Shown here in pieces: positions 1-64,000 of a stretch of DNA of 64,000 bases (positions within the stretch are counted from its first letter, which is position 1; each line of letters starts with the position of its first letter). The DNA lies in the NCBI GenBank assembly GCA_023248995.1, contig JAHFDN010000001.1:62001-126000 (forward strand), read 5' to 3'. The stretch is from Candidatus Rokuibacteriota bacterium (GTDB taxonomy: Bacteria; Methylomirabilota; Methylomirabilia; Rokubacteriales; CSP1-6). The position numbers were made by a program, and so were the translations under genes. The notes beneath the pieces were generated by a model, which saw nothing but the letters and a program-made list of their open reading frames with translations, did not search any database and was not told the DNA's origin.

Positions 1-372
1 GAGGATGTTCGGGAATTGCCTCCCGAGATAGGCTGCAGCAGCGAAGCCGACTGTGCAAGCGGATGCAAGCTCGATGCGTATTCCCACAACTGTGCGCGTG
101 TACAGCCACAGAAACCAGAGCTGAAACAGCAGAATGGGGAGCGCGTCTAGGACCCTCGCCCATCCCGTCGCGAACGTGTGGAATGCGATGCTCCCAACGC
201 CGATGGTGACAAACAAGGCGATTAGCCCCGAGCTCCCCGCCGACAGAGCATTCGCACGTCGGGCCAGAGACCAGGCCGCCCAAGCAGCGATCAGAAAGGA
301 CAGATTGGTGGACGCATTGACTGGTTCCGCAAATAAACCGGGACCCAAGCGTTCACAGTAGAGATCGATCAC
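1..372 (-). CDS. Ceramidase-family integral membrane protein, C-terminus cut by the window edge
   Basis: The visible 124 codons begin with a GTG at 372; an in-frame TAA lies two codons upstream, so the start cannot be earlier. The N-terminus reads VIDLYCERLGPGLFAEPVNA, followed by hydrophobic helices, a conserved-looking FHTFATGWARVLDALPI stretch and another hydrophobic helix. The YCER-GPG-EP-NA opening and the S-x3-FHT plus downstream D pattern match the alkaline ceramidase/ceramidase-like superfamily (Pfam Ceramidase), multi-pass metal-dependent hydrolases. Bacterial members have no well-defined substrate. The ribosome site is weak and the gene stands alone here, 155 bases left of moaA. The frame stays open to base 1, so the remaining helices lie outside the window. 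Confidence 0.75.
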   Translation of the reverse strand, partial: MIDLYCERLGPGLFAEPVNASTNLSFLIAAWAAWSLARRANALSAGSSGLIALFVTIGVGSIAFHTFATGWARVLDALPILLFQLWFLWLYTRTVVGIRIELASACTVGFAAAAYLGRQFPNIL

Positions 373-527
373 GCGTTACCGCGCTGGTGGAGCGGCCTAA
401 AGATCGCGCCTCAACGCTCCTCCGACACTAGGCTGACGCCACGGCGTGCCTTCCGTGGCAGCTCGCCTGGCGCTCAGGCGTTGAAGATCCGATCAGCCGG
501 CCTCCGCACCCAGCCGGCCCCCGTCGG

Positions 528-1550
528 TTAGCCGCCGCGGGTGTGCATCTCGAGGTGGGGGTCCTGACGCAGCTCGCCGATCTGGACCAGGGGGCTCCGG
601 CTGCCGAGGGCCAGGCGCTCCTCGGCGCCCCGGTCGGCCCGCTTGTGCCAGATGGGGGCGATGAGGGCCTTGAGCTCTGCCTTCGAGGCGCCACGCCGCA
701 GGGGCCCCCGGAGGTCGGTCCCGTCCTTCGCGTAGAGGCAGAGGTACCACATGCCATCGGCGGTGAGGCGGCTCCGGTCGCAGGAGCGGCAGAAGGGCGC
801 CGTCGTCGAGGAGATGATCCCGAAGACGGTCCCGTCGGGTAACCTGAAGCGGTCCGCCGGCGCCGAGCTTTCCTCGATCACGGGTTGGATACGGCCGTAG
901 TGACCCTCCAGTCGCTCCAGGATCGCCGTGCGGGGGAAGACCTTGTCCATGGACCAGAGCGTGGCGCCGCCGACGTCCATGTACTCGATGAAGCGCACCT
1001 CGGCGCTCACTTTCTTGCCGTACTCGATGAGGTCCACCAGCTCGTCGTCGTTGGTCCCCCGCATGACCACCGAGTCGAGCTTGAGCCCCTTGAAGCCTGC
1101 CCGCCCCACCGCCTCGATTCCACGGAGCGCCCTCGCCAGATCGTCGCGGCGCGTCAGGCGCCTGAAGCGCTCGGGCTGGAGCGTGTCGAGGCTGACGCTC
1201 ACCCGATGGAGTCCCGCCTCGTAGAGCGCCTGGGCCTGCTCGGCCAGGAGCACGCCGTTGGTCGTCATGGCGAGGTCCCGGATGGCCGGCTTGGCGGCGA
1301 GCATCCGGACGAGCGCTGGCAGATCCCTGCGCAGGAGCGGCTCCCCGCCTGTCAGCCGCACTTTGTCCACGCCGAGCTCGGTGAAGACGTCCGCGAGGGA
1401 GCTGATCTCCTCGAAGTGAAGGAGATGCTCGCGGGGGAGCCAGACGTACTCGTCCTCCGGCATGCAGTACTGGCAGCGCAAATTGCAGCGGTCGGTGACC
1501 GAGATGCGGAGGTTTCGAAGCGGGCGGCCCAGGGTGTCGAGGTGGGGCAT
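528..1550 (-). CDS. moaA: GTP 3',8-cyclase MoaA (molybdenum cofactor step 1)
   Basis: This 340-residue radical SAM enzyme rearranges GTP to 3',8-cyclo-GTP, the first step of molybdopterin synthesis. The SAM-cluster motif CNLRCQYC supplies C22, C26 and C29; LTGGEPLLR is the SAM-binding GGEP motif. A second cluster is indicated by FCRSCDRSRLT with a third Cys shortly after (YLCLY), as expected for GTP binding. The protein ends in Gly-Gly, the tail that MoaA needs for activity. The ATG at 1550 lies eight bases after the Rieske gene stop, so the genes are co-transcribed. It supplies cofactor for the formate dehydrogenase in this window; moeA (25149) and fdhDE (42114-43760) are other parts of the same pathway. 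Confidence 0.96.
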   Translation of the reverse strand: MPHLDTLGRPLRNLRISVTDRCNLRCQYCMPEDEYVWLPREHLLHFEEISSLADVFTELGVDKVRLTGGEPLLRRDLPALVRMLAAKPAIRDLAMTTNGVLLAEQAQALYEAGLHRVSVSLDTLQPERFRRLTRRDDLARALRGIEAVGRAGFKGLKLDSVVMRGTNDDELVDLIEYGKKVSAEVRFIEYMDVGGATLWSMDKVFPRTAILERLEGHYGRIQPVIEESSAPADRFRLPDGTVFGIISSTTAPFCRSCDRSRLTADGMWYLCLYAKDGTDLRGPLRRGASKAELKALIAPIWHKRADRGAEERLALGSRSPLVQIGELRQDPHLEMHTRGG

Positions 1551-1557
1551 GGACGGT

Positions 1558-1863
1558 TCAGATCTCGATGAAGACCCCGGTGCCTTCCACCTTCACCGGA
1601 AAGCAGGCGACCTTGACCGCCGGGTTGTTGGTGTTGGCACCCGTGCTGACGTCCCACCGCCAGCCGTGCCAGGGGCATGTCACCACGGAGCCTTCCAGTT
1701 CCCCCTCGCCGAGCGGGCCGCCGCGGTGAAGGCAGGTATTGTCCAGGGCGTAGAAGGTTCCGTCCACGTTGAAGAGGGCGAGGGTCTTGCCTTGCACCTC
1801 GATCACCTTGGCCTCGCCCGGGTTGAGATCGGCCTTGTCGGCAATCTTGGCCAGTGTGCCCAT
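1558..1863 (-). CDS. Rieske [2Fe-2S] ferredoxin
   Basis: A 101-residue soluble Rieske domain with both ligand pairs: CLH (C44, H46) and CPWH (C63, H66). There is no signal peptide or membrane helix, and the length is typical of the small ferredoxin component of dioxygenase or nitrite reductase-type systems (NirD/BphF-like). It would carry single electrons in the cytoplasm. The ATG at 1863 has a GGAGA ribosome site eight bases upstream. It lies between a HemQ/chlorite dismutase-family gene and moaA in the same operon. No oxygenase is adjacent, so its partner is unknown; an electron-donor role for the radical SAM or heme enzyme next door is only a guess. Confidence 0.9.
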   Translation of the reverse strand: MGTLAKIADKADLNPGEAKVIEVQGKTLALFNVDGTFYALDNTCLHRGGPLGEGELEGSVVTCPWHGWRWDVSTGANTNNPAVKVACFPVKVEGTGVFIEI

Positions 1864-1883
1864 GTTCTCTTCTCCTTCGAAGC

Positions 1884-2570
1884 TCAGCCGAGGGACCAGA
1901 GGATCTCCTCTATCGGCCGCTTGACACAGGTGAAGATCGGCGTGTCACGGACCGTGTAGAGCGACCCTCTGGTCTCGCGGAGCCGCATGACCAGCGTGAC
2001 GAACTCCTTGGGATCCTCGCCCTCGAACGACACGACGAAATCCTGGTCGTCGAGGCCGAAGGAGTAGGCGGTGTTGATGCGGATTGCCGGGAACTTGTGC
2101 CCCACCCGGATGTGTTCGCTCATGAGCTTCTGCCGCTCTTCCATGGGCAAGAGGTACCACTCCCGGGTCTTGACGAAGGGATAGACAAAGAGGTATTTGG
2201 CCTGGCCGGGCTCGACGGTGACGGTGACCTCTTCGGTGTGCCCCTTGAGGTAGATGGACTCGCGCGTCACCGCCAGGAAGCTCCAGGTCTGCTCCAGGTA
2301 GGGCGCCATCGCCGTCTTCCTGAGCGCCTCCATGAGGCCCTGGATCTGGTCGAGCTCAGGGGCGATGATCCAGAGGAGGAAGTCCGAGTCCTTTTTGAGG
2401 CCGAGCGTCGAGTACGGGCGGAGGAGCAGGCGCCCGTTGAAGTCATCCACCCGGGCCAGGTACTCGGCGATCGCCCTCCCCTTTTCGTCCTTGGCGAGGC
2501 CGTACCAGCCGGGGAGCGCCCGGAAGCAGGCATAGACCATGAAGCGTCCGGGGGGCGTCTGTTCGGCCAT
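1884..2570 (-). CDS. Chlorite dismutase-family heme protein, probably coproheme decarboxylase (HemQ-like)
   Basis: A 228-residue member of the chlorite dismutase superfamily. The segment VYPFVKTREWYLLPMEER and following SEHIRVGH align with HemQ: Y130 falls at the catalytic tyrosine and H153 at the proximal heme histidine. My hand alignment finds no clear equivalent of the distal arginine of true chlorite dismutases. HemQ oxidatively decarboxylates coproheme to heme b at the end of the coproporphyrin-dependent route. The start at 2570 is set by GGAG six bases upstream; the open frame running further upstream overlaps the radical SAM gene and is not coding. It is co-transcribed with the radical SAM gene upstream and Rieske gene downstream. 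A peroxidase-like family member remains possible. Confidence 0.8.
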   Translation of the reverse strand: MAEQTPPGRFMVYACFRALPGWYGLAKDEKGRAIAEYLARVDDFNGRLLLRPYSTLGLKKDSDFLLWIIAPELDQIQGLMEALRKTAMAPYLEQTWSFLAVTRESIYLKGHTEEVTVTVEPGQAKYLFVYPFVKTREWYLLPMEERQKLMSEHIRVGHKFPAIRINTAYSFGLDDQDFVVSFEGEDPKEFVTLVMRLRETRGSLYTVRDTPIFTCVKRPIEEILWSLG

Positions 2571-2578
2571 CGTGTCTC

Positions 2579-4297
2579 CTATACGGCCAGGGTCTCGGGG
2601 GCGAGGCCGGCCTTCTGGTACTCTCGGATCAGGCCGGACTTTTTCACGCCGACGTCGAGGTGATCCCACGGAAAGACTTCGTCCAGCGGCCGCTCGCGGC
2701 TCGTGTAGAAGGCAGGGTCGCCCTCCCATTGTCTGAGCGCCCGTCGCCAGTCTCCGCCCAGGCGCGCCGCGATCTCCAGAAAATCCGCCACGCGGCGGTC
2801 CCCGCGCGCCAGGAGCGCCTGGAGGGAGGCCTCCCGCGGGTTTTCGTGGAGCACCCGCACGTTGGGGAAGCGCCGGACGCCGCGCTTGATGACCCCGAGC
2901 TTGTCCTCGAGGCTCCGCGGATCGTCGAAGGGCGCCCACTGAAAGGGCGTCCAGGGCTTGGGGACGAAGGAGGAGATCGACAGCGTGAGCTTGCCGAACG
3001 GGTGGCCGTCCGGATCGAGCACGCGCAGCCTGTCCAGGAGGCGTCCAGCAAGATCCGGGATTGCCTCTATATCCTCGCGGGTCTCGGTGGGGAGCCCGAT
3101 CATGAAGTAGCACTTGAGGTTCGGGATCCCATGCCGCCGGAGGAGGCCGCAGGCCTCGTAGAGCTGTTCGTCGCTGATGGTCTTCCGGATCACGTGCCTG
3201 AGCCGCTCGGTGCCGGCCTCCGGCGCCATCGTGAGCGTCCGATGGCCGCCGCGCTTGAGCGAGGCGACCAGGTCCTCAGTCAGGCTGTCCGCTCGCAGCG
3301 ACGAGATGGACACCTCGACGCCGTGCTCCTCGAGGATCTTCATCAACTCCCCGATCCACGGGTAGTCGGAGACGCACGCCCCCACCAGCCCCACGCGGCG
3401 TCCGTCCTTGGCGATCTTGGCCACCGTCTCCCTCAGCGACTCCAGGCTCCGGTGACGGACCGGCCGGTAAATCTCGCCCTCCAGACAGAAGCGGCACCCT
3501 CTGCCGCACCCTTTACCCACCTCCAAGAGCGACATATGCCCGTACTCCGCCCGCGGCGTCTTCAGGAGAGAGATTGTCTCGAACTGGTTCACGTCCTTCA
3601 GGCGGCGCTTGAGCACCACGGGCGGCACGTTCGCGTGCCGGGGAACGACGGCGGCCACGCTCCCGTCATCGGTGTGGCGGACCTCGTAGGCATGGGGAAG
3701 ATAGATGCCCTGGATCGAGGCGAGCCGGTCCAGGAAGGCGTCCCGCTTGCGGCCGGCCGGGTCGAGGCCCTCGAAGGCCTCGCGATAGGAGGACACGATC
3801 TCGCTAACAATCTCCTCCCCTTCCCCCACCACCACGAAGTCCATGAAGGGGGCGATGGGCTCGGGGTTGGCGAAGGCGCACACGCCCCCCATGAGGATCA
3901 GCGGGTCCTGGGGCCGGCGCGCTTCCGGGCGTAGCGGGATGCCTGCCATGGCGAGCAGCCGCAGCACGTTGATGTAATCGCCCTCGTAGGTCACCGAGAA
4001 CCCGACGAGGTGGAAGTCGGAGAGGGGGCGCTGGGACTCGAGCGAGAACGGCGGGGTGCGCGTCCTCAGATATTCATCCAGGTCCTCGGGGTCGGGGAAG
4101 AAGACCCGCTCGCAGACGACGTCGGGGAGGCGGTTCAGGCAGGCGTAGATAGCCTGGAACCCCAGGTTGGACATCCCGACCGCGTACGTGTTCGGGTACA
4201 CGAGGGCGACGGAGATCTTGCCTCCCCAGTCTTTCGCGATCCCTCCCTGTTCGAGAGCCAGGAGGGCCTGCGCCTTTTTCTTGAGGTCCCAGGACAT
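2579..4297 (-). CDS. Radical SAM protein with N-terminal B12-binding-like domain, function unknown
   Basis: A 572-residue protein. Residues about 30-200 resemble a Rossmann-type cobalamin-binding-like domain (SNLGFQAIYACLN, LVGFSVTYEGDYINVLRLL, MGGVCAFANPEP, VGEGEE). A radical SAM domain follows with GKGCGRGCRFC (C264, C268, C271) and later MAPEAGTERLR and CYFMIGLPTET. This architecture matches the uncharacterised family often annotated as a TIGR03960-type radical SAM protein, relatives of the RimO/MiaB and BchE side of the superfamily. No B12-ligating DxHxxG motif was seen, so cobalamin binding is doubtful. It is the first gene of its operon, just downstream of a good promoter at 4333-4362. 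Its substrate is not known. Confidence 0.88.
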   Translation of the reverse strand: MSWDLKKKAQALLALEQGGIAKDWGGKISVALVYPNTYAVGMSNLGFQAIYACLNRLPDVVCERVFFPDPEDLDEYLRTRTPPFSLESQRPLSDFHLVGFSVTYEGDYINVLRLLAMAGIPLRPEARRPQDPLILMGGVCAFANPEPIAPFMDFVVVGEGEEIVSEIVSSYREAFEGLDPAGRKRDAFLDRLASIQGIYLPHAYEVRHTDDGSVAAVVPRHANVPPVVLKRRLKDVNQFETISLLKTPRAEYGHMSLLEVGKGCGRGCRFCLEGEIYRPVRHRSLESLRETVAKIAKDGRRVGLVGACVSDYPWIGELMKILEEHGVEVSISSLRADSLTEDLVASLKRGGHRTLTMAPEAGTERLRHVIRKTISDEQLYEACGLLRRHGIPNLKCYFMIGLPTETREDIEAIPDLAGRLLDRLRVLDPDGHPFGKLTLSISSFVPKPWTPFQWAPFDDPRSLEDKLGVIKRGVRRFPNVRVLHENPREASLQALLARGDRRVADFLEIAARLGGDWRRALRQWEGDPAFYTSRERPLDEVFPWDHLDVGVKKSGLIREYQKAGLAPETLAV

Positions 4298-4332
4298 GGT
4301 TTCGCTTGTTTTGTGATGAGTTACGTCGAATC

Positions 4333-4362
4333 AGTCTAGCAGAAGCGCGCGCGGAGGGTCAA
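4333..4362 (-). promoter_or_regulatory. Sigma70-type promoter of the radical SAM/HemQ/Rieske/moaA operon
   Basis: On the minus strand TTGACC (4362-4357) and TAGACT (4338-4333) are separated by 18 bases. It lies in the 74-base gap between rtcB and the radical SAM gene and reads toward the latter, leaving a leader of about 30 bases. Confidence 0.65.
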
Positions 4363-4371
4363 GGCGAGTGG

Positions 4372-5811
4372 CTAACCCTTGATGACCCCGATGGGCTTGA
4401 GCCGGGCGACCTTCTTCGAGATGCCGAACCGCTCCACGACCTCGACGACCTCGCGGACGTCCTTGTAGGCCTCGGGCATCTCCTCTTCGAGGGCGTCCCG
4501 TCCGGTGGCGCGCGCCAGGATGCCCTTCGATTCGAGCTCCCGGGCGATGTGGCGCCCGCGGGCCGCCTTGACGGCGGCGGTCCGGCTCATCAGGCGCCCC
4601 GCGCCGTGGCAGGTGCTGCCGAACGTCTCCCGCATGGAGCCCTCCGTTCCCACCAGGACGTAGGAGTAGCGGCCCATGTCACCGGGGATCAAGACGGGCT
4701 GGCCGATGGCGCGGTAGGCGTCCACCAGTTCCGGGTGGCCGGGCGGAAACGCGCGGGTCGCCCCCTTCCGGTGGACGAGGAGGTGGCGCCGTTTGCCCTC
4801 CACCTCGTGCTCTTCGTCCTTGGCGATGTTGTGGGCCACGTCGTAGACGAGCGCCATGCCGAGCGCGGCAGGCCCGACCCCGAACACCCGGGCGAAGATC
4901 TCCCGCGTGAAGTGGGCGAGGCACTGCCGGTTCGCGAAGGCGAAATTCGCCGCCGCGCGCATGGCGCCGAGGTAGTCGGTCGCCTCCGGGGAGCCGAGCG
5001 GCGCGCAGGCGAGCTGACGATCCGGGAGCTGGATGTCGAACTTCCGGAGCGCTCCCTCGAGTCGCCGCAGGTAGTCGGTGCAAACCTGGTGGCCCATGCC
5101 CCTGGAGCCCGTGTGGATCATGACCGTCACCTGGCCGGCGAAGAGCCCGAGCACCTCCGCGGCGCGCTGATCGTAAAGCTCTTCCACCGCCTGGATTTCC
5201 AGGAAATGATTGCCCGAGCCGAGCGTTCCCAGCTGGTGTTTCCCGCGCTCGTAGGCTTTGGGCGAGACGGCCTCGGGGTCGACTCCCTCGAGGCGGCCGT
5301 TCGATTCGATCCGTAGAAGATCTGGGGCTTCGCCGAACCCGTGCTCGACGGCCCAGCCGGCGCCGCGTTCGACGAGGCGGCGCTCGTCGGCGGGGGAAAG
5401 TTTGACCCGCCCGCGCGATCCCACCCCGGCGGGGATGGCCTGGTAGAGTGCGTCCACGAGCTGGCCGAGGCGCGGAAGCGCGTCCTTCGCCTGGAGGTCC
5501 GTCCTGAGGAGCCGGACCCCGCAGTTGATGTCGTAGCCGACGCCCCCGGGACTGACGACCCCCGTCTCGATGTCGGTGGCGACCACGCCGCCGACGGGCA
5601 GGCCGTAACCCTGGTGGATGTCGGGCATGGCGAACGAGGCCTTGACGATCCCGGGGAGCGTGGCGGCGTTGGCGACCTGCTCGAGGGAGGCGTCGCGACG
5701 GATCTGGGCCATCAGCGACGCGTCCGCCAGGACCAGGCCGGGAACCCGCATGCCCGGCTTGGCGTCGGGGGGGATCCGCCAGAGGTACGGACCGACCTGC
5801 TCGATCTTCAC
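4372..5811 (-). CDS. rtcB: RNA-splicing/repair ligase RtcB
   Basis: This 479-residue enzyme joins RNA 2',3'-cyclic phosphate or 3'-phosphate ends to 5'-OH ends using GTP and Mn2+. The metal-binding motifs are present: DIHQGYG, GYDINCGVR (C97), GSGNHFLE, IHTGSRGMGHQ and DVAHN. The histidine that takes the GMP is H402 in CHGAGRLMSR. Length is normal for the family. No archease gene is nearby. The upstream neighbour is yjbQ, and three tRNA genes on the same strand lie just before that behind a strong promoter, so co-transcription with tRNAs is likely. In bacteria RtcB usually serves RNA repair, because tRNA introns of the archaeal kind are absent. Confidence 0.96.
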   Translation of the reverse strand: MKIEQVGPYLWRIPPDAKPGMRVPGLVLADASLMAQIRRDASLEQVANAATLPGIVKASFAMPDIHQGYGLPVGGVVATDIETGVVSPGGVGYDINCGVRLLRTDLQAKDALPRLGQLVDALYQAIPAGVGSRGRVKLSPADERRLVERGAGWAVEHGFGEAPDLLRIESNGRLEGVDPEAVSPKAYERGKHQLGTLGSGNHFLEIQAVEELYDQRAAEVLGLFAGQVTVMIHTGSRGMGHQVCTDYLRRLEGALRKFDIQLPDRQLACAPLGSPEATDYLGAMRAAANFAFANRQCLAHFTREIFARVFGVGPAALGMALVYDVAHNIAKDEEHEVEGKRRHLLVHRKGATRAFPPGHPELVDAYRAIGQPVLIPGDMGRYSYVLVGTEGSMRETFGSTCHGAGRLMSRTAAVKAARGRHIARELESKGILARATGRDALEEEMPEAYKDVREVVEVVERFGISKKVARLKPIGVIKG

Positions 5812-5853
5812 GGGACCTCCGTTTCCTGTCTCGAGGTCCCGAACGCGACTCGC

Positions 5854-6291
5854 CTAGACGCCCATGATCTGGACGTCGATGCTGCGCTGCCGGGGACCAT
5901 CCAGTTCGGCGACGATGATGCTCTGGAACCTTCCCAGGGACAACTCTCCCTCGCTGATCCCGACGGCGACGCTTCGCCCCAGGAGCGCGGCCCGCAGGTG
6001 GGCGTGGGCGTTGCCGCGCTCGCAGTCGGAATAGCGGGGGTCGTCGTGGCGGTAGCCGTTTCGCTCCCTCACCAGCCGCTCGAACAGCGACTTCAGATCC
6101 TCCACGAGGGCGGCCTGGAATTCGTTCACGAACAGCGCCACCGTGGTGTGGAGCGAATTGACGAGGAGGATGCCTTCTTTGACGTCCGCGCTCAGGACGA
6201 TGTCCCGGATCTGCCTCGTGATGTCGTGGAGCTCGGTACGCTTCTCACTCAGGAGCGTGAAGGTCTTTCGCACTACCTTGAGCGTCTGCAC
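5854..6291 (-). CDS. YjbQ/UPF0047 family protein
   Basis: A 145-residue single-domain protein with the family signature LHTTVALFVNE, then NGYRHDD, NAHAHLRAALLG, and the C-terminal EGELSLGRFQ and ELDGPRQRS. Family members have weak thiamine-phosphate synthase activity in vitro, but their cell role is unsettled. I chose the GTG at 6291 because GAGGGG lies six bases upstream and the product then begins at the usual family position. A TTG at 6309 is in frame but has no comparable site. It lies 56 bases after the 3' end of tRNA-Leu and 42 bases before rtcB, all on one strand, which suggests a shared transcript. Confidence 0.9.
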   Translation of the reverse strand: MQTLKVVRKTFTLLSEKRTELHDITRQIRDIVLSADVKEGILLVNSLHTTVALFVNEFQAALVEDLKSLFERLVRERNGYRHDDPRYSDCERGNAHAHLRAALLGRSVAVGISEGELSLGRFQSIIVAELDGPRQRSIDVQIMGV

Positions 6292-6347
6292 GCCGATCCC
6301 CTCCCCCAAGGCGTTCCGTCCGGTGGTTGTGCCTGCTGCGGGTCCCG

Positions 6348-6436
6348 TGGTGCCGAGGGGGGGATTCGAACCCCCACGGCCCGGTCGGGCCAGCGGATTT
6401 TAAGTCCGCGGCGTCTCCCAGTTCCGCCACCCCGGC
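6348..6436 (-). tRNA. tRNA-Leu (anticodon UAA)
   Basis: An 89-base gene including an encoded CCA. The acceptor GCCGGGG pairs with the 3' CCCCGGC-type arm (one wobble-like position), and the T-arm carries GGTTCGAATCC. The anticodon loop CTTAAAA gives UAA (plus-strand 6400-6402). A long variable arm, GGCCCGACCGGGCC-like, confirms a class II tRNA. It is the last of three tRNAs behind the promoter at 6641-6669. Confidence 0.97.
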
Positions 6437-6460
6437 GTGTACCCGCGACGAGAGCTTGAA

Positions 6461-6536
6461 TGGAGGCGGCGAGCGGATTCGAACCGCTGAATAGAGGTTT
6501 TGCAGACCTCCGCCTTGGCCACTTGGCTACGCCGCC
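6461..6536 (-). tRNA. tRNA-Cys (anticodon GCA)
   Basis: A 76-base gene with encoded CCA. The acceptor GGCGGCG pairs perfectly with CGCCGCC, the discriminator base is U as expected for cysteine tRNA, and the anticodon loop CTGCAAA gives GCA. The T-loop is TTCGAAT. It is the middle gene of the Gly-Cys-Leu cluster. Confidence 0.97.
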
Positions 6537-6550
6537 GACCCGTTCAGATC

Positions 6551-6625
6551 TGGAGCGGGAAACGGGATTTGAACCCGCGACCCCTACCTTGGCAAGGTAG
6601 TGCTCTGCCGCTGAGCTATTCCCGC
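6551..6625 (-). tRNA. tRNA-Gly (anticodon GCC)
   Basis: A 75-base gene with encoded CCA. The acceptor GCGGGAA pairs with TTCCCGC, the discriminator is U, and the anticodon loop TTGCCAA gives GCC. The T-arm contains GGTTCAAATCC. It is the first gene after the promoter at 6641-6669, starting about 16 bases from its -10 box. Confidence 0.97.
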
Positions 6626-6640
6626 AAATAACCGCGCGAA

Positions 6641-6669
6641 ATTGTAACAAGGGCACCTAATCCTGTCAA
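6641..6669 (-). promoter_or_regulatory. Near-consensus sigma70 promoter of the tRNA-Gly/Cys/Leu transcript
   Basis: TTGACA (6669-6664) and TACAAT (6646-6641) on the minus strand are separated by exactly 17 bases. This is the closest match to the housekeeping consensus in the window and fits a stable-RNA promoter. No terminator is evident between tRNA-Leu and yjbQ. Confidence 0.85.
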
Positions 6670-6688
6670 CTTACGGGCCCTCGGGCGC

Positions 6689-7687
6689 TCAGGACGCCTC
6701 GCCGCGGAAGTACCTGGCGGCGTCCTCCGGCGGGGTGGGATTGATGAAAAAGCCGCTTCCCCACTCGAAGCCGGCCACCTTGATCAGCTTCGGGATGATC
6801 TCCAGGTGCCAGTGGTAGTGGTCCAGGTGCGGGGTGCGGAGGGGCGCGGTGTGCAGCATGAAATTGAACGGGGGGTCCTTGAGGGTCTGGTTCATCCGGC
6901 GCAGGAGGTCGCCCACGATGCCCGCCAGGCTCTGGGCCTCGTCGCGCTCGATCTCCTCGTAGGCGGCGCGGTGGGCCGCGGGGAGGATCCAGGTTTCGAA
7001 GGGGAACCGCGGGGCGAAGGGCGCCAGCGCGACGAAGCCGCCGGATTCCAGGATGACACGGCTCTGGTTTTGCCGCTCCTGTCGCACGATGTCGCACCAG
7101 ACGCAGCGCTTTTTCATCCGAAAGTATCCCTGAGCGCCCTCGAGCTCTTCCTCGACCATGATCGGCACGATGGGGGTGGCGATGAGCTGGGAGTGCGGGT
7201 GCTCGAGGGAGGCGCCGGCCGCCTCGCCGTGGTTCTTGAAGATCAGCACGTAGTCGAAGCGCGGGTCCTTCCTGAGGTCCACGATGCGCTCCCGGTACGC
7301 CCAAAAGACCTCCGTCACCGCTTCTTCGGGCAGACTGGCGAGGGTCGCGCCGTGGTCCGGCGTTTCGATGATGACCTCGTGGGCCCCGATGCCGTTCATC
7401 CGGTCGTAGAGCCCCTCGCCCTGCGGCTCGATCTCACCCTCGATGCGCAGCGCCGGAAACTTGTTCGGGACGACCCGCAGGGACCAGCCGGGGCTGTTCG
7501 GGGGAGCGTCGGAGGGCCGAAGGGCGAGGATTTCGGGCGGCGTCTTCCCCTCGTTCCCCGGGCAAAACGCGCACGGGCCGCCTTTCGTTCGGACCGGGGC
7601 CGCACCGAAATCCGACGGGCGCCGGGCCCGCTCGGTGGCGATGATGACCCAGCGCCCGACGACGGGATCTTTCCGGAGCTCGGGCAC
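6689..7687 (-). CDS. galT: Galactose-1-phosphate uridylyltransferase family protein
   Basis: A 332-residue HIT-superfamily nucleotidyl transferase. The nucleophile motif is HPHSQ. Zinc ligands are suggested by CAFCPGNE near the N-terminus and by the HYHWHLEIIP motif near the C-terminus. It would exchange UMP between UDP-glucose and galactose-1-phosphate, although members of this bacterial group can also act as sugar-phosphate adenylyl or guanylyl transferases. The GTG start at 7687 is one base from the gpsA stop, so it is the last gene of pgsA-plsY-gpsA-galT. No other Leloir-pathway gene is present, so a role in glycolipid or sugar-nucleotide supply is equally plausible. Confidence 0.9.
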   Translation of the reverse strand: MPELRKDPVVGRWVIIATERARRPSDFGAAPVRTKGGPCAFCPGNEGKTPPEILALRPSDAPPNSPGWSLRVVPNKFPALRIEGEIEPQGEGLYDRMNGIGAHEVIIETPDHGATLASLPEEAVTEVFWAYRERIVDLRKDPRFDYVLIFKNHGEAAGASLEHPHSQLIATPIVPIMVEEELEGAQGYFRMKKRCVWCDIVRQERQNQSRVILESGGFVALAPFAPRFPFETWILPAAHRAAYEEIERDEAQSLAGIVGDLLRRMNQTLKDPPFNFMLHTAPLRTPHLDHYHWHLEIIPKLIKVAGFEWGSGFFINPTPPEDAARYFRGEAS

Positions 7688-7688
7688 G

Positions 7689-8723
7689 CTAGCGTCCTCC
7701 GGGAGCGCTCGCCGCCGGGAGCGGGTCTTCCTCCGACCGGGCCTCCCGCCGGAGGAGCGACCCGAGCGCGGCCTCCGGGGTCTTTCCGTCGAAGAGGACG
7801 GCGGCCACCTCCTCGCAGATCGGCAGCGCCACGCCGGCCCGGCGCGCGAGCACGATCGCGGAGCGGCTGGTGCGCACGCCCTCGGCGATCATGCGGGTTT
7901 CCCGTTGCGCCTCTGCGAGCGTCTTTCCACGCGCGAGCGCCAGGCCGAGGGCCCGGTTCCGGCTGAGGGAGCCCGTGCAGGTCAGTACGAGGTCGCCGAT
8001 CCCCGCCAGGCCCGCGAACGTCGCGGGGGATGCGCCGAGGGCGACCCCCAGGCGCGTGATCTCCGCCAGGCCCCGGGTGATCAGCGCCGCACGCGCGTTT
8101 TCGCCGAGGCCCAAGCCGTCCGAGATGCCGGTGGCAATGGCCATGACGTTCTTCAGCGCGCCGCCGATCTCCACGCCGACGACGTCACGGTTCGTGTAGA
8201 CCCTGAACTCCCGCGAGGAGAGCTGCGGCTGGAGGGCACGGCCAACCTCCTGGTCAGACGAGGCCACGACGGCGGCGGTCGGCCGCGACAGGGCGACCTC
8301 GCGGGCGAAGGTCGGTCCCGACAGCACGGCCACGGGAGACGCCGGCAGGTGGGTGCTTACGAGCTCGGACATGCGCCGCGAGCGCTCTGGCTCCAGTCCC
8401 TTGGTCGCCGAGAGGGTCGTCGTCCCGGGGGGAACCCAGCGCGCCGCCAGTTCCATCACGGCGCCAAACACGTGGGCCGGCACCGCCACGACGACGAGCC
8501 CGGCGCCGTCCAGCGTCTCGGCGAGGTCGGCCGTCGCGCGGAGCCCTTTGGGAAGCGGGACCCCGGGAAGGTACCAGGGGTTCTCGCCAGTGGACCGGAT
8601 CAGCTCCGCCAGGGCCGGTTCGTGCACCCAGAGCCGGGGCGAGTGGCCGAGCCGACCCAGGTGGACCGTGAGGGCGCTGCCCCAGCTGCCGCCCCCGATC
8701 ACCGCAACCCGCACGCCGGTCAT
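7689..8723 (-). CDS. gpsA: Glycerol-3-phosphate dehydrogenase [NAD(P)+]
   Basis: A 344-residue enzyme that reduces dihydroxyacetone phosphate to sn-glycerol-3-phosphate for phospholipid synthesis. The dinucleotide fold is shown by VIGGGSWGSAL at residues 8-18. Catalytic features include SATKGLE, the lysine in GGALKNVMAIATG, and the substrate-binding GDLVLTCTGSLSRN region. The start overlaps the plsY stop by four bases (ATGA). Its product is the acceptor used by PlsY, encoded just upstream, so substrate maker and user are translationally coupled. A short, disordered, proline-rich tail follows the usual C-terminus. Confidence 0.96.
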   Translation of the reverse strand: MTGVRVAVIGGGSWGSALTVHLGRLGHSPRLWVHEPALAELIRSTGENPWYLPGVPLPKGLRATADLAETLDGAGLVVVAVPAHVFGAVMELAARWVPPGTTTLSATKGLEPERSRRMSELVSTHLPASPVAVLSGPTFAREVALSRPTAAVVASSDQEVGRALQPQLSSREFRVYTNRDVVGVEIGGALKNVMAIATGISDGLGLGENARAALITRGLAEITRLGVALGASPATFAGLAGIGDLVLTCTGSLSRNRALGLALARGKTLAEAQRETRMIAEGVRTSRSAIVLARRAGVALPICEEVAAVLFDGKTPEAALGSLLRREARSEEDPLPAASAPGGR

Positions 8724-9319
8724 GAGACGGACACCTGCTCGCCCAGCTTTCGCTCGGTGCCCGCCAGGAGTCGTGCCACATTATCACGATGCCGCAGCGC
8801 GATGATGAGACCGACCGCCAGCGCTGCCAGCGGCCCGCTCGCATGATACCGAAGGAGCGCACCGCCGATGGGCAGACACAGGACCGCGGCCAGCGACGCC
8901 AGCGAGACGTAGCGGAACGTCAGCGTGATCACGACCCAGACCAGTACCGCGGGCAGCACAGCCAGCGGCATCACGTTCAGGAAGGCTCCCAACGCGGTGG
9001 CCATCCCCTTGCCGCCCCGGAAGCGGAGGAAGACCGGCCAGCAATTGCCGACGACCGCCAGCAGGGCGCCGGCACTTGCCCACCAGGGCTCCGGCCCGAG
9101 GCCGGCCGCGAGCCACACCGCGGCGTAGCCCTTCGCACCGTCCAGGAGCAACGTGAGCACGGCGGGCCCTTTTCCGAGCGTGCGGAGGACGTTGGTCGCG
9201 CCGATGTTTCCGCTGCCGTGCCGGCGGATGTCCACGCCCGAGAACCGGGCCACGAAGTAGCCGATCGGCAGCGCACCGACGAGGTAGACCAGGATGAGAC
9301 CGGCGAGCGTCAGGACCAC
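8720..9319 (-). CDS. plsY: Acyl-phosphate:glycerol-3-phosphate acyltransferase PlsY
   Basis: A 199-residue integral membrane enzyme with about five to seven hydrophobic segments. It transfers an acyl group from acyl-phosphate to glycerol-3-phosphate to give lysophosphatidate. The three family motifs are visible: GSGNIGATNVLR, FLRFRGGKGMAT, and the C-terminal ALRHRDN region. The GTG at 9319 gives the normal family length; a longer open frame upstream only overlaps pgsA. It overlaps the pgsA end by ten bases and the gpsA start by four, in a phospholipid operon. Confidence 0.93.
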   Translation of the reverse strand: MVLTLAGLILVYLVGALPIGYFVARFSGVDIRRHGSGNIGATNVLRTLGKGPAVLTLLLDGAKGYAAVWLAAGLGPEPWWASAGALLAVVGNCWPVFLRFRGGKGMATALGAFLNVMPLAVLPAVLVWVVITLTFRYVSLASLAAVLCLPIGGALLRYHASGPLAALAVGLIIALRHRDNVARLLAGTERKLGEQVSVS

Positions 9320-9885
9320 CGGTCGGCGTCTCGGACGAGGGCGTGGTAGTCCGCCTTGCGGAAGAATCGGTAGAAGTAGTCGGCTCCGGAGAGCACGGTC
9401 AGCGCCAGCGCGACCCACAGCGCCGCGTGGGAGACCCAGTAGAAAGGCACGTAGTCGGACGGCACGCCCCTCTCCAGGATCAGGAGCGTGATCGCGACGT
9501 ACTGGGTGGCCGTCTTGTACTTCGCCAGCGTGGAGGCGGGAACGACCACGCCGACCCAGGCGGAGATGCCCCGGAGCGCCGTGACGGCGAACTCGCGCCC
9601 GATGATGACCACGACCATCCATGCCGGGACGATTTCGACCTGCACCAGGGAGATGAGCGCCGCCGCGACCAGCAGCTTGTCGGCGACCGGATCGAGCAGC
9701 TTGCCGAGCGTGGTCACCTGATTCGTCCGGCGCGCGATCAGCCCGTCGAGCCAGTCGGTGAGCGACGCCGCCACGAAGATGACCGCTGCGAGGAGGACGT
9801 GGACGCGCGAGGAGGAAATCAGGAACACCATCACGAGGGGGACCAGAACGATCCGGACCAGCGTGAGGGAGATGGGGATATTCAC
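9310..9885 (-). CDS. pgsA: CDP-diacylglycerol-glycerol-3-phosphate 3-phosphatidyltransferase
   Basis: A 191-residue membrane protein of the CDP-alcohol phosphatidyltransferase family. The signature D-G-x2-A-R-x8-G-x3-D-x3-D is complete in DWLDGLIARR followed by GKLLDPVADK. It would make phosphatidylglycerophosphate from CDP-diacylglycerol and glycerol-3-phosphate. It is the first gene of its operon, about 60 bases downstream of the promoter at 9950-9978, and is followed by plsY and gpsA. A second enzyme of the same superfamily, pssA, is at 56346. Confidence 0.94.
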   Translation of the reverse strand: MNIPISLTLVRIVLVPLVMVFLISSSRVHVLLAAVIFVAASLTDWLDGLIARRTNQVTTLGKLLDPVADKLLVAAALISLVQVEIVPAWMVVVIIGREFAVTALRGISAWVGVVVPASTLAKYKTATQYVAITLLILERGVPSDYVPFYWVSHAALWVALALTVLSGADYFYRFFRKADYHALVRDADRWS

Positions 9886-9949
9886 GGCTTATGCACCCGC
9901 CGACCGGGAGAACGCTGGTTTCTGTGTGAGCCGCAGCAAATGCCCTGTT

Positions 9950-9978
9950 ATTATCGGTTCGCCGGCGCGAAATGTCAA
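9950..9978 (-). promoter_or_regulatory. Sigma70-type promoter of pgsA-plsY-gpsA-galT
   Basis: TTGACA (9978-9973) and GATAAT (9955-9950) are separated by 17 bases on the minus strand. The -35 box overlaps the stop codon of comB, so the lipid operon starts inside the end of the arginine operon. Confidence 0.78.
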
Positions 9979-10709
9979 GGTGCGCCGCCTCCCGCGCGCC
10001 GGAGCACGCCGTCCTGGAGGATCGGCACGAGCGGGTAGGCGTCGAGCCGAAGGCACGCGGCCAGGTCCGCGTGGCGGCCGATGCGAGCCAGGTGGCGTCC
10101 CCAGGTCGAGTCGATGGCGAGGTCCTCCAGCCGCTGGCGGTACTCGCGGGCCACGCCGCGCGAGATGCTCGCCGGGTCGGCCAAGTCGCACGGCGTCCCC
10201 GCGGCCACGAGCGCCTCGACGATCAGGCCCGCGCAGACCGAGTCCTCCAGCGAGGCGTCCGCCCCGTCGCCCGCGCACAGGAGGGTGACGTCTCGTGCCT
10301 GGTCTTGGAGCCACCGCGCGACCGCCGTGACGTTGACCAGCGCGCCCACCGCCGTCGCCCTCGCCTCCCCCGCGCGCAGCAGCGCAGGCGTCCCGTTGCT
10401 CGTGGTCAGGATGATCGTCTTGCCGGCGACCCGGTCGGCGGTGTATTCCAGCGGCGAGTTGCCGAGGTCGAACCCGGCGATCGGCTCCCCGCCGCGCTCC
10501 CCCGCCAGCAGCAGCTCGCCGGAAGGGAACTCGCGGGCGCGCTCGCGGGCGTCCGCCGGCGTCAAGACCGGCACGATGAGGCGGCAGCCATGCGCGAGAG
10601 CCGTCGTGATCGTGGTCGCCGCGCGGAAGACATCTATGACGACGACGGCCTGGGAGTGGAGGCCCTCCGCGGCGAGCTGGGCCGGGGCGAGAGCCGCGCG
10701 CACGCGCAC
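9975..10709 (-). CDS. ComB-family 2-phosphosulfolactate phosphatase
   Basis: A 244-residue protein with the ComB family signatures VVIDVFRAATT, LLLAGERGG, LTTSNGT and LCAGDGADASLEDSVCAG. The founding enzyme dephosphorylates 2-phosphosulfolactate in coenzyme M synthesis. Homologues are widespread in bacteria that do not make coenzyme M, where the substrate is uncertain. The GTG at 10709 lies five bases after the argG stop; a second GTG two codons later is an alternative. It is the last gene of the eleven-gene dprA-to-comB chain. No other sulfolactate gene is visible nearby, so the substrate should not be assumed. Confidence 0.87.
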   Translation of the reverse strand: MRVRAALAPAQLAAEGLHSQAVVVIDVFRAATTITTALAHGCRLIVPVLTPADARERAREFPSGELLLAGERGGEPIAGFDLGNSPLEYTADRVAGKTIILTTSNGTPALLRAGEARATAVGALVNVTAVARWLQDQARDVTLLCAGDGADASLEDSVCAGLIVEALVAAGTPCDLADPASISRGVAREYRQRLEDLAIDSTWGRHLARIGRHADLAACLRLDAYPLVPILQDGVLRRAGGGAP

Positions 10710-10714
10710 GGGGG

Positions 10715-11926
10715 CTAGGTCCGGCGGTCGCGGAGGGCGCGGATCCTCAGGCGAAGCGCGTTGAGGTTGATGAACCCCTCCGCGTCGCTCTGCCGGTACA
10801 CGCGGTCGGCTTCGAACGTGGCAAAGTCGGGTCGGTAGAGACTCTGGGGTGATCTTCGCCCCAGGACGGTGGGGCTTCCCTTGTAGAGTTTGAGCCGCAC
10901 CGACCCGGTCACATCCTGCTGGGCGTCGTCCATCAGCCGCTGAAGCGCGATCCGCTCCGGGGAAAACCAATAGCCGTAGTAGATCATCTCCGCGTAGCGT
11001 GGCATCAGCGAGTCGCGGAGGTGCAGCAGCTCGCGGTCCAGCGTGAGGGACTCGATGGCGCGGTGGGCGACGTGCAGGATCGTTCCCCCGGGCGTCTCGT
11101 ACACGCCGCGCGACTTCATGCCCACGTAGCGGTTCTCCACCAGATCCACGCGGCCGATGCCGTGTTCCGCTCCGAGGCGATTCAGGCGCTCGAGCAGGTC
11201 CGCCGGGCCGAGTCGCTTGCCGTCCACGGCCACCGGGGTTCCCGTCTCGAAGTCGATCTCCACCTGGGCGGGAACATCGGGGGCTGCCTCCGGAGAGACG
11301 GTGAGCAGGAACATCTTGGGTGGCGGCTCGGCCCAGGGGTCCTCCAGCATGCCACCCTCGTAGGACATGTGGAAGAGGTTGCGATCGGTGGAAAACGGGT
11401 GCTCGGCGGTGACGGGCACCGGGATCCCGTGCCGCTCGGCGTAGGCGATGAGCGCCGACCGCGAGCCCAGCTCCCATTGTCGCCAGGGCGCAATGACCCG
11501 CAGGTGGGGCGCCAGGGCCGCGTAGGTGAGCTCGAACCGGACCTGGTCGTTTCCCTTGCCGGTGGCGCCGTGGGCGACCGCGTCGGCCCCTTCCTGCGCG
11601 GCGATCTCCACCTGGCGCTTGGCGATCAGGGGGCGCGCGATGGACGTGCCCAGGAGATAGCCGCCTTCGTACACGGCGTTGGCCCGGAGCATGGGGAAGA
11701 CGAAGTCGCGGACGAACTCCTCGCGGAGGTCCTCGACGAAGACGCGGGAGGCGCCGGTCTTGAGCGCTTTGTCCCGCACGGTGAGGAGCTCCTCGCCCTG
11801 TCCCAGGTCCGCGCAGAAGGCGACCACGTCGCAGCCGAAGGTCTCGATGAGCCAGCGGAGGATGACGGAGGTGTCCAGGCCACCCGAGTAGGCCAGCACG
11901 ACCTTCCGCACGGGCTGCTCAGGCAT
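10715..11926 (-). CDS. argG: Argininosuccinate synthase
   Basis: A 403-residue enzyme joining citrulline and aspartate with ATP. The PP-loop motif is [10 protein letters not shown] at residues 10-19; [13 protein letters not shown] and [15 protein letters not shown] are further signature segments. The ATG at 11926 overlaps the end of the 100-residue gene upstream by eight bases. The open frame extends further upstream, but that part is an overlap with the small gene and is not family-like. It follows argB, argD and argF in one operon. No argH is visible in the window. Confidence 0.97.
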
Positions 11927-12221
11927 GGGAGGCTTGCCCCAGCTGGAAACCGAGCTCGCGCGACTTCGCGCTCTTCGGCGGGTGCGGGTAGAGCGTGATC
12001 CGCTTGATGCTGTAGTAGAGGCAGTAGATCTGCCGGGTCGCCTCCTCGTCGTAGGCCTGGAGGCAGAGCCAGTTCTCCCGCGTCTGGAGGAAGCTCCGGA
12101 CGTGGAGGACGCTGCCGTCGTCCAGGAGGAATTCCACCACGGGGCTGGCCACCTTGTGCTCGCGGGCGAAGGACCGCGCCTGCTCCTGGAAGTGCTGCTC
12201 GAAGAAGGCCCGGTCAAACAT
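11919..12221 (-). CDS. Small protein of unknown function between argF and argG
   Basis: A 100-residue acidic-basic mixed protein starting [18 protein letters not shown] and containing [16 protein letters not shown] and [21 protein letters not shown] see no signal peptide, membrane helix or known catalytic motif. The predicted pattern is an N-terminal helix followed by strands. Its ATG overlaps the argF stop by eight bases and its stop overlaps the argG start by eight bases. Translational coupling on both sides strongly argues that it is expressed. An accessory or regulatory role in the citrulline-to-argininosuccinate steps is possible but is inference from position alone. Confidence 0.75.
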
Positions 12222-13131
12222 CGCCGCTTCCGGTGAGGTGCAGGATCACCGCCTTCTGGGCGTGCAGCCGGTTTTCCGACTGCTCCAGGACGATGCTCTG
12301 CGGCCCGTCGAGGACGGCCTCGGTGATCTCCTCCCCGCGGCGGGCGGGCAGACAGTGCATCACGAGCGCCCCAGGCTTGGCCAAGCCCACCAGGCGCTCG
12401 TTCACCTGATACCGCCGGAACGCCTCGAGCCGTGTCGCCCGCTCGGCTTCCTGCCCCATGCTGACCCAGACATCCGTGTACAGGACGTCCGCCCCCTCGG
12501 CGGCCTCGCGCGGGTCGGTCGTGAGCTTCAGGTGTCCGCCCAGCGCGCGCACCGCGGCCTGGATCTCGGGGGCCGGGGCGTACCCGGGCGGCGTGGCGAC
12601 CGCCATCGGAGTGGCGAGGAGCGCGGCCAGGAGCAGCAGCGAGTGGCAGACGTTGTTCCCGTCCCCGATCCAGGCGAGCCGGGTCCGGCCGAGGTCCACG
12701 CCGCGCTCCCAGAGCGTGAAGAAATCGGCGAGGGCCTGGCAGGGGTGCTCGAGGTCCGAGAGGGCGTTGATCACCGGGACCGTCGCGTGGGCCGCGAGCG
12801 TCGCGACGGTGGCGTGAGCGAGGGTGCGTGCTGCGATGAGGTCCACCCAGCGGCTCAGATTTCGCGCGACGTCCGGGATGGACTCGCGCTCGCCGAGTCC
12901 GATCTCCTGAGCCGGGAGGTAGATCGCCGCCCCTCCCAGTTGCGTCATGCCGACCTCGAAGGTGACGCGGGTGCGGAGGGACTGCTTTTCGAAGATCAGC
13001 GCGATGCTCTTGCCGGCCAGCGGTGCCGTCCGGTCCCCGGACTTCTGGCGGGCCTTGAGGGTCGCAGTGAGCCGGAAGAGGCTCAGGACGTCCTCCCGGC
13101 GCAGATCCCGGATCGACAGGAGGTGGTTCAT
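12214..13131 (-). CDS. argF: Ornithine carbamoyltransferase
   Basis: A 305-residue enzyme forming citrulline from ornithine and carbamoyl phosphate. The carbamoyl-phosphate loop is SLRTRVTFE (the S-x-R-T-R form), with [11 protein letters not shown] and the ornithine-site [11 protein letters not shown] chose the ATG at 13131 ([10 protein letters not shown]), which matches the usual start. The open frame extends eleven codons upstream into the argD end, which would add an Arg-rich tail not seen in the family. It lies four bases after the argD stop. Confidence 0.96.
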
Positions 13132-13135
13132 GAGC

Positions 13136-14332
13136 TCATGCCGCTTGCGCCGCCAGCGCCGCACCCAGGATGGCCAGCGCCCGATCGCACGTGGCCTCGT
13201 CCACGATGAGCGGCGGCGCCAGCCTCAGCACCGTGTCGCCCGCGGTGAGGATCAGCAAGCCAGCCTCCCGGCACGCCGTCACGACCGGGGCCGCCGGCCG
13301 TGCCATCTCGACGCCGAGAAGGAGGCCCTTGCCGCGCACGTCCCGGATCACGGGGTGCCGGGCCTTGAGCCCCTGGAGACCGGCGGTGAGATGTCTGCCC
13401 ACGCGGGCCGCACGCTCGGGGAGCTTCTCCTCGAGCAATGTCTCGAGGGCCGCGAGCCCCACCGCGGTGACGAACGGCGTTCCCCCGAAGGTGGAGGCGT
13501 GGCTGCCGGGCGTGAGCGCCTGCCCGATGGGGTCGCGCGTGATCATGGCGCCGATGGGGATCCCGTTCGCCAGCGCCTTGGCGAGCGTCATGACGTCCGG
13601 CTCGACGCCCGAGTGCTGGTAGGCCCAGAGCTTTCCCGTCCGCCCCATGCCCGTCTGGATCTCGTCCAGGATCAAGAGCGCGCCCGCCTCGTCGCAGAGC
13701 TTCCGGAGTCCCGGCAGATAGTCGTCGTCCGGAACGATCACGCCGCCCTCGCCCTGGATCGGCTCGACGAGGACCGCGGCGGTCCGACTGTCCAGGGCGA
13801 GCTCCACGGCGCGCAGGTCGTTGTAGGGAACGTGCTTGAAGCCGGGCACGAGGGGCTCGAACCCGCGCTGGTACTTCTCCTGGCCCGTGGCGGTCAGCGT
13901 GGCCAGCGTGCGCCCGTGGAAGGAATTGCGGGCCGCGATGATCTCGTAGCGGTCGCTCGCGAGGTGCTCGCGGGCGTACTTGCGGGCCAGCTTGATGGCC
14001 GCCTCGTTGGCCTCGGCGCCGGAGTTGCAGAAAAAGACCCGGTCGCCGAAGGAGTGCTCGCAGAGAAGCTTGGCCAGGCGGGCCTGGGGCGCCGTGTAGA
14101 AGAGGTTCGAGGTGTGGATGAGCGTCGCGGCCGCCTCCCGGATGGCCTCCGTGACCCTGGGATGACAGTGACCGAGCGCGACGACCGCGATGCCGCCGGT
14201 GAAGTCCAGGTATTCGCGCCCGTCGGAGTCCCAGACCCGGACCCCCTCGCCTCGCACCAGGCAGATCGGCGCCCGGGTATAGGTGGGGACGTGGAATCGG
14301 TTCGACCACTCGATCAGCGTTTTGGTGTCCAC
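13136..14332 (-). CDS. argD: Acetylornithine aminotransferase
   Basis: A 398-residue class III pyridoxal-phosphate aminotransferase. Visible motifs are FCNSGAEANEAAIK for cofactor phosphate binding, EPIQGEGG, LDEIQTGMGRTG, and the Schiff-base lysine in TLAKALANG. It converts N-acetylglutamate semialdehyde to N-acetylornithine. The GTG at 14332 has GGAGGG close upstream. It sits between argB and argF. The same fold is used by the HemL enzyme at 33550, but the motifs here clearly fit the ArgD subgroup. Confidence 0.95.
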   Translation of the reverse strand: MDTKTLIEWSNRFHVPTYTRAPICLVRGEGVRVWDSDGREYLDFTGGIAVVALGHCHPRVTEAIREAAATLIHTSNLFYTAPQARLAKLLCEHSFGDRVFFCNSGAEANEAAIKLARKYAREHLASDRYEIIAARNSFHGRTLATLTATGQEKYQRGFEPLVPGFKHVPYNDLRAVELALDSRTAAVLVEPIQGEGGVIVPDDDYLPGLRKLCDEAGALLILDEIQTGMGRTGKLWAYQHSGVEPDVMTLAKALANGIPIGAMITRDPIGQALTPGSHASTFGGTPFVTAVGLAALETLLEEKLPERAARVGRHLTAGLQGLKARHPVIRDVRGKGLLLGVEMARPAAPVVTACREAGLLILTAGDTVLRLAPPLIVDEATCDRALAILGAALAAQAA

Positions 14333-14342
14333 GCGCCCTCCG

Positions 14343-15236
14343 TTACAGCACGATTTCGGTGCCGATGCCTGCGTTGGTGAAGATCTCCAGCAGGATCGCG
14401 TGCGGAATGCGGCCGTCGATGATGTGGCACTTCGCCGTCCCGCCTTCCAGCGCCTTGAGCGACGACTCCACCTTGGGAAGCATCCCGCCTTCGATCACGC
14501 CGCCCTTGATCAGCCGCTCGGCGTCCTTCCGGGTGAGCGTGCAGAGCAGCGTGCCATCCTCCCCCTGGATCCCCTGCACGTCCGTCAGGTGGATGAGCTT
14601 CTCGGCCGTCAGCGCGGCCGCCACGTTGCCGGCCACCAGGTCGGCGTTGATGTTGTAGGTTTCCCCCGCTGCCCCGACGCCGACGGGCGCGATGACCGGG
14701 ATGAAGCCGTTCTGCTCCAGGAGGCGAATGACCTGAGGGTTCACCTCCTCGACCTCGCCGACCAGCCCGATGTCCACCTCCTGGCCGTCCGGCGTCCGAT
14801 GGGCGAGGCGGCGCGCCCGGATCAGGTTGCCGTCCTTGCCCGACAGGCCGACGGCCCGGCCGCCGTGATGGTTGATCAGGCCCACGATCTCCTTGTTGAT
14901 CCTGCCGACGAGGACCATCTCGACGATCTCCATCGTCTCGTCGTCGGTGACCCGCATACCGCCCACGAAATGAGGCTCCTTGCCCAGACGCTTCATGAGG
15001 GCTCCGATCTGCGGTCCCCCGCCGTGGACGATGACGGGGTTGATGCCCACGTACCGGAGCAGGATCACGTCCAGGGCGAAGGATTCCTTGAGGCCGGGCT
15101 GCTCCAGGGCGGCCCCGCCGTACTTGATGACCAGGGTCTTGCCCTGGAAGGCCCGGATGTACGGCAAGGCCTCCATGAGGATCTCGGCACGCTGGATCAA
15201 GGGGGTCATCTGGGGGCTGTCCATGCGCGCGCTCAC
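14343..15236 (-). CDS. argB: Acetylglutamate kinase
   Basis: A 297-residue amino acid kinase. KYGGAAL and VHGGGPQIG are the phosphate-binding glycine loops, and [16 protein letters not shown] is a family signature. The N-terminal helix before KTLVIKYGG is of the type found in arginine-sensitive hexameric enzymes, so feedback inhibition by arginine is likely. The GTG at 15236 overlaps the hslU stop by four bases; an ATG four codons in is an alternative start. Confidence 0.96.
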
Positions 15237-16612
15237 AGGATGTACCGGGCTAGGTCCTCGTCCTTGACGATGTCCGCGAGCCGGGTGTGGACGTAGCCGC
15301 CGTCGATGGTCAGCTCCTTGCCCGGCATGTCCGGGGCGGCGAAGGAGATCTCGTCCAGCACTTTTTCCATGATCGTGTAGAGGCGGCGGGCGCCGATGTT
15401 TTCCGCCCGCTGGTTGACCAGCGTGGCGATTTCGGCCACGGCCGCTACGGCGTCCGGGAGAAAGTGGAGCACCACTTCCTCGGTCTTGAGCAGCTCCACG
15501 TACTGGCGGATGAGGGCGTTTTGTGGCTCCGTCAGGATTCGGATAAAGTCCTCGCGCGTCAACGGGTCCAGCTCGACGCGGATCGGAAATCTCCCCTGGA
15601 GCTCCGGGATGAGGTCGGAGGGCTTCGACACGTGGAACGCGCCGGCCGCGATGAAGAGAATGTGATCGGTCCTGACGGGTCCGTACTTCGTGGTCACCGT
15701 GGATCCCTCGACGATGGGCAGGAGGTCCCGCTGCACCCCTTCCCGCGATACGTCGGGACCGTGGCCGGCCTCGCGTCCCGCGATCTTGTCGAGCTCGTCG
15801 AGGAAGATGATCCCCGAGTCCTCCACGCGGTGGATCGCCTGGGCGATCACTTCGTCCATGTCCACGAGCTTCTGGGCTTCCTCCTGGGTCAGGAGCCGTC
15901 TGGCCTCCGCCACCCGGACCTTCCGGTGCTTGGTTTTGGTTGGAAGCATGTTGGCGAGCATCTCGCGGAGATTGATGCCCATCTCTTCCATCCCCTGCCC
16001 GGAGAAGATCTCCACGATCGGAGTCGTCTGCGACTGGACGTCCAGCTCGATCGGCCGCTCGTCCAGCTTGCCGGCGCGCAGCTGCTGCCGCAGTTTTTCC
16101 TTCGTCGCCTGCCGCGAGGCGTCCGGCGAAACTTCCTCCAGGGTCTGGCTCTGGAACGGCTCCGACTTCCGCCGGGGGAGCAGCAGATCCAGGAGGCGCT
16201 CCTCGGCGAGCGCTTCGGCCTTCCCCCGCACTGCCGTGGTCATCTCGGCCTTGATCATGTTCGCGGCGAGCTCGGTCAGGTCGCGGATCATGGACTCCAC
16301 ATCGCGCCCCACGTAGCCGACTTCCGTGTACTTGGACGCCTCTACCTTCAGGAACGGCGCCTGGGCGAGCTTGGCCAGGCGCCGGGCGATCTCCGTCTTG
16401 CCGACGCCCGTGGGGCCGATCATGATGATGTTCTTCGGGGCCACCTCGTCGCGGAGCTCGAGCGGCAGGTTCTGCCGCCGCCAGCGATTCCGGAGCGCGA
16501 TGGCCACCGCGCGCTTGGCTCGCTCCTGCCCGATGATGTAGCGGTCGAGCTCCACGACGATTTGGGCGGGGGTCAGCGGCGCAACCGCATGCTCGCTTCC
16601 TGTGTGCTTCAT
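15233..16612 (-). CDS. hslU: HslU, ATPase subunit of the HslUV protease
   Basis: A 459-residue AAA+ unfoldase. The Walker A motif is GPTGVGKTE, the pore loop is VGYVGRD, and Walker B is [11 protein letters not shown]. An insertion (I) domain lies between the two, and the C-terminal tail LARYIL fits the family tail that inserts into HslV to activate it. It unfolds substrates and feeds them to the HslV proteolytic chamber in the cytoplasm. Its start overlaps the hslV stop by four bases and its stop overlaps the argB start by four. Confidence 0.97.
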
Positions 16613-17196
16613 AGCTCTTCGACCGTGACCCGGTCGTTGGTGTACACGCAGATGGCGGCGGCGATCCGCATGGCCTCCTCGACGATCTGCTTGGCGTCGA
16701 GATCGGAGTGGGCGATCAGCGCCCGGGCGGCGGCCAGCGCGAACGGGCCCCCGGAGCCGATGCCGACGACGCCGTCGTCCGGCTCGATGATCTCGCCGCT
16801 TCCGGACAGGATGAAGGAGTGCTCCTTGTCCGCCACGGCCAGGAGCGCCTCCAGACGCCGGAGGATCCGATCGGTGCGCCAGTCCTTGGCGAGCTCCACG
16901 GCGGCGCGGGAGAGATTGCCCCGATACTCGTCCAGCTTCGCCTCGAATTTCTCGAAGAGCGTGAAAGCGTCGGCGGCGGTTCCCGCGAAGCCGGCGAGGA
17001 CCCGGTCGTGGTAGAGCTTCCGCACCTTGCGCGCCCCGGCCTTGACGATGGTCGGCCCGATGGAGACCTGCCCGTCTCCGGCGAGCGCCACGCGGCCCTG
17101 GTGGCGCACGCAGATCACCGTCGTCCCCCTGATCCGCAGAAGGTCCCCGGCGCGTTCGCTTCCTCCCCGGGCAGGCGCGACGTTTCGACGGGTCAT
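16609..17196 (-). CDS. hslV: HslV, proteolytic subunit of the HslUV protease
   Basis: A proteasome beta-type threonine peptidase. The catalytic Thr is the first T of GTTVICVR, and [13 protein letters not shown] follows as expected. From the ATG at 17196 the protein has about 23 residues before this Thr instead of the usual one to five, so it would need processing. A CTG four codons before the GTT, preceded by GGGGA, would give a family-length product. The ATG is favoured because it overlaps the xerC stop by four bases. It works with HslU, encoded next. Confidence 0.94.
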
Positions 17197-18068
17197 GGAT
17201 GCGCCCTCGGATGAGCGGCGTCGTAGACCTTCATCAGATGGTCAGCGCTGACGTGCGTGTAGCGCTGGGTCGTGGACAGCCGGCTGTGGCCGAGAAGGTC
17301 CTGGATCAGGCGGAGGTCCGCGCCGGCGTCGAGCATGTGGGTGGCGAATGTGTGCCGCAGCGTGTGGGGACTCACCCGTCGCGTGAGGCCGGCGGCGCGG
17401 GCCCGGGCCTTCACGATCCTGTGCACGCTTCTCTCCGTGAGCCGGTGGCCCCGGAGATTTCGAAAAAGCGGGCCGTCTCCCTCCCCGCGGGCGGCGAGGT
17501 AGGCGGCCAGCGCGGCCAGAGCCGCCTCGCCCACGGGGATGATGCGCTCCTTGCCGCCTTTCCCGCGCACCCGAACGGTACCCTGGAAGGGATCGAGATC
17601 CGCCAGGTCCAGGCCGCAGAGCTCGGCCACCCGAGCTCCAGTGGCGTAGAGCAGCTCGAGGATAGCCCGATCGCGTCTGTCAGCCAGCGACCGGCCTGGC
17701 GCCCGGTCGAGCAGCGCTGTGGCCTCGTCCACGGGGAGGAAGGAGGCGAGCTTCTTCGGCAATCGCGGCGTCGTCACGTCGCGCGCCGGGTTCCGCCCGA
17801 GCCGGCCTCGGCGGGCCAGGAAGCCCAGACAGCTCCGGATAGCGGCCAGCTTGCGTGCGATGGACGGGCGCGCCAGCCCCAGGTCGTAGAGCTCGGCCAG
17901 GTATTGCCGGAGCAAACGGGCGTCCACGTGCTCGATCCGCCGGACGCGGTGCCCCGACAGGAAGCGCCAGAACTGGTCCAGGTCCGTCCGGTAGCCGCGA
18001 AGGGTGTGGGGCGAGGCGCCCCGCTCCACCGCCTGATAACGGAGGAAGTGCTCGATCGGATCCGTCAT
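17193..18068 (-). CDS. xerC: Tyrosine recombinase XerC
   Basis: A 291-residue site-specific recombinase with an N-terminal SAM-like DNA-binding domain (residues 1-90) and a C-terminal catalytic domain. Catalytic residues are visible: Arg in ATGARVAEL, Lys in RGKGGKERI, His and Arg in [14 protein letters not shown], His in [11 protein letters not shown], and the nucleophile Tyr in RYTHV. It resolves chromosome dimers. Its place between topA and hslV is the common housekeeping arrangement and argues against a phage integrase. The ATG overlaps the topA stop by four bases. Confidence 0.95.
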
Positions 18069-20326
18069 CCCGCGGCCACCTCCGCCTCGTGGGCGTAGTC
18101 GCACCCCTCGCTCGCGCACGCCCGGAGGAGCCGCTTGCCGCGGGCGTATCGCTCCACGAGGAACGGGGCACCGCACCTGGGGCAGGGCTCGGGGATCGGT
18201 CGCTGCCAGAGCACGAACCGGCAGCGCGGGTAGTTGGAGCAGGCGTAGTAGGCCTTGCCCCGGCGGGAGCGACGCTCCACGAGCTGGCCGCCGCACTCTT
18301 TCTCGGGACAGGCGATGCCGGTGGTCAGCGGCTTGGTGTTCTTGCACTCCGGATACCCCTGGCAGGCGATGAACTTCCCGTACCGCCCCTCCTTGACGAC
18401 CATGGGCTTGCCGCACTGCTCGCAGAGCTGGCCGGGCACGACCTCCGCGGCGCGCCCGCGGCCGTTTCCGTTGAGGTCCTGGGTGTACTTGCATTCGGGG
18501 TAGCCCGAGCAGGCAAGGAATTTTCCGAACCGTCCCCAGCGCTCAAGGATCGGCTTCGCGCACTCGGGGCAGAGCTGCCCCGTAGGCGGCGGCGCATGCG
18601 CGCCGGCCTTCTTGAGCTCCTTCTCGAAACGCTTGTAGAAGCGCTGGATCGTCTCGGTCCAGGCGGCGTCCCCCTCCTCGATCTTGTCGAGGTCCTCCTC
18701 CATCTGCGCGGTGAACTCCACGTCCATGATCCCGGGGAACAGCGGGACGAGGAAATCGGTCACGTGCAGGCCCAGCTCGGTGGGGATCAGGCTTCCCTTC
18801 TCGCGATTCACGTATCCGCGCTCCTGGATCGTGCTCATGATCTGGGCGTAGGTAGAGGGGCGGCCGATTCCCCGCTCGTCGAGGATCTTCACCAGCGAGG
18901 CCTCCGTGTAGCGCGGCGGCGGCTGGGTGAAGTGCTGCTTGGGCTCCAGCCCCAGGAGCGCCAGTTGCTCCCCCACCGTCAGCGGCGGGACGACCGCCTC
19001 CCCTTCCTCCTCGGCGGCGGGCTCGGATTGCTCGCGGCTCTCGACGTACACGGCCATGAATCCCTGGAACCGCACCGTGGAACCGCTCGCCCGGAAGAGG
19101 CAGTCGGCAGCCGCGATATCCGCCGACACCGTGTCGTAGATCGCCGGCAGCATCTGGCTCGCGAGGAACCGCTCCCAGATGAGCCGGTAGAGGGCGAGCT
19201 GATCCTTGGTCAGGAAACGCGTGAGCGCTTTCGGCTCTCTCGTCACGTCGGAAGGCCGGACCGCCTCGTGGGCGTCCTGGGCGCCCTTCTTGGACCGGTA
19301 GAGGGGCGGCGCCGCGGGGACGTAGTCGTTCCCGAAGCGCCCCGTGATCCACCGCCTGGCCTCGTCCTGGGCCTCCTGGGCCACCCGGACGGAGTCGGTC
19401 CGCATGTACGTGATGAGCCCCACCGAGCCTTCGCTCCCGAGCTCGATCCCTTCGTAGAGCTGCTGCGCCAGGAGCATCGTCTTCTTGGCGCTGAAGTGGA
19501 GCTTGCGCCCCGCCTCCTGCTGGAGCGTGGAGGTGATGAAGGGAGGCACCGGGTTCCGCTTGCGCTCTCCGCGCGTGACCGCCTTGACGGTCCAGCGGCA
19601 ACCCTCGAGGGCGGCGAGGATCTCCTGGACGCGGGTTTCGTCAGGCAGATCGGCCTTCTCGCCCCGTACCTCCTTGAGGGTGGAGACGAACTCGGGCGGG
19701 TTCTGAGCCCGCAGCCGGGCGTGAAGGCTCCAGTACTCGACCGGGACGAACGCCTGGATCTCGCGCTCCCGGTCGGCGACCAGCCTGAGTGCGACCGACT
19801 GCACGCGTCCGGCGGACAGCCCGCGCTGCACCTTCTTCCAGAGAAGCGGCGAGAGCTTGTAGCCGACGAGGCGATCGAGCACCCGCCGCGCCTGCTGGGC
19901 GTCCACCTTGCGCTGGTCGATGCGGCCCGGGCTCTTGAAGGCTTCCTTGATGGCTCGCGCCGTGATCTCGTTGAAGAGCACGCGGTACACCTTGCGTCCG
20001 TTGACACCGAGTTCCTGGGCGAGGTGCCACCCGATGGCCTCTCCTTCCCGGTCCGGGTCCGTGGCCACGTAGAGCGCCTCAACGTTCTGGGCCGCCTTCT
20101 TGAGCTCGTCGAGCACTTTGCGCTTCGCCGGCAACGTGCTGTACTCGGGTTTGAATCCCTTCTTCACGTCCACGCCCAGTTTGGATTTGGGCAGGTCGCG
20201 GATGTGGCCCATCGAGGCCTTGACGACGTACTTCGAGTCCAGATACTTGCGGATGGTCTTCACCTTCGTCGGTGACTCCACCACCACGAGGGACCGTTTG
20301 GACGCGGGGCGCTTCCTGGCCGTCAT
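18065..20326 (-). CDS. topA: DNA topoisomerase I
   Basis: A 753-residue type IA topoisomerase that relaxes negative supercoils. The Toprim domain opens with VVVESPTKVKTIRKYL and carries ATDPDREGEA; the nucleophile is Y307 in YMRTDSVRV. After the core, four consecutive C-terminal zinc-ribbon modules occur, each with CxxC or Cx4C pairs (CPECAKPI, CEQCGKPM, CPEKECGG, CPRCGAPF). Basic residues open the protein. The start overlaps the dprA stop by four bases and the end overlaps xerC by four. Confidence 0.97.
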   Translation of the reverse strand: MTARKRPASKRSLVVVESPTKVKTIRKYLDSKYVVKASMGHIRDLPKSKLGVDVKKGFKPEYSTLPAKRKVLDELKKAAQNVEALYVATDPDREGEAIGWHLAQELGVNGRKVYRVLFNEITARAIKEAFKSPGRIDQRKVDAQQARRVLDRLVGYKLSPLLWKKVQRGLSAGRVQSVALRLVADREREIQAFVPVEYWSLHARLRAQNPPEFVSTLKEVRGEKADLPDETRVQEILAALEGCRWTVKAVTRGERKRNPVPPFITSTLQQEAGRKLHFSAKKTMLLAQQLYEGIELGSEGSVGLITYMRTDSVRVAQEAQDEARRWITGRFGNDYVPAAPPLYRSKKGAQDAHEAVRPSDVTREPKALTRFLTKDQLALYRLIWERFLASQMLPAIYDTVSADIAAADCLFRASGSTVRFQGFMAVYVESREQSEPAAEEEGEAVVPPLTVGEQLALLGLEPKQHFTQPPPRYTEASLVKILDERGIGRPSTYAQIMSTIQERGYVNREKGSLIPTELGLHVTDFLVPLFPGIMDVEFTAQMEEDLDKIEEGDAAWTETIQRFYKRFEKELKKAGAHAPPPTGQLCPECAKPILERWGRFGKFLACSGYPECKYTQDLNGNGRGRAAEVVPGQLCEQCGKPMVVKEGRYGKFIACQGYPECKNTKPLTTGIACPEKECGGQLVERRSRRGKAYYACSNYPRCRFVLWQRPIPEPCPRCGAPFLVERYARGKRLLRACASEGCDYAHEAEVAAG

Positions 20327-21330
20327 GCGGATCGCACCTTGATGTAGCGCTGACCGGGCAGCTGCCGCACCCGGCCGTTCAATTCGAGGGTGAGGAGGAG
20401 CGCGGCGGTCCGCCCGGGGGCGACGCCGCTTCGCTCGATGAGGCGATCGATGTGGACCGGCTCGCTGCTTATCAGATCCAGGAGCTTCCCCTCATCGGCC
20501 GCGCCGATGGGCGCGCACGCCGGCGCCGCCACGGGGGCCTTGAGGCATCGTCTCCACGTCTCGGGTAACTCTCCCACAACGTCTTCCCATCCCTGGACTA
20601 GTTTAGCACCGTCCTGGATCAGCCGGTTCGCGCCGCGGCTCATCTCCGACGTGATCGGACCCGGCACGGCAAACACCTCGCGCCCGAGCTCGCCCGCGTG
20701 GCCTGCGGTGATCAATGCGCCCGAGCGTTCCGCCGCCTCGACCACGATGGTTCCGAGCGCGAGTCCGGCGATCGTGCGATTTCGCAGGGGGAAGTGTCGT
20801 GGGAGCGCCGGAGTCCCCAGCGGGAACTGCGAGACCAACGCGCCGCGCGCGAGAACCTGCGAGACGAGCCGGCGGTTCTCGGGAGGATACACCACGTCCG
20901 CTCCGGATCCCAGGACGGCGATCGTGCGTCCGTCGGCCGCCAGCGCCCCGCGGTGGGCGGCGGTGTCCACGCCGCGCGCAAACCCGCTGACGATCGTGAT
21001 GCCGCGCGCCGCCAGCTCGAAGGCCAGGTGCTCGGCCATTTGAAGGCCGTACGGCGTGGCGTGGCGCGATCCCACGATCGCCAGCGCCAGCGCGTCCTCC
21101 GGCAGGATCGCGCCGCGGATCAGCAGGAACGGGGGTGGAGCGACCATCGCCCGGAGCGACGCTGGATAGTCCTCATCGTCCGAGAGGACGAGGCGGGCGC
21201 CGACGCGCCGCGCCAGCTCGCGTTGCTCGGCGGCGCTGGTCGGCGCGGCGGGTGACGCCTCCTGCCCCCGGCTCACCCTGAGCGCCGATAGGACCGCCTC
21301 CCAGCCTCCTTGCTTGTCCTGTTCCATCAT
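20323..21330 (-). CDS. dprA: DprA/Smf family DNA-processing protein, without the usual N-terminal domain
   Basis: A 335-residue protein with the Rossmann-type DprA core: YPASLRAM and PPPFLLIRG, then AIVGSRHATPYG, SGFARGVDTAAHRGAL, VLGSGADVVYPPEN, FPLRNRTIAGL and EAAERSGALITA. A C-terminal winged-helix (DML1-like) domain follows from about residue 275. DprA loads RecA on incoming single-stranded DNA. The usual N-terminal helix-hairpin-helix/SAM region (GLGP-type motifs) is missing. The start at 21330 is fixed by GAGG nine bases upstream and by a promoter at 21363-21390. It is the first gene of the long operon that ends with comB. Confidence 0.92.
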   Translation of the reverse strand: MMEQDKQGGWEAVLSALRVSRGQEASPAAPTSAAEQRELARRVGARLVLSDDEDYPASLRAMVAPPPFLLIRGAILPEDALALAIVGSRHATPYGLQMAEHLAFELAARGITIVSGFARGVDTAAHRGALAADGRTIAVLGSGADVVYPPENRRLVSQVLARGALVSQFPLGTPALPRHFPLRNRTIAGLALGTIVVEAAERSGALITAGHAGELGREVFAVPGPITSEMSRGANRLIQDGAKLVQGWEDVVGELPETWRRCLKAPVAAPACAPIGAADEGKLLDLISSEPVHIDRLIERSGVAPGRTAALLLTLELNGRVRQLPGQRYIKVRSA

Positions 21331-21362
21331 CTCGAAATTCCTCGCTTGGTCGAATGGGTCCA

Positions 21363-21390
21363 AGTATACCGGAGCGTCAGGAAGCGTCAA
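21363..21390 (-). promoter_or_regulatory. Sigma70-type promoter at the head of the dprA-topA-xerC-hslVU-arg-comB chain
   Basis: TTGACG (21390-21385) and TATACT (21368-21363) with a 16-base spacer on the minus strand. It stands about 30 bases before the dprA ATG. It is the only convincing promoter I see for the eleven genes down to 9975. Confidence 0.75.
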
Positions 21391-21434
21391 GGTTTGGCGG
21401 AACCGCGAGGCCGTCGCCGCGCCCCGGATCGAGA

Positions 21435-22241
21435 TTAGCGCGCGCGACGGACGGGCACGGCGGGTGCCCGGATGAGCGAGCGGGCCTGCCGGGCTGCTTC
21501 GGTGTCTGGGTACGCCTGGACGAGCTGCCGCCATGCCTCCCGGGCCCGCGTCGGATCGTTGAGGGCGCGGAAGCAGAGGCCGATCTTGAAGAGCGCGTCC
21601 GACGCTTTACCGCCCTGCGAATTCAACTCCACGACCCTCTGGTATTCCTTCAGCGCCTGCGCGTAGTCACGCTGCTCGTAGTAGGCCTGGCCGATCCAGA
21701 ACTGCGCGTTGGCCACGAGCGGGTGCTCGGGAAAGCGCGCGATGAAATCGGTGAACTCCAGCACCGCCTGCCCCTGCTGGTGGGCGCGAAAGTTCTCCAG
21801 CGCGGCCGCGTAGAGCTGCTCGGCCGGGCCTGCGCGCTGCGGCCGCTCCGGCTCCGCGGGCTTTACCGCGGACGTGGGACCGGTGGCCCGGCGGAGGAGC
21901 CCCTGGGAGAGCCCGTCGAGCGACCCGCGGATCCCCCGGACCGCTTCATCGGTCTCCCCGAGCCGCGTCTCCAGCCGGTCCACCTTCTGCGCCGCCCCCT
22001 TTTCCGCTTCGGCCAGCGTGGTCATCTGGCCGTCGAGTCCTTTCAGGTCGGATACCGTCTTTGCGAGCTCGCGCGTGGTAGTCTCCTGCGCCTGTCTCAG
22101 CTCTTCCACCTGCTCCTTCACTTGAGCGATCTGAGCCCGCAACTCCTGGACGCTGCCGCGCGTGGCGCACCCCGCCACGGCCAGGAGGACCGCCGCGCTG
22201 CCGAACCAGACGGCCAGCGTCTCGGATGGAACGCGCTTCAT
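21435..22241 (-). CDS. CpoB/YbgF-like Tol-Pal-associated lipoprotein
   Basis: A 268-residue envelope protein. The start at 22241 (MKRVPSETLAVW) gives a lipoprotein signal with lipobox AVAGC. A coiled coil of about 100 residues follows (repeated hydrophobic heptads in VQELRAQIAQVKEQVEEL and beyond). The C-terminal part carries three tetratricopeptide repeats (YAAALENFRAHQQGQAV, AQFWIGQAYYEQRDYAQA, ALFKIGLCFRALNDPTRA). This order matches YbgF/CpoB, which coordinates the Tol-Pal machine with peptidoglycan synthesis. No tol or pal genes lie in the window. It has its own weaker promoter upstream. Confidence 0.9.
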   Translation of the reverse strand: MKRVPSETLAVWFGSAAVLLAVAGCATRGSVQELRAQIAQVKEQVEELRQAQETTTRELAKTVSDLKGLDGQMTTLAEAEKGAAQKVDRLETRLGETDEAVRGIRGSLDGLSQGLLRRATGPTSAVKPAEPERPQRAGPAEQLYAAALENFRAHQQGQAVLEFTDFIARFPEHPLVANAQFWIGQAYYEQRDYAQALKEYQRVVELNSQGGKASDALFKIGLCFRALNDPTRAREAWRQLVQAYPDTEAARQARSLIRAPAVPVRRAR

Positions 22242-22269
22242 CGCCAGGGCCCCTTTCGTCGGTGGTGGG

Positions 22270-22299
22270 AACGTAGCACAGCGTTTCAAAAAAAGTCAA
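22270..22299 (-). promoter_or_regulatory. Possible promoter of the cpoB-like gene
   Basis: TTGACT (22299-22294) and TACGTT (22275-22270) with an 18-base spacer, in the 83-base divergent gap. The -10 matches only three consensus positions, so this is tentative. Confidence 0.4.
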
Positions 22300-22324
22300 G
22301 AAATTTAGGCTTCTTTTCGATAGG

Positions 22325-23329
22325 ATGCCCGTCGTGGACGAGGTGTCCTGGCCCTTCTACGTCTCGGCTGTGGCAACCGGGGTCGCGTTCGGCTACGTCA
22401 CGCAGCGCGGCGGCTTTTGCCTCACCCGGGCTCTCTCGAACCTCTTCCTCATGGGCGACGCCACCATCGTGCGCGCCTATCTGCTCGCCCTGTTCGTCGC
22501 GACCGTCGGGGTCCACCTCATCCTGGGCGCGGGGCTGGTCCAGATCCCGATCCGCCCGTTTCACTGGCTCGGAAACCTCCTGGGTGGCTTCCTGTTCGGC
22601 GTCGGCATGATCCTCGCGGGCGGGTGCTCCGGCAGCACCTGGTACCGGGTCGGGGAGGGGGCGGTCGGCGCGTGGATCGTGCTCTTGGCATTCGCCATGG
22701 GTGCGACCACCACGAGCGTGGGGATTCTGGCCCCCGCGCGGCGAGCGCTTCAGGGTCCCACGGTGACGGTGGACGGTGTCTCTCCGACCCTGGCGAGCCT
22801 GATCGGGGTCTCGCCCTGGGCGGTCATCGGCGTCCTGGGTGTTCTGCTAGCGATCTTCCTCTGGCGAGGGAGCCCGGAGCCGGAGCACGCGAAGTGGCCG
22901 TGGGCCGTGACGGGAGTTGCCGTCGGCATGCTCATCGCCGTCGGCTGGTGGACCTCCAGCTTCGACCAGGCGCCCACGGGGATCACCTTCGCCAGCAACA
23001 CCGGGCAGGCTCTCACGTACCCGCTCGTGGGCTATCCGAATCGCGTGAACTGGAGCATGGTCCTCCTGGTGGGGGTTCCCATCGGGGCGTTCCTGGCGGC
23101 CTGGCGAGCGGGAGAGTTCCGGTGGAAGCTTCCGCCAGGCTGGAGCCTGGTCCAGCTCTTCGCCGGGGGGCTCCTCATGGGGACGGCTGCGATCCTCGCC
23201 GAGGGGTGCAACATCACCCAGGGGCTGACGCACTCGGCCACGCTCGCCCTCGGAAGCCTCGTGGCCTTCGGCGCCATGTGGGTCGGCGCCTACGCCGCCG
23301 TCTGGGTGATGTTCCTCAGAAAGGGCTAG
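22325..23329 (+). CDS. YeeE/YedE (TsuA-like) sulfur compound transporter
   Basis: A 334-residue membrane protein with about nine hydrophobic segments in two related halves. The three cysteines characteristic of the YeeE thiosulfate-uptake fold are present: C32 in RGGFCLTRA, C101 in AGGCSGSTWYRVGEG, and C296 in AEGCNITQGLT. These relay thiosulfate through the channel in characterised members. No TusA-like partner (YeeD) is next to it. It is the only plus-strand gene, divergent from the cpoB-like gene and convergent with the beta-propeller gene 13 bases away. The ATG at 22325 has a poor ribosome site. The substrate could be thiosulfate or another sulfur anion. Confidence 0.88.
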   Translation: MPVVDEVSWPFYVSAVATGVAFGYVTQRGGFCLTRALSNLFLMGDATIVRAYLLALFVATVGVHLILGAGLVQIPIRPFHWLGNLLGGFLFGVGMILAGGCSGSTWYRVGEGAVGAWIVLLAFAMGATTTSVGILAPARRALQGPTVTVDGVSPTLASLIGVSPWAVIGVLGVLLAIFLWRGSPEPEHAKWPWAVTGVAVGMLIAVGWWTSSFDQAPTGITFASNTGQALTYPLVGYPNRVNWSMVLLVGVPIGAFLAAWRAGEFRWKLPPGWSLVQLFAGGLLMGTAAILAEGCNITQGLTHSATLALGSLVAFGAMWVGAYAAVWVMFLRKG

Positions 23330-23342
23330 CCGGCCGCCGCAC

Positions 23343-24311
23343 CTACCTCGCCGAGATCACGATCCCGTGAGGGTCGGACTCAGCGGTGAGCCCCACCTTG
23401 ATTGTGTGGGTCTTGGTGTTCGTGGCGAGGTTGACCACGTCCACCGCGTGGGCACGGCGGCTGGTCACCCAGAGCTCCATCCCGTCGGGAGAGAGGTCAA
23501 GGATATCCGGGAGCTCTGAGACGGGAACCTTGGCCAGGACTTTCCGGCCGGGAACGTCCAGCACCGCCACGAAGTGCTCCTTTCGGACGGAGACGTAGGC
23601 GCGCTTGCCGTCCTTGGAAAGCACGATGCCGTGCGTGTCAGCGCCGATTTTGATCTCGGCGACCACCTCGTCTTTCTTCGTATCGATCACCGAAACGATA
23701 TTGTCGCCCCCCTCGGTAACCCAAACCTCGCCGCCTCCAGGGGCGGTCACGGTCCCCATGGTGTCCTTACCCGCGAAGAGCTTCTTGATCACCTCGCCCG
23801 ACGCCGTGGCAATCACGTAGACGTCGCCTGAACCACCGTTGGCGACGTAACCCTTCTTCCCGTCCGGGGTGAAGGTGACCAGCATGGGCTTGCTTCCCAC
23901 CTTGATGGTGCGGACCACCTTTTGGCTGGCCAGATCGATGACCGACACGGTGTCGGCCTGGACGTTGGCCGTCCAGAGCTGCTTCTCGTTGGGGGTCAAC
24001 GTGACCCCGTGGGTCCCCTTGTCGGCGGGGATCACGGCCACTTCGGTCTTGGAGGCGGGATCGAAGACGGAGACCGAGCCGGACCCGACGTTGGCGGTGT
24101 AGAGCCACTTACCATCCTTGGTCAGGGCCGCGTTGTGGGGCTTGACTTGAGAGATCTTTACTGTCTCAATGACTTTTTTGGTCTTTCCGTCAATGATCGA
24201 GATAGAGTTCTCCCCCTGGTTCGTGACGTAGACCGTATAGGCCATTGCCGGCGCGACCACTGTCAGGGCGAGCAGGAAAGCGGTGAAAATAAAGAGAGAG
24301 CGTCGCAGCAT
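23343..24311 (-). CDS. Secreted YVTN/YncE-type seven-bladed beta-propeller protein
   Basis: A 322-residue protein with a Sec signal peptide (cleavage after APAMA, residue about 24) and then repeats of about 42 residues. Examples are TVYVTNQGENSISIIDGKT, LYTANVGSGSVSVFDPAS and LWTANVQADTVSVIDLAS. These mark a YncE/40-residue YVTN beta-propeller in the periplasm. It resembles the beta-propeller proteins that accompany PQQ-dependent catabolism. The ATG at 24311 has GGAGG seven bases upstream; an upstream extension of the frame covers only the gap. It lies 26 bases after the SoxYZ-like gene and is surely in its operon. No quinoprotein dehydrogenase is present in the window. Confidence 0.86.
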   Translation of the reverse strand: MLRRSLFIFTAFLLALTVVAPAMAYTVYVTNQGENSISIIDGKTKKVIETVKISQVKPHNAALTKDGKWLYTANVGSGSVSVFDPASKTEVAVIPADKGTHGVTLTPNEKQLWTANVQADTVSVIDLASQKVVRTIKVGSKPMLVTFTPDGKKGYVANGGSGDVYVIATASGEVIKKLFAGKDTMGTVTAPGGGEVWVTEGGDNIVSVIDTKKDEVVAEIKIGADTHGIVLSKDGKRAYVSVRKEHFVAVLDVPGRKVLAKVPVSELPDILDLSPDGMELWVTSRRAHAVDVVNLATNTKTHTIKVGLTAESDPHGIVISAR

Positions 24312-24337
24312 GGACTTTCCTCCATCACGCGGCCGAG

Positions 24338-25105
24338 CTAGGCCGCAGGGTGAATAGCCTGGGCAGCCTCCCAACGCTGGCCCTGGCTGTTGATGAACAC
24401 GATACGGAGTGTGCCTCCGCCGCTGATTTTCAACGGGAATCGGATCAACGGGTTCGGGCTGACCGCCGAGGTCATCTGAAACTCGCTGATCTTCTGGTCG
24501 TCGAGGAAGACGAGCATCTGCCTGACGTAGAACTCGGGCTGCTCGCGGACGAACTTTCCGCCCTGGAGGGCGAGGCCAGTGTAGGAGTTGTGGTCCAGCT
24601 TGGTCCGCACCTCCACCACCTCGCCTGCCCGGAGCGAGCGCGGCAGCCGGATCATCGGGTTTCCGAGACGCTCTCGCGCCATTTTCTCAGGGGCAGTCGT
24701 ACAGCCGCCCTCTGCGACGCGGACCTCTCGGGCGCCCGTGAAGCGACCGTGGCGGGTGCACTCGCCTACGACCTTGACGACCCCGCCGATCCCGGAGCGG
24801 AAATGAAAAGCCACCCACGCCCGGCCGTTGGCCGGCGTAAAAAAGAATTTTCCCTTGTAGGCGACGGGGTCCGTCTCCAGGCTCACCTCGAGCGACCGAA
24901 TAAAATGGGCGGGCTCCATCGGATGGTCCATGGAGATCTGGAGGGGAACGGCCACCGGATCCTCCGCCAGTACCGGGAGGTCGATCTGGGGCCGGTGGGC
25001 TGACTCCCCCTTTTCCTGCGCCCACGAGCCACGGGAAACCAGGGCCGGCGAGAGACCGGCGACGAGCGATCCGGCCATGAACTTCCTTCGGTTGAGAATT
25101 GTCAT
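24338..25105 (-). CDS. Tat-exported SoxYZ-like fused sulfur carrier
   Basis: A 255-residue protein with a Tat signal (NRRKFMAG, residues 5-12; cleavage likely near WAQ at 30). Residues about 35-140 form a SoxY-like domain ending in VAEGGC, where C135 lies at the position of the SoxY swinging-arm cysteine. Residues about 145-255 form a SoxZ-like immunoglobulin domain (MIRLPRSLRAGEVVEVRTKLDHN). In SoxY the GGC is at the C-terminus; here it is internal because SoxZ is fused behind. This matches the quinoprotein dehydrogenase-associated SoxYZ-like carriers. The ATG at 25105 touches a 20-bp palindrome and lies just below a strong promoter. Confidence 0.85.
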   Translation of the reverse strand: MTILNRRKFMAGSLVAGLSPALVSRGSWAQEKGESAHRPQIDLPVLAEDPVAVPLQISMDHPMEPAHFIRSLEVSLETDPVAYKGKFFFTPANGRAWVAFHFRSGIGGVVKVVGECTRHGRFTGAREVRVAEGGCTTAPEKMARERLGNPMIRLPRSLRAGEVVEVRTKLDHNSYTGLALQGGKFVREQPEFYVRQMLVFLDDQKISEFQMTSAVSPNPLIRFPLKISGGGTLRIVFINSQGQRWEAAQAIHPAA

Positions 25106-25124
25106 GTTTCCCGATCGGGAAACA
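25105..25124. promoter_or_regulatory. 20-bp perfect palindrome at the start of the SoxYZ-like gene (likely operator)
   Basis: The core TTTCCCGATCGGGAAA extends by two matching bases on each side to a 20-base perfect inverted repeat. It begins directly beside the -10 box and ends on the A of the ATG, so it covers the expected transcription start and the ribosome-binding region. A dimeric repressor is the simplest reading. No regulator gene is adjacent. Confidence 0.75.
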
Positions 25125-25152
25125 CTATAATGTGCCGGAACGATCCTGTCAA
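25124..25152 (-). promoter_or_regulatory. Strong sigma70-type promoter of the SoxYZ-like/beta-propeller operon
   Basis: TTGACA (25152-25147) and TATAGT (25129-25124) with a 17-base spacer. The -35 box overlaps the moeA stop codon. The expected start point lies inside the palindrome, leaving a leader of only about 12 bases. Confidence 0.85.
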
Positions 25153-26375
25153 GCCCCATCGTGCGGCGGCAGCGGCTTCAGGAGAATGACCGTGACCTCT
25201 CCCCCGGGGGGAATCGTGCTATCGGGAGGCACCACCGCGAGCCCGTCCGCCGCGACCATGGAGGTGACAATCGCCGATCCCTGGTCGCCGGTCAGCCGGG
25301 CGCCGTACCCCTGGCGATCCGCGGTGAGCCTCACGCGGAGATATCCCCGCCGCCCGCCCGGGTTCGGGATCGGCGCGAGAGCCCGGGCGCGGAGCATCGG
25401 GCGATGAAGTGCCGAGTGGCCGGCCATCTTCCGGAGGGCCGGTCGGACGAAGAGCTCGAACGTCACCATGGCTGACACCGGGTTTCCGGGAAGCCCGAAG
25501 ATCGGCCGGTCGCCCACGGAGCCGAAGGTGATGGGCTTGCCGGGACGCATGGAGACCTTCCAGAGGTGCTGCTCCGCTCCGAGGCGGGTGAGCGCCTCTC
25601 GCACGAAGTCGTATTCCCCCACCGAGACGCCTGCCGAGGAGATCAGGGCGTCCGCGGCGAGCCCCCAGCGGAGTTGTTCCTCGATCGCCTCGCGGCGGTC
25701 CGGCGCCAGGCCCACGTTGACGGGTTCAGCGCCCGCCTCGAGGACCTGGGCCATCAGGGCGTAGGTGTTCGAGTTCCGGATTTTCCCAGGCCCGAGCGGC
25801 GTCCCGAGGTCTACCACTTCGTCTCCCGTCGAAAGGATCGCCACGCGGGGACGCCGGAAGACCAGCGGGCGCGACTGACCCAAGGTCGCCAGGAGCCCGA
25901 CCTCGGCCGGGCCGATGACCTTCCCCGGCTCGAGCGCCGTCTCCCCCGCCCGGATGTCTTCGCCGAGCGGCCGGACGAAGACTCCGGGCTGGACGAATCG
26001 CCGAACGCGGATGCGCTCACCGAGCGTCTCGACCTCTTCCTGGGGAACGACGCTGTCCGCTCCTTCGGGCAGCGGGGCCCCGGTGAAGATCCTGAATGCC
26101 TCGTCTCGCTCGAGCGGGCGGGCGGCGACCAACCCCGCCGGGATCGTTCCCACGACGCTCAGCTCGGTCGGCCGCTCGGGGGTCGCTCCACGCGTGTCGG
26201 ACGAGCGCACGGCGTAGCCGTCCATGGACGAATTTGGCCACGGGGGGATGTCCCCCGCGGCGACGGACGGCTCGGCGAGCACCCGCCCCAGGCACGCCAG
26301 GAGGTCTGTCCGTTCGGTGCCGAGCCGGTGGACGCGAGAGAGAATCTGCTCGAGGGCTTCTTCGACGGACAGCAC
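25149..26375 (-). CDS. moeA: Molybdopterin molybdenumtransferase MoeA
   Basis: A 408-residue enzyme that inserts molybdate into adenylated molybdopterin. It shows SSMDGYAVRSSD in the N-terminal domain, AILSTGDEV at the start of the MogA-like domain, SSAGVSVGEYDFV, GKPITFG and FGLPGNPVS, then a C-terminal beta-barrel domain. The start is GTG at 26375. It lies 33 bases downstream of actF on the same strand and may be carried by the Alternative Complex III transcript. It works in the pathway begun by MoaA (528) and is needed by the formate dehydrogenase at 46221. Confidence 0.95.
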   Translation of the reverse strand: MLSVEEALEQILSRVHRLGTERTDLLACLGRVLAEPSVAAGDIPPWPNSSMDGYAVRSSDTRGATPERPTELSVVGTIPAGLVAARPLERDEAFRIFTGAPLPEGADSVVPQEEVETLGERIRVRRFVQPGVFVRPLGEDIRAGETALEPGKVIGPAEVGLLATLGQSRPLVFRRPRVAILSTGDEVVDLGTPLGPGKIRNSNTYALMAQVLEAGAEPVNVGLAPDRREAIEEQLRWGLAADALISSAGVSVGEYDFVREALTRLGAEQHLWKVSMRPGKPITFGSVGDRPIFGLPGNPVSAMVTFELFVRPALRKMAGHSALHRPMLRARALAPIPNPGGRRGYLRVRLTADRQGYGARLTGDQGSAIVTSMVAADGLAVVPPDSTIPPGGEVTVILLKPLPPHDGA

Positions 26376-26408
26376 GCCCCTATGGTATCACCGCCGCGGC
26401 GCGCGGGA

Positions 26409-27527
26409 TCAGGCGTGAAGCCGGGCGAGAAACCAGTCGCGGCTCAGGATGAACAGGGACAGGAAGCCGGCCGTGATGAGCATCTCGGTGAGACCGCTCG
26501 GAAAGGCGGCCCCCGCCGAGATGGATGGAACGACGAGCATCACCCGCTCCAGGAAGAGCGCCACGAGGCCCAGCAGGGTCACGAGGACCAAGGGGCCGTG
26601 CCGCTCCGGCGGCCGGCCGGTGAGCCGCTTCAGGAGGTAGACGAAGGGGAGCACCCACCCCACGACGAAGATCACGAAGGCGAGCAGCCGCCAGGGATCC
26701 ACGAAGAATCTACGGAGAAAGAACTTGGTCTCGACGGGGACGTTCCCGTACCAGATGACCAGGTATTGCGACCAGAAGAAGTACATCCAGAGCGTGCTCG
26801 TGGCGAAGACCAGCTTGGCCACGTCCTGGACCGCGGCGGGGGGGATGGCGGCCAGCCCCGTGGCGTTGGCGCGCACGCTCAGAACGGCCAGGAGGGCGAA
26901 GCCGGCGTAGAGCGTGCTGACGACGAAGTACCCGCCGAAAAGCCCGCTGTACCACCGAGGGTCGAGGGACATGACGAGGTCGAAGCCGAAGAGCGACAGC
27001 ACGACCACGTAGAGGAAAAGCACGGCGGTCGCCAGGGCGGCGCGCCGTCCCTTGTCTCGCCGCTCCGTCTCGGGGTCGGCCGTTCCTTGCCTGAAACCGG
27101 CGCGCACGAAGGCGAAGGTAAGCGCGTAGAGGACCAGGATCCCCACGCCGATGCGGGTGGCCATGAAGGGGACATTCAGCCAGGCCGCTTTGACCGGGAT
27201 CGGGCTCGTCACCCACGGGTAGAGCGTGGCGCGGCCGCCGAAGAGAATCAGGAAGAGGACGAACGAGACGGGGAGAAAGCCGGCCGTGGTCAGCGCGATC
27301 CGCTTGACGCCCGGCGACCAGCGGGCTTCCATGAGTTCCATCATCGCGGCGATCGCCGGCCCGGTCACCGCGAGCCCGGACCAGAAAACCAGGTTGATCA
27401 GGTAAATCGCCCAGGTCCGCTCGGCCGCCCGAGTCACCCCGAGGACAAACGCAGCACCCCCGGCGAGGGCGATCGCCGCCAAGAAAAGCCGCGACCCCGG
27501 GGATAAGCGCTGTCCTCGGGCGATCAT
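26409..27527 (-). CDS. actF: Alternative Complex III subunit ActF (membrane)
   Basis: A 372-residue integral membrane protein with about ten hydrophobic segments and only short loops. It includes WAIYLINLVFWSGLAVTGP and MSLDPRWYSGLFGGYFVV, which are typical of ActF. This family forms half of the membrane domain of Alternative Complex III with ActC. The complex oxidises menaquinol or another quinol and passes electrons to periplasmic carriers. The ATG at 27527 overlaps the actE stop by four bases. An open frame continuing upstream to 28139 is the shadow of actE and actD. It is the last gene of the act operon. Confidence 0.93.
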   Translation of the reverse strand: MIARGQRLSPGSRLFLAAIALAGGAAFVLGVTRAAERTWAIYLINLVFWSGLAVTGPAIAAMMELMEARWSPGVKRIALTTAGFLPVSFVLFLILFGGRATLYPWVTSPIPVKAAWLNVPFMATRIGVGILVLYALTFAFVRAGFRQGTADPETERRDKGRRAALATAVLFLYVVVLSLFGFDLVMSLDPRWYSGLFGGYFVVSTLYAGFALLAVLSVRANATGLAAIPPAAVQDVAKLVFATSTLWMYFFWSQYLVIWYGNVPVETKFFLRRFFVDPWRLLAFVIFVVGWVLPFVYLLKRLTGRPPERHGPLVLVTLLGLVALFLERVMLVVPSISAGAAFPSGLTEMLITAGFLSLFILSRDWFLARLHA

Positions 27528-28027
27528 TTGGCGGCGATGCTCCTCAGGTAATGCACGACGTCCCAGCGCTCCTCGGCGGACAGGGCTTCGCCGTAGGCGG
27601 GCATCACCGCTCCGCCGGTGCCGATGACGTGCTGGAGGTAGCCGTCGGTCCGCGCCTTCTGGATGGAGGGATGGGTGATGTCGGGAGGGGGGATGAACTT
27701 CGGCGAAACCAGCCCGTCTCCCTTCCCTCCGGCCCCGTGGCAGGGGGTGCAGTAGATCGCGAACAGAGCCTTGCCGCGCGCCACCGATTCGGGCGTGGCC
27801 TTGACGGGGTTCGGTCGCCGTGCGGCGAGATCCCGCGCTTCGCGCGGCGGCGTCAACTCGCCCCCGGAGCGCGGCAGGGTGCCGGCCGGCATCTCGAAGG
27901 TCCGCTCGCCGGGAACGATCTTGGGGGTACTGGTCATGTTGTCGGTCCAGCGCAGGACAATGACGCCTCCCATCAATCCCCCCGCCGCGAGGATCGTCAG
28001 GAGGACCAGGCCGAAGACGTACTTCAC
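27524..28027 (-). CDS. actE: Alternative Complex III subunit ActE (monoheme cytochrome c)
   Basis: A 167-residue protein anchored by an N-terminal hydrophobic helix (VFGLVLLTILAAGG) with a periplasmic cytochrome c domain. The single heme site is CTPCH, and the distal Met ligand is probably in GGAVMPAYGEAL. I chose the GTG at 28027, which overlaps the actD stop by four bases (GTGA). An ATG 12 codons upstream would add an odd seven-glycine run and overlap actD more deeply. It carries electrons out of the complex. Confidence 0.92.
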   Translation of the reverse strand: MKYVFGLVLLTILAAGGLMGGVIVLRWTDNMTSTPKIVPGERTFEMPAGTLPRSGGELTPPREARDLAARRPNPVKATPESVARGKALFAIYCTPCHGAGGKGDGLVSPKFIPPPDITHPSIQKARTDGYLQHVIGTGGAVMPAYGEALSAEERWDVVHYLRSIAAK

Positions 28028-28530
28028 CGCCGCACCTCCTCCGCCCCCGCCTCCTGAAGGCATGTGCGGACGGCGGCGACCAGGTCCGGGGAACAGGTGA
28101 CCGCGATCCCGAAGCGATCCACCGTGAAGCGCGGGTCATAGGTGGGCGAACGGCGGAGCGACGGGAGCTTCCCCAGCACCAGGATCGCCAGCAGTGAGGA
28201 CAGGCCTCCCAGGAGAATCGTCAGCTCGAAGGCGATGATCACGAAGGGCGGGATCGAGACGATGGGCTTCGCGCCGGTGACCAGGCCCCACTTCAGCGAG
28301 GTCCAGATCGGGAGGGCGAATCCCGTCACGGTCCCCGTGAGCCCACCGATGAGCGTGAACAAGCGGACGGGACTCACCGGTCGGCCTTCCTCCAACGCCG
28401 CCTCGATCTCTTCCACCGGGACCGGCAGATAGACGGAAAAGTCGGTGAACCCCCGAGCCCGTAAGTCCCGGATCGCCCTGACGGTCGAATCCACGTGGGC
28501 AAAGATACCGAGGATGCAGGCGGCGGCCAT
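28024..28530 (-). CDS. actD: Alternative Complex III subunit ActD
   Basis: A 168-residue DUF3341 protein with a cytoplasmic N-terminal domain (LGIFAHVDSTVRAIRDLRARGF) and two transmembrane helices in the middle. The first is about residues 57-78 and the second about 95-117. This is the usual ActD plan. It has no redox motif and is thought to be structural. The ATG overlaps the actC stop by one base. Confidence 0.92.
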   Translation of the reverse strand: MAAACILGIFAHVDSTVRAIRDLRARGFTDFSVYLPVPVEEIEAALEEGRPVSPVRLFTLIGGLTGTVTGFALPIWTSLKWGLVTGAKPIVSIPPFVIIAFELTILLGGLSSLLAILVLGKLPSLRRSPTYDPRFTVDRFGIAVTCSPDLVAAVRTCLQEAGAEEVRR

Positions 28531-29864
28531 CAGTGGTGAGGGTCCTTCAGGGGATGTGGGAGGGTTTCTTTGACCTCGACGATCGAGACGGAGGGCATCA
28601 CCTTGATGAACCCGAGGAAGAGGATGAAGAACCAGGCGAAGCTACCGATCACGATGAGGGTATCGGTCAGCGTTGGGTAGTAGATCCCCCACGTGTACGG
28701 GTAGAAGTCATGCCCGAGACCGGGGACGATGATGTTGAAGCGCTCGAACCACATCCCGATCAACACGAGAATCGACACGACGTACAGAGTGGGGGGATGA
28801 ATCCGAGCGCGCCGGGAGAAAAGGACGAGGGGCACCAGGCTGTTACAGAAGTACTGGAGCCAGAACGCCCAGGCGTAGTTCCGTGTGGCCTTCCAGAAGA
28901 GCGAGGCCCGCTCGAAGTGATCGCCGCTGTACCACGCGGTGAACGCCTCGCAGACGTAGAAGTACGTGAGGACGAGGCTGGTGACGAGGATCAGCTTCGC
29001 GATGGCGTCCAGGTGCCGGTTGGTGATGTAGGCGTAAAGGTTGAACAGCGGCCGCATCGGGATGATCAGGACCAGGACCATGGCGAAGCCCGAAAAGATC
29101 GCGCCGTCCACGAAGAACGGGGCGAACAGCGTCGAATGCCACCCGGGGACGAGCGCCATCGCAAAGTCCCAGGAGACCACGCTGTGTACCGACAGCACCA
29201 GCGGTGTGGCCAAGGCCGCCAAGAGCCCGTAGGCCCGTCGGTAGTGGCGCCACTGTCGATCCGTCCCCTCCCAGCCGAGGGCGAGAACACCGTAGATCTT
29301 CCGCTTCCAGCCGGTCGAGGCGTCGCGGATGGCGGCAATGTCCGGGAGCAACCCCACGGAGAAGAAGACCACGCTGATCGTCAGGTAGGTGGAGATGGCG
29401 AAGACATCCCAGACGAGCGGCGATCGGAAGTTCGGCCAGAGGTAGCGCTGGTTCGGGTACGGGAGCAGCCAGTAGGCGAACCACATGCGGCCGGCGTGGA
29501 TGAGGGGGAAGAGCCCGGCGGTCATGACCGCGAACACCGTCATCGCTTCGGCGCCGCGATAAATCGAGGTACGCCAGCGAGCCCGGAACAGGTACAGGAT
29601 CGCCGAGATGAGGGTCCCGGCGTGACCGATGCCGATCCAGAATACGAAGGACGTGATGTACATCGCCCAGTTCTGGGGCGTCCGCTTTCCCGCAGCCCCC
29701 ATGCCGATGTAGATCTGCCACGTCCACGCCAGGATCCCCGCGGTCAGGATCAGCCCGACGATCGACATCCAGCCGAAGTAGGCTGGTGAGGGCGTCCAGA
29801 GGGTGCCGATGACGTCCCGGTTGACGTCGGCGTAGGTCGGCTGGTGGGCGTCGTCCCGCCTCAT
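28530..29864 (-). CDS. actC: Alternative Complex III subunit ActC (NrfD-like, quinol-binding)
   Basis: A 444-residue integral membrane protein with about ten helices, of the NrfD/PsrC superfamily. The N-terminal TPSPAYFGWMSIVGL, the FWIGIGHAGTLISAIL helix and SVVSWDFAMALVPGWHSTLFAPFF are ActC signatures. The conserved His and Asp in these segments are associated with quinol binding and proton transfer. The ATG overlaps the actB stop by four bases. Confidence 0.95.
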   Translation of the reverse strand: MRRDDAHQPTYADVNRDVIGTLWTPSPAYFGWMSIVGLILTAGILAWTWQIYIGMGAAGKRTPQNWAMYITSFVFWIGIGHAGTLISAILYLFRARWRTSIYRGAEAMTVFAVMTAGLFPLIHAGRMWFAYWLLPYPNQRYLWPNFRSPLVWDVFAISTYLTISVVFFSVGLLPDIAAIRDASTGWKRKIYGVLALGWEGTDRQWRHYRRAYGLLAALATPLVLSVHSVVSWDFAMALVPGWHSTLFAPFFVDGAIFSGFAMVLVLIIPMRPLFNLYAYITNRHLDAIAKLILVTSLVLTYFYVCEAFTAWYSGDHFERASLFWKATRNYAWAFWLQYFCNSLVPLVLFSRRARIHPPTLYVVSILVLIGMWFERFNIIVPGLGHDFYPYTWGIYYPTLTDTLIVIGSFAWFFILFLGFIKVMPSVSIVEVKETLPHPLKDPHH

Positions 29865-32812
29865 GTCTTGCCGTGGTCGCGGGTGACCTTCTTGAGGTAG
29901 GTAATCGCGGGCCGGGTCCCGAGCTCGTCCAGCACATGGTAGCCGCGCGGCGACCGAGACACCCTGGACGCCCGGCTCGACGGGTCCTTCAGGTTGCCGA
30001 AGACGATCGCCTGTGTGGGACAGGTCTGCTGGCAGGCGGTCAGGATATCGCCGTCCGTCACCTTGCGCCCCTCATCGCGGGCACGGTCCTTCCCCCCGAT
30101 AATCCGCTGGATGCACATCGTGCACTTCTCCATGACCCCCAACTGGCGGACCGTGACGTCCGGGTTGAGCTGGAGAGGCAGCGGATCGGGGAAGGCGTAG
30201 CTGCTGGACGCCGGAGAGCCGTAATCCCACCAGTTGAACCGCCGCACGTGGTAGGGACAGTTGTTGTTGCAGTAGCGCGTGCCGACGCAGCGATTGTAGA
30301 CCTGAGCGTTGAGCCCCTCCTGCGTATGGTAGCTGGCGAAGACCGGGCAGACCGGCTCGCACGGGGCGACCTCGCAGTGCTGGCAGAGCATAGGCAGGAA
30401 GAGCGTGTCGGGATGGTGTGGGGGGCCCTCCTGCCAGCGCTCGATGCGGAGCCAGTGCATGTCGCGCCCGTAGGCGACCTGTTCCTTTCCCACCACCGGA
30501 ACGTTGTTCTCCGCCTTGCACGCGATCACGCAGGCCTGGCATCCGATGCACGAGTCCACGTCGATCGTCATTCCCCAGCGGTACTCGGGATACTTGAGAT
30601 CGGGATACATGCTGGGGTGGCTGGCCTTCTCGGGGACCGCACCCCGGAGCTCCAGCTCGCGGGCGGCGGTCAACCCCACGTGCTGCGCGAGTTCCCGTTC
30701 ATCCTGGTTGGCCGTCGCCTGGGGAATGGCCAGGGGACGCCGGCCCCCGGTCTTGGTCAGCGTGAGCCTGACGGACAGGAAGGCGAGACCTCCCGGCGTC
30801 GGTGCTTGAGGCAGGAGGGCCAGGGGATTGGCGCCTCGATCTTTCGCGTAGCGGCCGTACCTGGTGTGCCCTTGGCCGATGGGAATGGCAACGGCATCCG
30901 GGTGGAGCGACTCGGAGATGTAGGCCGGTAGCTCGATCGCGCCGTGGGGGGAAGCGATCCTCACCAGATCGCCCTGGCGGACCTGGAGCGTCCTGGCGCG
31001 CTCGGCGGGAATTTCCGCCCAGGAGTCCCACGCCACCTGAGTCATGCTGTCGGGGGCTTCCTGGAGCCAGGGCTTGTTGGCGCCGCGCCCGTCGTAGAAG
31101 CGCAATGAGGGGTACGTGAGGAGCGTCGGCCCCTGGGCGCCGTCCTCGGTCGCCGTTCGCTTGCTCGCCATGGCGACCGGCTGCGCCTTCACCGGGACCG
31201 TCGGCACCCCCCTCCAGACGCCACCCCGCCGGAGCGCTTCTTCCCAGAACTGGTCGAAGGGGGTGCCGGGGGCGACCTCCCTGGCGATCCCCCGCCATTG
31301 CTCCTTCAAGTAATCCTGGAAGGTCGCCCAGCGAAGTGGGCCTTTCCCCTCAGCCGAGCGCAGCGCCTGGCGGCCCACGGCGATGAGGACGTCGCCGACG
31401 GCTCTCGAGCCGAAGACCGGGGCCATCGTCGGCTGCATCAGCCCAACGACGCCTTCGCGCGGCGAGAAATCACCCCAGGACTCGAGCGGATGGAGATCGG
31501 GCAGGATGAGGTGAGCGTGCTCGCTGGTCTCGTCCGGCTGGTTCGCGAAGCTCACGACCAGCGGCACTTTCTTGAGGGCATCGGCGAAGGCGGTCGTGGC
31601 GGGCAGGGTGAAGACCGGGTTCGCGTGGACCACGAGGAGGACCTCGATCTCCCCTCTCCTCATGCTCTCGGTCAGGGCCAGCACGTCGGCGTACGAGCTC
31701 GCCTTGCCGAAGGCCGAGTCCGGGCCGAAGCGGACCGTTCGCCCCACGTTGCCCGTTGCGTAGTTCAAGAGGTGGATTGCCACCTGGACGTCCACCGCGT
31801 CGATCCCCGTGACCGCCACCCCGCCGCCGACGGCGAGCCCGGGCTTGGCCTTGGCGAGGGCGCGGGCCACGCGCTTGATGGTTTCCGCGGGGACGCCCGA
31901 CTGGCGGGCGATCGCCCCGACGTCCGGCGCGCCGATCGCGCCTCTGAGCGCCGCCAGGTCCACGCCCGGGGCCTGGAGCCCTTCGTCGAGGATCACCTTG
32001 AGGAGCGCCACGGCGAGGAGCCTCTCGGTTCCCGGCGTATTCCGGATCCACTCATCAGCGTTGGCGGCGGTCATCGAGAGCCGCGGCTCCACATGGATCG
32101 AGGTGCCCGCCCTGCCGTGCGCCAGCGCGTGCATCCGGGCGAAGCCGCGGGCGTGGGCCACCGGCGACAGCCAGGTCTCCAGGAAGTCCGCGCCGAAGGA
32201 GAGGACGACATTCGCGTCCTCGAACGCGTAGTCGGGGATCGCGTCGCGGCCGAAGACCACGCGACTTGCGGCGCGAACCGCCTCGTAGTTGAAGGGCTCG
32301 TAGGCGACCCGGCGGCGCGCCCCCAGGGCCCCGCCCCACGCGTCCATCAGCCGGCCGAGGCTCCCGCTCTCGAGCTGGGTCAGGACCGCGATCCGGCGGC
32401 CCTGTTTGTCCTTGATGAGCGCGGCCAGGCGCTCGGCGAGGAATTTCTCGGCTTCTTCCCAGGCGACGGGCTTGGGGGCGCCCGACGCGTCGCGCCGGAG
32501 CGGCCCCCGCACCCGGTCCGGGTTGTAAAGCCCCTGGAGACCGGCCTGGCCGCGGATGCACAACGTCCCGCGATTCACCGGGTGGTCGGGATTGCCCTCG
32601 AGCTTGACGATGCGTCCTTCGCGGTTGCGTGCGACGACGCCGCAACCCGCCGGGCATTCGCGACAGACCGAGGAGAACCACGAGGCGACACCAGGCACGA
32701 GGTTATCGGGCGGGATCACCAGAGGCAGGATCTGCTCCGGGCTTCGGGCGCACCCGGTCATCGCCGCCGCGGTCGAGGCGCCGACGATCTTAAAGAAGTC
32801 CCGCCGCTTCAT
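29861..32812 (-). CDS. actB: Alternative Complex III subunit ActB (molybdopterin-type domain fused to iron-sulfur domain)
   Basis: A 983-residue exported subunit. It opens with a Tat signal, MKRRDFFKIVG, and an AMTGC sequence at 17-21 that could act as a lipobox. A molybdopterin oxidoreductase-like domain spans about 40-690, with C50, C53, C57 and C85 in the positions of a [4Fe-4S] site. The C-terminal domain (about 740-983) has four ferredoxin-type cysteine groups: CIGCQACVIAC, CQHCEVAPCEPVC, CVGTRYCNNNC, and CTMC with CQQTC. It transfers electrons between quinol site and cytochromes. Related ActB proteins usually hold no molybdenum. It is the second gene of the operon. Confidence 0.96.
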   Translation of the reverse strand: MKRRDFFKIVGASTAAAMTGCARSPEQILPLVIPPDNLVPGVASWFSSVCRECPAGCGVVARNREGRIVKLEGNPDHPVNRGTLCIRGQAGLQGLYNPDRVRGPLRRDASGAPKPVAWEEAEKFLAERLAALIKDKQGRRIAVLTQLESGSLGRLMDAWGGALGARRRVAYEPFNYEAVRAASRVVFGRDAIPDYAFEDANVVLSFGADFLETWLSPVAHARGFARMHALAHGRAGTSIHVEPRLSMTAANADEWIRNTPGTERLLAVALLKVILDEGLQAPGVDLAALRGAIGAPDVGAIARQSGVPAETIKRVARALAKAKPGLAVGGGVAVTGIDAVDVQVAIHLLNYATGNVGRTVRFGPDSAFGKASSYADVLALTESMRRGEIEVLLVVHANPVFTLPATTAFADALKKVPLVVSFANQPDETSEHAHLILPDLHPLESWGDFSPREGVVGLMQPTMAPVFGSRAVGDVLIAVGRQALRSAEGKGPLRWATFQDYLKEQWRGIAREVAPGTPFDQFWEEALRRGGVWRGVPTVPVKAQPVAMASKRTATEDGAQGPTLLTYPSLRFYDGRGANKPWLQEAPDSMTQVAWDSWAEIPAERARTLQVRQGDLVRIASPHGAIELPAYISESLHPDAVAIPIGQGHTRYGRYAKDRGANPLALLPQAPTPGGLAFLSVRLTLTKTGGRRPLAIPQATANQDERELAQHVGLTAARELELRGAVPEKASHPSMYPDLKYPEYRWGMTIDVDSCIGCQACVIACKAENNVPVVGKEQVAYGRDMHWLRIERWQEGPPHHPDTLFLPMLCQHCEVAPCEPVCPVFASYHTQEGLNAQVYNRCVGTRYCNNNCPYHVRRFNWWDYGSPASSSYAFPDPLPLQLNPDVTVRQLGVMEKCTMCIQRIIGGKDRARDEGRKVTDGDILTACQQTCPTQAIVFGNLKDPSSRASRVSRSPRGYHVLDELGTRPAITYLKKVTRDHGKT

Positions 32813-32834
32813 CGCGCTCTCGCCCCCTCGTCGT

Positions 32835-33413
32835 TCAATGATGACAGACCACGCACTCGAGCGGCGCCTTGGTCTGCTTCGTGGCGTTCATCGTCGTGTG
32901 GCATTCTACGCACCAGCCCATGGTCAGCGGGGTCGAGGACCGCGCCAGGCCCAGGAGGTTCAGGAGGTCGTTGGTCAGGTTCTGTCCCGTCGTGGCCCCG
33001 ACGACAGCCATGGTTTCGACGGGTCCGTGGCACGTCTGGCACGTGACTTCGGCGCGGACGTGCGGCTTGTGCGGGAAGTGGACGTACTCGGGAACCTTGA
33101 ACACGCGAACCCATGGGATCGGTTTTTTCTCGTTGAAGAACGCCGCCAGCTTCTGGATCTCCGGACGGTCGGCCGCCGTGATCTTGTGGCAGCCCATGCA
33201 GCGCGAGACCGAGGGAAGCCCGGCGTACTCGGAGCGTCGCGCGTCCGCGTGGCAGTACTGGCAGTTGATCTTGTACTGCCCGGCGTGGATCTGGTGGCTG
33301 AAGGCGATGGGCTGGGCCGGAGCGGCGGGCTGGGCGCCGGCGGAATGCGCCAGGGAGAGGATGGCGGCGAAGAGCGCGAGAGTCGCTACGCCGACGCCCA
33401 CCTGTCTCCTCAT
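32835..33413 (-). CDS. actA: Alternative Complex III subunit ActA (pentaheme cytochrome c)
   Basis: A 192-residue periplasmic multiheme cytochrome with an N-terminal signal/anchor helix (VATLALFAAILSLAHSAGA). Five CxxCH heme sites are present: CQYCH, CMGCH, CQTCH, CVECH and CVVCH. Additional His ligands occur in FSHQIHAGQ and FPHKPHVRA. It is the first gene of actABCDEF, about 100 bases below the promoter at 33514-33543, and overlaps none of its neighbours. Confidence 0.96.
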   Translation of the reverse strand: MRRQVGVGVATLALFAAILSLAHSAGAQPAAPAQPIAFSHQIHAGQYKINCQYCHADARRSEYAGLPSVSRCMGCHKITAADRPEIQKLAAFFNEKKPIPWVRVFKVPEYVHFPHKPHVRAEVTCQTCHGPVETMAVVGATTGQNLTNDLLNLLGLARSSTPLTMGWCVECHTTMNATKQTKAPLECVVCHH

Positions 33414-33513
33414 CTCGCGTGACGGGCTCCTCCGGGCCGGCGAACCGAAAGCGCGTGCTGTGCTTGGCTGGAACGGAGTCGGAAGGCGTGACCCCGGGGC
33501 CGAAACCCCGTGA

Positions 33514-33543
33514 ATCCTAGCACCCGGTTTCCCTTCCCGTCAA
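33514..33543 (-). promoter_or_regulatory. Promoter of the Alternative Complex III operon
   Basis: TTGACG (33543-33538) and TAGGAT (33519-33514) with an 18-base spacer on the minus strand. The leader of about 100 bases contains a small GGGG-TTTCGG-CCCC hairpin. No attenuator-like T run is seen. Confidence 0.65.
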
Positions 33544-33549
33544 TAGGGT

Positions 33550-34827
<1,278 letters not shown>

Positions 34828-34828
34828 G

Positions 34829-35290
34829 TCAGAATCCCTTCAGCGTCACGGGGAGAAACTCGCGCCGATCCTGGCTCCACGCGAACGCGGCCGCACCCGA
34901 CAGCCTTCCGCCCAGAACCGAGACGACCACGTACGTCGCGTCGGGATAGATGGGCTCGCCCTGGAGGAGGGCGTTCTGCTTGTCGGTCTCCGAGAAGTAT
35001 GCGCCCGCGTCGATGTGGGAGTGGTAGATCGTCCTCACCCGGTATCCTTCGCCTTCCAGGCGTCCAATCCGGAGAAGATCCTTCGGGTCGACCTGGTAGG
35101 CGACCCGCGCGTCGCGCGGGTGCCGGGACGGGTCCTTGATGTGGAGCTCGTTCTGAATGTTCCGGCAGGCGACCACGAGCCGATCGCCCGGCGCGCCGTT
35201 CCGCTCGAGCACGACGCCGCAGCATTCGGACGGGTATTCGGTCTCGGCTTGGGCGCGGATCCGCTCGAATTCCTCGCGGCCGAGGATCAT
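34829..35290 (-). CDS. JAMM/MPN+ metalloprotease (Mec-like, M67 family)
   Basis: A 153-residue single JAMM domain. The zinc motif is complete: E22 in [10 protein letters not shown], then H90-S-H92, S100 and D103 in [15 protein letters not shown]. This is the exact HxH-x7-S-x2-D spacing of active JAMM proteases. Bacterial relatives cut the C-terminus of sulfur-carrier proteins: Mec of mycobacteria releases cysteine from CysO, and QbsD trims QbsE. The ATG overlaps the carrier gene stop by four bases, so the two are made together. It likely releases cysteine from the carrier, trims its last residue, or both. Confidence 0.92.
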
Positions 35291-35565
35291 CGCCCTCCGG
35301 CCAGCGCCGGGATGATCGTCACCTCGTCGCCGTCCTTGAGCGGCGTCGCGAGGCCCTCGAGGGCGTCGATAGCCTCGCTGTTGACGTAGATGTTCACGTG
35401 AGCATGCACCTCGCCCCGATCGTTTCGCACCAGGCCCTTGAGCCCGCCGAACGTGTCCTCGAGCCGATCCAGGAGGCGGCCGACGTTCGGCGCCTCGACC
35501 TCGACCTTGTCTTTGTTGTTGGTCGCCCGTCGGAACGGGGTCGGAATGTACACCTGCACTGGCAT
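35287..35565 (-). CDS. CysO-like ubiquitin-fold sulfur carrier ending in Gly-Gly-Arg
   Basis: A 92-residue MoaD/ThiS-superfamily protein (beta-grasp fold: [55 protein letters not shown]). CysO carries sulfur as a C-terminal thiocarboxylate on Gly-Gly. Here one extra Arg follows the GG, so the thiocarboxylate could form only after that residue is removed. The ATG at 35565 has GGAGG seven bases upstream; a GTG two codons earlier is too close to the site to be used. It is flanked by cysM-like and JAMM genes, the mycobacterial cysM-cysO-mec set. Confidence 0.9.
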   Translation of the reverse strand: MPVQVYIPTPFRRATNNKDKVEVEAPNVGRLLDRLEDTFGGLKGLVRNDRGEVHAHVNIYVNSEAIDALEGLATPLKDGDEVTIIPALAGGR

Positions 35566-35599
35566 ACGCACGCCTCCTCGAAACGCCCCGGCCCTTTTT

Positions 35600-36544
35600 C
35601 TAGAACGTCAGGCTCAGGTAGCGCTCGCCCGTGTCGGGCAAGATGGTCACGACGACCTGCTCGGGGTCGAGCCGCGCGGCCACCTGGCAGGCGGCAAACA
35701 CGGCGGCGCCCGCCGATATTCCCACAAGCAGCCCTTCCTCGCGCGTCAGGCGTTTGGCCGTCGTGATGGCGTCCTCGTCCCGCACCTGGATGATCTCGTC
35801 GAGCACCTTGGGGTTCAGCACGCCCGGGACGAAGGAAGCCCCGATCCCCTGGATGGCGTGCGGGCGGCCCCTGCCGCCGGACAGAACGGGGGAGCGGGCC
35901 GGCTCCACGGCCACGATCTTGACGCCCGGCACCTTCTCCTTGAGCACCTCCCCGACCCCCGTGATGGTTCCCCCCGTCCCGACCCCGGCGACGAAGGCGT
36001 GGATCCGCCCCATGGTGGCGTCGAGAATCTCGAGCGCCGTCGTTCGCCGGTGGATCTCGGGGTTCGCCGGGTTCTCGAACTGCTGGGGCATGAAGTAGTC
36101 GGGATGCTCCCGGACGAGCTCCTGGGCGGCGTGCACGGCCCCGGTCATCCCTTCGATCGCCGGCGTCAGGTGGAGCTCCGCGCCGAGTCGGGCCAGGAGC
36201 CGCTGGCGTTCCACGCTCATGTCGTCCGGCATGGTCAGGATCAGCCGGTACTGCCGCACCGCCGAAACGATCGCCAGGCCGATTCCGGTGTTGCCGCTGG
36301 TGGGCTCGACGATGGTGGACCCCGGCCTGAGCAGCCCGCGCCGCTCGGCGTCGTCGATCATGCTGACGGCGATGCGGTCCTTCACGCTTCCGCCCGGGTT
36401 GAGGGATTCGAGCTTCGCGAGCACGGTCGCGCCGCCCGGACTGGGCAGGCGGTTGAGTCGGACGAGCGGGGTACTGCCGACCAGCTCCAGCACGGACGCG
36501 GCGATCTTGGGGCGGTCCGTCGCTTCTCCTCGGCGTTGCGCCAT
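35600..36544 (-). CDS. cysM: Cysteine synthase, CysM/CysK family
   Basis: A 314-residue fold-type II pyridoxal-phosphate enzyme. The Schiff-base lysine is in [11 protein letters not shown], the substrate loop is [12 protein letters not shown], and the phosphate loop is [16 protein letters not shown]. It would form cysteine from an activated serine and either sulfide or the thiocarboxylated carrier. Which sulfur donor is used cannot be read from sequence, but coupling to the carrier and JAMM genes points to the carrier route. The ATG at 36544 gives the normal start; the frame extends 13 codons upstream without family similarity. It lies 45 bases after the Rrf2 gene. Confidence 0.92.
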
Positions 36545-36572
36545 GGCGCCCTTTCCTATCGAGGTGTCGTGG

Positions 36573-36584
36573 TTTGCCGGCAAA
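36573..36584. repeat. 12-bp perfect palindrome upstream of cysM
   Basis: TTTGCCGGCAAA is a perfect inverted repeat in the 45-base gap between the Rrf2 gene and cysM. It is too short and lacks the T run on the right side to be a terminator. It could be an operator half of the neighbouring Rrf2 protein; this is a guess. Confidence 0.4.
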
Positions 36585-36589
36585 AAAAA

Positions 36590-37036
36590 TTAAATATGGT
36601 ACATCGGCCGCGCGGCGCTCCGCCGCTGCTCGACCCGGCGACACAGGTCGGCGAACGAGATGCGGTCAACCACCCCGGAGACCGCCGCGGAGATCTCTCC
36701 CCAGAGGTCCTGGAGATCGCTGCTGTGGTCCGAGGCCCCACGCCGTGCGCCTCGCGGGCGCGCGTCCCCGCGCTCCAGGGAGCCTTCCATGGCACGGAGC
36801 ACCGAGCCGACGGTGATCTCGTCCGGCGGCCGTATCAGGTGATAGCCGCCGGCCGAGCCGCGCTTCGACTGCAGGAAGCCCGCGCCCTTGAGCAGGAGCA
36901 GGACCTGCTCCAGATAGCGCTGCGGGATCGCCTGCCGCCCGGCGATATCCTGAATCGGGATCAGCCCCGCGCCGTAGTGGAGGGCCAGATCCAGCATCGC
37001 CTTGATCGCGTATTCGCCCTTCGCCGAGATCCGCAT
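36590..37036 (-). CDS. Rrf2-family transcription regulator (CymR-like)
   Basis: A 148-residue regulator with an N-terminal winged helix: MRISAKGEYAIKAMLDLA, then QDIAGRQAIPQRYLEQVLLLL as recognition helix, then SKRGSAGGYHL as wing. It lacks the three-cysteine iron-sulfur cluster loop of IscR and NsrR; its only cysteine is C132. This resembles CymR, which represses cysteine-synthesis genes with the help of cysteine synthase. It is the first gene of an operon with cysM, carrier and JAMM genes, so control of cysteine supply by autoregulation is the natural inference. Confidence 0.9.
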   Translation of the reverse strand: MRISAKGEYAIKAMLDLALHYGAGLIPIQDIAGRQAIPQRYLEQVLLLLKGAGFLQSKRGSAGGYHLIRPPDEITVGSVLRAMEGSLERGDARPRGARRGASDHSSDLQDLWGEISAAVSGVVDRISFADLCRRVEQRRSAARPMYHI

Positions 37037-37065
37037 TGACGCGTGATGGCCGGTGGACCGCCCCC

Positions 37066-37095
37066 ACTCTACCGTCTGCCGTTTTCGCGTGTCAA
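37066..37095 (-). promoter_or_regulatory. Promoter of the Rrf2-cysM-carrier-JAMM-hemL operon
   Basis: TTGACA (37095-37090) and TAGAGT (37071-37066) with an 18-base spacer on the minus strand, overlapping the hemB stop codon. The leader to the Rrf2 ATG is about 25 bases. Confidence 0.7.
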
Positions 37096-38078
37096 GGCGT
37101 CCCGCCGCGCTCGAGGAGCCGGGCAGCGTCCTTGGCGAAATAGGTGATCACGAGGTCCGCGCCGGCCCGTCGGATCCCGACGAGGGCTTCCATCATCGCG
37201 CGCTCCTCGTCCAGCCAGCCGAGACGGCCCGCCGCCTTGATCATCGCGTACTCGCCCGACACCGAATAAGCCGCCACGGGCATGCCGAACTCGCCCTTCA
37301 CGCGCGCGATCACATCCAGGTACGGCAGCGCCGGCTTGACCATGACGATGTCGGCCCCCTCGTCGACGTCCAGCGCCACCTCTCGCATCGCCTCCATCGC
37401 GTTCGCGGGATCCATCTGGTAGGAGCGTCGATCCCCGAACTGCGGGGTGGACTCGGCGGCGTCCCGGAACGGACCGTAAAAGCTGGACGCGTACTTGGCG
37501 GAGTAGGCCATGATCGGACTCTCCGGAAATCCGGCCTCGTCGAGGGCCTCGCGGACCGCCGCCACCCGGCCGTCCATCATGTCCGACGGCGCCACCATGT
37601 CGGCGCCTGCCTCGACGTGGGACACGGCGGTTCGCGCCAAGAGGTCGAGGGTCGGATCGTTCTTCACCCGCCCGTCCTCCACGACGCCGCAGTGGCCGTG
37701 GCTCGTGTACTGGCAGAGGCACACGTCGGTAATCACCAGAAGGTCCGGGATCGTGTCCTTGACGGCCCGAATCGCCTGCTGGACGATCCCCGCCTCCGCG
37801 TAGGCCTCCGATCCCCGCGGGTCCTTCTCTTTCGGGATCCCGAAGAGGAGCACCGCCGGGATCCCCATTCCCGCCGCATCCTTCGCCTCCTTGACGAGCT
37901 CGTCGACGGACAGGCGATACTGGCCGGGCATGGAGGGAATCGGCTCGCGGACGCCCCGACCGTGCACGGTGAACAGGGGGTAGATGAGGTCGTCCACGCG
38001 AAGCGTGGTTTCCCGGATCAGGCTCCTCAGGAGCGGCGACTCGCGAAGTCGGCGCGGGCGGAAGACCGGGTACGGCAT
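37092..38078 (-). CDS. hemB: Porphobilinogen synthase (delta-aminolevulinate dehydratase)
   Basis: A 328-residue enzyme condensing two 5-aminolevulinates. The three-cysteine catalytic zinc site is [14 protein letters not shown]. The two active-site lysines are in MAYSAKYAS and in [11 protein letters not shown]. It is the last gene of ccsA-hemA-hemC-hemD-hemB, 13 bases after hemD. Confidence 0.97.
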
Positions 38079-38091
38079 TGGGCGGCTCCTT

Positions 38092-38898
38092 TCAGTTGTG
38101 ACTCGAATAGTAACCGATGATCGCGCGGACCAACCCCGGAATCGTGTACTCCGACGGCATGATGCGAGTGTCCCACCCGAACTCTGCCGCGGTGCCGGCC
38201 GTGATGGGGCCGATACACGCGACCACCACGTTCCGAAAGACAGAGCGGCGCTCGTCTTCGGAAAACATCGCCGCGAAGTTGCGCGCCGTGGACGAGCTCG
38301 TGAACGTCACCACGTCCACCTGATCGGCCGCGAGCGCGCTGCGCAACGCGGGGGCCCCCTCCTGCACGGGCAGGGTCCGGTAGGCCGGGACCTCCCGCAC
38401 CCGGGCGCCCAGCCGCTCGAGCTCCGTCGCCAGCAGATCTCGCGCCTGGGCTGCGCGCGGCAGGAGCACCCGATCCTCGGGGCGGATCAGCGCCCGCAGG
38501 CGTTCCAGCAACCCCTCCGCCCGATACTCCTCCGGGACCAGCTCGGGCCGGATGCCCCACTCCTCGAGCGCCGCCGCGGTCGCCGGGCCGATGGCGGCGA
38601 CGCGGGCGTTCGAGAGGTCGCGCGCGCTCTTTGCCTTCGCGGCGAGGCGGTGCCGAACGCTCTCGACGCCGTTGACGCTCGTAAAGATGATCCAGTGGAA
38701 TCGCTCGAGCTCGGCGATCGCGCGATCGAGCGGCTCCCACGACTCCGGAGGCTCGATCCGGATTGTGGGGAGCTCGAGCACCACCGCGCCCGCCTCCTCC
38801 AGGAGGCGACGCAGGTGCCCCGCCTGCTCCCGCGCGCGGGTGATCACGACCCGCCTTCCGGCGAGCGGGCGCGACCGAACACCCGGACTGATGGTCAT
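38092..38898 (-). CDS. hemD: Uroporphyrinogen-III synthase
   Basis: A 268-residue protein with the two-domain HemD pattern: [20 protein letters not shown] at the start, [30 protein letters not shown], then [13 protein letters not shown] and [15 protein letters not shown]. It cyclises hydroxymethylbilane to uroporphyrinogen III. The family is poorly conserved, but position and these repeats make the call firm. The ATG at 38898 overlaps the hemC stop by four bases; a longer frame reading into hemC is spurious. Unlike many HemD proteins, it is not fused to a methyltransferase domain. Confidence 0.93.
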
Positions 38899-39830
38899 GG
38901 CTTCCCCGCCTCGACCGCGCGGAGGATGGCTCCAGCCCCGCGGGCCATGAGCTCCTCGGCCAGCCTCTGGCCGAGCAACCCGGCGCCGGTGGCAGCGCCC
39001 GTCGTCTGCCCGCGCAGCACCTGCCGACCGTCGAGGCTCGCCACGAGACCTCGCAGAACGAGCTCGCCGTTCACAAACCGGGCGTGGGCGGCCACGGGAG
39101 TGTGACAGCTGGCCCCGAGGTGTCGCAGGAACGAGCGTTCCGCTTCGGCCCGCCATCGCGTCTCCTGGTGGTCCACGCCTTTCGAGAGTTCGAGCCACCG
39201 GCGGTCATCCGCGCGCGCCTCCACGGCGAGGATGCCCTGCCCGACGGCCGGCACGAAGAGGTCCGGGTCGAGCGGCTCGGCGCGGTCCGGCTCAAGGCCG
39301 AGCCTCGCGAGGCCGGCCGCCGCGATCACGATCGCGTCCCAGGCGCCCGCCGAAAGCTTCTGAAGACGCGTGTCCACGTTGCCCCGGATCGGCTCGATCC
39401 GCAGGTCGTCTCTCTCGGAGAGGAGGAGCGCCCGGCGCCTGAGGCTCGACGTCCCGACGCTGGCGCCCCGGGGAAGATCGCCGAGGCCACCACCCGTCCG
39501 GCTCACCAGCACGTCGCGGGGGTCGTCTCGGGGGGGAAACGCCACCAGGCGAAGCGCGTCCGGAAGCGCGGCGGGGAGGTCCTTCAGGCTGTGGACTGCG
39601 AGATCCACGCGTCCGTCGAGCAACGCCTCCTCCAGTTCCTTGACGAAAAGCCCTTTCCCGCCGAGATTGCCGAGCGAGACCTGGGCCAACCGATCTCCCG
39701 ACGTCTTCATCGGGACGATCTCCACGCTCACGACCGAACCGGATCGCCGCAGACAGTCGGCCACCATCGCGGCCTGACGAAGCGCTAGGGCGCTGCCCCG
39801 GGTCCCCAGGCGAAGCCGTTCCCCGCTCAC
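38895..39830 (-). CDS. hemC: Hydroxymethylbilane synthase (porphobilinogen deaminase)
   Basis: A 311-residue enzyme polymerising four porphobilinogens. Signatures include LRLGTRGSALALRQA, VHSLKDLPAALP, VGTSSLRRRALLL, IRGNVDTRL and the cofactor-binding Cys in LGASCHTPVAAHA. The GTG at 39830 overlaps the hemA stop by four bases (GTGA). Confidence 0.97.
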   Translation of the reverse strand: MSGERLRLGTRGSALALRQAAMVADCLRRSGSVVSVEIVPMKTSGDRLAQVSLGNLGGKGLFVKELEEALLDGRVDLAVHSLKDLPAALPDALRLVAFPPRDDPRDVLVSRTGGGLGDLPRGASVGTSSLRRRALLLSERDDLRIEPIRGNVDTRLQKLSAGAWDAIVIAAAGLARLGLEPDRAEPLDPDLFVPAVGQGILAVEARADDRRWLELSKGVDHQETRWRAEAERSFLRHLGASCHTPVAAHARFVNGELVLRGLVASLDGRQVLRGQTTGAATGAGLLGQRLAEELMARGAGAILRAVEAGKP

Positions 39831-41110
39831 TCGTCGTGCCGCCCACGGCCGAGGCCAAATAGCTCGTGGATCATCTCCGTCCAGCTGCGCCCCTGGCCGC
39901 TGCGGGACGACTCGCGGAGCTTGACGATCGGGGTGTGGAGGATCTTGTTGACGATCGACTGGGAAAGGGCGTCCATGGCCTGACGGGTCCGGAGATCCGC
40001 GTCGGGGAGGTTCTCCAGCGCCTTCGCCACCTCGCCGCGTCGGATGCCTTCCAGGCGCTCGCGCAGGGACACGATCGTCGGCACCACCTCCAAGTCGTGG
40101 CCGTGCGCCACGAACCGGGCCACTTCGCGCTCCACCAGCGCCTCGGCCTTCTGCGCCTCCCGCAGCCGCTCCCTCAGGTTGGACTCGACGACCTGCTTGA
40201 GATCGTCGATGTCATAAGAGAAGACGGTCTCGAGCTCGTTGATCCCCGGCTCGACGTCGCGGGGGACGCCGATGTCGATGAAGAAGAGGGGGCGTGAGCG
40301 GCGCGTCTCGAGCGCGCCCTCGACGTCCGTCTTCCGCACGATGGGCTCCGGGGCGCCGGTGGACGTGATCACGATGTCCACCGCCGCGAGCGCGCCCGGC
40401 CATTCGTCGAAGGGCACCGGGGTTCCCGCGAGCACCCGCGCCATTTCCTGCGCCCGCCTCCAGGTTCGGTTGGCCACGAAAATCGGGAACGCCCCCTGGT
40501 CCACCAGGTGCTTGGCCGCCAGCTCGCCCATCTTGCCGGCCCCGATCAGCAGCACGGACTTGCCGTCGAGACTCCCGAAGATTTTCCGGGCCAGCTCCAC
40601 GGCGGCGTACGAGACCGAGACGGCATGTCGCGCCAGCTCGGTCTCAGTTCTGACCTTCTTGGCGACCCCGAAGGCCCGGCTCCAGAGGCGGTGGAGGCGG
40701 GGACCGACCGTCTGGCAGCCCTGGGCCAGGGCGAAGGCCTCTTTGACCTGTCCCAGGATCTGCGGCTCCCCGATGATCATCGAGTCCAGGCTGGCCGCCA
40801 CGCGGAAGCAGTGGGCGACCGCCTCGGCTCCCGATTTGGTGTAGAGCAGGGTTTCGAGGGAGGTGGGGTCCACGCCGCGATGCTGGCCGAGTCGGCGGAA
40901 CGCGAGGGCGCGCGCCTCCCCGGGCGCCTCGGCTACGCCGTAGACCTCGACGCGGTTACAGGTGGAGACGATCATCACCTCGGAGACCACGCCGGTGGCG
41001 CAGAGGTCCACGAGGATCTCGCGGAGCTTGTCCTCCTCCACGACCAGCTGCTCGCGCACGGCGATCGGCGCGGTCTTGTGGCTGAGACCCGAGATGAACA
41101 GCTCAGGCAT
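39827..41110 (-). CDS. hemA: Glutamyl-tRNA reductase
   Basis: A 427-residue enzyme of the C5 heme pathway reducing glutamyl-tRNA to glutamate semialdehyde. The catalytic cysteine is C51 in STCNRVEVYG; GEPQILGQVKEAF and VLLIGAGKMGELAAKHL (NADPH site) follow, and a C-terminal helical dimer domain ends the protein. The ATG at 41110 shares one base with the stop of the ccsA-like gene. Its product goes to HemL (33550). Confidence 0.97.
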   Translation of the reverse strand: MPELFISGLSHKTAPIAVREQLVVEEDKLREILVDLCATGVVSEVMIVSTCNRVEVYGVAEAPGEARALAFRRLGQHRGVDPTSLETLLYTKSGAEAVAHCFRVAASLDSMIIGEPQILGQVKEAFALAQGCQTVGPRLHRLWSRAFGVAKKVRTETELARHAVSVSYAAVELARKIFGSLDGKSVLLIGAGKMGELAAKHLVDQGAFPIFVANRTWRRAQEMARVLAGTPVPFDEWPGALAAVDIVITSTGAPEPIVRKTDVEGALETRRSRPLFFIDIGVPRDVEPGINELETVFSYDIDDLKQVVESNLRERLREAQKAEALVEREVARFVAHGHDLEVVPTIVSLRERLEGIRRGEVAKALENLPDADLRTRQAMDALSQSIVNKILHTPIVKLRESSRSGQGRSWTEMIHELFGLGRGRHDE

Positions 41111-41919
41111 TACGAGCCGTGCCGGCCGGGGAGCAGGAGCCCGGCGCCGAGCGTCAGCGCGAGAGCGCCGAACCCGACCACGGCGAAGAAGGCCGCGCGC
41201 CGGCCGCGCCATCCCGCGATGGCCCGGCCCCCGAGCGTCGCGGCGTAGACGAGCCATGCCAGGACGGAGAGAAGCGCCAGGGGGTCAAACGTGAACAGGC
41301 TGCCCCATGCGGTGCGGGCCCACAGGGCTCCCAGAAACAGGCCGAGCGTCAAGAACGGAAAGCCCAGCGTCAGCGCCCGATAGGTTATCCGGTCCAGCGT
41401 CTCGAGGGACGGGAGCCGGTAGTAGAGGGCGCCGGGGCGCTTTGCCTTCAGCTGCCGCTCCTGGAGCAGATACATGACGCCCCCGGCGAAGTTCAGGACG
41501 AAGGCCGAAATGCCCAGCATCGCCAGCGTCACGTGACCCCAGATCCAGGCGCTCCTCAGGGCGGGAGCCAGGTTGGTGAGGCCCGGCGGGAGCCACGCCG
41601 CCGAGACGCCCAGGACCGACACGAGCGGCAGCACGAAAGCCCCGAGCACCTTGACCCCGTACTGCCGCTCTGCCCACAGGGTGAAGAGCACAGCGGCCCA
41701 CGCCACCACCGACATGGCCTCGACGAGCGTGCCGAGCGGGGGACGACCCAGTTCGACCCCCCGGACGACAAGGGCCAGCGTGTGGACGACCCAGCCCCCT
41801 TGCGTCAGGAGTGAGGCGGCTCGATGGATACGGTCCTGGCGCTGGATGAGGTGCACCAGCGCCAGCGCGGTCGCGCCCACATACGCCAGGAGGGCCAGGT
41901 CCAGGAGCACCAGGTTCAC
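41110..41919 (-). CDS. Cytochrome c assembly protein CcsA/HemX family
   Basis: A 269-residue membrane protein with eight hydrophobic segments. It contains histidines of the family type (LVHLIQRQ, HTLALVVRG, IWGHVTLAMLGISAFVLNFA) but no clear WWD heme-handling motif, so HemX is the closer match. HemX proteins sit beside hemA and influence its level or serve cytochrome c assembly. The GTG at 41919 is the likely start because it follows a GGGTGG site and gives a full helix set; the frame remains open upstream without similarity. It heads the hem operon. Confidence 0.87.
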   Translation of the reverse strand: MNLVLLDLALLAYVGATALALVHLIQRQDRIHRAASLLTQGGWVVHTLALVVRGVELGRPPLGTLVEAMSVVAWAAVLFTLWAERQYGVKVLGAFVLPLVSVLGVSAAWLPPGLTNLAPALRSAWIWGHVTLAMLGISAFVLNFAGGVMYLLQERQLKAKRPGALYYRLPSLETLDRITYRALTLGFPFLTLGLFLGALWARTAWGSLFTFDPLALLSVLAWLVYAATLGGRAIAGWRGRRAAFFAVVGFGALALTLGAGLLLPGRHGS

Positions 41920-41977
41920 CAGGCCACCACCCTCACTCTCTCCCTGCGTCTGGAAACTCGGCAAAAAACCTACGAAA

Positions 41978-42006
41978 AGTCTATCAGCCCGGTGCCGCAC
42001 TTTCAA
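41978..42006 (-). promoter_or_regulatory. Promoter of the ccsA/hemX-hemACDB operon
   Basis: TTGAAA (42006-42001) and TAGACT (41983-41978) with a 17-base spacer on the minus strand. It lies in the 194-base gap between fdhE and the ccsA-like gene, the longest gap in the window. Besides this promoter I see only short hairpins there and no gene. Confidence 0.65.
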
Positions 42007-42113
42007 GATAGAGTTGACAGACTCTCTCTTGTGCACCTGGAGCACGTGGGAGGACCAACCGATTCTGCCCGGAGGGGGAACTGGGAGGTACGATCTTCGT
42101 GGACGGCGGGCCG

Positions 42114-42995
42114 TCACCCCGGCGTTGAGCCCGGTGGCGCGAGCTGGATCAGGCTCGGCGTGGCCCGCCAGTACCCTTTGCCGCGGGCGATCACATCCAG
42201 GTGCGGCGTCCCCCAGTCCTCGATCAGCGCGGACGCGGCGTTCCAGCGGACGCGGCGATCCACCCCCTTGATGTAGCCCCGACACACGTCGCACGCCTCG
42301 ATCAGGTAGCCTTCCTCCTGCTCCTCGGCGGCCAAGCGCGTGAGCGTCCTGGCGTCGCGGTTATCGCAGAACGGGCACCGGAGTCGCCCGATGCTCCAAC
42401 GGCCCCCGCAGAGCGCGCATGAGAGCCAGCGCTTGCCGTCGTCAGCGAGGTCGGCGAACGCGGGTGGGGCCGAGCAGAACGGGCAGGCGCCTACGTCCCA
42501 GAGGTCGGGCGAGAACAGGGGCTGGACCCGCCCGAAGTACGCCTCGAGCGGAGGACGGAGCCCGACGTAGGTGATGAAGGAGAGGAGGTCGGCGGAGATT
42601 CCCAGCGCCTCGCCCTCCCGGCGCCTCCCCTCGCCGCTCAACCCTGGCAGGAGCGATTCGGGAGCGAGCCGCCCCTCATCCCACGCCTCCGCGAAGCGGC
42701 TCACGGCCTGTGCCTCCTCCTCGCCCAGGGCGGCGAGTTCCTGCAGAACCGGCGCCAGGAGCGGCTCGAGCGAGTCCCGGTCGAACGCGGGGGGCGAGCT
42801 GACGATGACCGCGACGCCGGCGTGCCAACGCCTCCGGCATTCGTCCTGGTCCAGACCAAGGACGGGGATACCAGGCGGCGCCCAGCGCCCCCACGCGTCG
42901 AGGACGACGCCAAAGAGATGGAGCGAATCCTGGAAGGCGGGTCTCCGCGTGAGGAGGTCTTCCCACTCGGCCGCAAGGGTTGCGTGCTGAGGCAT
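42114..42995 (-). CDS. fdhE: Formate dehydrogenase accessory protein FdhE
   Basis: A 293-residue cytoplasmic protein. The C-terminal half carries four CxxC pairs, CPFC, CALC, CPFC and CDVC, which bind iron in rubredoxin-like sites of FdhE. FdhE helps mature formate dehydrogenase before Tat export. The ATG at 42995 is nine bases after the fdhD stop. It is the last gene of the aox-fdhD-fdhE group. Confidence 0.92.
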   Translation of the reverse strand: MPQHATLAAEWEDLLTRRPAFQDSLHLFGVVLDAWGRWAPPGIPVLGLDQDECRRRWHAGVAVIVSSPPAFDRDSLEPLLAPVLQELAALGEEEAQAVSRFAEAWDEGRLAPESLLPGLSGEGRRREGEALGISADLLSFITYVGLRPPLEAYFGRVQPLFSPDLWDVGACPFCSAPPAFADLADDGKRWLSCALCGGRWSIGRLRCPFCDNRDARTLTRLAAEEQEEGYLIEACDVCRGYIKGVDRRVRWNAASALIEDWGTPHLDVIARGKGYWRATPSLIQLAPPGSTPG

Positions 42996-43004
42996 GGGCG
43001 GGAC

Positions 43005-43760
43005 TCAGAGCAGGCTGACGTCCACCGCGTCGCCCGCGTAGAGGTTGAGGCTGTCGGACCGCACGTACCCGACGATCGTGACGCCGAGCTGCTCGGCGAG
43101 GCTGACAGCCATCTCGGTCGGAGAAGTCCGGGAGGCGATCAGCGGCACGCCCATGCGCACGGCCTTGAGCAGCATCTCGGAGGAGATCCGTCCCGTGGAC
43201 AGGAGGATCCGGTCGGTCGTCGGCACCTCCTTGAGCAGGGCTTCGCCCTTCACCTTGTCCACCGCGTTGTGGCGCCCGACGTCCTCGGCGACGATGAGCA
43301 GCCGATCTCCGTCGGCCAGCGCGGCGCCGTGGATCCCCCGGGACGCCCGATAGTTCACGCCCGCGGCGAACAGCTCGCGCATCCGGTCGGACAGCTGCTG
43401 GGGGCGAACCTTGAGCGCCGACCGGATCCGGGGAAAGAGGCGGGGGTCGATGCGGAACGTGATGCCGCCCCCGCACCCCGACGTGAGAATCCGCTCCGTG
43501 GGAAGCTCCACCTCGCGCATCAGGGTCACATCCGCCCTACCGTCCACTTCCGAGACCTCGAGCCGTCGGATGTCGTCGAGCGACCCGATAACTTTCTCCA
43601 GCCAGAGGTAGCCGACCACCAAACAGTCGAGCTTGAGGGGGGAGCACAGGAGGGTGATGAACTTTTTCCCGTTCACGTGGACGACGAGCGGCTGCTCGCG
43701 CACGACCTCGCCCTTGACCTCCTGGGCGCGACCCCCCTTTAGCTGGATGAAGCTCCGCAT
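43005..43760 (-). CDS. fdhD: FdhD, sulfurtransferase for formate dehydrogenase maturation
   Basis: A 251-residue protein that passes sulfur to the molybdenum cofactor of formate dehydrogenase. Family segments are EQPLVVHVNGK, ILTSGCGGGITF and VAEDVGRHNAVDKV, then LLSTGRISSEML. Enterobacterial FdhD has a CxxC pair in the flexible loop; here only C96 is present in TSGCGGG. The ATG at 43760 matches the usual start; an upstream extension overlaps the di-iron gene. It follows the AOX-like gene by 32 bases. Confidence 0.94.
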   Translation of the reverse strand: MRSFIQLKGGRAQEVKGEVVREQPLVVHVNGKKFITLLCSPLKLDCLVVGYLWLEKVIGSLDDIRRLEVSEVDGRADVTLMREVELPTERILTSGCGGGITFRIDPRLFPRIRSALKVRPQQLSDRMRELFAAGVNYRASRGIHGAALADGDRLLIVAEDVGRHNAVDKVKGEALLKEVPTTDRILLSTGRISSEMLLKAVRMGVPLIASRTSPTEMAVSLAEQLGVTIVGYVRSDSLNLYAGDAVDVSLL

Positions 43761-43792
43761 GGGCTCCCCGGTCCGGATATTGTAACAGACGG

Positions 43793-44449
43793 TCAGCGGA
43801 AGCGCGCCTCTTCGACCCGGGCTAGGCTCTCGAGCTTGTGAACCCGCTCGTCGTACCCGATCTGACGGAAGAGATCCGCCAGCGACCCAAAGCGGCCGTA
43901 GTCGTCGGCGAACATGCTCTCGAAGGGCTCGGCCTCGAGTGCGGGATTCTCGGCCACGTACTCCATGTACTCGTGCTCGGCGTGATCCTCGAAGTGGGCG
44001 TTCAAGAGATAGCTCCGCGCCGGGCGGATGACATAGAGGAGCCACGAGATGTGGTAGTAGATGAAGGCGATCACCTGGGGGAGGAGCCGGTACCAGGGGA
44101 AGTTTTCGTGGATGTGTTTTCTGTCCGTGAGCTCTTCCAGGATCAAGAGGTGCCACTGCTCGTTGTCCTGCTGGATCCGGCTCTCTTTGACCCGGTCGAA
44201 GATGCGTCGCGCCAAGTCGGGGTAGGCATGGGTATGGGTGATCGCAATGTAGGCGACGTGCTCCCACGATTGGTAAGGCACTCGGGCAATAACCTCGAGA
44301 ACCTTGAACTTGCTGAGGGTCTTACGACGGCCGTACAGCAGATCCATCCCGACGAAGAGGAGGCGGGCGAGCAGACCGTAGCGCATCCGGGGGGAGGCCA
44401 GAGTCTTCTCCTGCTCTAGCTTCAGCCGGTCTGAGGTCAACCGTTCCAT
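43793..44449 (-). CDS. Alternative oxidase/plastid terminal oxidase-like di-iron protein
   Basis: A 218-residue protein with the ligand set of AOX/PTOX quinol oxidases. E63 is in YQSWEHVAY, E97 and H100 in DNEQWHLL, E154 and H156 in FEDHAEHEYMEY, and E201 and H204 in GYDERVHKLE. Amphipathic helices between about 120 and 150 (VIAFIYYHISWLLYVIRP) suit monotopic membrane binding. Such enzymes oxidise quinol with oxygen and without proton pumping. The gene lies after the terminator of the fdhA-fdhB-nrfD operon and before fdhD and fdhE. The fit is by motif reading; overall similarity needs a search. Another di-iron carboxylate enzyme remains possible. Confidence 0.75.
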   Translation of the reverse strand: MERLTSDRLKLEQEKTLASPRMRYGLLARLLFVGMDLLYGRRKTLSKFKVLEVIARVPYQSWEHVAYIAITHTHAYPDLARRIFDRVKESRIQQDNEQWHLLILEELTDRKHIHENFPWYRLLPQVIAFIYYHISWLLYVIRPARSYLLNAHFEDHAEHEYMEYVAENPALEAEPFESMFADDYGRFGSLADLFRQIGYDERVHKLESLARVEEARFR

Positions 44450-44457
44450 CTAGCCGC

Positions 44458-44487
44458 AAAAAGGAAGAGGCCCCCACGGGGCCTCTT
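44458..44487 (-). terminator. Intrinsic terminator after the fdhA-fdhB-nrfD operon
   Basis: On the minus strand AAGAGGCCCC, a GTG loop and GGGGCCTCTT form a ten-base-pair perfect stem, followed by CC and five T. It lies between nrfD and the AOX-like gene, only nine bases before the latter's ATG. Readthrough or a control device is possible. Confidence 0.9.
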
Positions 44488-44511
44488 CAGCATTCAGCGC
44501 GCCGCTTCGAG

Positions 44512-45447
44512 TCAGGAGAGGACGACCTGCCCCGCGGCCATGATCACGTGCTTGACCAGCAAGCCACCCAGCAGGATCAGGACGGCGGAAATGGCCACGA
44601 GCCCCGGGCTCCCGCGCTGGCGCCGGATCACCTCCAGAACCAGTGGTACGATCGATCCCACGACCACAGCCCCGAGCCAGAAGGTCATACTGTACGGGCC
44701 GCTGACGAGCAACGCCAGTGACTGCGCCGCACCCTCCGCGCCGGACATCTCGACCGTCAGGAGAAATAGGGCCAGGGTCACGACCTGCAGCAACAGGGCG
44801 GGGATTGTGACCCACCGCATCTGGTTGAGGCTCCCTCCTGCTTCTCGGCCGAGGAACGACAGGATCAGGGCGATCGCCGCGGCCCCCGAGGTCGCGCCGA
44901 CTGCCAGGAACAGGGCGCCCAGGAAGCGTCCGTTCTGGAAGAGGGGGCGGGCGGTTGCGCCGAGGAGCACGCCGGGGTAGGCCGCGAGGAAGAAGGCGAA
45001 GAATCCCCCGAGGACCCCTGCGGTGCTGCGGAGCGCCGAGAGGTCGCGCCCCGGCCCCGCATCCTCCAAAAATACCGACAGTGCCGCCAGCAAGGTGAAC
45101 AGGCCGAATCCCGTGAGGGCCCAGGCCCCCATGTTCATCGGCGAAAACGGCTTGATATGGATCGCCCCCAGGTTGATCGCATCCATGCCGATCGTGGTGT
45201 CGGGCTTGGCCACCATGAGCATGTGGAGGAAGCGGCTCGGTATCCCGAGGTCAACGGTCAGGAGGATCGGCGCGGGGATCAAGGCGATGAGGGCCAGGTA
45301 GTAGCCGACCCTGACCACTTCACGGTTCCGCTTGCCGCCCACCAGATGGGCGATCGTGGCGATCACAAACGCCCCGCCGGCGAGCCCGCCGAGGAAGAAA
45401 TAGAAGTCGATCAGAAAGGGCCAGTCCGCGCTCTTGAGGAGGGGCAT
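44512..45447 (-). CDS. NrfD/PsrC-family membrane subunit of formate dehydrogenase
   Basis: A 311-residue membrane protein with eight or nine helices. The opening SADWPFLIDFYFFLGGLAGGAF and the LTVDLGIPSRFLHMLM segment are typical of NrfD/PsrC quinone-reactive subunits. It would anchor FdhA-FdhB and pass electrons to the quinone pool. Classical formate dehydrogenase-N uses a cytochrome b subunit instead. No heme ligands of that type are seen here. The ATG at 45447 has GGAGT six bases upstream and is three bases past the fdhB stop. Confidence 0.92.
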   Translation of the reverse strand: MPLLKSADWPFLIDFYFFLGGLAGGAFVIATIAHLVGGKRNREVVRVGYYLALIALIPAPILLTVDLGIPSRFLHMLMVAKPDTTIGMDAINLGAIHIKPFSPMNMGAWALTGFGLFTLLAALSVFLEDAGPGRDLSALRSTAGVLGGFFAFFLAAYPGVLLGATARPLFQNGRFLGALFLAVGATSGAAAIALILSFLGREAGGSLNQMRWVTIPALLLQVVTLALFLLTVEMSGAEGAAQSLALLVSGPYSMTFWLGAVVVGSIVPLVLEVIRRQRGSPGLVAISAVLILLGGLLVKHVIMAAGQVVLS

Positions 45448-45450
45448 CGG

Positions 45451-46218
45451 CTACTCCTTTCCGCCCCGCTCCCTGAAGGCCACCAGGGCGCCGACCCCCA
45501 CCAGCAGGGCCGAGCCGATGGACAGGAGCGAGTCCACGAAGACGTTGTTCTGCGGGAGCCGAGGCTTCTCCGGCAGGCCGTACACGGACGGCCGGTCCAG
45601 GAGCAGGAAGAACGCGTTGAGGCCGCCCAGGGGACCGTTCTGGTCCTCGCCGTAGAGCTGGGCGTTCTTGAAGCCCATCTTCTTGAGATCCTCGACGCGC
45701 TTCCGGGCCCTGGCGGCCAGCTCGTCCCTGAAGCCGAAACTGATGGACTGGGTGGGACAGGCTTTGGCGCAGGCCGGGCCCAGGCCGTTGTGGAGCCGGT
45801 CGTTGCAGAACGTGCACTTGTTGGCGCGACCGGTGTCGTGGTTGAACGCCACCACGCCGAAGGGGCAGGCCGAGACGCAGTACCGGCAGCCGTTACAGAT
45901 GTCCTGGTTGATGTTGACGGTGCCGTACTGGGTCCGGTAGATGGCGCCGGTGGGACAGGCCTCGAGGCAGCCCGCCTGGGCGCAGTGTTTGCAGACGTCG
46001 GACATCAGGTGCCACATGAGGGCACCTTTGTCATCCTTCTTTTCGATGAAGCGCACGAGGCGGTAGCTCTTGTCGGTGAAGTGGGCATGGTTCTGGTATG
46101 TTCCGGTCCACTCCGGCTCCTCTGCCGGGAGCTGGTTCCACTGCTTGCAGGCAACCTGGCAGGCGCGACAGCCGATGCACAGGGAGACATCCGTGAACAT
46201 CGCGACCGTGCGGGCCAT
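45451..46218 (-). CDS. fdhB: Iron-sulfur subunit of formate dehydrogenase
   Basis: A 255-residue four-cluster ferredoxin protein. The cysteine groups are CIGCRACQVAC (from C14), CKHCAQAGCLEAC, CNGCRYCVSAC, and CTFC with CAKAC. A C-terminal hydrophobic helix (LLSIGSALLVGVGALVAF) is like the anchor of FdnH. It relays electrons from FdhA to the NrfD-type subunit on the outer face of the membrane. It is two bases after fdhA. It has no signal of its own and would be exported with FdhA. Confidence 0.95.
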   Translation of the reverse strand: MARTVAMFTDVSLCIGCRACQVACKQWNQLPAEEPEWTGTYQNHAHFTDKSYRLVRFIEKKDDKGALMWHLMSDVCKHCAQAGCLEACPTGAIYRTQYGTVNINQDICNGCRYCVSACPFGVVAFNHDTGRANKCTFCNDRLHNGLGPACAKACPTQSISFGFRDELAARARKRVEDLKKMGFKNAQLYGEDQNGPLGGLNAFFLLLDRPSVYGLPEKPRLPQNNVFVDSLLSIGSALLVGVGALVAFRERGGKE

Positions 46219-46220
46219 GG

Positions 46221-49200
46221 CTATGCCACCCCCTTCCTGACGTTACAGAGGAGCGCTTTGGACTCCTGAATGAACGTCGTGGGGTCACCCAGGCTCGCCA
46301 CGAGGTCGTTGGTGATGTCGCCGCGGGAGGAGGGCATGACGCCCTGGTACCCCCAGTGCCAAGGGATCCCGACCTGGTAGACCTTCTTGCCATTGATGAT
46401 GAACGGCTGGATCCGTTCAGTGACCATGGCGCGGACCTTGATCTTGCTCCGCGGGGTCTCCACGGTGATCATGTCGCCGTTGTTGATCCCCAGCTCCTTG
46501 GCCATCTCCGGGCCGATCTCAGCGAAGTGGCCGAAGAAGAGCTCGGAGAGCCAGGGCACGTGGCGCGACATGCCGGCCGCGTGGTGCTCCGTGAGCCGGT
46601 AGGTGGTCAAGACGTACGGGTACTTGTCGGGACCGCCGAGTCGGTTCAGATCGCCGATGTCCCATACCTTGGCGACCGGGTTGTGGTCAACCTTGGACAG
46701 GAGGTTCTTGGTCGGCGACTCGTATGGCTCGTAGTGCTCCGGGAAGGGCCCATCCAGTATGGACGCGAAGAACTGCCCCTTGCCGTGGGCGTTCATGATG
46801 AACGCGTCAATGCCGCTGATCCCCTTGAGCGGCCCCTCCTTTGCCCGCGGCGCGTCCGGGGCCATGACTAGGCCGAAGTCGGGCACATCCAGCCCAATCC
46901 ACTTCTTCTGCTCCGCATCCCACCAGATGAGCTTCTTCTTCTCGCTCCAGGGCTTCCCCTTCGGGTCGGCGGAGGCGCGGTTATAGAGGATGCGGCGGTT
47001 GGCCGGCCAGGCGAAGCCCCAGCCGTGGGCCAGGTAGTCACCGTCCTTTGGCCGCTCGCGACGGGCGGCCAGGTTCTTCCCCTCCTCCGGGTAGATGCCG
47101 CCGTAGATCCAGTTGCCGCCTGCCGTCAGGCCGTCGTCCCTGAGCTGGATGAAGCTCTTGAGGTGGTCCCCCTTCTTGAAAAGGACCTTGCCGTCCTTGT
47201 CGGTGATGTCGTCGGTCGCGTACCCGTTGATCTCCTTCAGCACCAGCTCCATCTTGGGCTCCTTCTTGGGCCCCTGGGGCTGGTAGTCCCAGACGAGATC
47301 GATGATCGGCCGATCCTTCTTGGCCTTCGAATCCTTGTAGAGCTCCTTTACACGGTTCCCCACGTCCACGATGAAGGCCGCGTCAGACCGGGCGTCGCCC
47401 GGCGGGTCAACGGCTTTCGTGTGCCACTGAGCCAGCCTCATCGTGTTGGTGATTGAGCCGTCCTTCTCGGCGGCGGGAGCGCCGGGGATAAAGAAAACCT
47501 CCGCCTTGGAGGACTTGGGGTCGATCCCCGGCTCCTTCCAGACTGCGGCGGTGTCGGTCTCGAAGAGATCCACCACCACCATCCACTCCAGGTTCCTGAG
47601 GGCCATTCGGGCCATCTTGGCGTTGGGGCTGTCCACGGCCGGGTTCTGGCCCATCACGATGAACCCCTTGACCTGCTTTTTCAGCATCCCCACCAGGAAG
47701 TGCTGATGGGAATACGCATCCGCCTTCTCCCGCTTGGGGAGATAGTCGTACGCGTAGTCGCTCTCCTTGCTTGCCGCGGGTCCCCACCAGGCCTTGAGCT
47801 GGCTGACGACAAACTTGGGATTGTTGACCCAGAAACCCCCCTTGGGCGTCGTCTTCTCCAGGTAATCCATGAGGGTCGGGTGCGGCGCCTGCAAGGGCAT
47901 CGGCGGGTAGCCCGGGAGCATGTGGTAGAGAGTTCCGAAGTCGGTCGCCCCCTGGACGTTGGAGTGTCCGCGAAGGGCGACCACGCCCCCGCCGGGCCGT
48001 CCGATGTTCCCCAGAATGAGCTGGAGCATGCAGAGCGACCGGATCTGCTGGACACCGTTGGTGGACTGGTTGAGCTGAAGGGCGTAGGAGATCGTGGAAG
48101 TCTTGTCCGGCCCTGAAGCTGAACAGAAAATATCCGCCACCTTCAGGAACAGGTCCTTGGGAATCCCGCACACCCGCTCCACCATCTCGGGGGTGTAGCG
48201 GCTGTAGTGGCGCCGCAGGAGCTGGAAGACGCAGCTCGGGTCGCGGAGCGTCGGATCCTGCTTGGGGTAGCCATCCGCGTCAAGCTGGAACTTCCAGGTG
48301 GTCTGGTCGTAGCTCCGCTTGGCCCGGTCGTAGCCCGTGAAAAGGCCGTTGAAGTCGGTCGGCGTCCTGAACTGCGGGTCCACCAGGAACGGGGCGTTCG
48401 TGTAGTTCACCACGTAATCGTGGAAGTACTTCTTGCTCTCAATGGCGTAGCGGATCAGCCCGCCGAAGTAGACGGTGTTAGTCCCGGAGCGGATGGGGAC
48501 CCAGATATCGGCCGTGGCCGAAGTGCGAGTGAAGCGCGGATCCACGTGGATGATCTTGGCCCCTCGCTCCTTGGCTTTCATCACCCACTTGTAGCTCACC
48601 GGGTGACATTCGGCCCAGTTCGAAGTGGGCATGATCACGTCGGCGTTGATGACGTCGATCAGGTTCGTGGTCATGGCCCCTCGGCCGAAGGTCGCGCCCA
48701 GGGCCGGCACCGTTGCCGAGTGGCAGACACGAGCTGAGTTCTCCACGTTGACGAGGCCCATGCCGCGGGCCAGCTTGGCGATGAGGTAGTTCTCCTCGTT
48801 GTCGAGGACGGAGGAGCCGAGCCAGGCGATCCCCTCGCAGCGGTTGACCGTGACTTCCTTGTCGCCCACCTTTGCCTTTTCGACGAAGGTCTCGTCCCGG
48901 CTCTTTTTGACCCGCTGGGCGATCTGCTCCATCATCCAGTCAAGAGGCTTCTCCTCCCACTTGTCGCTCCCGGGGGCGCGGTACATGCACTTCGTCCAGC
49001 GCCGCTCGTTGATCGACACCTGGTAGGTAGACGAGCCCTTCGGGCAGAGTGCGCCCTCGGTGTGGGGCGTGTTCGGGTCGCCCTCGATATCTATAATCTT
49101 CCCGTCCTTGACGTAGATCAGCTGGGCGCACCCGACCGCGCAGTAAGGACAGACTCCGGGAAACGCCTTGGCTTCCTTGATCCGGATTGTGGTGGCGAAG

Positions 49201-49298
49201 GATTCAACGGCGCTCAGGTCGAGCGTGCGCCCTCCGACCGCCACTCCGCCCGCCGTCGCAACGCCGTACCTCAGGAAATCACGACGTGAAAGGGCCAT
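46221..49298 (-). CDS. fdhA: Formate dehydrogenase catalytic subunit, cysteine type
   Basis: A 1025-residue molybdenum or tungsten bis-MGD enzyme. It begins with a Tat signal (SRRDFLRYG), then C50, C53, C57 and C85 for the proximal [4Fe-4S] cluster. The active site is RVCHSATVPALG, with C192 where Escherichia coli FdnG has selenocysteine, followed by the conserved His and GRGAM. Total length matches formate dehydrogenase-N. The ATG at 49298 has GGAGG nine bases upstream. It heads fdhA-fdhB-nrfD under the promoter at 49376-49404 and faces the periplasm. Sequence alone cannot decide between molybdenum and tungsten. Confidence 0.95.
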   Translation of the reverse strand: MALSRRDFLRYGVATAGGVAVGGRTLDLSAVESFATTIRIKEAKAFPGVCPYCAVGCAQLIYVKDGKIIDIEGDPNTPHTEGALCPKGSSTYQVSINERRWTKCMYRAPGSDKWEEKPLDWMMEQIAQRVKKSRDETFVEKAKVGDKEVTVNRCEGIAWLGSSVLDNEENYLIAKLARGMGLVNVENSARVCHSATVPALGATFGRGAMTTNLIDVINADVIMPTSNWAECHPVSYKWVMKAKERGAKIIHVDPRFTRTSATADIWVPIRSGTNTVYFGGLIRYAIESKKYFHDYVVNYTNAPFLVDPQFRTPTDFNGLFTGYDRAKRSYDQTTWKFQLDADGYPKQDPTLRDPSCVFQLLRRHYSRYTPEMVERVCGIPKDLFLKVADIFCSASGPDKTSTISYALQLNQSTNGVQQIRSLCMLQLILGNIGRPGGGVVALRGHSNVQGATDFGTLYHMLPGYPPMPLQAPHPTLMDYLEKTTPKGGFWVNNPKFVVSQLKAWWGPAASKESDYAYDYLPKREKADAYSHQHFLVGMLKKQVKGFIVMGQNPAVDSPNAKMARMALRNLEWMVVVDLFETDTAAVWKEPGIDPKSSKAEVFFIPGAPAAEKDGSITNTMRLAQWHTKAVDPPGDARSDAAFIVDVGNRVKELYKDSKAKKDRPIIDLVWDYQPQGPKKEPKMELVLKEINGYATDDITDKDGKVLFKKGDHLKSFIQLRDDGLTAGGNWIYGGIYPEEGKNLAARRERPKDGDYLAHGWGFAWPANRRILYNRASADPKGKPWSEKKKLIWWDAEQKKWIGLDVPDFGLVMAPDAPRAKEGPLKGISGIDAFIMNAHGKGQFFASILDGPFPEHYEPYESPTKNLLSKVDHNPVAKVWDIGDLNRLGGPDKYPYVLTTYRLTEHHAAGMSRHVPWLSELFFGHFAEIGPEMAKELGINNGDMITVETPRSKIKVRAMVTERIQPFIINGKKVYQVGIPWHWGYQGVMPSSRGDITNDLVASLGDPTTFIQESKALLCNVRKGVA

Positions 49299-49375
49299 CG
49301 TCGCACCTCCTGTGAGCCGTCTCCGCAAGACGACCTTGTGAGAAGTTTCTCGTGCATTCCTCCCAACTGCGCCTG

Positions 49376-49404
49376 ATTAGAGGCAAAAACGGCTTGCCTG
49401 TCAA
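49376..49404 (-). promoter_or_regulatory. Promoter of the fdhA operon with an inverted repeat in its spacer
   Basis: TTGACA (49404-49399) and TCTAAT (49381-49376) with a 17-base spacer. The spacer itself (49398-49382) reads GGCAA-N7-TTGCC, an inverted repeat exactly filling the gap. This is a likely regulator site. The leader is about 70 bases. Confidence 0.7.
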
Positions 49405-49414
49405 GCCCCAATAC

Positions 49415-49693
49415 TCAGCCCTTCTCGGGCGGCTCAAAGGTCTTGCGATACTCCTCGAAGCATACTTGGAGTACCTCGCCAGCCTCTCGGGTCTTCCCGT
49501 GCGCAAGAAAGTCGACGATCCGGCGCCGCGTTTCGTGCTCCAGGATGATTCCCCCCGACACGGGGTCGTACAGGCGGCAAAGCTGCAGGAGGGTCCGATT
49601 CACCGCCTGAGGGTCCGGGAACTGACTCCGGGCTTCGTCGAACAGCCTCCCGACAATTTCTGGAAGGTCCCGCCCCTCACGGCGCCTTGCCAT
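49415..49693 (-). CDS. Small protein of unknown function downstream of truA
   Basis: A 92-residue, probably all-helical, soluble protein (LPEIVGRLFDEARSQF, TLLQLCRLYDPVSGG, HETRRRIVDFLAHGK, GEVLQVCFEEYRKTF). I do not recognise a family. Its ATG overlaps the truA end by 17 bases and it is followed by the fdhA promoter. The overlap is larger than is usual, but the composition looks coding, with many Glu, Arg and Leu residues. It could belong to the truA transcript or be read into fdhA; function is unknown. Confidence 0.6.
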   Translation of the reverse strand: MARRREGRDLPEIVGRLFDEARSQFPDPQAVNRTLLQLCRLYDPVSGGIILEHETRRRIVDFLAHGKTREAGEVLQVCFEEYRKTFEPPEKG

Positions 49694-50462
49694 AGGTAGT
49701 CCTCGGCTCCTGGCGGCCAGTTGGATAGATGACTCGCAGCAGGGTGAGACCGTGGGGGGGGGCCGTCGGACCGGAGCGCGTTCGGTCCCGGCCCAGAAGC
49801 AGTTCAGCCATCCAGTCGGCCGGACGCACCCCGCGCCCCACCTCGACCAGGCTCCCCACTATATTTCTGACCATGTGGTGGAGGAAGCTGTCGGCTGACA
49901 GCAAGATGGCCAGGCTTCCCCGCCGGGCGACCAGCCGTGCCGAGTAGACGGTACAGGTCGGCGTGCGCACGCGCCCGGCGGCGGCGCAGAAAGCCGTGAA
50001 GTCGTGCTTTCCCCTGAGGGACCGGAGCGCGGATGCCATGGCTTCGGGCTCAAGCCTGTGGGAGACGTGCCAGGTGTAGCGGCGCAAGAGGGGGTCTGCC
50101 ACTGAGCCGGTCTGGATCAGGTACAGGTACCGCTTGGAGAGCGCCGACCGCCGGGCGTCAAACCCCGGCGCGGCGTCGGCCACCTCCCTGACGCGGATAT
50201 CGGGCGGCAAGTGGCTGTTCAGGGCCGACCGGATGGCCAGCGGGTGGAGGCCGGTGTCCACGACGAGGCTCGCCACCTGACACCAGGCGTGAACGCCGGC
50301 GTCGGTGCGACTGGCCCCGACCACGTTCACCGGCTGGCCGAAGAGGCGTCCGCACGCCTCGGTCAAGAGCCCTTGGACCGTCGGGACCGATGGTTGGATC
50401 TGCCACCCGCGGTAGGCCCCGCCGTCGTAGGCCAGGACGAGGCGGAACGTCCGGACAGACAC
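49677..50462 (-). CDS. truA: tRNA pseudouridine(38-40) synthase TruA
   Basis: A 261-residue enzyme isomerising uridines at positions 38-40 of tRNA. The catalytic Asp is in GASRTDAGVHAW; the opening is LVLAYDGGAYRGWQIQP and later SFLHHMVRNIVGSL, all TruA signatures. The GTG at 50462 is five bases after the small membrane protein gene and gives a normal start; the longer open frame upstream reads over that gene. It follows asd, a position also seen in other bacteria. Confidence 0.95.
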   Translation of the reverse strand: MSVRTFRLVLAYDGGAYRGWQIQPSVPTVQGLLTEACGRLFGQPVNVVGASRTDAGVHAWCQVASLVVDTGLHPLAIRSALNSHLPPDIRVREVADAAPGFDARRSALSKRYLYLIQTGSVADPLLRRYTWHVSHRLEPEAMASALRSLRGKHDFTAFCAAAGRVRTPTCTVYSARLVARRGSLAILLSADSFLHHMVRNIVGSLVEVGRGVRPADWMAELLLGRDRTRSGPTAPPHGLTLLRVIYPTGRQEPRTTYGKAP

Positions 50463-50467
50463 CGGCC

Positions 50468-50803
50468 TTACCGCCGGGAGTCGCGCCGGCTGCGCCACGG
50501 CGCCGCCGGTACAGCAATGAGCCAGAGGATCCCGACCAGAACCAGGAGCAGCAGCTTGAAGGCTGTCTCCCACCCGAAAAACCCCTCGCTGGAAGCGGGC
50601 AGGCTCCTGAGGTAGTCTTCGCGCTGGAGATCCTTCGGCTCGTAGTAGGCCGGGTCATAGCCGCCGACGGTCTCGACGAACCGCATGATCCACGGAACCG
50701 CTACGTAGGCGACGACGACCACCGTAAACAGCATGGCGAAGTAAAACCGACCGGGGCCCCTCAGCCACCGTCGGATCCGCCCCCGCAGAGACGCCCGAAC
50801 CAC
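50468..50803 (-). CDS. Small membrane protein of unknown function between asd and truA
   Basis: A 111-residue protein with two predicted transmembrane helices (FYFAMLFTVVVVAYVAVPWI at about 20-40 and AFKLLLLVLVGILWLIAVPA at about 81-100). A basic head and an acidic middle loop (YDPAYYEPKDLQREDYLRSLP) separate the helices. No family is recognised. The GTG at 50803 lies four bases from the asd stop and the end is five bases before truA, so it belongs to the operon. Confidence 0.65.
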   Translation of the reverse strand: MVRASLRGRIRRWLRGPGRFYFAMLFTVVVVAYVAVPWIMRFVETVGGYDPAYYEPKDLQREDYLRSLPASSEGFFGWETAFKLLLLVLVGILWLIAVPAAPWRSRRDSRR

Positions 50804-50807
50804 CCCC

Positions 50808-51812
50808 CTAACGAATCAGGAGTTCGGCGATCTGCACGGCATTGGTCGCCGCTCCCTTGCGGAGTTGATCCCCCGCCACCCAGAAGTTGAGGCCGTTGGC
50901 CAGGGACAGATCCTCCCGGATCCGCCCAACGAAGCAATCGTCGTGCCCTTCCACGCCGAGGGGGGTCGGGTAGCGGTTCTGACTCGGGTCATCCCAGACC
51001 CTGAGCCCGGGGAAGTCTCTGAACAGGCGCCTGGCCCTATCGGCCGTCACCTTCGTCTCCGTCTCGACGTTGACCGCCACCGAGTGGGCCGTAAAGACCG
51101 GGACGCGGACCGTGGTGGGCGAGATCGGGAGGTCGGGACACTCGAGGATCTTCCGGATCTCGTTGACGAGCTTCAGCTCCTCGCCCGTGTAGCCATTTTC
51201 GGCGAAGCTGTCGACATGCGGGATCACGTTGAAGGCGATCGGATGCGGGAAGAACTCGGCCCTCACCGCCTCCCCGCGGGCCCAGGCCAGTGTCTGCCGC
51301 CGCAGCTCTTCCACGCCTCTCACGCCGGCGCCGGAGACCGCCTGATAGCTGGTCGCGATCACCCGGCGGAGGCGCGCCGCGTCATGGAGCGGCTTGAGCG
51401 GCATCACGGTGACGATCGTGGTGCAGTTGGGGCTCGCGATGATGCCCGCGTGCTTCTTGATGGCGTGCGCGTTGATCTCGGGAACGATCAGGGGCACTGC
51501 CGGATCCATCCTGAAAGCGCTGGACTTGTCCACTACCACCGCACCCGCTCTGACCGCAAGCGGCGCGAGCTCTTTGGACTGGGCCGACCCGGCGGAGAAG
51601 AAGGCGACGTCTACCCCTTTGAACGCCTCCGGTCCCACCTTCTCCACCCGAATGCTCTCGCCTTGGAACGTGAGCGTTTTGCCGGCGGACCGCTCGGAGG
51701 CGTAGCAGCGGAGCATTTTCACGGGGAATTTCCGCTCCTCCAGAATCCGGAGCGTGCTACTCCCCACCGCTCCCGTCGCGCCCACGACCGCGACCACGCG
51801 TCCCGTCGCCAT
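50808..51812 (-). CDS. asd: Aspartate-semialdehyde dehydrogenase
   Basis: A 334-residue enzyme reducing aspartyl phosphate. VVGATGAVGSSTLRIL is the NADPH loop and SPNCTTIVTVMPL holds the catalytic cysteine; AVSGAGVRGVEEL and the substrate-binding HIDSF-like VIPHVDSFAENG follow. It feeds lysine, threonine and methionine synthesis. It is 12 bases after leuB in the branched-chain operon. Confidence 0.96.
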   Translation of the reverse strand: MATGRVVAVVGATGAVGSSTLRILEERKFPVKMLRCYASERSAGKTLTFQGESIRVEKVGPEAFKGVDVAFFSAGSAQSKELAPLAVRAGAVVVDKSSAFRMDPAVPLIVPEINAHAIKKHAGIIASPNCTTIVTVMPLKPLHDAARLRRVIATSYQAVSGAGVRGVEELRRQTLAWARGEAVRAEFFPHPIAFNVIPHVDSFAENGYTGEELKLVNEIRKILECPDLPISPTTVRVPVFTAHSVAVNVETETKVTADRARRLFRDFPGLRVWDDPSQNRYPTPLGVEGHDDCFVGRIREDLSLANGLNFWVAGDQLRKGAATNAVQIAELLIR

Positions 51813-51824
51813 GTCTCCCTGTCC

Positions 51825-52913
51825 TTAGCTGTACAGTGCGGCCACTTCCCGCGCAATCAGCTCGCCCATCTGAACCGTCCCTACGAGGGTGGTACCCTCC
51901 TGGCGAATGTCCGCGGTCCGGTAGCCTTTCTCGAGCACGCGCAAAACCGCCGCCTCGATCTTTTCCGCGTCCGGCCCCATGTCCAGCGAATGTCGGAGCA
52001 GCATGGCCGCGGAGAGGATTGCGGCGATGGGATTCGCGACCCCCGTGCCGGCGATGTCGGGCGCCGTGCCGTGGACCGGCTCGTAGAGCGCCGTCTTGCC
52101 GCCGATGCTCGCCGACGGGAGCATCCCCATGGATCCCGCCAGGATCGCCGCCTCATCTGAGAGGATATCACCGAAGGTGTTCTCCGTCACAATCGTGTCG
52201 AACTGGGTGGGGCGCGCGACCAGGGCCATCGCACAGTTGTCCACGAGGATGTGCTCCAGCTTCACGTCCGGATAGTCCCGCGCGACGCCGGTGACGACCT
52301 CGCGCCAGAGTTGGGACACGACGAGCACGTTGGCCTTGTCCACCGATGCGAGGCGGCGGCGGCGCTTGCGGGCCACGTCGAAGGCGACCCGGGCGACCCG
52401 CTCGATCTCGCGCGAGGTGTAGATCATGGTGTTCACGCCACGCGCGCTCCCGTCGGCCATCCTCTCGATCCCATGGGGCTCCCCGAAGTAGAGGCCCCCC
52501 GTGAGCTCGCGGACCACCATGAGGTCGGTGCCCTCGACCACGGAGCGCTTCAGCGGCGAGGCGTCGATCAGCATGGGAAAGCACTTGGCTGGCCGCAGGT
52601 TGGCGTACAGGTCCAGCTCCTTGCGGAGCCGCAGGAGGCCGCGTTCCGGGCGCCGGTCGGTGGGGGCGTCGTCCCATCGGGGCCCACCGACCGCGCCGAA
52701 CAGGATCGCGTCGCTCATCGCGCAGAGGCGGAAGGTGGCGTCCGGGAGCGGCTCACCGGTGGCGTCGATGGCGCCGCCGCCGACCAACCCCTCTTCGAAT
52801 TCCAGAGCGGTACCCGATTCCCGGGCGACGACTTCCAGGACCTTCAGGGCTTCGGGGATGACCTCCTGCCCGATCCCGTCGCCGGGCAGAACAGCGACCT
52901 TGTGACGGGTCAC
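51825..52913 (-). CDS. leuB: 3-isopropylmalate dehydrogenase
   Basis: A 362-residue beta-decarboxylating dehydrogenase. Motifs include VLPGDGIGQEVIPEAL, LLRLRKELDLYANLRP, VVRELTGGLYFGEP and the substrate and metal residues in DIAGTGVANPIAAILSAAML. It converts 3-isopropylmalate to 4-methyl-2-oxopentanoate in leucine synthesis. GTG start at 52913, 12 bases after leuD. Confidence 0.96.
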   Translation of the reverse strand: MTRHKVAVLPGDGIGQEVIPEALKVLEVVARESGTALEFEEGLVGGGAIDATGEPLPDATFRLCAMSDAILFGAVGGPRWDDAPTDRRPERGLLRLRKELDLYANLRPAKCFPMLIDASPLKRSVVEGTDLMVVRELTGGLYFGEPHGIERMADGSARGVNTMIYTSREIERVARVAFDVARKRRRRLASVDKANVLVVSQLWREVVTGVARDYPDVKLEHILVDNCAMALVARPTQFDTIVTENTFGDILSDEAAILAGSMGMLPSASIGGKTALYEPVHGTAPDIAGTGVANPIAAILSAAMLLRHSLDMGPDAEKIEAAVLRVLEKGYRTADIRQEGTTLVGTVQMGELIAREVAALYS

Positions 52914-52925
52914 GGGGCTGGCGCC

Positions 52926-53465
52926 CTAGTCCCGCTGCGGGTCGTAATCGGACGCTGTCGGTTTGGCCGTTTTGCCGAGCCCCTGCTTCTTTGCCACGTA
53001 ATTCATCAAGCCGCCCGCGCCCATGATCTCCCGCGCGAACGCGGGCAGCGGCTCAGCCCGATACGTCTCGCCCTTGGTCAAGTTCCGGATCTCGCCCGTG
53101 ACTGGGTTGAGTTCGAGGTCGTCGCCCCGCTCGATGCGCTCGGCCGCTTCCGTCTCGAAGAGGGGGAGACCCAGGTTGATCGAGTTCCGGTAGAAGATCC
53201 GCGCGAAGGATTTGGCGATGACGGCGGACACTCCCGCGGCCTTCATCGAGATGGGCGCGTGCTCACGAGAAGAGCCGCAGCCGAAGTTCTTGAGGCCCAC
53301 CAGGACGTCGCCGGGGCGGACTTTCTTGGCGAACTCGGGGTCGGCGTCCTCCATGCAATGTTGCCCGAGTTCCTTGGGGTCCGACGTGACCAGGAATCGA
53401 GCGGGAATGATCTGGTCGGTGTCCACGTTGTCGCCGTACTTCCAGGCTTTGCCGTACAGGTTCAT
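52926..53465 (-). CDS. leuD: 3-isopropylmalate dehydratase small subunit
   Basis: A 179-residue swivel-domain subunit. NVDTDQIIPARFL and FGCGSSREHAP are diagnostic; KSFARIFYRNSINLGLPL follows. It pairs with LeuC. The length and the short Arg/Lys/Pro tail resemble the archaeal/deltaproteobacterial type rather than the longer proteobacterial LeuD. Start ATG at 53465 overlaps the leuC stop by four bases. Confidence 0.95.
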   Translation of the reverse strand: MNLYGKAWKYGDNVDTDQIIPARFLVTSDPKELGQHCMEDADPEFAKKVRPGDVLVGLKNFGCGSSREHAPISMKAAGVSAVIAKSFARIFYRNSINLGLPLFETEAAERIERGDDLELNPVTGEIRNLTKGETYRAEPLPAFAREIMGAGGLMNYVAKKQGLGKTAKPTASDYDPQRD

Positions 53466-54736
53466 GGTCCGGCCTCCCAGGCCGCCACCTCTTGCGGATG
53501 GCTGATCTTTCCCGTGATGGCGGTGGCCGCGGCCACGGCCGGGCTCGCCAGGTAGACCTTGGCCTTGGGATGGCCCATGCGACCCGGGAAGTTCCGATTC
53601 GACGTTGACAGGCACACGTCCTCCGCCCCCAGCACGCCGTTGTAACCGCCCAGGCAGGGGCCGCAGGTGGCCTCCGAGATGGCGCACCCGGCCTCCGCGA
53701 ACACCTCGATGAGGCCTTCGCGGAGTGCTTCCTGGAACACCTGGTGTGTCGCCGGGATCACGATGCAGCGCACGTACGGGGCCACCTTCCTCCCCCGCAT
53801 GATCCGCGCCGCGATGCGCAGGTCCTCCATGCGCGCGTTGGTGCAGGAGCCGATGAAGACTTGATCTACCTCCACGCCGGCGACGTCGGCGAGGGGCTTG
53901 ACGTTGTCCGGCGAGTACGGGCACGCGACCTGGAGGCCGACCGTTCCCGCATCCCATTCGTAGGCCGAGTGGTAGACCGCGTCGGGATCGGATCTGAACA
54001 CCTTCCACGGGCGCTTGGCGCGCGGCTTCACGTACTCGAGGGTGATGTCGTCGGGGGCGACGATCCCGCTCTTTCCGCCGGCCTCGATGGCCATGTTGCA
54101 CAGGGTCAGGCGCTGGTCCACGGGCAGGCGTGCCACCACCTCGCCCGCGAACTCCATCGCGCGGTACGTGGCGCCGTCCACACCGATCTGGCCGATCGTG
54201 TAGAGGATGAGGTCTTTGGCCGAGGACCACGGCGCGAGCCGCCCGTAGAAGTGGAACTTCATGGATTCGGGGACCTTGAACCACGTCTCCCCGGTGATCA
54301 TCGCGGCGGCCAGATCCGTCGAGCCCACGCCCGTCGCGAAGCAGCCCAGGCCGCCGTACGTGCAGGAGTGCGAGTCGGCGCCCAGCACGATGTCGCCGGG
54401 GACCGTCAACCCCTCTTGGGGGAGCAGGATGTGCTCGATCCCGCCCCGTCCCTCGTCGTAGAAGTACCTGAGCCGGTGCTTTTTGGCGAACTCGCGCGCG
54501 ATCCGACACTGGTCCGCGGACTTGATGTCCTTGGCCGGCACGAAGTGGCTCAGCACGATGGCCAGGCGGTCGGGGTCGAAGATCTTCGTCGCCCCCACTT
54601 TCTCGAATTCCCTGATCGCGATGGGCGCGGTGATGTCGTTGCCCATCAGCATGTCGAGGCGGCACGTGATGAGCTCCCCCGGGTGCACGTCCCCTTTCCC
54701 GGCGTGATCGGCCAGGATCTTCTCGGTGATCGTCAT
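53462..54736 (-). CDS. leuC: 3-isopropylmalate dehydratase large subunit
   Basis: A 424-residue aconitase-family subunit (the shorter HacA/LeuC type). The cluster cysteines are in FIGSCTNAR and SEATCGPCLGGYNG, and LGADSHSCTYGGLGCFATGVGSTD is the conserved central motif. It isomerises 2- to 3-isopropylmalate. The ATG at 54736 has GAGG close upstream; an in-frame GTG three codons earlier at 54745 is an alternative. It lies five bases after leuA. Confidence 0.95.
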   Translation of the reverse strand: MTITEKILADHAGKGDVHPGELITCRLDMLMGNDITAPIAIREFEKVGATKIFDPDRLAIVLSHFVPAKDIKSADQCRIAREFAKKHRLRYFYDEGRGGIEHILLPQEGLTVPGDIVLGADSHSCTYGGLGCFATGVGSTDLAAAMITGETWFKVPESMKFHFYGRLAPWSSAKDLILYTIGQIGVDGATYRAMEFAGEVVARLPVDQRLTLCNMAIEAGGKSGIVAPDDITLEYVKPRAKRPWKVFRSDPDAVYHSAYEWDAGTVGLQVACPYSPDNVKPLADVAGVEVDQVFIGSCTNARMEDLRIAARIMRGRKVAPYVRCIVIPATHQVFQEALREGLIEVFAEAGCAISEATCGPCLGGYNGVLGAEDVCLSTSNRNFPGRMGHPKAKVYLASPAVAAATAITGKISHPQEVAAWEAGP

Positions 54737-54741
54737 CGGCC

Positions 54742-56286
54742 TCACGGCCCGATCTCCTTGACCTTGAGCGCGGTCGGGTGGGCGGCTCGGTTCAGGGCAT
54801 GCACATACGCCCGGGCGCTGGCCTCGATGACGTCCGTCGAGGCGCCCTTGCCGGTGACGACCGTCCCGTCGAAGTCCACCCTGAGGGAGACCTCGCCGAT
54901 CGCGTCCTTGCCGCCCGTGATGGCCCGCAGCTGATAGTCCAGGAGCCGCCCCTTGAGTCCGGTAATCGCGTCTATGGCGTTCAGCGCGGCGTCCACCGGG
55001 CCGTCGCCGACCCCCGAGTCCTGGAAGAGCTCACCCTCCTTCTTGAGCCTGACGGTGGCCGACGGGATGAGCCCGGTGCCGCTGATCACGTGCAGATAGT
55101 CGAGCGTATAGGTTTCGGCAAGCTGCGTCATCTCATCTTGCACGATCGCCATCAGGTCCTCGTCATAGACCTCTTTCTTCTTGTCCGCCAGATCCTTGAA
55201 CTTCTTGAAGGCCGTATCCAGCTCGGGGCCGGCGAGGTCGAAGCCCAGCTCTTTGAGGCGCACCGCGAGGGCGTGCCGTCCCGAATGCTTGCCCATCACA
55301 AGCTTATTGGAGCTCCGCCCGATGTCCTGGGGCCGCATGATCTCGTACGTGAGCTTCTCCTTGAGCACACCGTCCTGGTGGATCCCCGCCTCGTGCGCGA
55401 ACGCGTTCTCGCCCACGATCGCCTTATTGGGCTGGACGTGGACTCCGGTGATGTGGGACAGGAGCCGCGAGGCCCGGAAGATCTCCTCCGTCCGCACCTG
55501 GGTATCGATGCCGAAGACATCCCGGCGGGTCCGGAGCGCCATCACGATCTCCTCCAGCGAGGCGTTCCCCGCGCGCTCCCCGATCCCGTTGATGGTGCAC
55601 TCCACCTGCCGGGCGCCGTTCATGATCGCCACCAGCGAATTCGCCACCGCCTGTCCGAGGTCGTTGTGACAGTGCACGGAGAGCGTTGCCTCGTCGATGT
55701 TCTTCACGCGCTCGCGGATCCGGGCGATGCGCTCGCCCCACTCCTGGAAAATCGCGTAGCCGACCGTATCGGGGATGTTGATGGTGGTGGCCCCCGCGTC
55801 GATGACCGCCTCGAGCACGTCGCACATGTAGTCGAAGTCGGAGCGTGAGGCGTCCTCGGGGGAGAACTCGACGTCGCCGCAGTACCCCCGGGCGTGCTTG
55901 ACCGCCTCGACGGCCGCCTTCAGGACTTCGGCCCGGCTCTTTCGCAGCTTGTACTTCAGGTGGATGTCGGAAGTCGCCACGAAGGTGTGAATGCGGGGAC
56001 GCTTGGCGTACTTCACGGCCTCCCAGCACCGGTCAATGTCCTTCAAGGCAACCCTGGAAAGGCCGCAGACGCTCGGGGCGCCGTCCAGCGTGCCGACCTG
56101 CTTTGCCACTTCCCGCGTCGCCTCGAAGTCCTCATCCGAGGAGATGGGGAATCCCGCCTCGATCACATCCACGTTCAGGCGAGCGAGCTGCCGAGCCATC
56201 TCCAGCTTCTCCGTCGTGTTCATGGAAAAGCCGGGCGCTTGTTCTCCGTCTCTCAAGGTCGTATCGAAGATGATGACGCGATCCAT
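54742..56286 (-). CDS. leuA: 2-isopropylmalate synthase
   Basis: A 514-residue DRE-TIM metallolyase. [16 protein letters not shown] opens the catalytic barrel, [14 protein letters not shown] gives metal-binding histidines, and [14 protein letters not shown] is the conserved flexible region. A C-terminal LeuA dimer domain (about 395-514) suggests feedback inhibition by leucine. The ATG at 56286 has GGAGGG five bases upstream; the long open frame upstream overlaps pssA and is not coding. It is the first of leuACDB-asd. Confidence 0.96.
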
Positions 56287-56345
56287 AGTGCCCTCCAGAA
56301 TATCCGCGGCGACCCCCCCGAGAGGCGGCGGTCCGCCGGGGTCAG

Positions 56346-57155
56346 TTATCGGTCTTCCGGTCGCTCCGTATCGGCGGTCAGCACGCCCTCCGGCCTCCAC
56401 ACCCACAGGCGGCGCGCGGGACCCGACACCACGTAGAGCCCAAAGAGCACGAAGAGAAGGATATACGGGGCGGAAGCGACGATCAACACGCCGAGCACTA
56501 CGACAAGCAACACACCCAGCGGGTGCCGCCGTGCAAGGTCCACCTCCTTGAAGCTCCAGTAGCGGAACGTGGAGACCATCAGCAGGGCCACGAGGTATGT
56601 GGCCACGCTGATGGCCAGCAGTTCCCAGCGGGACATCTCCTCTTCGCCCAGGAGCAATACGGTGGCCGCCGCGAGACCCGCCGCGGCAGGCGTCGGAAGG
56701 CCGACGAAGTACCGTCGGTCCGTCACGCCCGAAAACACGTTGAACCGGGCCAGGCGGATGGCGCCGCAGATGACGAACAGAAATGACGCCAGCCACGCGG
56801 CCCGGCCGAGGTGGGAGAGTTTCCAGCCGTACAGGAGGAAAGCCGGCGCCACGCAGAATGACACCACGTCGGCCAGCGAGTCGAATTCGACCCCGAACTG
56901 CGTCGTCGTGTTGGTGAGTCGCGCCACCTTTCCGTCGAGGATATCCAGCAGGATCGCCACGAGGATGGCCAGGGCGGCCTCAGAATACCTCCGATGGGTG
57001 GTCAGGAGCACCGCCAAGAACCCGCTGAAGAGATTCGCCGTCGTGAAGAGGCTCGGGAGCAGAAAGATCCCGCGTTGCCGCTTCTCCTGGAGATTCTGCC
57101 ACCGGCGCCGGCGCGCGGCCCTGGCCCCTTCGCTCCCCAACAGGCGTCGTCTCAC
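56346..57155 (-). CDS. pssA: CDP-diacylglycerol-serine O-phosphatidyltransferase
   Basis: A 269-residue membrane enzyme with the CDP-alcohol phosphatidyltransferase signature DGKVARL followed by [14 protein letters not shown] basic N-terminal tail precedes six to eight helices. It makes phosphatidylserine, the substrate of the decarboxylase encoded just upstream. GTG start at 57155 overlaps the psd stop by four bases. Confidence 0.94.
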
Positions 57156-57799
57156 CGAAGCACCCCCACGATAGTGTCACCGCCTCGCACCCTGTCCCCC
57201 GCCCGGCAGCGCATGACGGTCCCCTTGGGGACGAAGAGATCGGTCCGCGATCCGAAGCGGATGAGACCGAAGCGCTCGCCCGCCCGGAGCTTGTCGCCCG
57301 GTCTGACGCGGCAGACCACCCGCCGTGCCAGGACACCTGCGATCTGGCTCACCGTCACACGCGCGGTCTCCCCCTGGAGCGCGATCCTGCACCGCTCGTT
57401 TTCCTCGGAGGCCTCCGGACGGTACGCGGGGCGGAAGCGCCCGGGACGGTACTCCACCTCGGTCACGAGCCCCGCGATGGGCGACCGGTTCACGTGAACA
57501 TCGAGGGGGGAGAGAAAGATCGAAACCCTCACGGCGTCTCCCACGAACGAATCGCGAATCTCGCGGATCTCGCGCACCCGGCCGTCCGCCGGCGCCAGAA
57601 CCGCCCCCGGAACGTCAGGCGGTGTCCGATCCGGGTCCCGGAAGAAAAAGAGGCAGCCCAGCGATGCTCCGGCCAGCAGGGCCGCCCCCAGGGCCGGCAT
57701 GAATGCGCCGCCCCCGAAGGCCCAGAGTACCAAGGCGCCTGCGGCGGGAACGAGAATGAACGGCCAACCCTCTGGCGCAACGGGAACCCTGGCCCTCAC
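57152..57799 (-). CDS. psd: Phosphatidylserine decarboxylase proenzyme
   Basis: A 215-residue protein of the short bacterial/archaeal type. Self-cleavage is expected at Gly-Ser in RFGSRTDLF to form the pyruvoyl cofactor; DVHVNRSPI holds the conserved His, and LAPADGRV is the other signature. Two N-terminal hydrophobic helices anchor it. It yields phosphatidylethanolamine. GTG start at 57799, nine bases after ilvC. Confidence 0.95.
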   Translation of the reverse strand: MRARVPVAPEGWPFILVPAAGALVLWAFGGGAFMPALGAALLAGASLGCLFFFRDPDRTPPDVPGAVLAPADGRVREIREIRDSFVGDAVRVSIFLSPLDVHVNRSPIAGLVTEVEYRPGRFRPAYRPEASEENERCRIALQGETARVTVSQIAGVLARRVVCRVRPGDKLRAGERFGLIRFGSRTDLFVPKGTVMRCRAGDRVRGGDTIVGVLR

Positions 57800-57808
57800 G
57801 CCTCTATT

Positions 57809-58813
57809 CTACATCCGCGGCGGCTTGATCCAACTCATCATCGAGCGCAGGCGTTTGCCCACCTCCTCGATGGGGTGCCCGGCGTCGCGCTTCCGCATCG
57901 CGAGGAACTGCGCCCGGTTGGCCTGGTTCTCCAGTACCCATTCCCGGGCGAACTGTCCTGACTGGATTTCCCCCAGGATCCGCTTCATCTCCGCCCGGGT
58001 CCCCTCGTTGATGACGCGGGGGCCACGCGTGTAGTCACCGTACTCGGCGGTGTCCGAGACCGAGTAGCGCATGTAGCCGAGCCCACCCTGGTAAAAGAGG
58101 TCCACGATGAGCTTCATTTCGTGCATGCACTCGAAGTAGGCGACCTCGGGTTGGTAGCCGGCCTCGACGAGGGTTTCGAACGCGGCCTTGATGAGGTGAG
58201 AGATGCCGCCGCAGAGGGTCGTCTGCTCGCCGAACAGGTCGGTCTCGGTCTCTTCCTTGAAGGTTGTCTCGAGGACCCCCGCGCGGGTACAGCCGACCCC
58301 CTTGGCGTACGCCAGCGCCATGTCCTTGGCCTTTCCCGACACATCCTGCTGGACCGCCAGGAGGGCGGGGACGCCCGGGCCTTGGGTGAAGAGATCGCGC
58401 ATGACGTGACCGGGAGCCTTCGGGGCGATCATGGACACGTCAACGTCAGGAGGCGGCACCACCTGGTTGAAATGAATGTTGAATCCGTGCGCGAACATGA
58501 GCGTCTTGCCCTTACCCAGTCCGCCCTTGATGGATTCCTCGTAGACGTGGCGCTGGCTCTGGTCGGGGAGGAGAGTCATGATCACATCGGCCATCTGGGC
58601 CGCTTCGGCCACGGTGGCGACCCGGCAACCGTCCTTCTCCGCCTTCGTCCAGCTCTTGGAGCCCTTGTACAGGCCGACCACCACGTCCTGCCCCGAATCC
58701 TTCAGGTTCAGGGCGTGGGCATGCCCCTGACTCCCGTAGCCGATGATCGCGATCTTCTTGCCGCGGAGCAGTCCCAGGTCCGCGTCCTGATCGTAGTAGA
58801 TCCTGGCTGGCAC
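57809..58813 (-). CDS. ilvC: Ketol-acid reductoisomerase
   Basis: A 334-residue class I enzyme. [15 protein letters not shown] is the dinucleotide-binding loop, [12 protein letters not shown] the cofactor-specificity loop, [12 protein letters not shown] and [13 protein letters not shown] the metal and substrate residues. It converts acetolactate to dihydroxyisovalerate. GTG start at 58813 has GGAGGG about seven bases upstream. Confidence 0.97.
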
Positions 58814-58829
58814 GGTGATGCCCTCCTCG

Positions 58830-59468
58830 TCAATCCTCGAAGCCGATGTCTCGCGCTGGCTCCTTCAAAGGGGGAGCCGGTTCCCTGGCCTTGCCGAGCT
58901 TCTCGTCGACCTTCCGAGTCCTGCTCTTCGACCCCCTGGCGATGGCCACCTTTCCGGTCCGCACCAACTCCTGGATGCCGAAGGGGCGCAGGAGCTCGAT
59001 GATCGCGGTCATCTTCGACTCTTCCCCCGTGGCCTCCAGCGTATAGGTCACCGGGGTCACGTCGACCACCTTCGCCCTGAAAATGTCCGCGATCCGTAGG
59101 ATCTCGGCTCGGAAGGTCCGCTCGGCATTGACCTTGACCAGTATCATCTCGCGCTCGACGTGGTTCTCTTCCGAGAGATCGGTGACCTTGATGACGTCAA
59201 TGAGTTTGTGCAGCTGCTTGATCACCTGCTCGATGACAAACTCGTCCCCGCGGACCACGAGCGTCATCCGCGACACGGTGGGATCGAGGGTCTCCCCCAC
59301 CGACAGGCTCTCGATATTGTAGCCGCGGGCGCTGAAGAGCCCGGCGACGCGCGACAGCACGCCGAACCGGTTCTCTACCAGCACCGCGATCGTGTGCTTT
59401 CTCGGCTCGCTTCCGTTCTGCAACTTCCTGATCCTTTCTTCGTTCGGGCGCGGGCTTGGCCCGCGCAT
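58830..59468 (-). CDS. ilvN: Acetolactate synthase small (regulatory) subunit
   Basis: A 212-residue subunit with an N-terminal ACT domain ([30 protein letters not shown]) and a second ACT-like C-terminal domain ([21 protein letters not shown]). It confers valine feedback sensitivity. The ATG at 59468 has its purine-rich stretch too close for a normal ribosome site, so a TTG about 15 codons in may be the real start; the first 20 residues are not conserved. A charged tail of about 35 residues is extra. Confidence 0.93.
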
Positions 59469-59485
59469 CCCTCCTGGGGGAGGCC

Positions 59486-59514
59486 TCGGAAGGGGCCGTC
59501 GAGGCCCCCTCCGA
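59486..59514 (-). other. Strong hairpin between ilvB and ilvN
   Basis: Twelve-base arms (59486-59497 and 59503-59514) with one mismatch and a five-base loop lie just after the ilvB stop (59517). No T run follows on the minus strand, so it is not an intrinsic terminator. It could adjust the ratio of large to small subunit. Confidence 0.6.
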
Positions 59515-59516
59515 CG

Positions 59517-61271
59517 TTAAAAGCCGGTCTGCGACTTGGCGGCCTTGGCCTTGACTTCCTTGTTCGGCCGCTCAAGGATCATATCCTTGTTCGCGCCGCC
59601 GGCCGGCACCATGGGAAACACGTCCTCCTCCCGATCCACCATCATGTCCACGACCACCGGGCCGGGCGTCGAGAACGCTTTCTCCAGCGCCGGCACCACC
59701 TCGCTCGGCTTCGTGGCCCGGATGCCCACGCACCCGTAGGCCTCGGCCAGTTTCACGAAGTCCGGGCCCGAGGAGACGTCGACTGCGCAATAGCGCTCCT
59801 TGTAGATGATCTCCTGCCACTGGCGGACCATCCCGTGGTAGCCGTTGTTGATGATCACGGTCTTGACCGGGAGGCGGCTCTCGTAGAGCGTTGCTAGCTC
59901 CTGGCTGTTCATCACGAAGCTGCCGTCCCCGTCGATGTTGACGACGAGCCTGTCCGGATGCGCCGCCTGGACCCCGAGCGCAGTAGGGAGGCCGTAGCCC
60001 ATGGTGCCAAGGCCCCCCGACGTGCACCACGCGCGCGGATGCTTGAACCGGTAGTACTGAGCGGCCCACATCTGGTGCTGACCGACCCCCGTCACGATGA
60101 GCGCCTCACCCCGAGTCAGGTTGGAGATCTCCTGCATCACGTACTGCGGCTTGATCACCTCGTCGTCCCAGTCGTAACGGAGGGGGAAGCGGGCGCGCCA
60201 GTCCGCGATCTGTTCGGCCCACTGCTTGCGCGCTTCCCGCACGATCGACGGCACACCCTCGCGCATCTCCTTCTCGATCTCCTCGACCAGCTTCGTCAAC
60301 ACGCGGCGGGCATCGCCCACGATCGGGATGTGCACCTTGATGTTCTTCGAGATCGACGATGGGTCGATGTCGATGTGGATGATCTCCGCCTGGGGGGCGA
60401 ACAGTTCAACCTTACCCGTGACCCGGTCGTCGAAGCGTGCCCCCACCGCGATCAGGCAGTCCGAATTGTGGACCGCCATGTTCGCGTAGTAGGTGCCGTG
60501 CATCCCCAGCATCTCGAGGGAGAGTGGATGCTCGGATGGGAACGCTCCCAGCCCCATCAGGGTGGTGGTCACCGGGATCTGGGTCAGCTCGGCCAGGCGT
60601 TGCACCTCCTCGGAGGCGTCTGACGAGATCGCCCCGCCGCCGACGTACAGCACCGGACGCTTGGCCCGCAGGATGGACTTGGCGGCCTTCTTGATCTGGC
60701 CAGGGTGTCCCTCGTAGGTGGGGTTGTACGAGCGCAGGTGGACCTTCTCGGGGTACTCGAAGAGCCACTCCTTCACCAGGACGTCCTTCGGCAGGTCCAC
60801 GTGAACCGGCCCCGGCCGGCCCGTGGCCGCGATATAGAAGGCCTCCTTGATCATCGGGGCCAGATCGTTGCCGTCCTTAACGAGGAAGTTGTGCTTGGTG
60901 CAGGAGCGGGTGATCCCCACGTTGTCGGCCTCCTGAAACGCGTCGTTGCCGATCAGGTGGGTGGGCACCTGTCCCGTGAACGCAACGATGGGGATCGAGT
61001 CCATGTAGGCGTCCTGGAGCGCGGTCACCAGGTTCGTCGCCGCGGGGCCCGACGTCACGAGGGCGACCCCGACCCTTCCGGTAGTCCGGGAATAGCCTTC
61101 CGCCGCGTGGCCAGCCGCCGCCTCCTGGCGGACCAGGATGTGGCGGAGCCCCGGGAAGTCATACAGAGCGTCGTAGATCGGAAGCACGGCGCCCCCCGGC
61201 AGCCCGAACACGATGTCCACGCCTTCCCGCTTCAGACACTCCAGAAAAATCCGCGCGCCAGTCAGTTTCAC
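59517..61271 (-). CDS. ilvB: Acetolactate synthase large subunit
   Basis: A 584-residue thiamine-diphosphate enzyme. Residues [15 protein letters not shown] and [16 protein letters not shown] include the catalytic glutamate; [11 protein letters not shown] is the FAD region; [11 protein letters not shown] is the thiamine-binding motif. It makes acetolactate for valine and leucine or acetohydroxybutyrate for isoleucine. The GTG at 61271 has GGGGAG six bases upstream and gives the standard start; longer open frames upstream overlap the aldolase gene. Confidence 0.96.
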
Positions 61272-61320
61272 TGAAGTCTCCCCCCTTACTCCGCACCCCG
61301 TGTAACGCGTCGACCCACGA

Positions 61321-62208
61321 CTACAGCAATCCCGCCGTCGCGAGCAGTTCCTGGATCTCGCTGATCGCGTCGCCGTCCGGCGTGACGAGTGGCGTCCGAC
61401 ACGGCCCGCCATAGAAGCCCAAGAGGTCGAGCGCTGCTTTAAGGCCGCCGATGCCGTGCTGACCGTGAACGCCACGATCCACCGCCAGCATCCGGTGCAC
61501 GACCTCACGCGCCTCCTCCCACCGCCCCTGCCGGGCCAGCGTGTAGACCTCGCAGTGTTCCCGAGCCGCGATCACCGCGAGCGCGAGGATGCCCCCGGAG
61601 GAGCCGAGCGTCAGGGACGGCAGCAGCGTCGAGGCCGCCCCGACGAGCACGTGGAACGATTTGGGCGTCTGATGGATGATTTGCGCCGCCTGCGCGACGT
61701 TCCCCGAGGAATCCTTGATCCCGGACACGTTGGGATGCTCGGCGATCCGGGCGACCGTCTCGGGCTCCAGATTGATCCCGGTGTTCTGTGGGAAGTTGTA
61801 GATCATGACCGGGATTGGCGAGGCGTCAGCCACGGCGACGTAGTGTCGGATCTGGCAGGCGGACTGCGAGAACGCCTTCTTGTAGTAATTGGGCGTCACG
61901 ACGATCGCCACGTCCGCGCCGATCTCCGCCGCGCGGCGTGTCTGGCGGATCGTCCCTTCCGTAGACTCCGCTCCCGTCCCCGCGATGAAGAGTTTGTCGC
62001 GGCTGATGGCTTCGCGGGCCGTGACGAGAACCCGATCCTTTTCGGACTCCGTCAGGAGCGGAAACTCGCCCGTGGAACCGAGCAGCACATAGCCGGCCAG
62101 TTCGGTTTCGTTCCAGCGCGCCAGGTTGGCCTTGAGTCGATCCACGGCGACGTCAGCGCCACGGAAGGGCGTCGGAACCGGGATGAACACCCCCTCCAGC
62201 TCAGGCAT
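61321..62208 (-). CDS. DapA-family class I aldolase/synthase (substrate uncertain)
   Basis: A 295-residue TIM barrel of the dihydrodipicolinate synthase/N-acetylneuraminate lyase family. It has [22 protein letters not shown] (the GxTGE substrate motif), Tyr in [11 protein letters not shown] and the Schiff-base lysine in SGIKDSSGN. Single features such as NYYKKAFSQ and the FPQNTG loop look closer to 4-hydroxy-2-oxoglutarate aldolase than to true DapA. It is in the ppdK-ilv transcript, and asd lies far downstream in the same run, so lysine synthesis cannot be excluded. Its start overlaps the ppdK stop by eight bases. Confidence 0.85.
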
Positions 62209-64000
62209 TCGTGACCTCCCGTTGACGCTCAGCCTTGATGCGTGCCTGGGCCCCCGCCAGGCGCGCGATCGGAATCATGAAGGGAGAGCAGGACACGTAG
62301 GTCATCCTCACCCGATGGCAGAATTCGACGGACCCGGGCTCCCCGCCGTGCTCTCCGCAGATCCCCACCTTCAAGTCCGGCCTGGTTTTCCGCCCTCGCT
62401 CGATCCCAATCTTGACCAGCTCGCCAACGCCCTCCAGATCCAGCACCGAAAACGGGTCGGCCGGCAGGATCCCGCGCTCCAGGTAGAAGGGGAGAAACTT
62501 GGCGACGTCGTCGCGACTATACCCGAACGTCATCTGCGTCAGGTCGTTGGTCCCGAACGAGAAAAACTCGGCGTCCTGCGCAATCTGGTCCGCCACCAGT
62601 GCGGCGCGCGGCACTTCGATCATCGTCCCGATGAGATACTTCACGGACATGTTGGTCTCGGCCAGGACCGCATCCGCCACCGTTCTGGTCATCTCGTGGG
62701 TGAGCTTCATTTCGCCGAGCGTTCCCGTCAGCGGGATCATGATCTCCGGTTCGACCCGGATACCCTCGCGGCTAACCGCGCAGGCGGCCTCCATGATGGC
62801 GCGGACCTGCATCTCGTAGATTTCCGGGAACGTGATGCCGAGCCGGCAGCCGCGGTGCCCCAGCATGGGGTTGAACTCCTGCAGCGCGCGCACCTTGGCC
62901 ATGATCTCTTCAAGTTCCTTCATCCGCTCGGGGTTGATACCAAGCGCGTCCAGGCGCGTGTGCTCTTCGAGCAGATCGGTGTAGTGCGGGAGGAACTCGT
63001 GCAGCGGCGGATCGAGGAGGCGGACCGTGACCGGAAACCCGTCCATCGCGCGAAAGATTCCGATGAAGTCCTCGCGCTGGAACGGCAGAAGCCGCTCCGC
63101 CGCCTTTCGGCGTGCCAGCGTATCCGTCGCCATGATCATTTCGCGGACGATTGGGATCCGATCGGCCTGGAAGAACATGTGCTCGGTGCGGACCAGGCCG
63201 ATCCCCTCCGCCCCGTTCTCGCGGGCCTTCCGCGCGTCCTGCGGGGTGTCGGCGTTCGCGCGGACGCCGAGCGTGCGGGTCTCATCGGCCCACTTCAGCA
63301 AGACCCGGAGCTCTTCGCTGATGGGTGGCGGAACGCGCGTGATGGTGTCCGAGAATATTTCCCCCGTATGACCGTCCAGCGCGATGACGTCGCCTTCGCG
63401 GATGAGGATCCGGCCCGCCTGGAACGCGCGCCGTTCTTCGTCGACGAAGACCTCGCCGGCGCCGACGATGCAGCACTTCCCCATGCCGCGCGCCACCACG
63501 GCGGCGTGCGAGGTGAGGCCGCCGCGCGCCGTGAGGACGCCTTCCGCTGCCCACATCCCGGCGACGTCTTCGGGCGAGGTCTCCGGACGAACGAGGATGA
63601 CCTTCTGCCCCTCCTTGCCCCACTCGACGGCGCGGTCGGCTTCGAATACGACGCGCCCGACGGCCGCCCCAGGGCCGGCCGGCAGGCCTTTCGCGAGCAG
63701 ATGTCCCTTCCCCGCGGCGCGCGCCTTGTCGGTGGGATCGAAGATCCAATGGAGCAGCTCCTGCAGCCGGTGCGGCTCGACGCGGAGCAGCGCGGTCTCC
63801 CTGTCGATCAGCCCTTCGCGCACCATCTCGACGGCGATCCGGACGGCGGCGCGGGCGGTCCGTTTTCCTGAGCGAGTCTGCAAGAGGAACAGCGTGCCCT
63901 CCTGGACGGTAAATTCGATGTCCTGCATGTCCCGGTAGTGGTGCTCGAGCCGATCCTTGATCGCTACCAGGTCGTCGTAGACGCTCGGCGCCCGCTGCCG
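62201..64000 (-). CDS. ppdK: Pyruvate, phosphate dikinase, N-terminus cut by the window edge
   Basis: About 599 C-terminal codons of the usual 870-900 residues are visible; the frame is open to base 64000. The end of the ATP-grasp domain (YRDMQDIEFTVQEG, FLLQTR) is followed by the swivelling phosphohistidine domain with GGLTSHAAVVARGMGK. The PEP/pyruvate barrel comes next (GIGLVRTEHMFF, MLGHRGCRLGITFPEIY, FGTNDLTQMTFG, ICGEHGGEP). It interconverts pyruvate, ATP and phosphate with PEP, AMP and pyrophosphate. It appears to be upstream in the branched-chain amino acid run, so it could supply or drain pyruvate. Confidence 0.96.
   Translation of the reverse strand, partial: RQRAPSVYDDLVAIKDRLEHHYRDMQDIEFTVQEGTLFLLQTRSGKRTARAAVRIAVEMVREGLIDRETALLRVEPHRLQELLHWIFDPTDKARAAGKGHLLAKGLPAGPGAAVGRVVFEADRAVEWGKEGQKVILVRPETSPEDVAGMWAAEGVLTARGGLTSHAAVVARGMGKCCIVGAGEVFVDEERRAFQAGRILIREGDVIALDGHTGEIFSDTITRVPPPISEELRVLLKWADETRTLGVRANADTPQDARKARENGAEGIGLVRTEHMFFQADRIPIVREMIMATDTLARRKAAERLLPFQREDFIGIFRAMDGFPVTVRLLDPPLHEFLPHYTDLLEEHTRLDALGINPERMKELEEIMAKVRALQEFNPMLGHRGCRLGITFPEIYEMQVRAIMEAACAVSREGIRVEPEIMIPLTGTLGEMKLTHEMTRTVADAVLAETNMSVKYLIGTMIEVPRAALVADQIAQDAEFFSFGTNDLTQMTFGYSRDDVAKFLPFYLERGILPADPFSVLDLEGVGELVKIGIERGRKTRPDLKVGICGEHGGEPGSVEFCHRVRMTYVSCSPFMIPIARLAGAQARIKAERQREVTNA

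Follow-up and report, generated by a model that had tools for sequence, protein, structure and literature searches.

In Escherichia coli, the formate dehydrogenase FDH-O feeds the quinol oxidases bd and bo. For the AOX/PTOX superfamily of di-iron oxidases, a survey of December 2025 reported that AOX was confined to Pseudomonadota and PTOX to Cyanobacteriota, and evolutionary conclusions were drawn from this distribution (PMC7618691). In the present study, we analyzed an AOX-like gene located inside a formate dehydrogenase (FDH) locus of a Candidatus Rokuibacteriota bacterium, and its product looks like a widespread, largely overlooked enzyme rather than part of a dedicated formate-burning module.

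The window, which is the whole 64,000-nucleotide stretch of DNA that was analyzed, carries fdhA, fdhB, nrfD, a terminator, the AOX-like gene, fdhD, and fdhE in this order and all on the minus strand, in agreement with the preliminary description. The catalytic subunit, which is of the formate dehydrogenase-N type, is encoded by fdhA at 46221-49298 (TIGR01553, 1171 bits against a cut-off of 814) and has a Tat-like N-terminus and Cys in place of Sec, with no in-frame TGA in the gene. The ferredoxin-type iron-sulfur subunit is encoded by fdhB at 45451-46218 (TIGR01582, 221 bits; Fer4 domains), and the membrane quinone-interacting subunit is encoded by nrfD at 44512-45447 (Pfam NrfD, 111.7 bits). 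Beyond the AOX-like gene at 43793-44449 lie fdhD for the FDH accessory sulfurtransferase (43005-43760, with its ATG at 43760; TIGR00129, 179 bits against a cut-off of 140.9) and an fdhE-like gene for an FDH accessory protein (42114-42995), the product of which scored 44 bits with TIGR01562, below the cut-off, and matched Pfam FdhE_C and FdhE_central weakly. A small ORF of 92 amino acids upstream of fdhA (49415-49693, minus strand) matched no family above cut-off and is conserved in relatives in both of the gene orders described below. Alternative Complex III, which had been assumed in the preliminary description, is also encoded in the window (ActB, 29861-32812; ActC, 28530-29864; ActD, 28024-28530). 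The host is a soil bacterium, and the oxidase gene is also found within the formate cluster in a few close relatives.

The assignment of the 218-amino acid product of the AOX-like gene as an AOX/PTOX-superfamily di-iron protein is supported, far above chance, by profile, predicted fold, and ligands. The protein scored 33.5 bits with the Pfam AOX profile (PF01786), the curated cut-off of which is 22.7, placing it inside the AOX/PTOX superfamily. An AF2 model built from an alignment of 75 homologues (mean pLDDT, 94.6; pTM, 0.91) was predicted to have the four-helix-bundle fold of AOX, and the 13 best matches to it in the PDB by Foldseek were all Trypanosoma brucei AOX (TAO; probability, 1.00; E, 7e-5 to 9e-4; TMq, 0.64-0.73), followed by the first non-AOX match at an E of 0.12. 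Annotated PTOX was also among the top matches when the fold was searched in a viral library. PDB sequence searches with the single protein or the family profile returned no AOX, which was found by the fold search alone. In the alignment, E52, E97, H100, E154, E201, and H204 were invariant in the 75 family members and in PTOX and AOX, and their correspondence to the di-iron ligands of TAO, which are E123, E162, H165, E213, E266, and H269 (PMC9246349), further supports membership in the superfamily. The residues invariant across the branch, PTOX, and phage AOX were L51, E52, A55, P58, N96, E97, H100, L101, P143, E154, A157, Y161, E201, and H204, which include the catalytic-type Tyr (Y161). Thus, the AOX/PTOX-like identity proposed in the preliminary description was borne out, as were the ligands E97/H100, E154, and E201/H204, whereas E63, which had also been proposed, should be replaced by E52. 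Although invariant within the branch, E63 is not the canonical helix-2 ligand because it lies, beside the invariant W62, in a five-residue branch-specific insert, QSWEH, which PTOX and AOX do not have. This insert in the ligand helix, together with a shortened helix 3-4 region, could alter the chemistry.

Judged from sequence and phylogeny, the family to which the protein belongs is probably a divergent third branch of the superfamily, and that it has been overlooked is the larger point of this report. The branch had about 22-31% identity to cyanobacterial PTOX and phage AOX and formed a single clade apart from cyanobacterial and phage PTOX and from phage AOX (support 95/93), in a tree that held only one AOX-type sequence, from a phage and on a very long branch. 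The family, with about 30% identity to PTOX, was placed in this clade of its own and not inside the cyanobacterial/plastid PTOX clade. By tblastn in phage and plasmid sets, PTOX-type proteins of cyanophages and of Nostoc and Acaryochloris were nearly the sole matches; the phage relatives in the collection were PTOX-annotated cyanophage genes and one unannotated AOX-type phage gene, and the plasmid relatives, mostly annotated as alternative oxidase, were from Nostoc and Acaryochloris only. A scan of species genomes revealed 185 stretches that encode relatives, and the best 80 of the 185, at 59-87% identity, were from Methylomirabilota, Nitrospirota (including Nitrospira moscoviensis and Ca. Manganitrophus), Omnitrophota, Elusimicrobiota, Actinomycetota (including Mycolicibacter, Pseudonocardia, and Granulicoccus), Myxococcota, Bdellovibrionota, Planctomycetota, Kiritimatiellota, and Chlorobiota. 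Omnitrophota and Elusimicrobiota are often regarded as anaerobic. In the open-access literature, to which the search applied, no description of this branch was found, and nothing on point was found for bacterial AOX in combination with formate dehydrogenase, Omnitrophota, or Nitrospira.

The neighboring genes were analyzed for fdhD, fdhE, and FDH in the 80 kept AOX loci (the best 80 of the 185). The co-occurrence of AOX-like genes with fdhD, for which a survey had been suggested in the preliminary description, was found in two different gene orders among part of the Rokubacteria, but no kept locus outside Rokubacteria had fdhD, fdhE, or a close fdhA adjoining AOX, and FDH linkage as a family-wide rule was rejected. 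Both orders occupy a single chromosomal slot, which is flanked by leuCDB-asd-truA on one side and by ccsB-hemA on the other. In type I (G003 and G008), the order is fdhD-AOX-small ORF-fdhA-fdhB-nrfD-fdhE, and AOX, which overlaps fdhD or almost touches it, lies about 13 nt before the next gene, so that its co-transcription with the neighboring genes is very likely. In type II (the window, G006, G091, and G015), the order is small ORF-fdhA-fdhB-nrfD-terminator-AOX-fdhD-fdhE, which was also found on a 4.7-kb contig of the same assembly that ends inside fdhD. The second AOX copy (G000:C9, 4742 bp) was considered as a paralogue, and this was rejected; with a dS of 0.17 to G091, it is probably on a contig of a related strain. 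The terminator, which the preliminary description had placed between nrfD and the AOX-like gene, is an intrinsic-terminator-like hairpin with a T-run (44464-44488, minus strand; an 11-bp GC-rich stem followed by CTTTTT) situated 14 nt upstream of the start codon of AOX. It is present in all type II loci, and in four related loci it has been conserved although bases of the stem have changed. When the gap between nrfD and AOX was folded as RNA, the hairpin was clear, with an unremarkable z-score for the whole stretch, and the argument for a terminator rests on its conservation. The position of the terminator in type II suggests that AOX-fdhD-fdhE may be expressed separately from fdhABnrfD or at a lower level. 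The AOX genes of both gene orders fell in one moderately supported clade (86/81), so that the association with FDH may have arisen once and then been rearranged.

Selection on the intact Rokubacterial AOX copies was indicated to be purifying by dN/dS values of 0.09-0.20. In many relatives, the type I locus is present without any trace of AOX (L119-L123, L126, and L129), and FDH is also retained alongside an internally deleted AOX remnant in G024, a C-terminal remnant of 31 residues in G021, in which R has replaced the ligand E201, and, in G075, a copy that has no start codon and lacks 16 residues, Y161 among them. AOX was also found without this FDH: in G017, it lies directly after truA in the same slot, followed by genes for an HdrA/MvhD-like polyferredoxin and a TorD-type chaperone; the slot contains no fdh genes, and a close FdhA is not encoded elsewhere in the genome. 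In a Methylomirabilis-type genus, 12 genomes have AOX without a close FdhA, and 2 have FdhA without AOX. As a result, the expectation that the oxidase and FDH would always be kept or lost together failed, each having been lost without the other in Methylomirabilota, and the two are separable, though kept together in several lineages.

We consider it probable that the protein is a third-branch monotopic quinol:oxygen oxidoreductase with a general pool-relief or O2-consuming role, which is optional in the FDH locus and not an obligate partner of FDH. FDH-NrfD and the oxidase could instead be specific partners in a dedicated two-enzyme, low-yield formate:O2 pathway, possibly for scavenging O2 harmful to FDH, as the survival of the AOX-fdhD adjacency through rearrangement, the very likely co-transcription in type I, and the redox-island context kept in G017 after its fdh genes were gone would favor; however, the loss or decay of AOX in the FDH-bearing G024, G021, and G075, its presence without this FDH in G017 and the 12 Methylomirabilis-type genomes, the absence of adjoining fdh genes from the other phyla among the 80 kept loci, and the terminator that is conserved upstream of AOX in type II make such a module unlikely. 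The two-part formate:oxygen pathway put forward in the preliminary description is, thus, left unsupported by the separate losses and the type II terminator. A composite account, in which this third major branch would be a menaquinol oxidase widespread in phyla that are non-photosynthetic and apparently use menaquinone, and would in some Rokubacteria be wired to the periplasmic FDH as a formate:O2 pathway that conserves no energy, seems doubtful to us.

Another role is brought up by the Methylomirabilis group, in which the genes around AOX are ordered Fur-AOX-FTR1 or Fur-AOX-ABC-transporter (FbpABC-like), and by one Omnitrophota contig with the order FTR1-AOX-Fur. The family could, in this case, be tied to iron homeostasis, either through expression under Fur control or through oxidation of iron, or of the quinol pool, upon a change in iron supply, with its place in the FDH locus being secondary. 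We regard this as quite improbable, as such neighbors are found in two phyla only and are absent from the Rokubacterial FDH slot and most other loci; in other phyla, AOX had no general conserved neighbor, and apart from the cases with Fur and iron-uptake genes, the few families detected were at chance level. The iron-uptake, rather than respiratory, neighbors in the Methylomirabilis group and on the Omnitrophota contig do count against the quinol-oxidase explanation. The low identity to AOX/PTOX (22-31%), the helix-2 insert with the invariant W62-E63, and the weak Pfam score would also fit a di-iron protein that descends from AOX without being an oxidase, such as a COQ7-type quinone hydroxylase or another oxygenase, but every AOX ligand is retained, as is the catalytic-type Tyr, and the Foldseek matches of COQ7 structures are far poorer (E, 0.42-0.51, compared with 7e-5 for the best T. 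brucei AOX), which leaves this only a very slight chance.

As a general oxidase recruited into the FDH locus and optional there, the monotopic di-iron enzyme would take its electrons, most likely those of menaquinol, from the quinone pool and, as its enzyme family suggests, would reduce O2 to water with four electrons at the di-iron site on the cytoplasmic face and pump no protons. Their co-location suggests that electrons from formate could enter the pool via NrfD of the periplasmic Cys-containing FDH and leave it via the oxidase, which is, hence, plausibly fed by FDH. Menaquinol is probably the donor, since the genome encodes two homologues of the MqnA/D type, which are indicative of menaquinone synthesis by the futalosine route, an assignment that comes from one protein family, for which the NCBIfam equivalogs did not fire. 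The oxidase was also considered as the sole O2 reductase of the genome, as COX1 is absent from the assembly, and this was rejected. Contig C42 begins about 2.5 kb downstream of the position of COX1 in G091, and contig C18 stops within a CydA-like gene, so that COX1 may be missing through a gap in the assembly, and no claim is made from its absence.

If this assignment is true, the presence of the branch in about ten further phyla would extend the range over which non-pumping oxygen reductases are known, would suggest a menaquinol-using form, and would bear on how and when such enzymes arose. Because N. moscoviensis and strains of Mycolicibacter, Pseudonocardia, and Granulicoccus carry the gene, the role is testable in named isolates, and the FDH locus supplies one concrete electron donor to test. 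Among the known systems, PTOX of cyanobacteria, plastids, and cyanophages is the closest by sequence and shares the motifs LExIARVPY, NExxHLL, ExHAxxxY, and DExxH; the branch differs from it in the five-residue insert after ARVPY with the invariant W-E, in having no counterpart of the approximately 20-residue loop before the last helix of PTOX, and in its non-photosynthetic and apparently menaquinone-using hosts, and it has only about 30% identity to PTOX and forms a separate clade. With AOX, as represented by TAO and proteobacterial AOX, it shares the fold, the four Glu and two His ligands, and the Tyr, whereas the identity is 16-20% and the substrate, ubiquinol in known AOX, would be menaquinol. 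As in the systems with FDH-N or FDH-O, such as E. coli FDH-O with bd and bo, a periplasmic Mo-FDH would reduce quinone and O2 would oxidize quinol; however, the membrane subunit here is of the NrfD type and not a cytochrome b, and the oxidase beside this FDH, unlike bd and bo, is of the AOX type and would not be proton-motive.

The fdhA gene of the window (46221-49298, reverse strand) was found to encode a Cys-type FdhA, which is one of the two kinds of FdhA present in Rokubacteria, the other being a selenocysteine type with an in-frame TGA. The related genome G021 carries both kinds in tandem operons (locus L107, G021:C103). A small conserved protein of no known family is encoded at 49415-49693 of the window, and it was also located upstream of most of the rokubacterial fdhA genes examined.

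A second copy of the locus, in the order fdhA (partial)-fdhB-nrfD-AOX-fdhD (partial), was identified in the same assembly on a 4.7-kb contig (G000:C9, L106). This copy was close to that of the related genome G091, with a dS of 0.17, and the contig is probably from a related strain binned into the assembly. A DNA comparison with G091 indicated that palindrome-like dispersed repeats of ~70 bases, matching on both strands, recur genome-wide, being present at about 59443-59514 of the window and on many other contigs.

In G017, a Rokubacterium without FDH genes, an AOX-like gene occupies the same slot (between leuCDB-asd-truA and ccsB-hemA), and the genes after it encode a polyferredoxin resembling HdrA/MvhD and a chaperone of the TorD type (L108, 176-3502). 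Genes for a Fur regulator and for iron uptake, the latter being FTR1 or an FbpABC-like ABC transporter, adjoin the AOX-like gene in genomes of the Methylomirabilis type and in a single contig from Omnitrophota (L057, 5388-7669; L087, 7488-9711; L062, 8349-13618; L074, 27-1858).

Most Rokubacteria have long CydA-like frames similar to a CydA-like gene in the genome of the window (G000:C18:89-811), which is cut by a contig end and is divergent from classical cytochrome bd.
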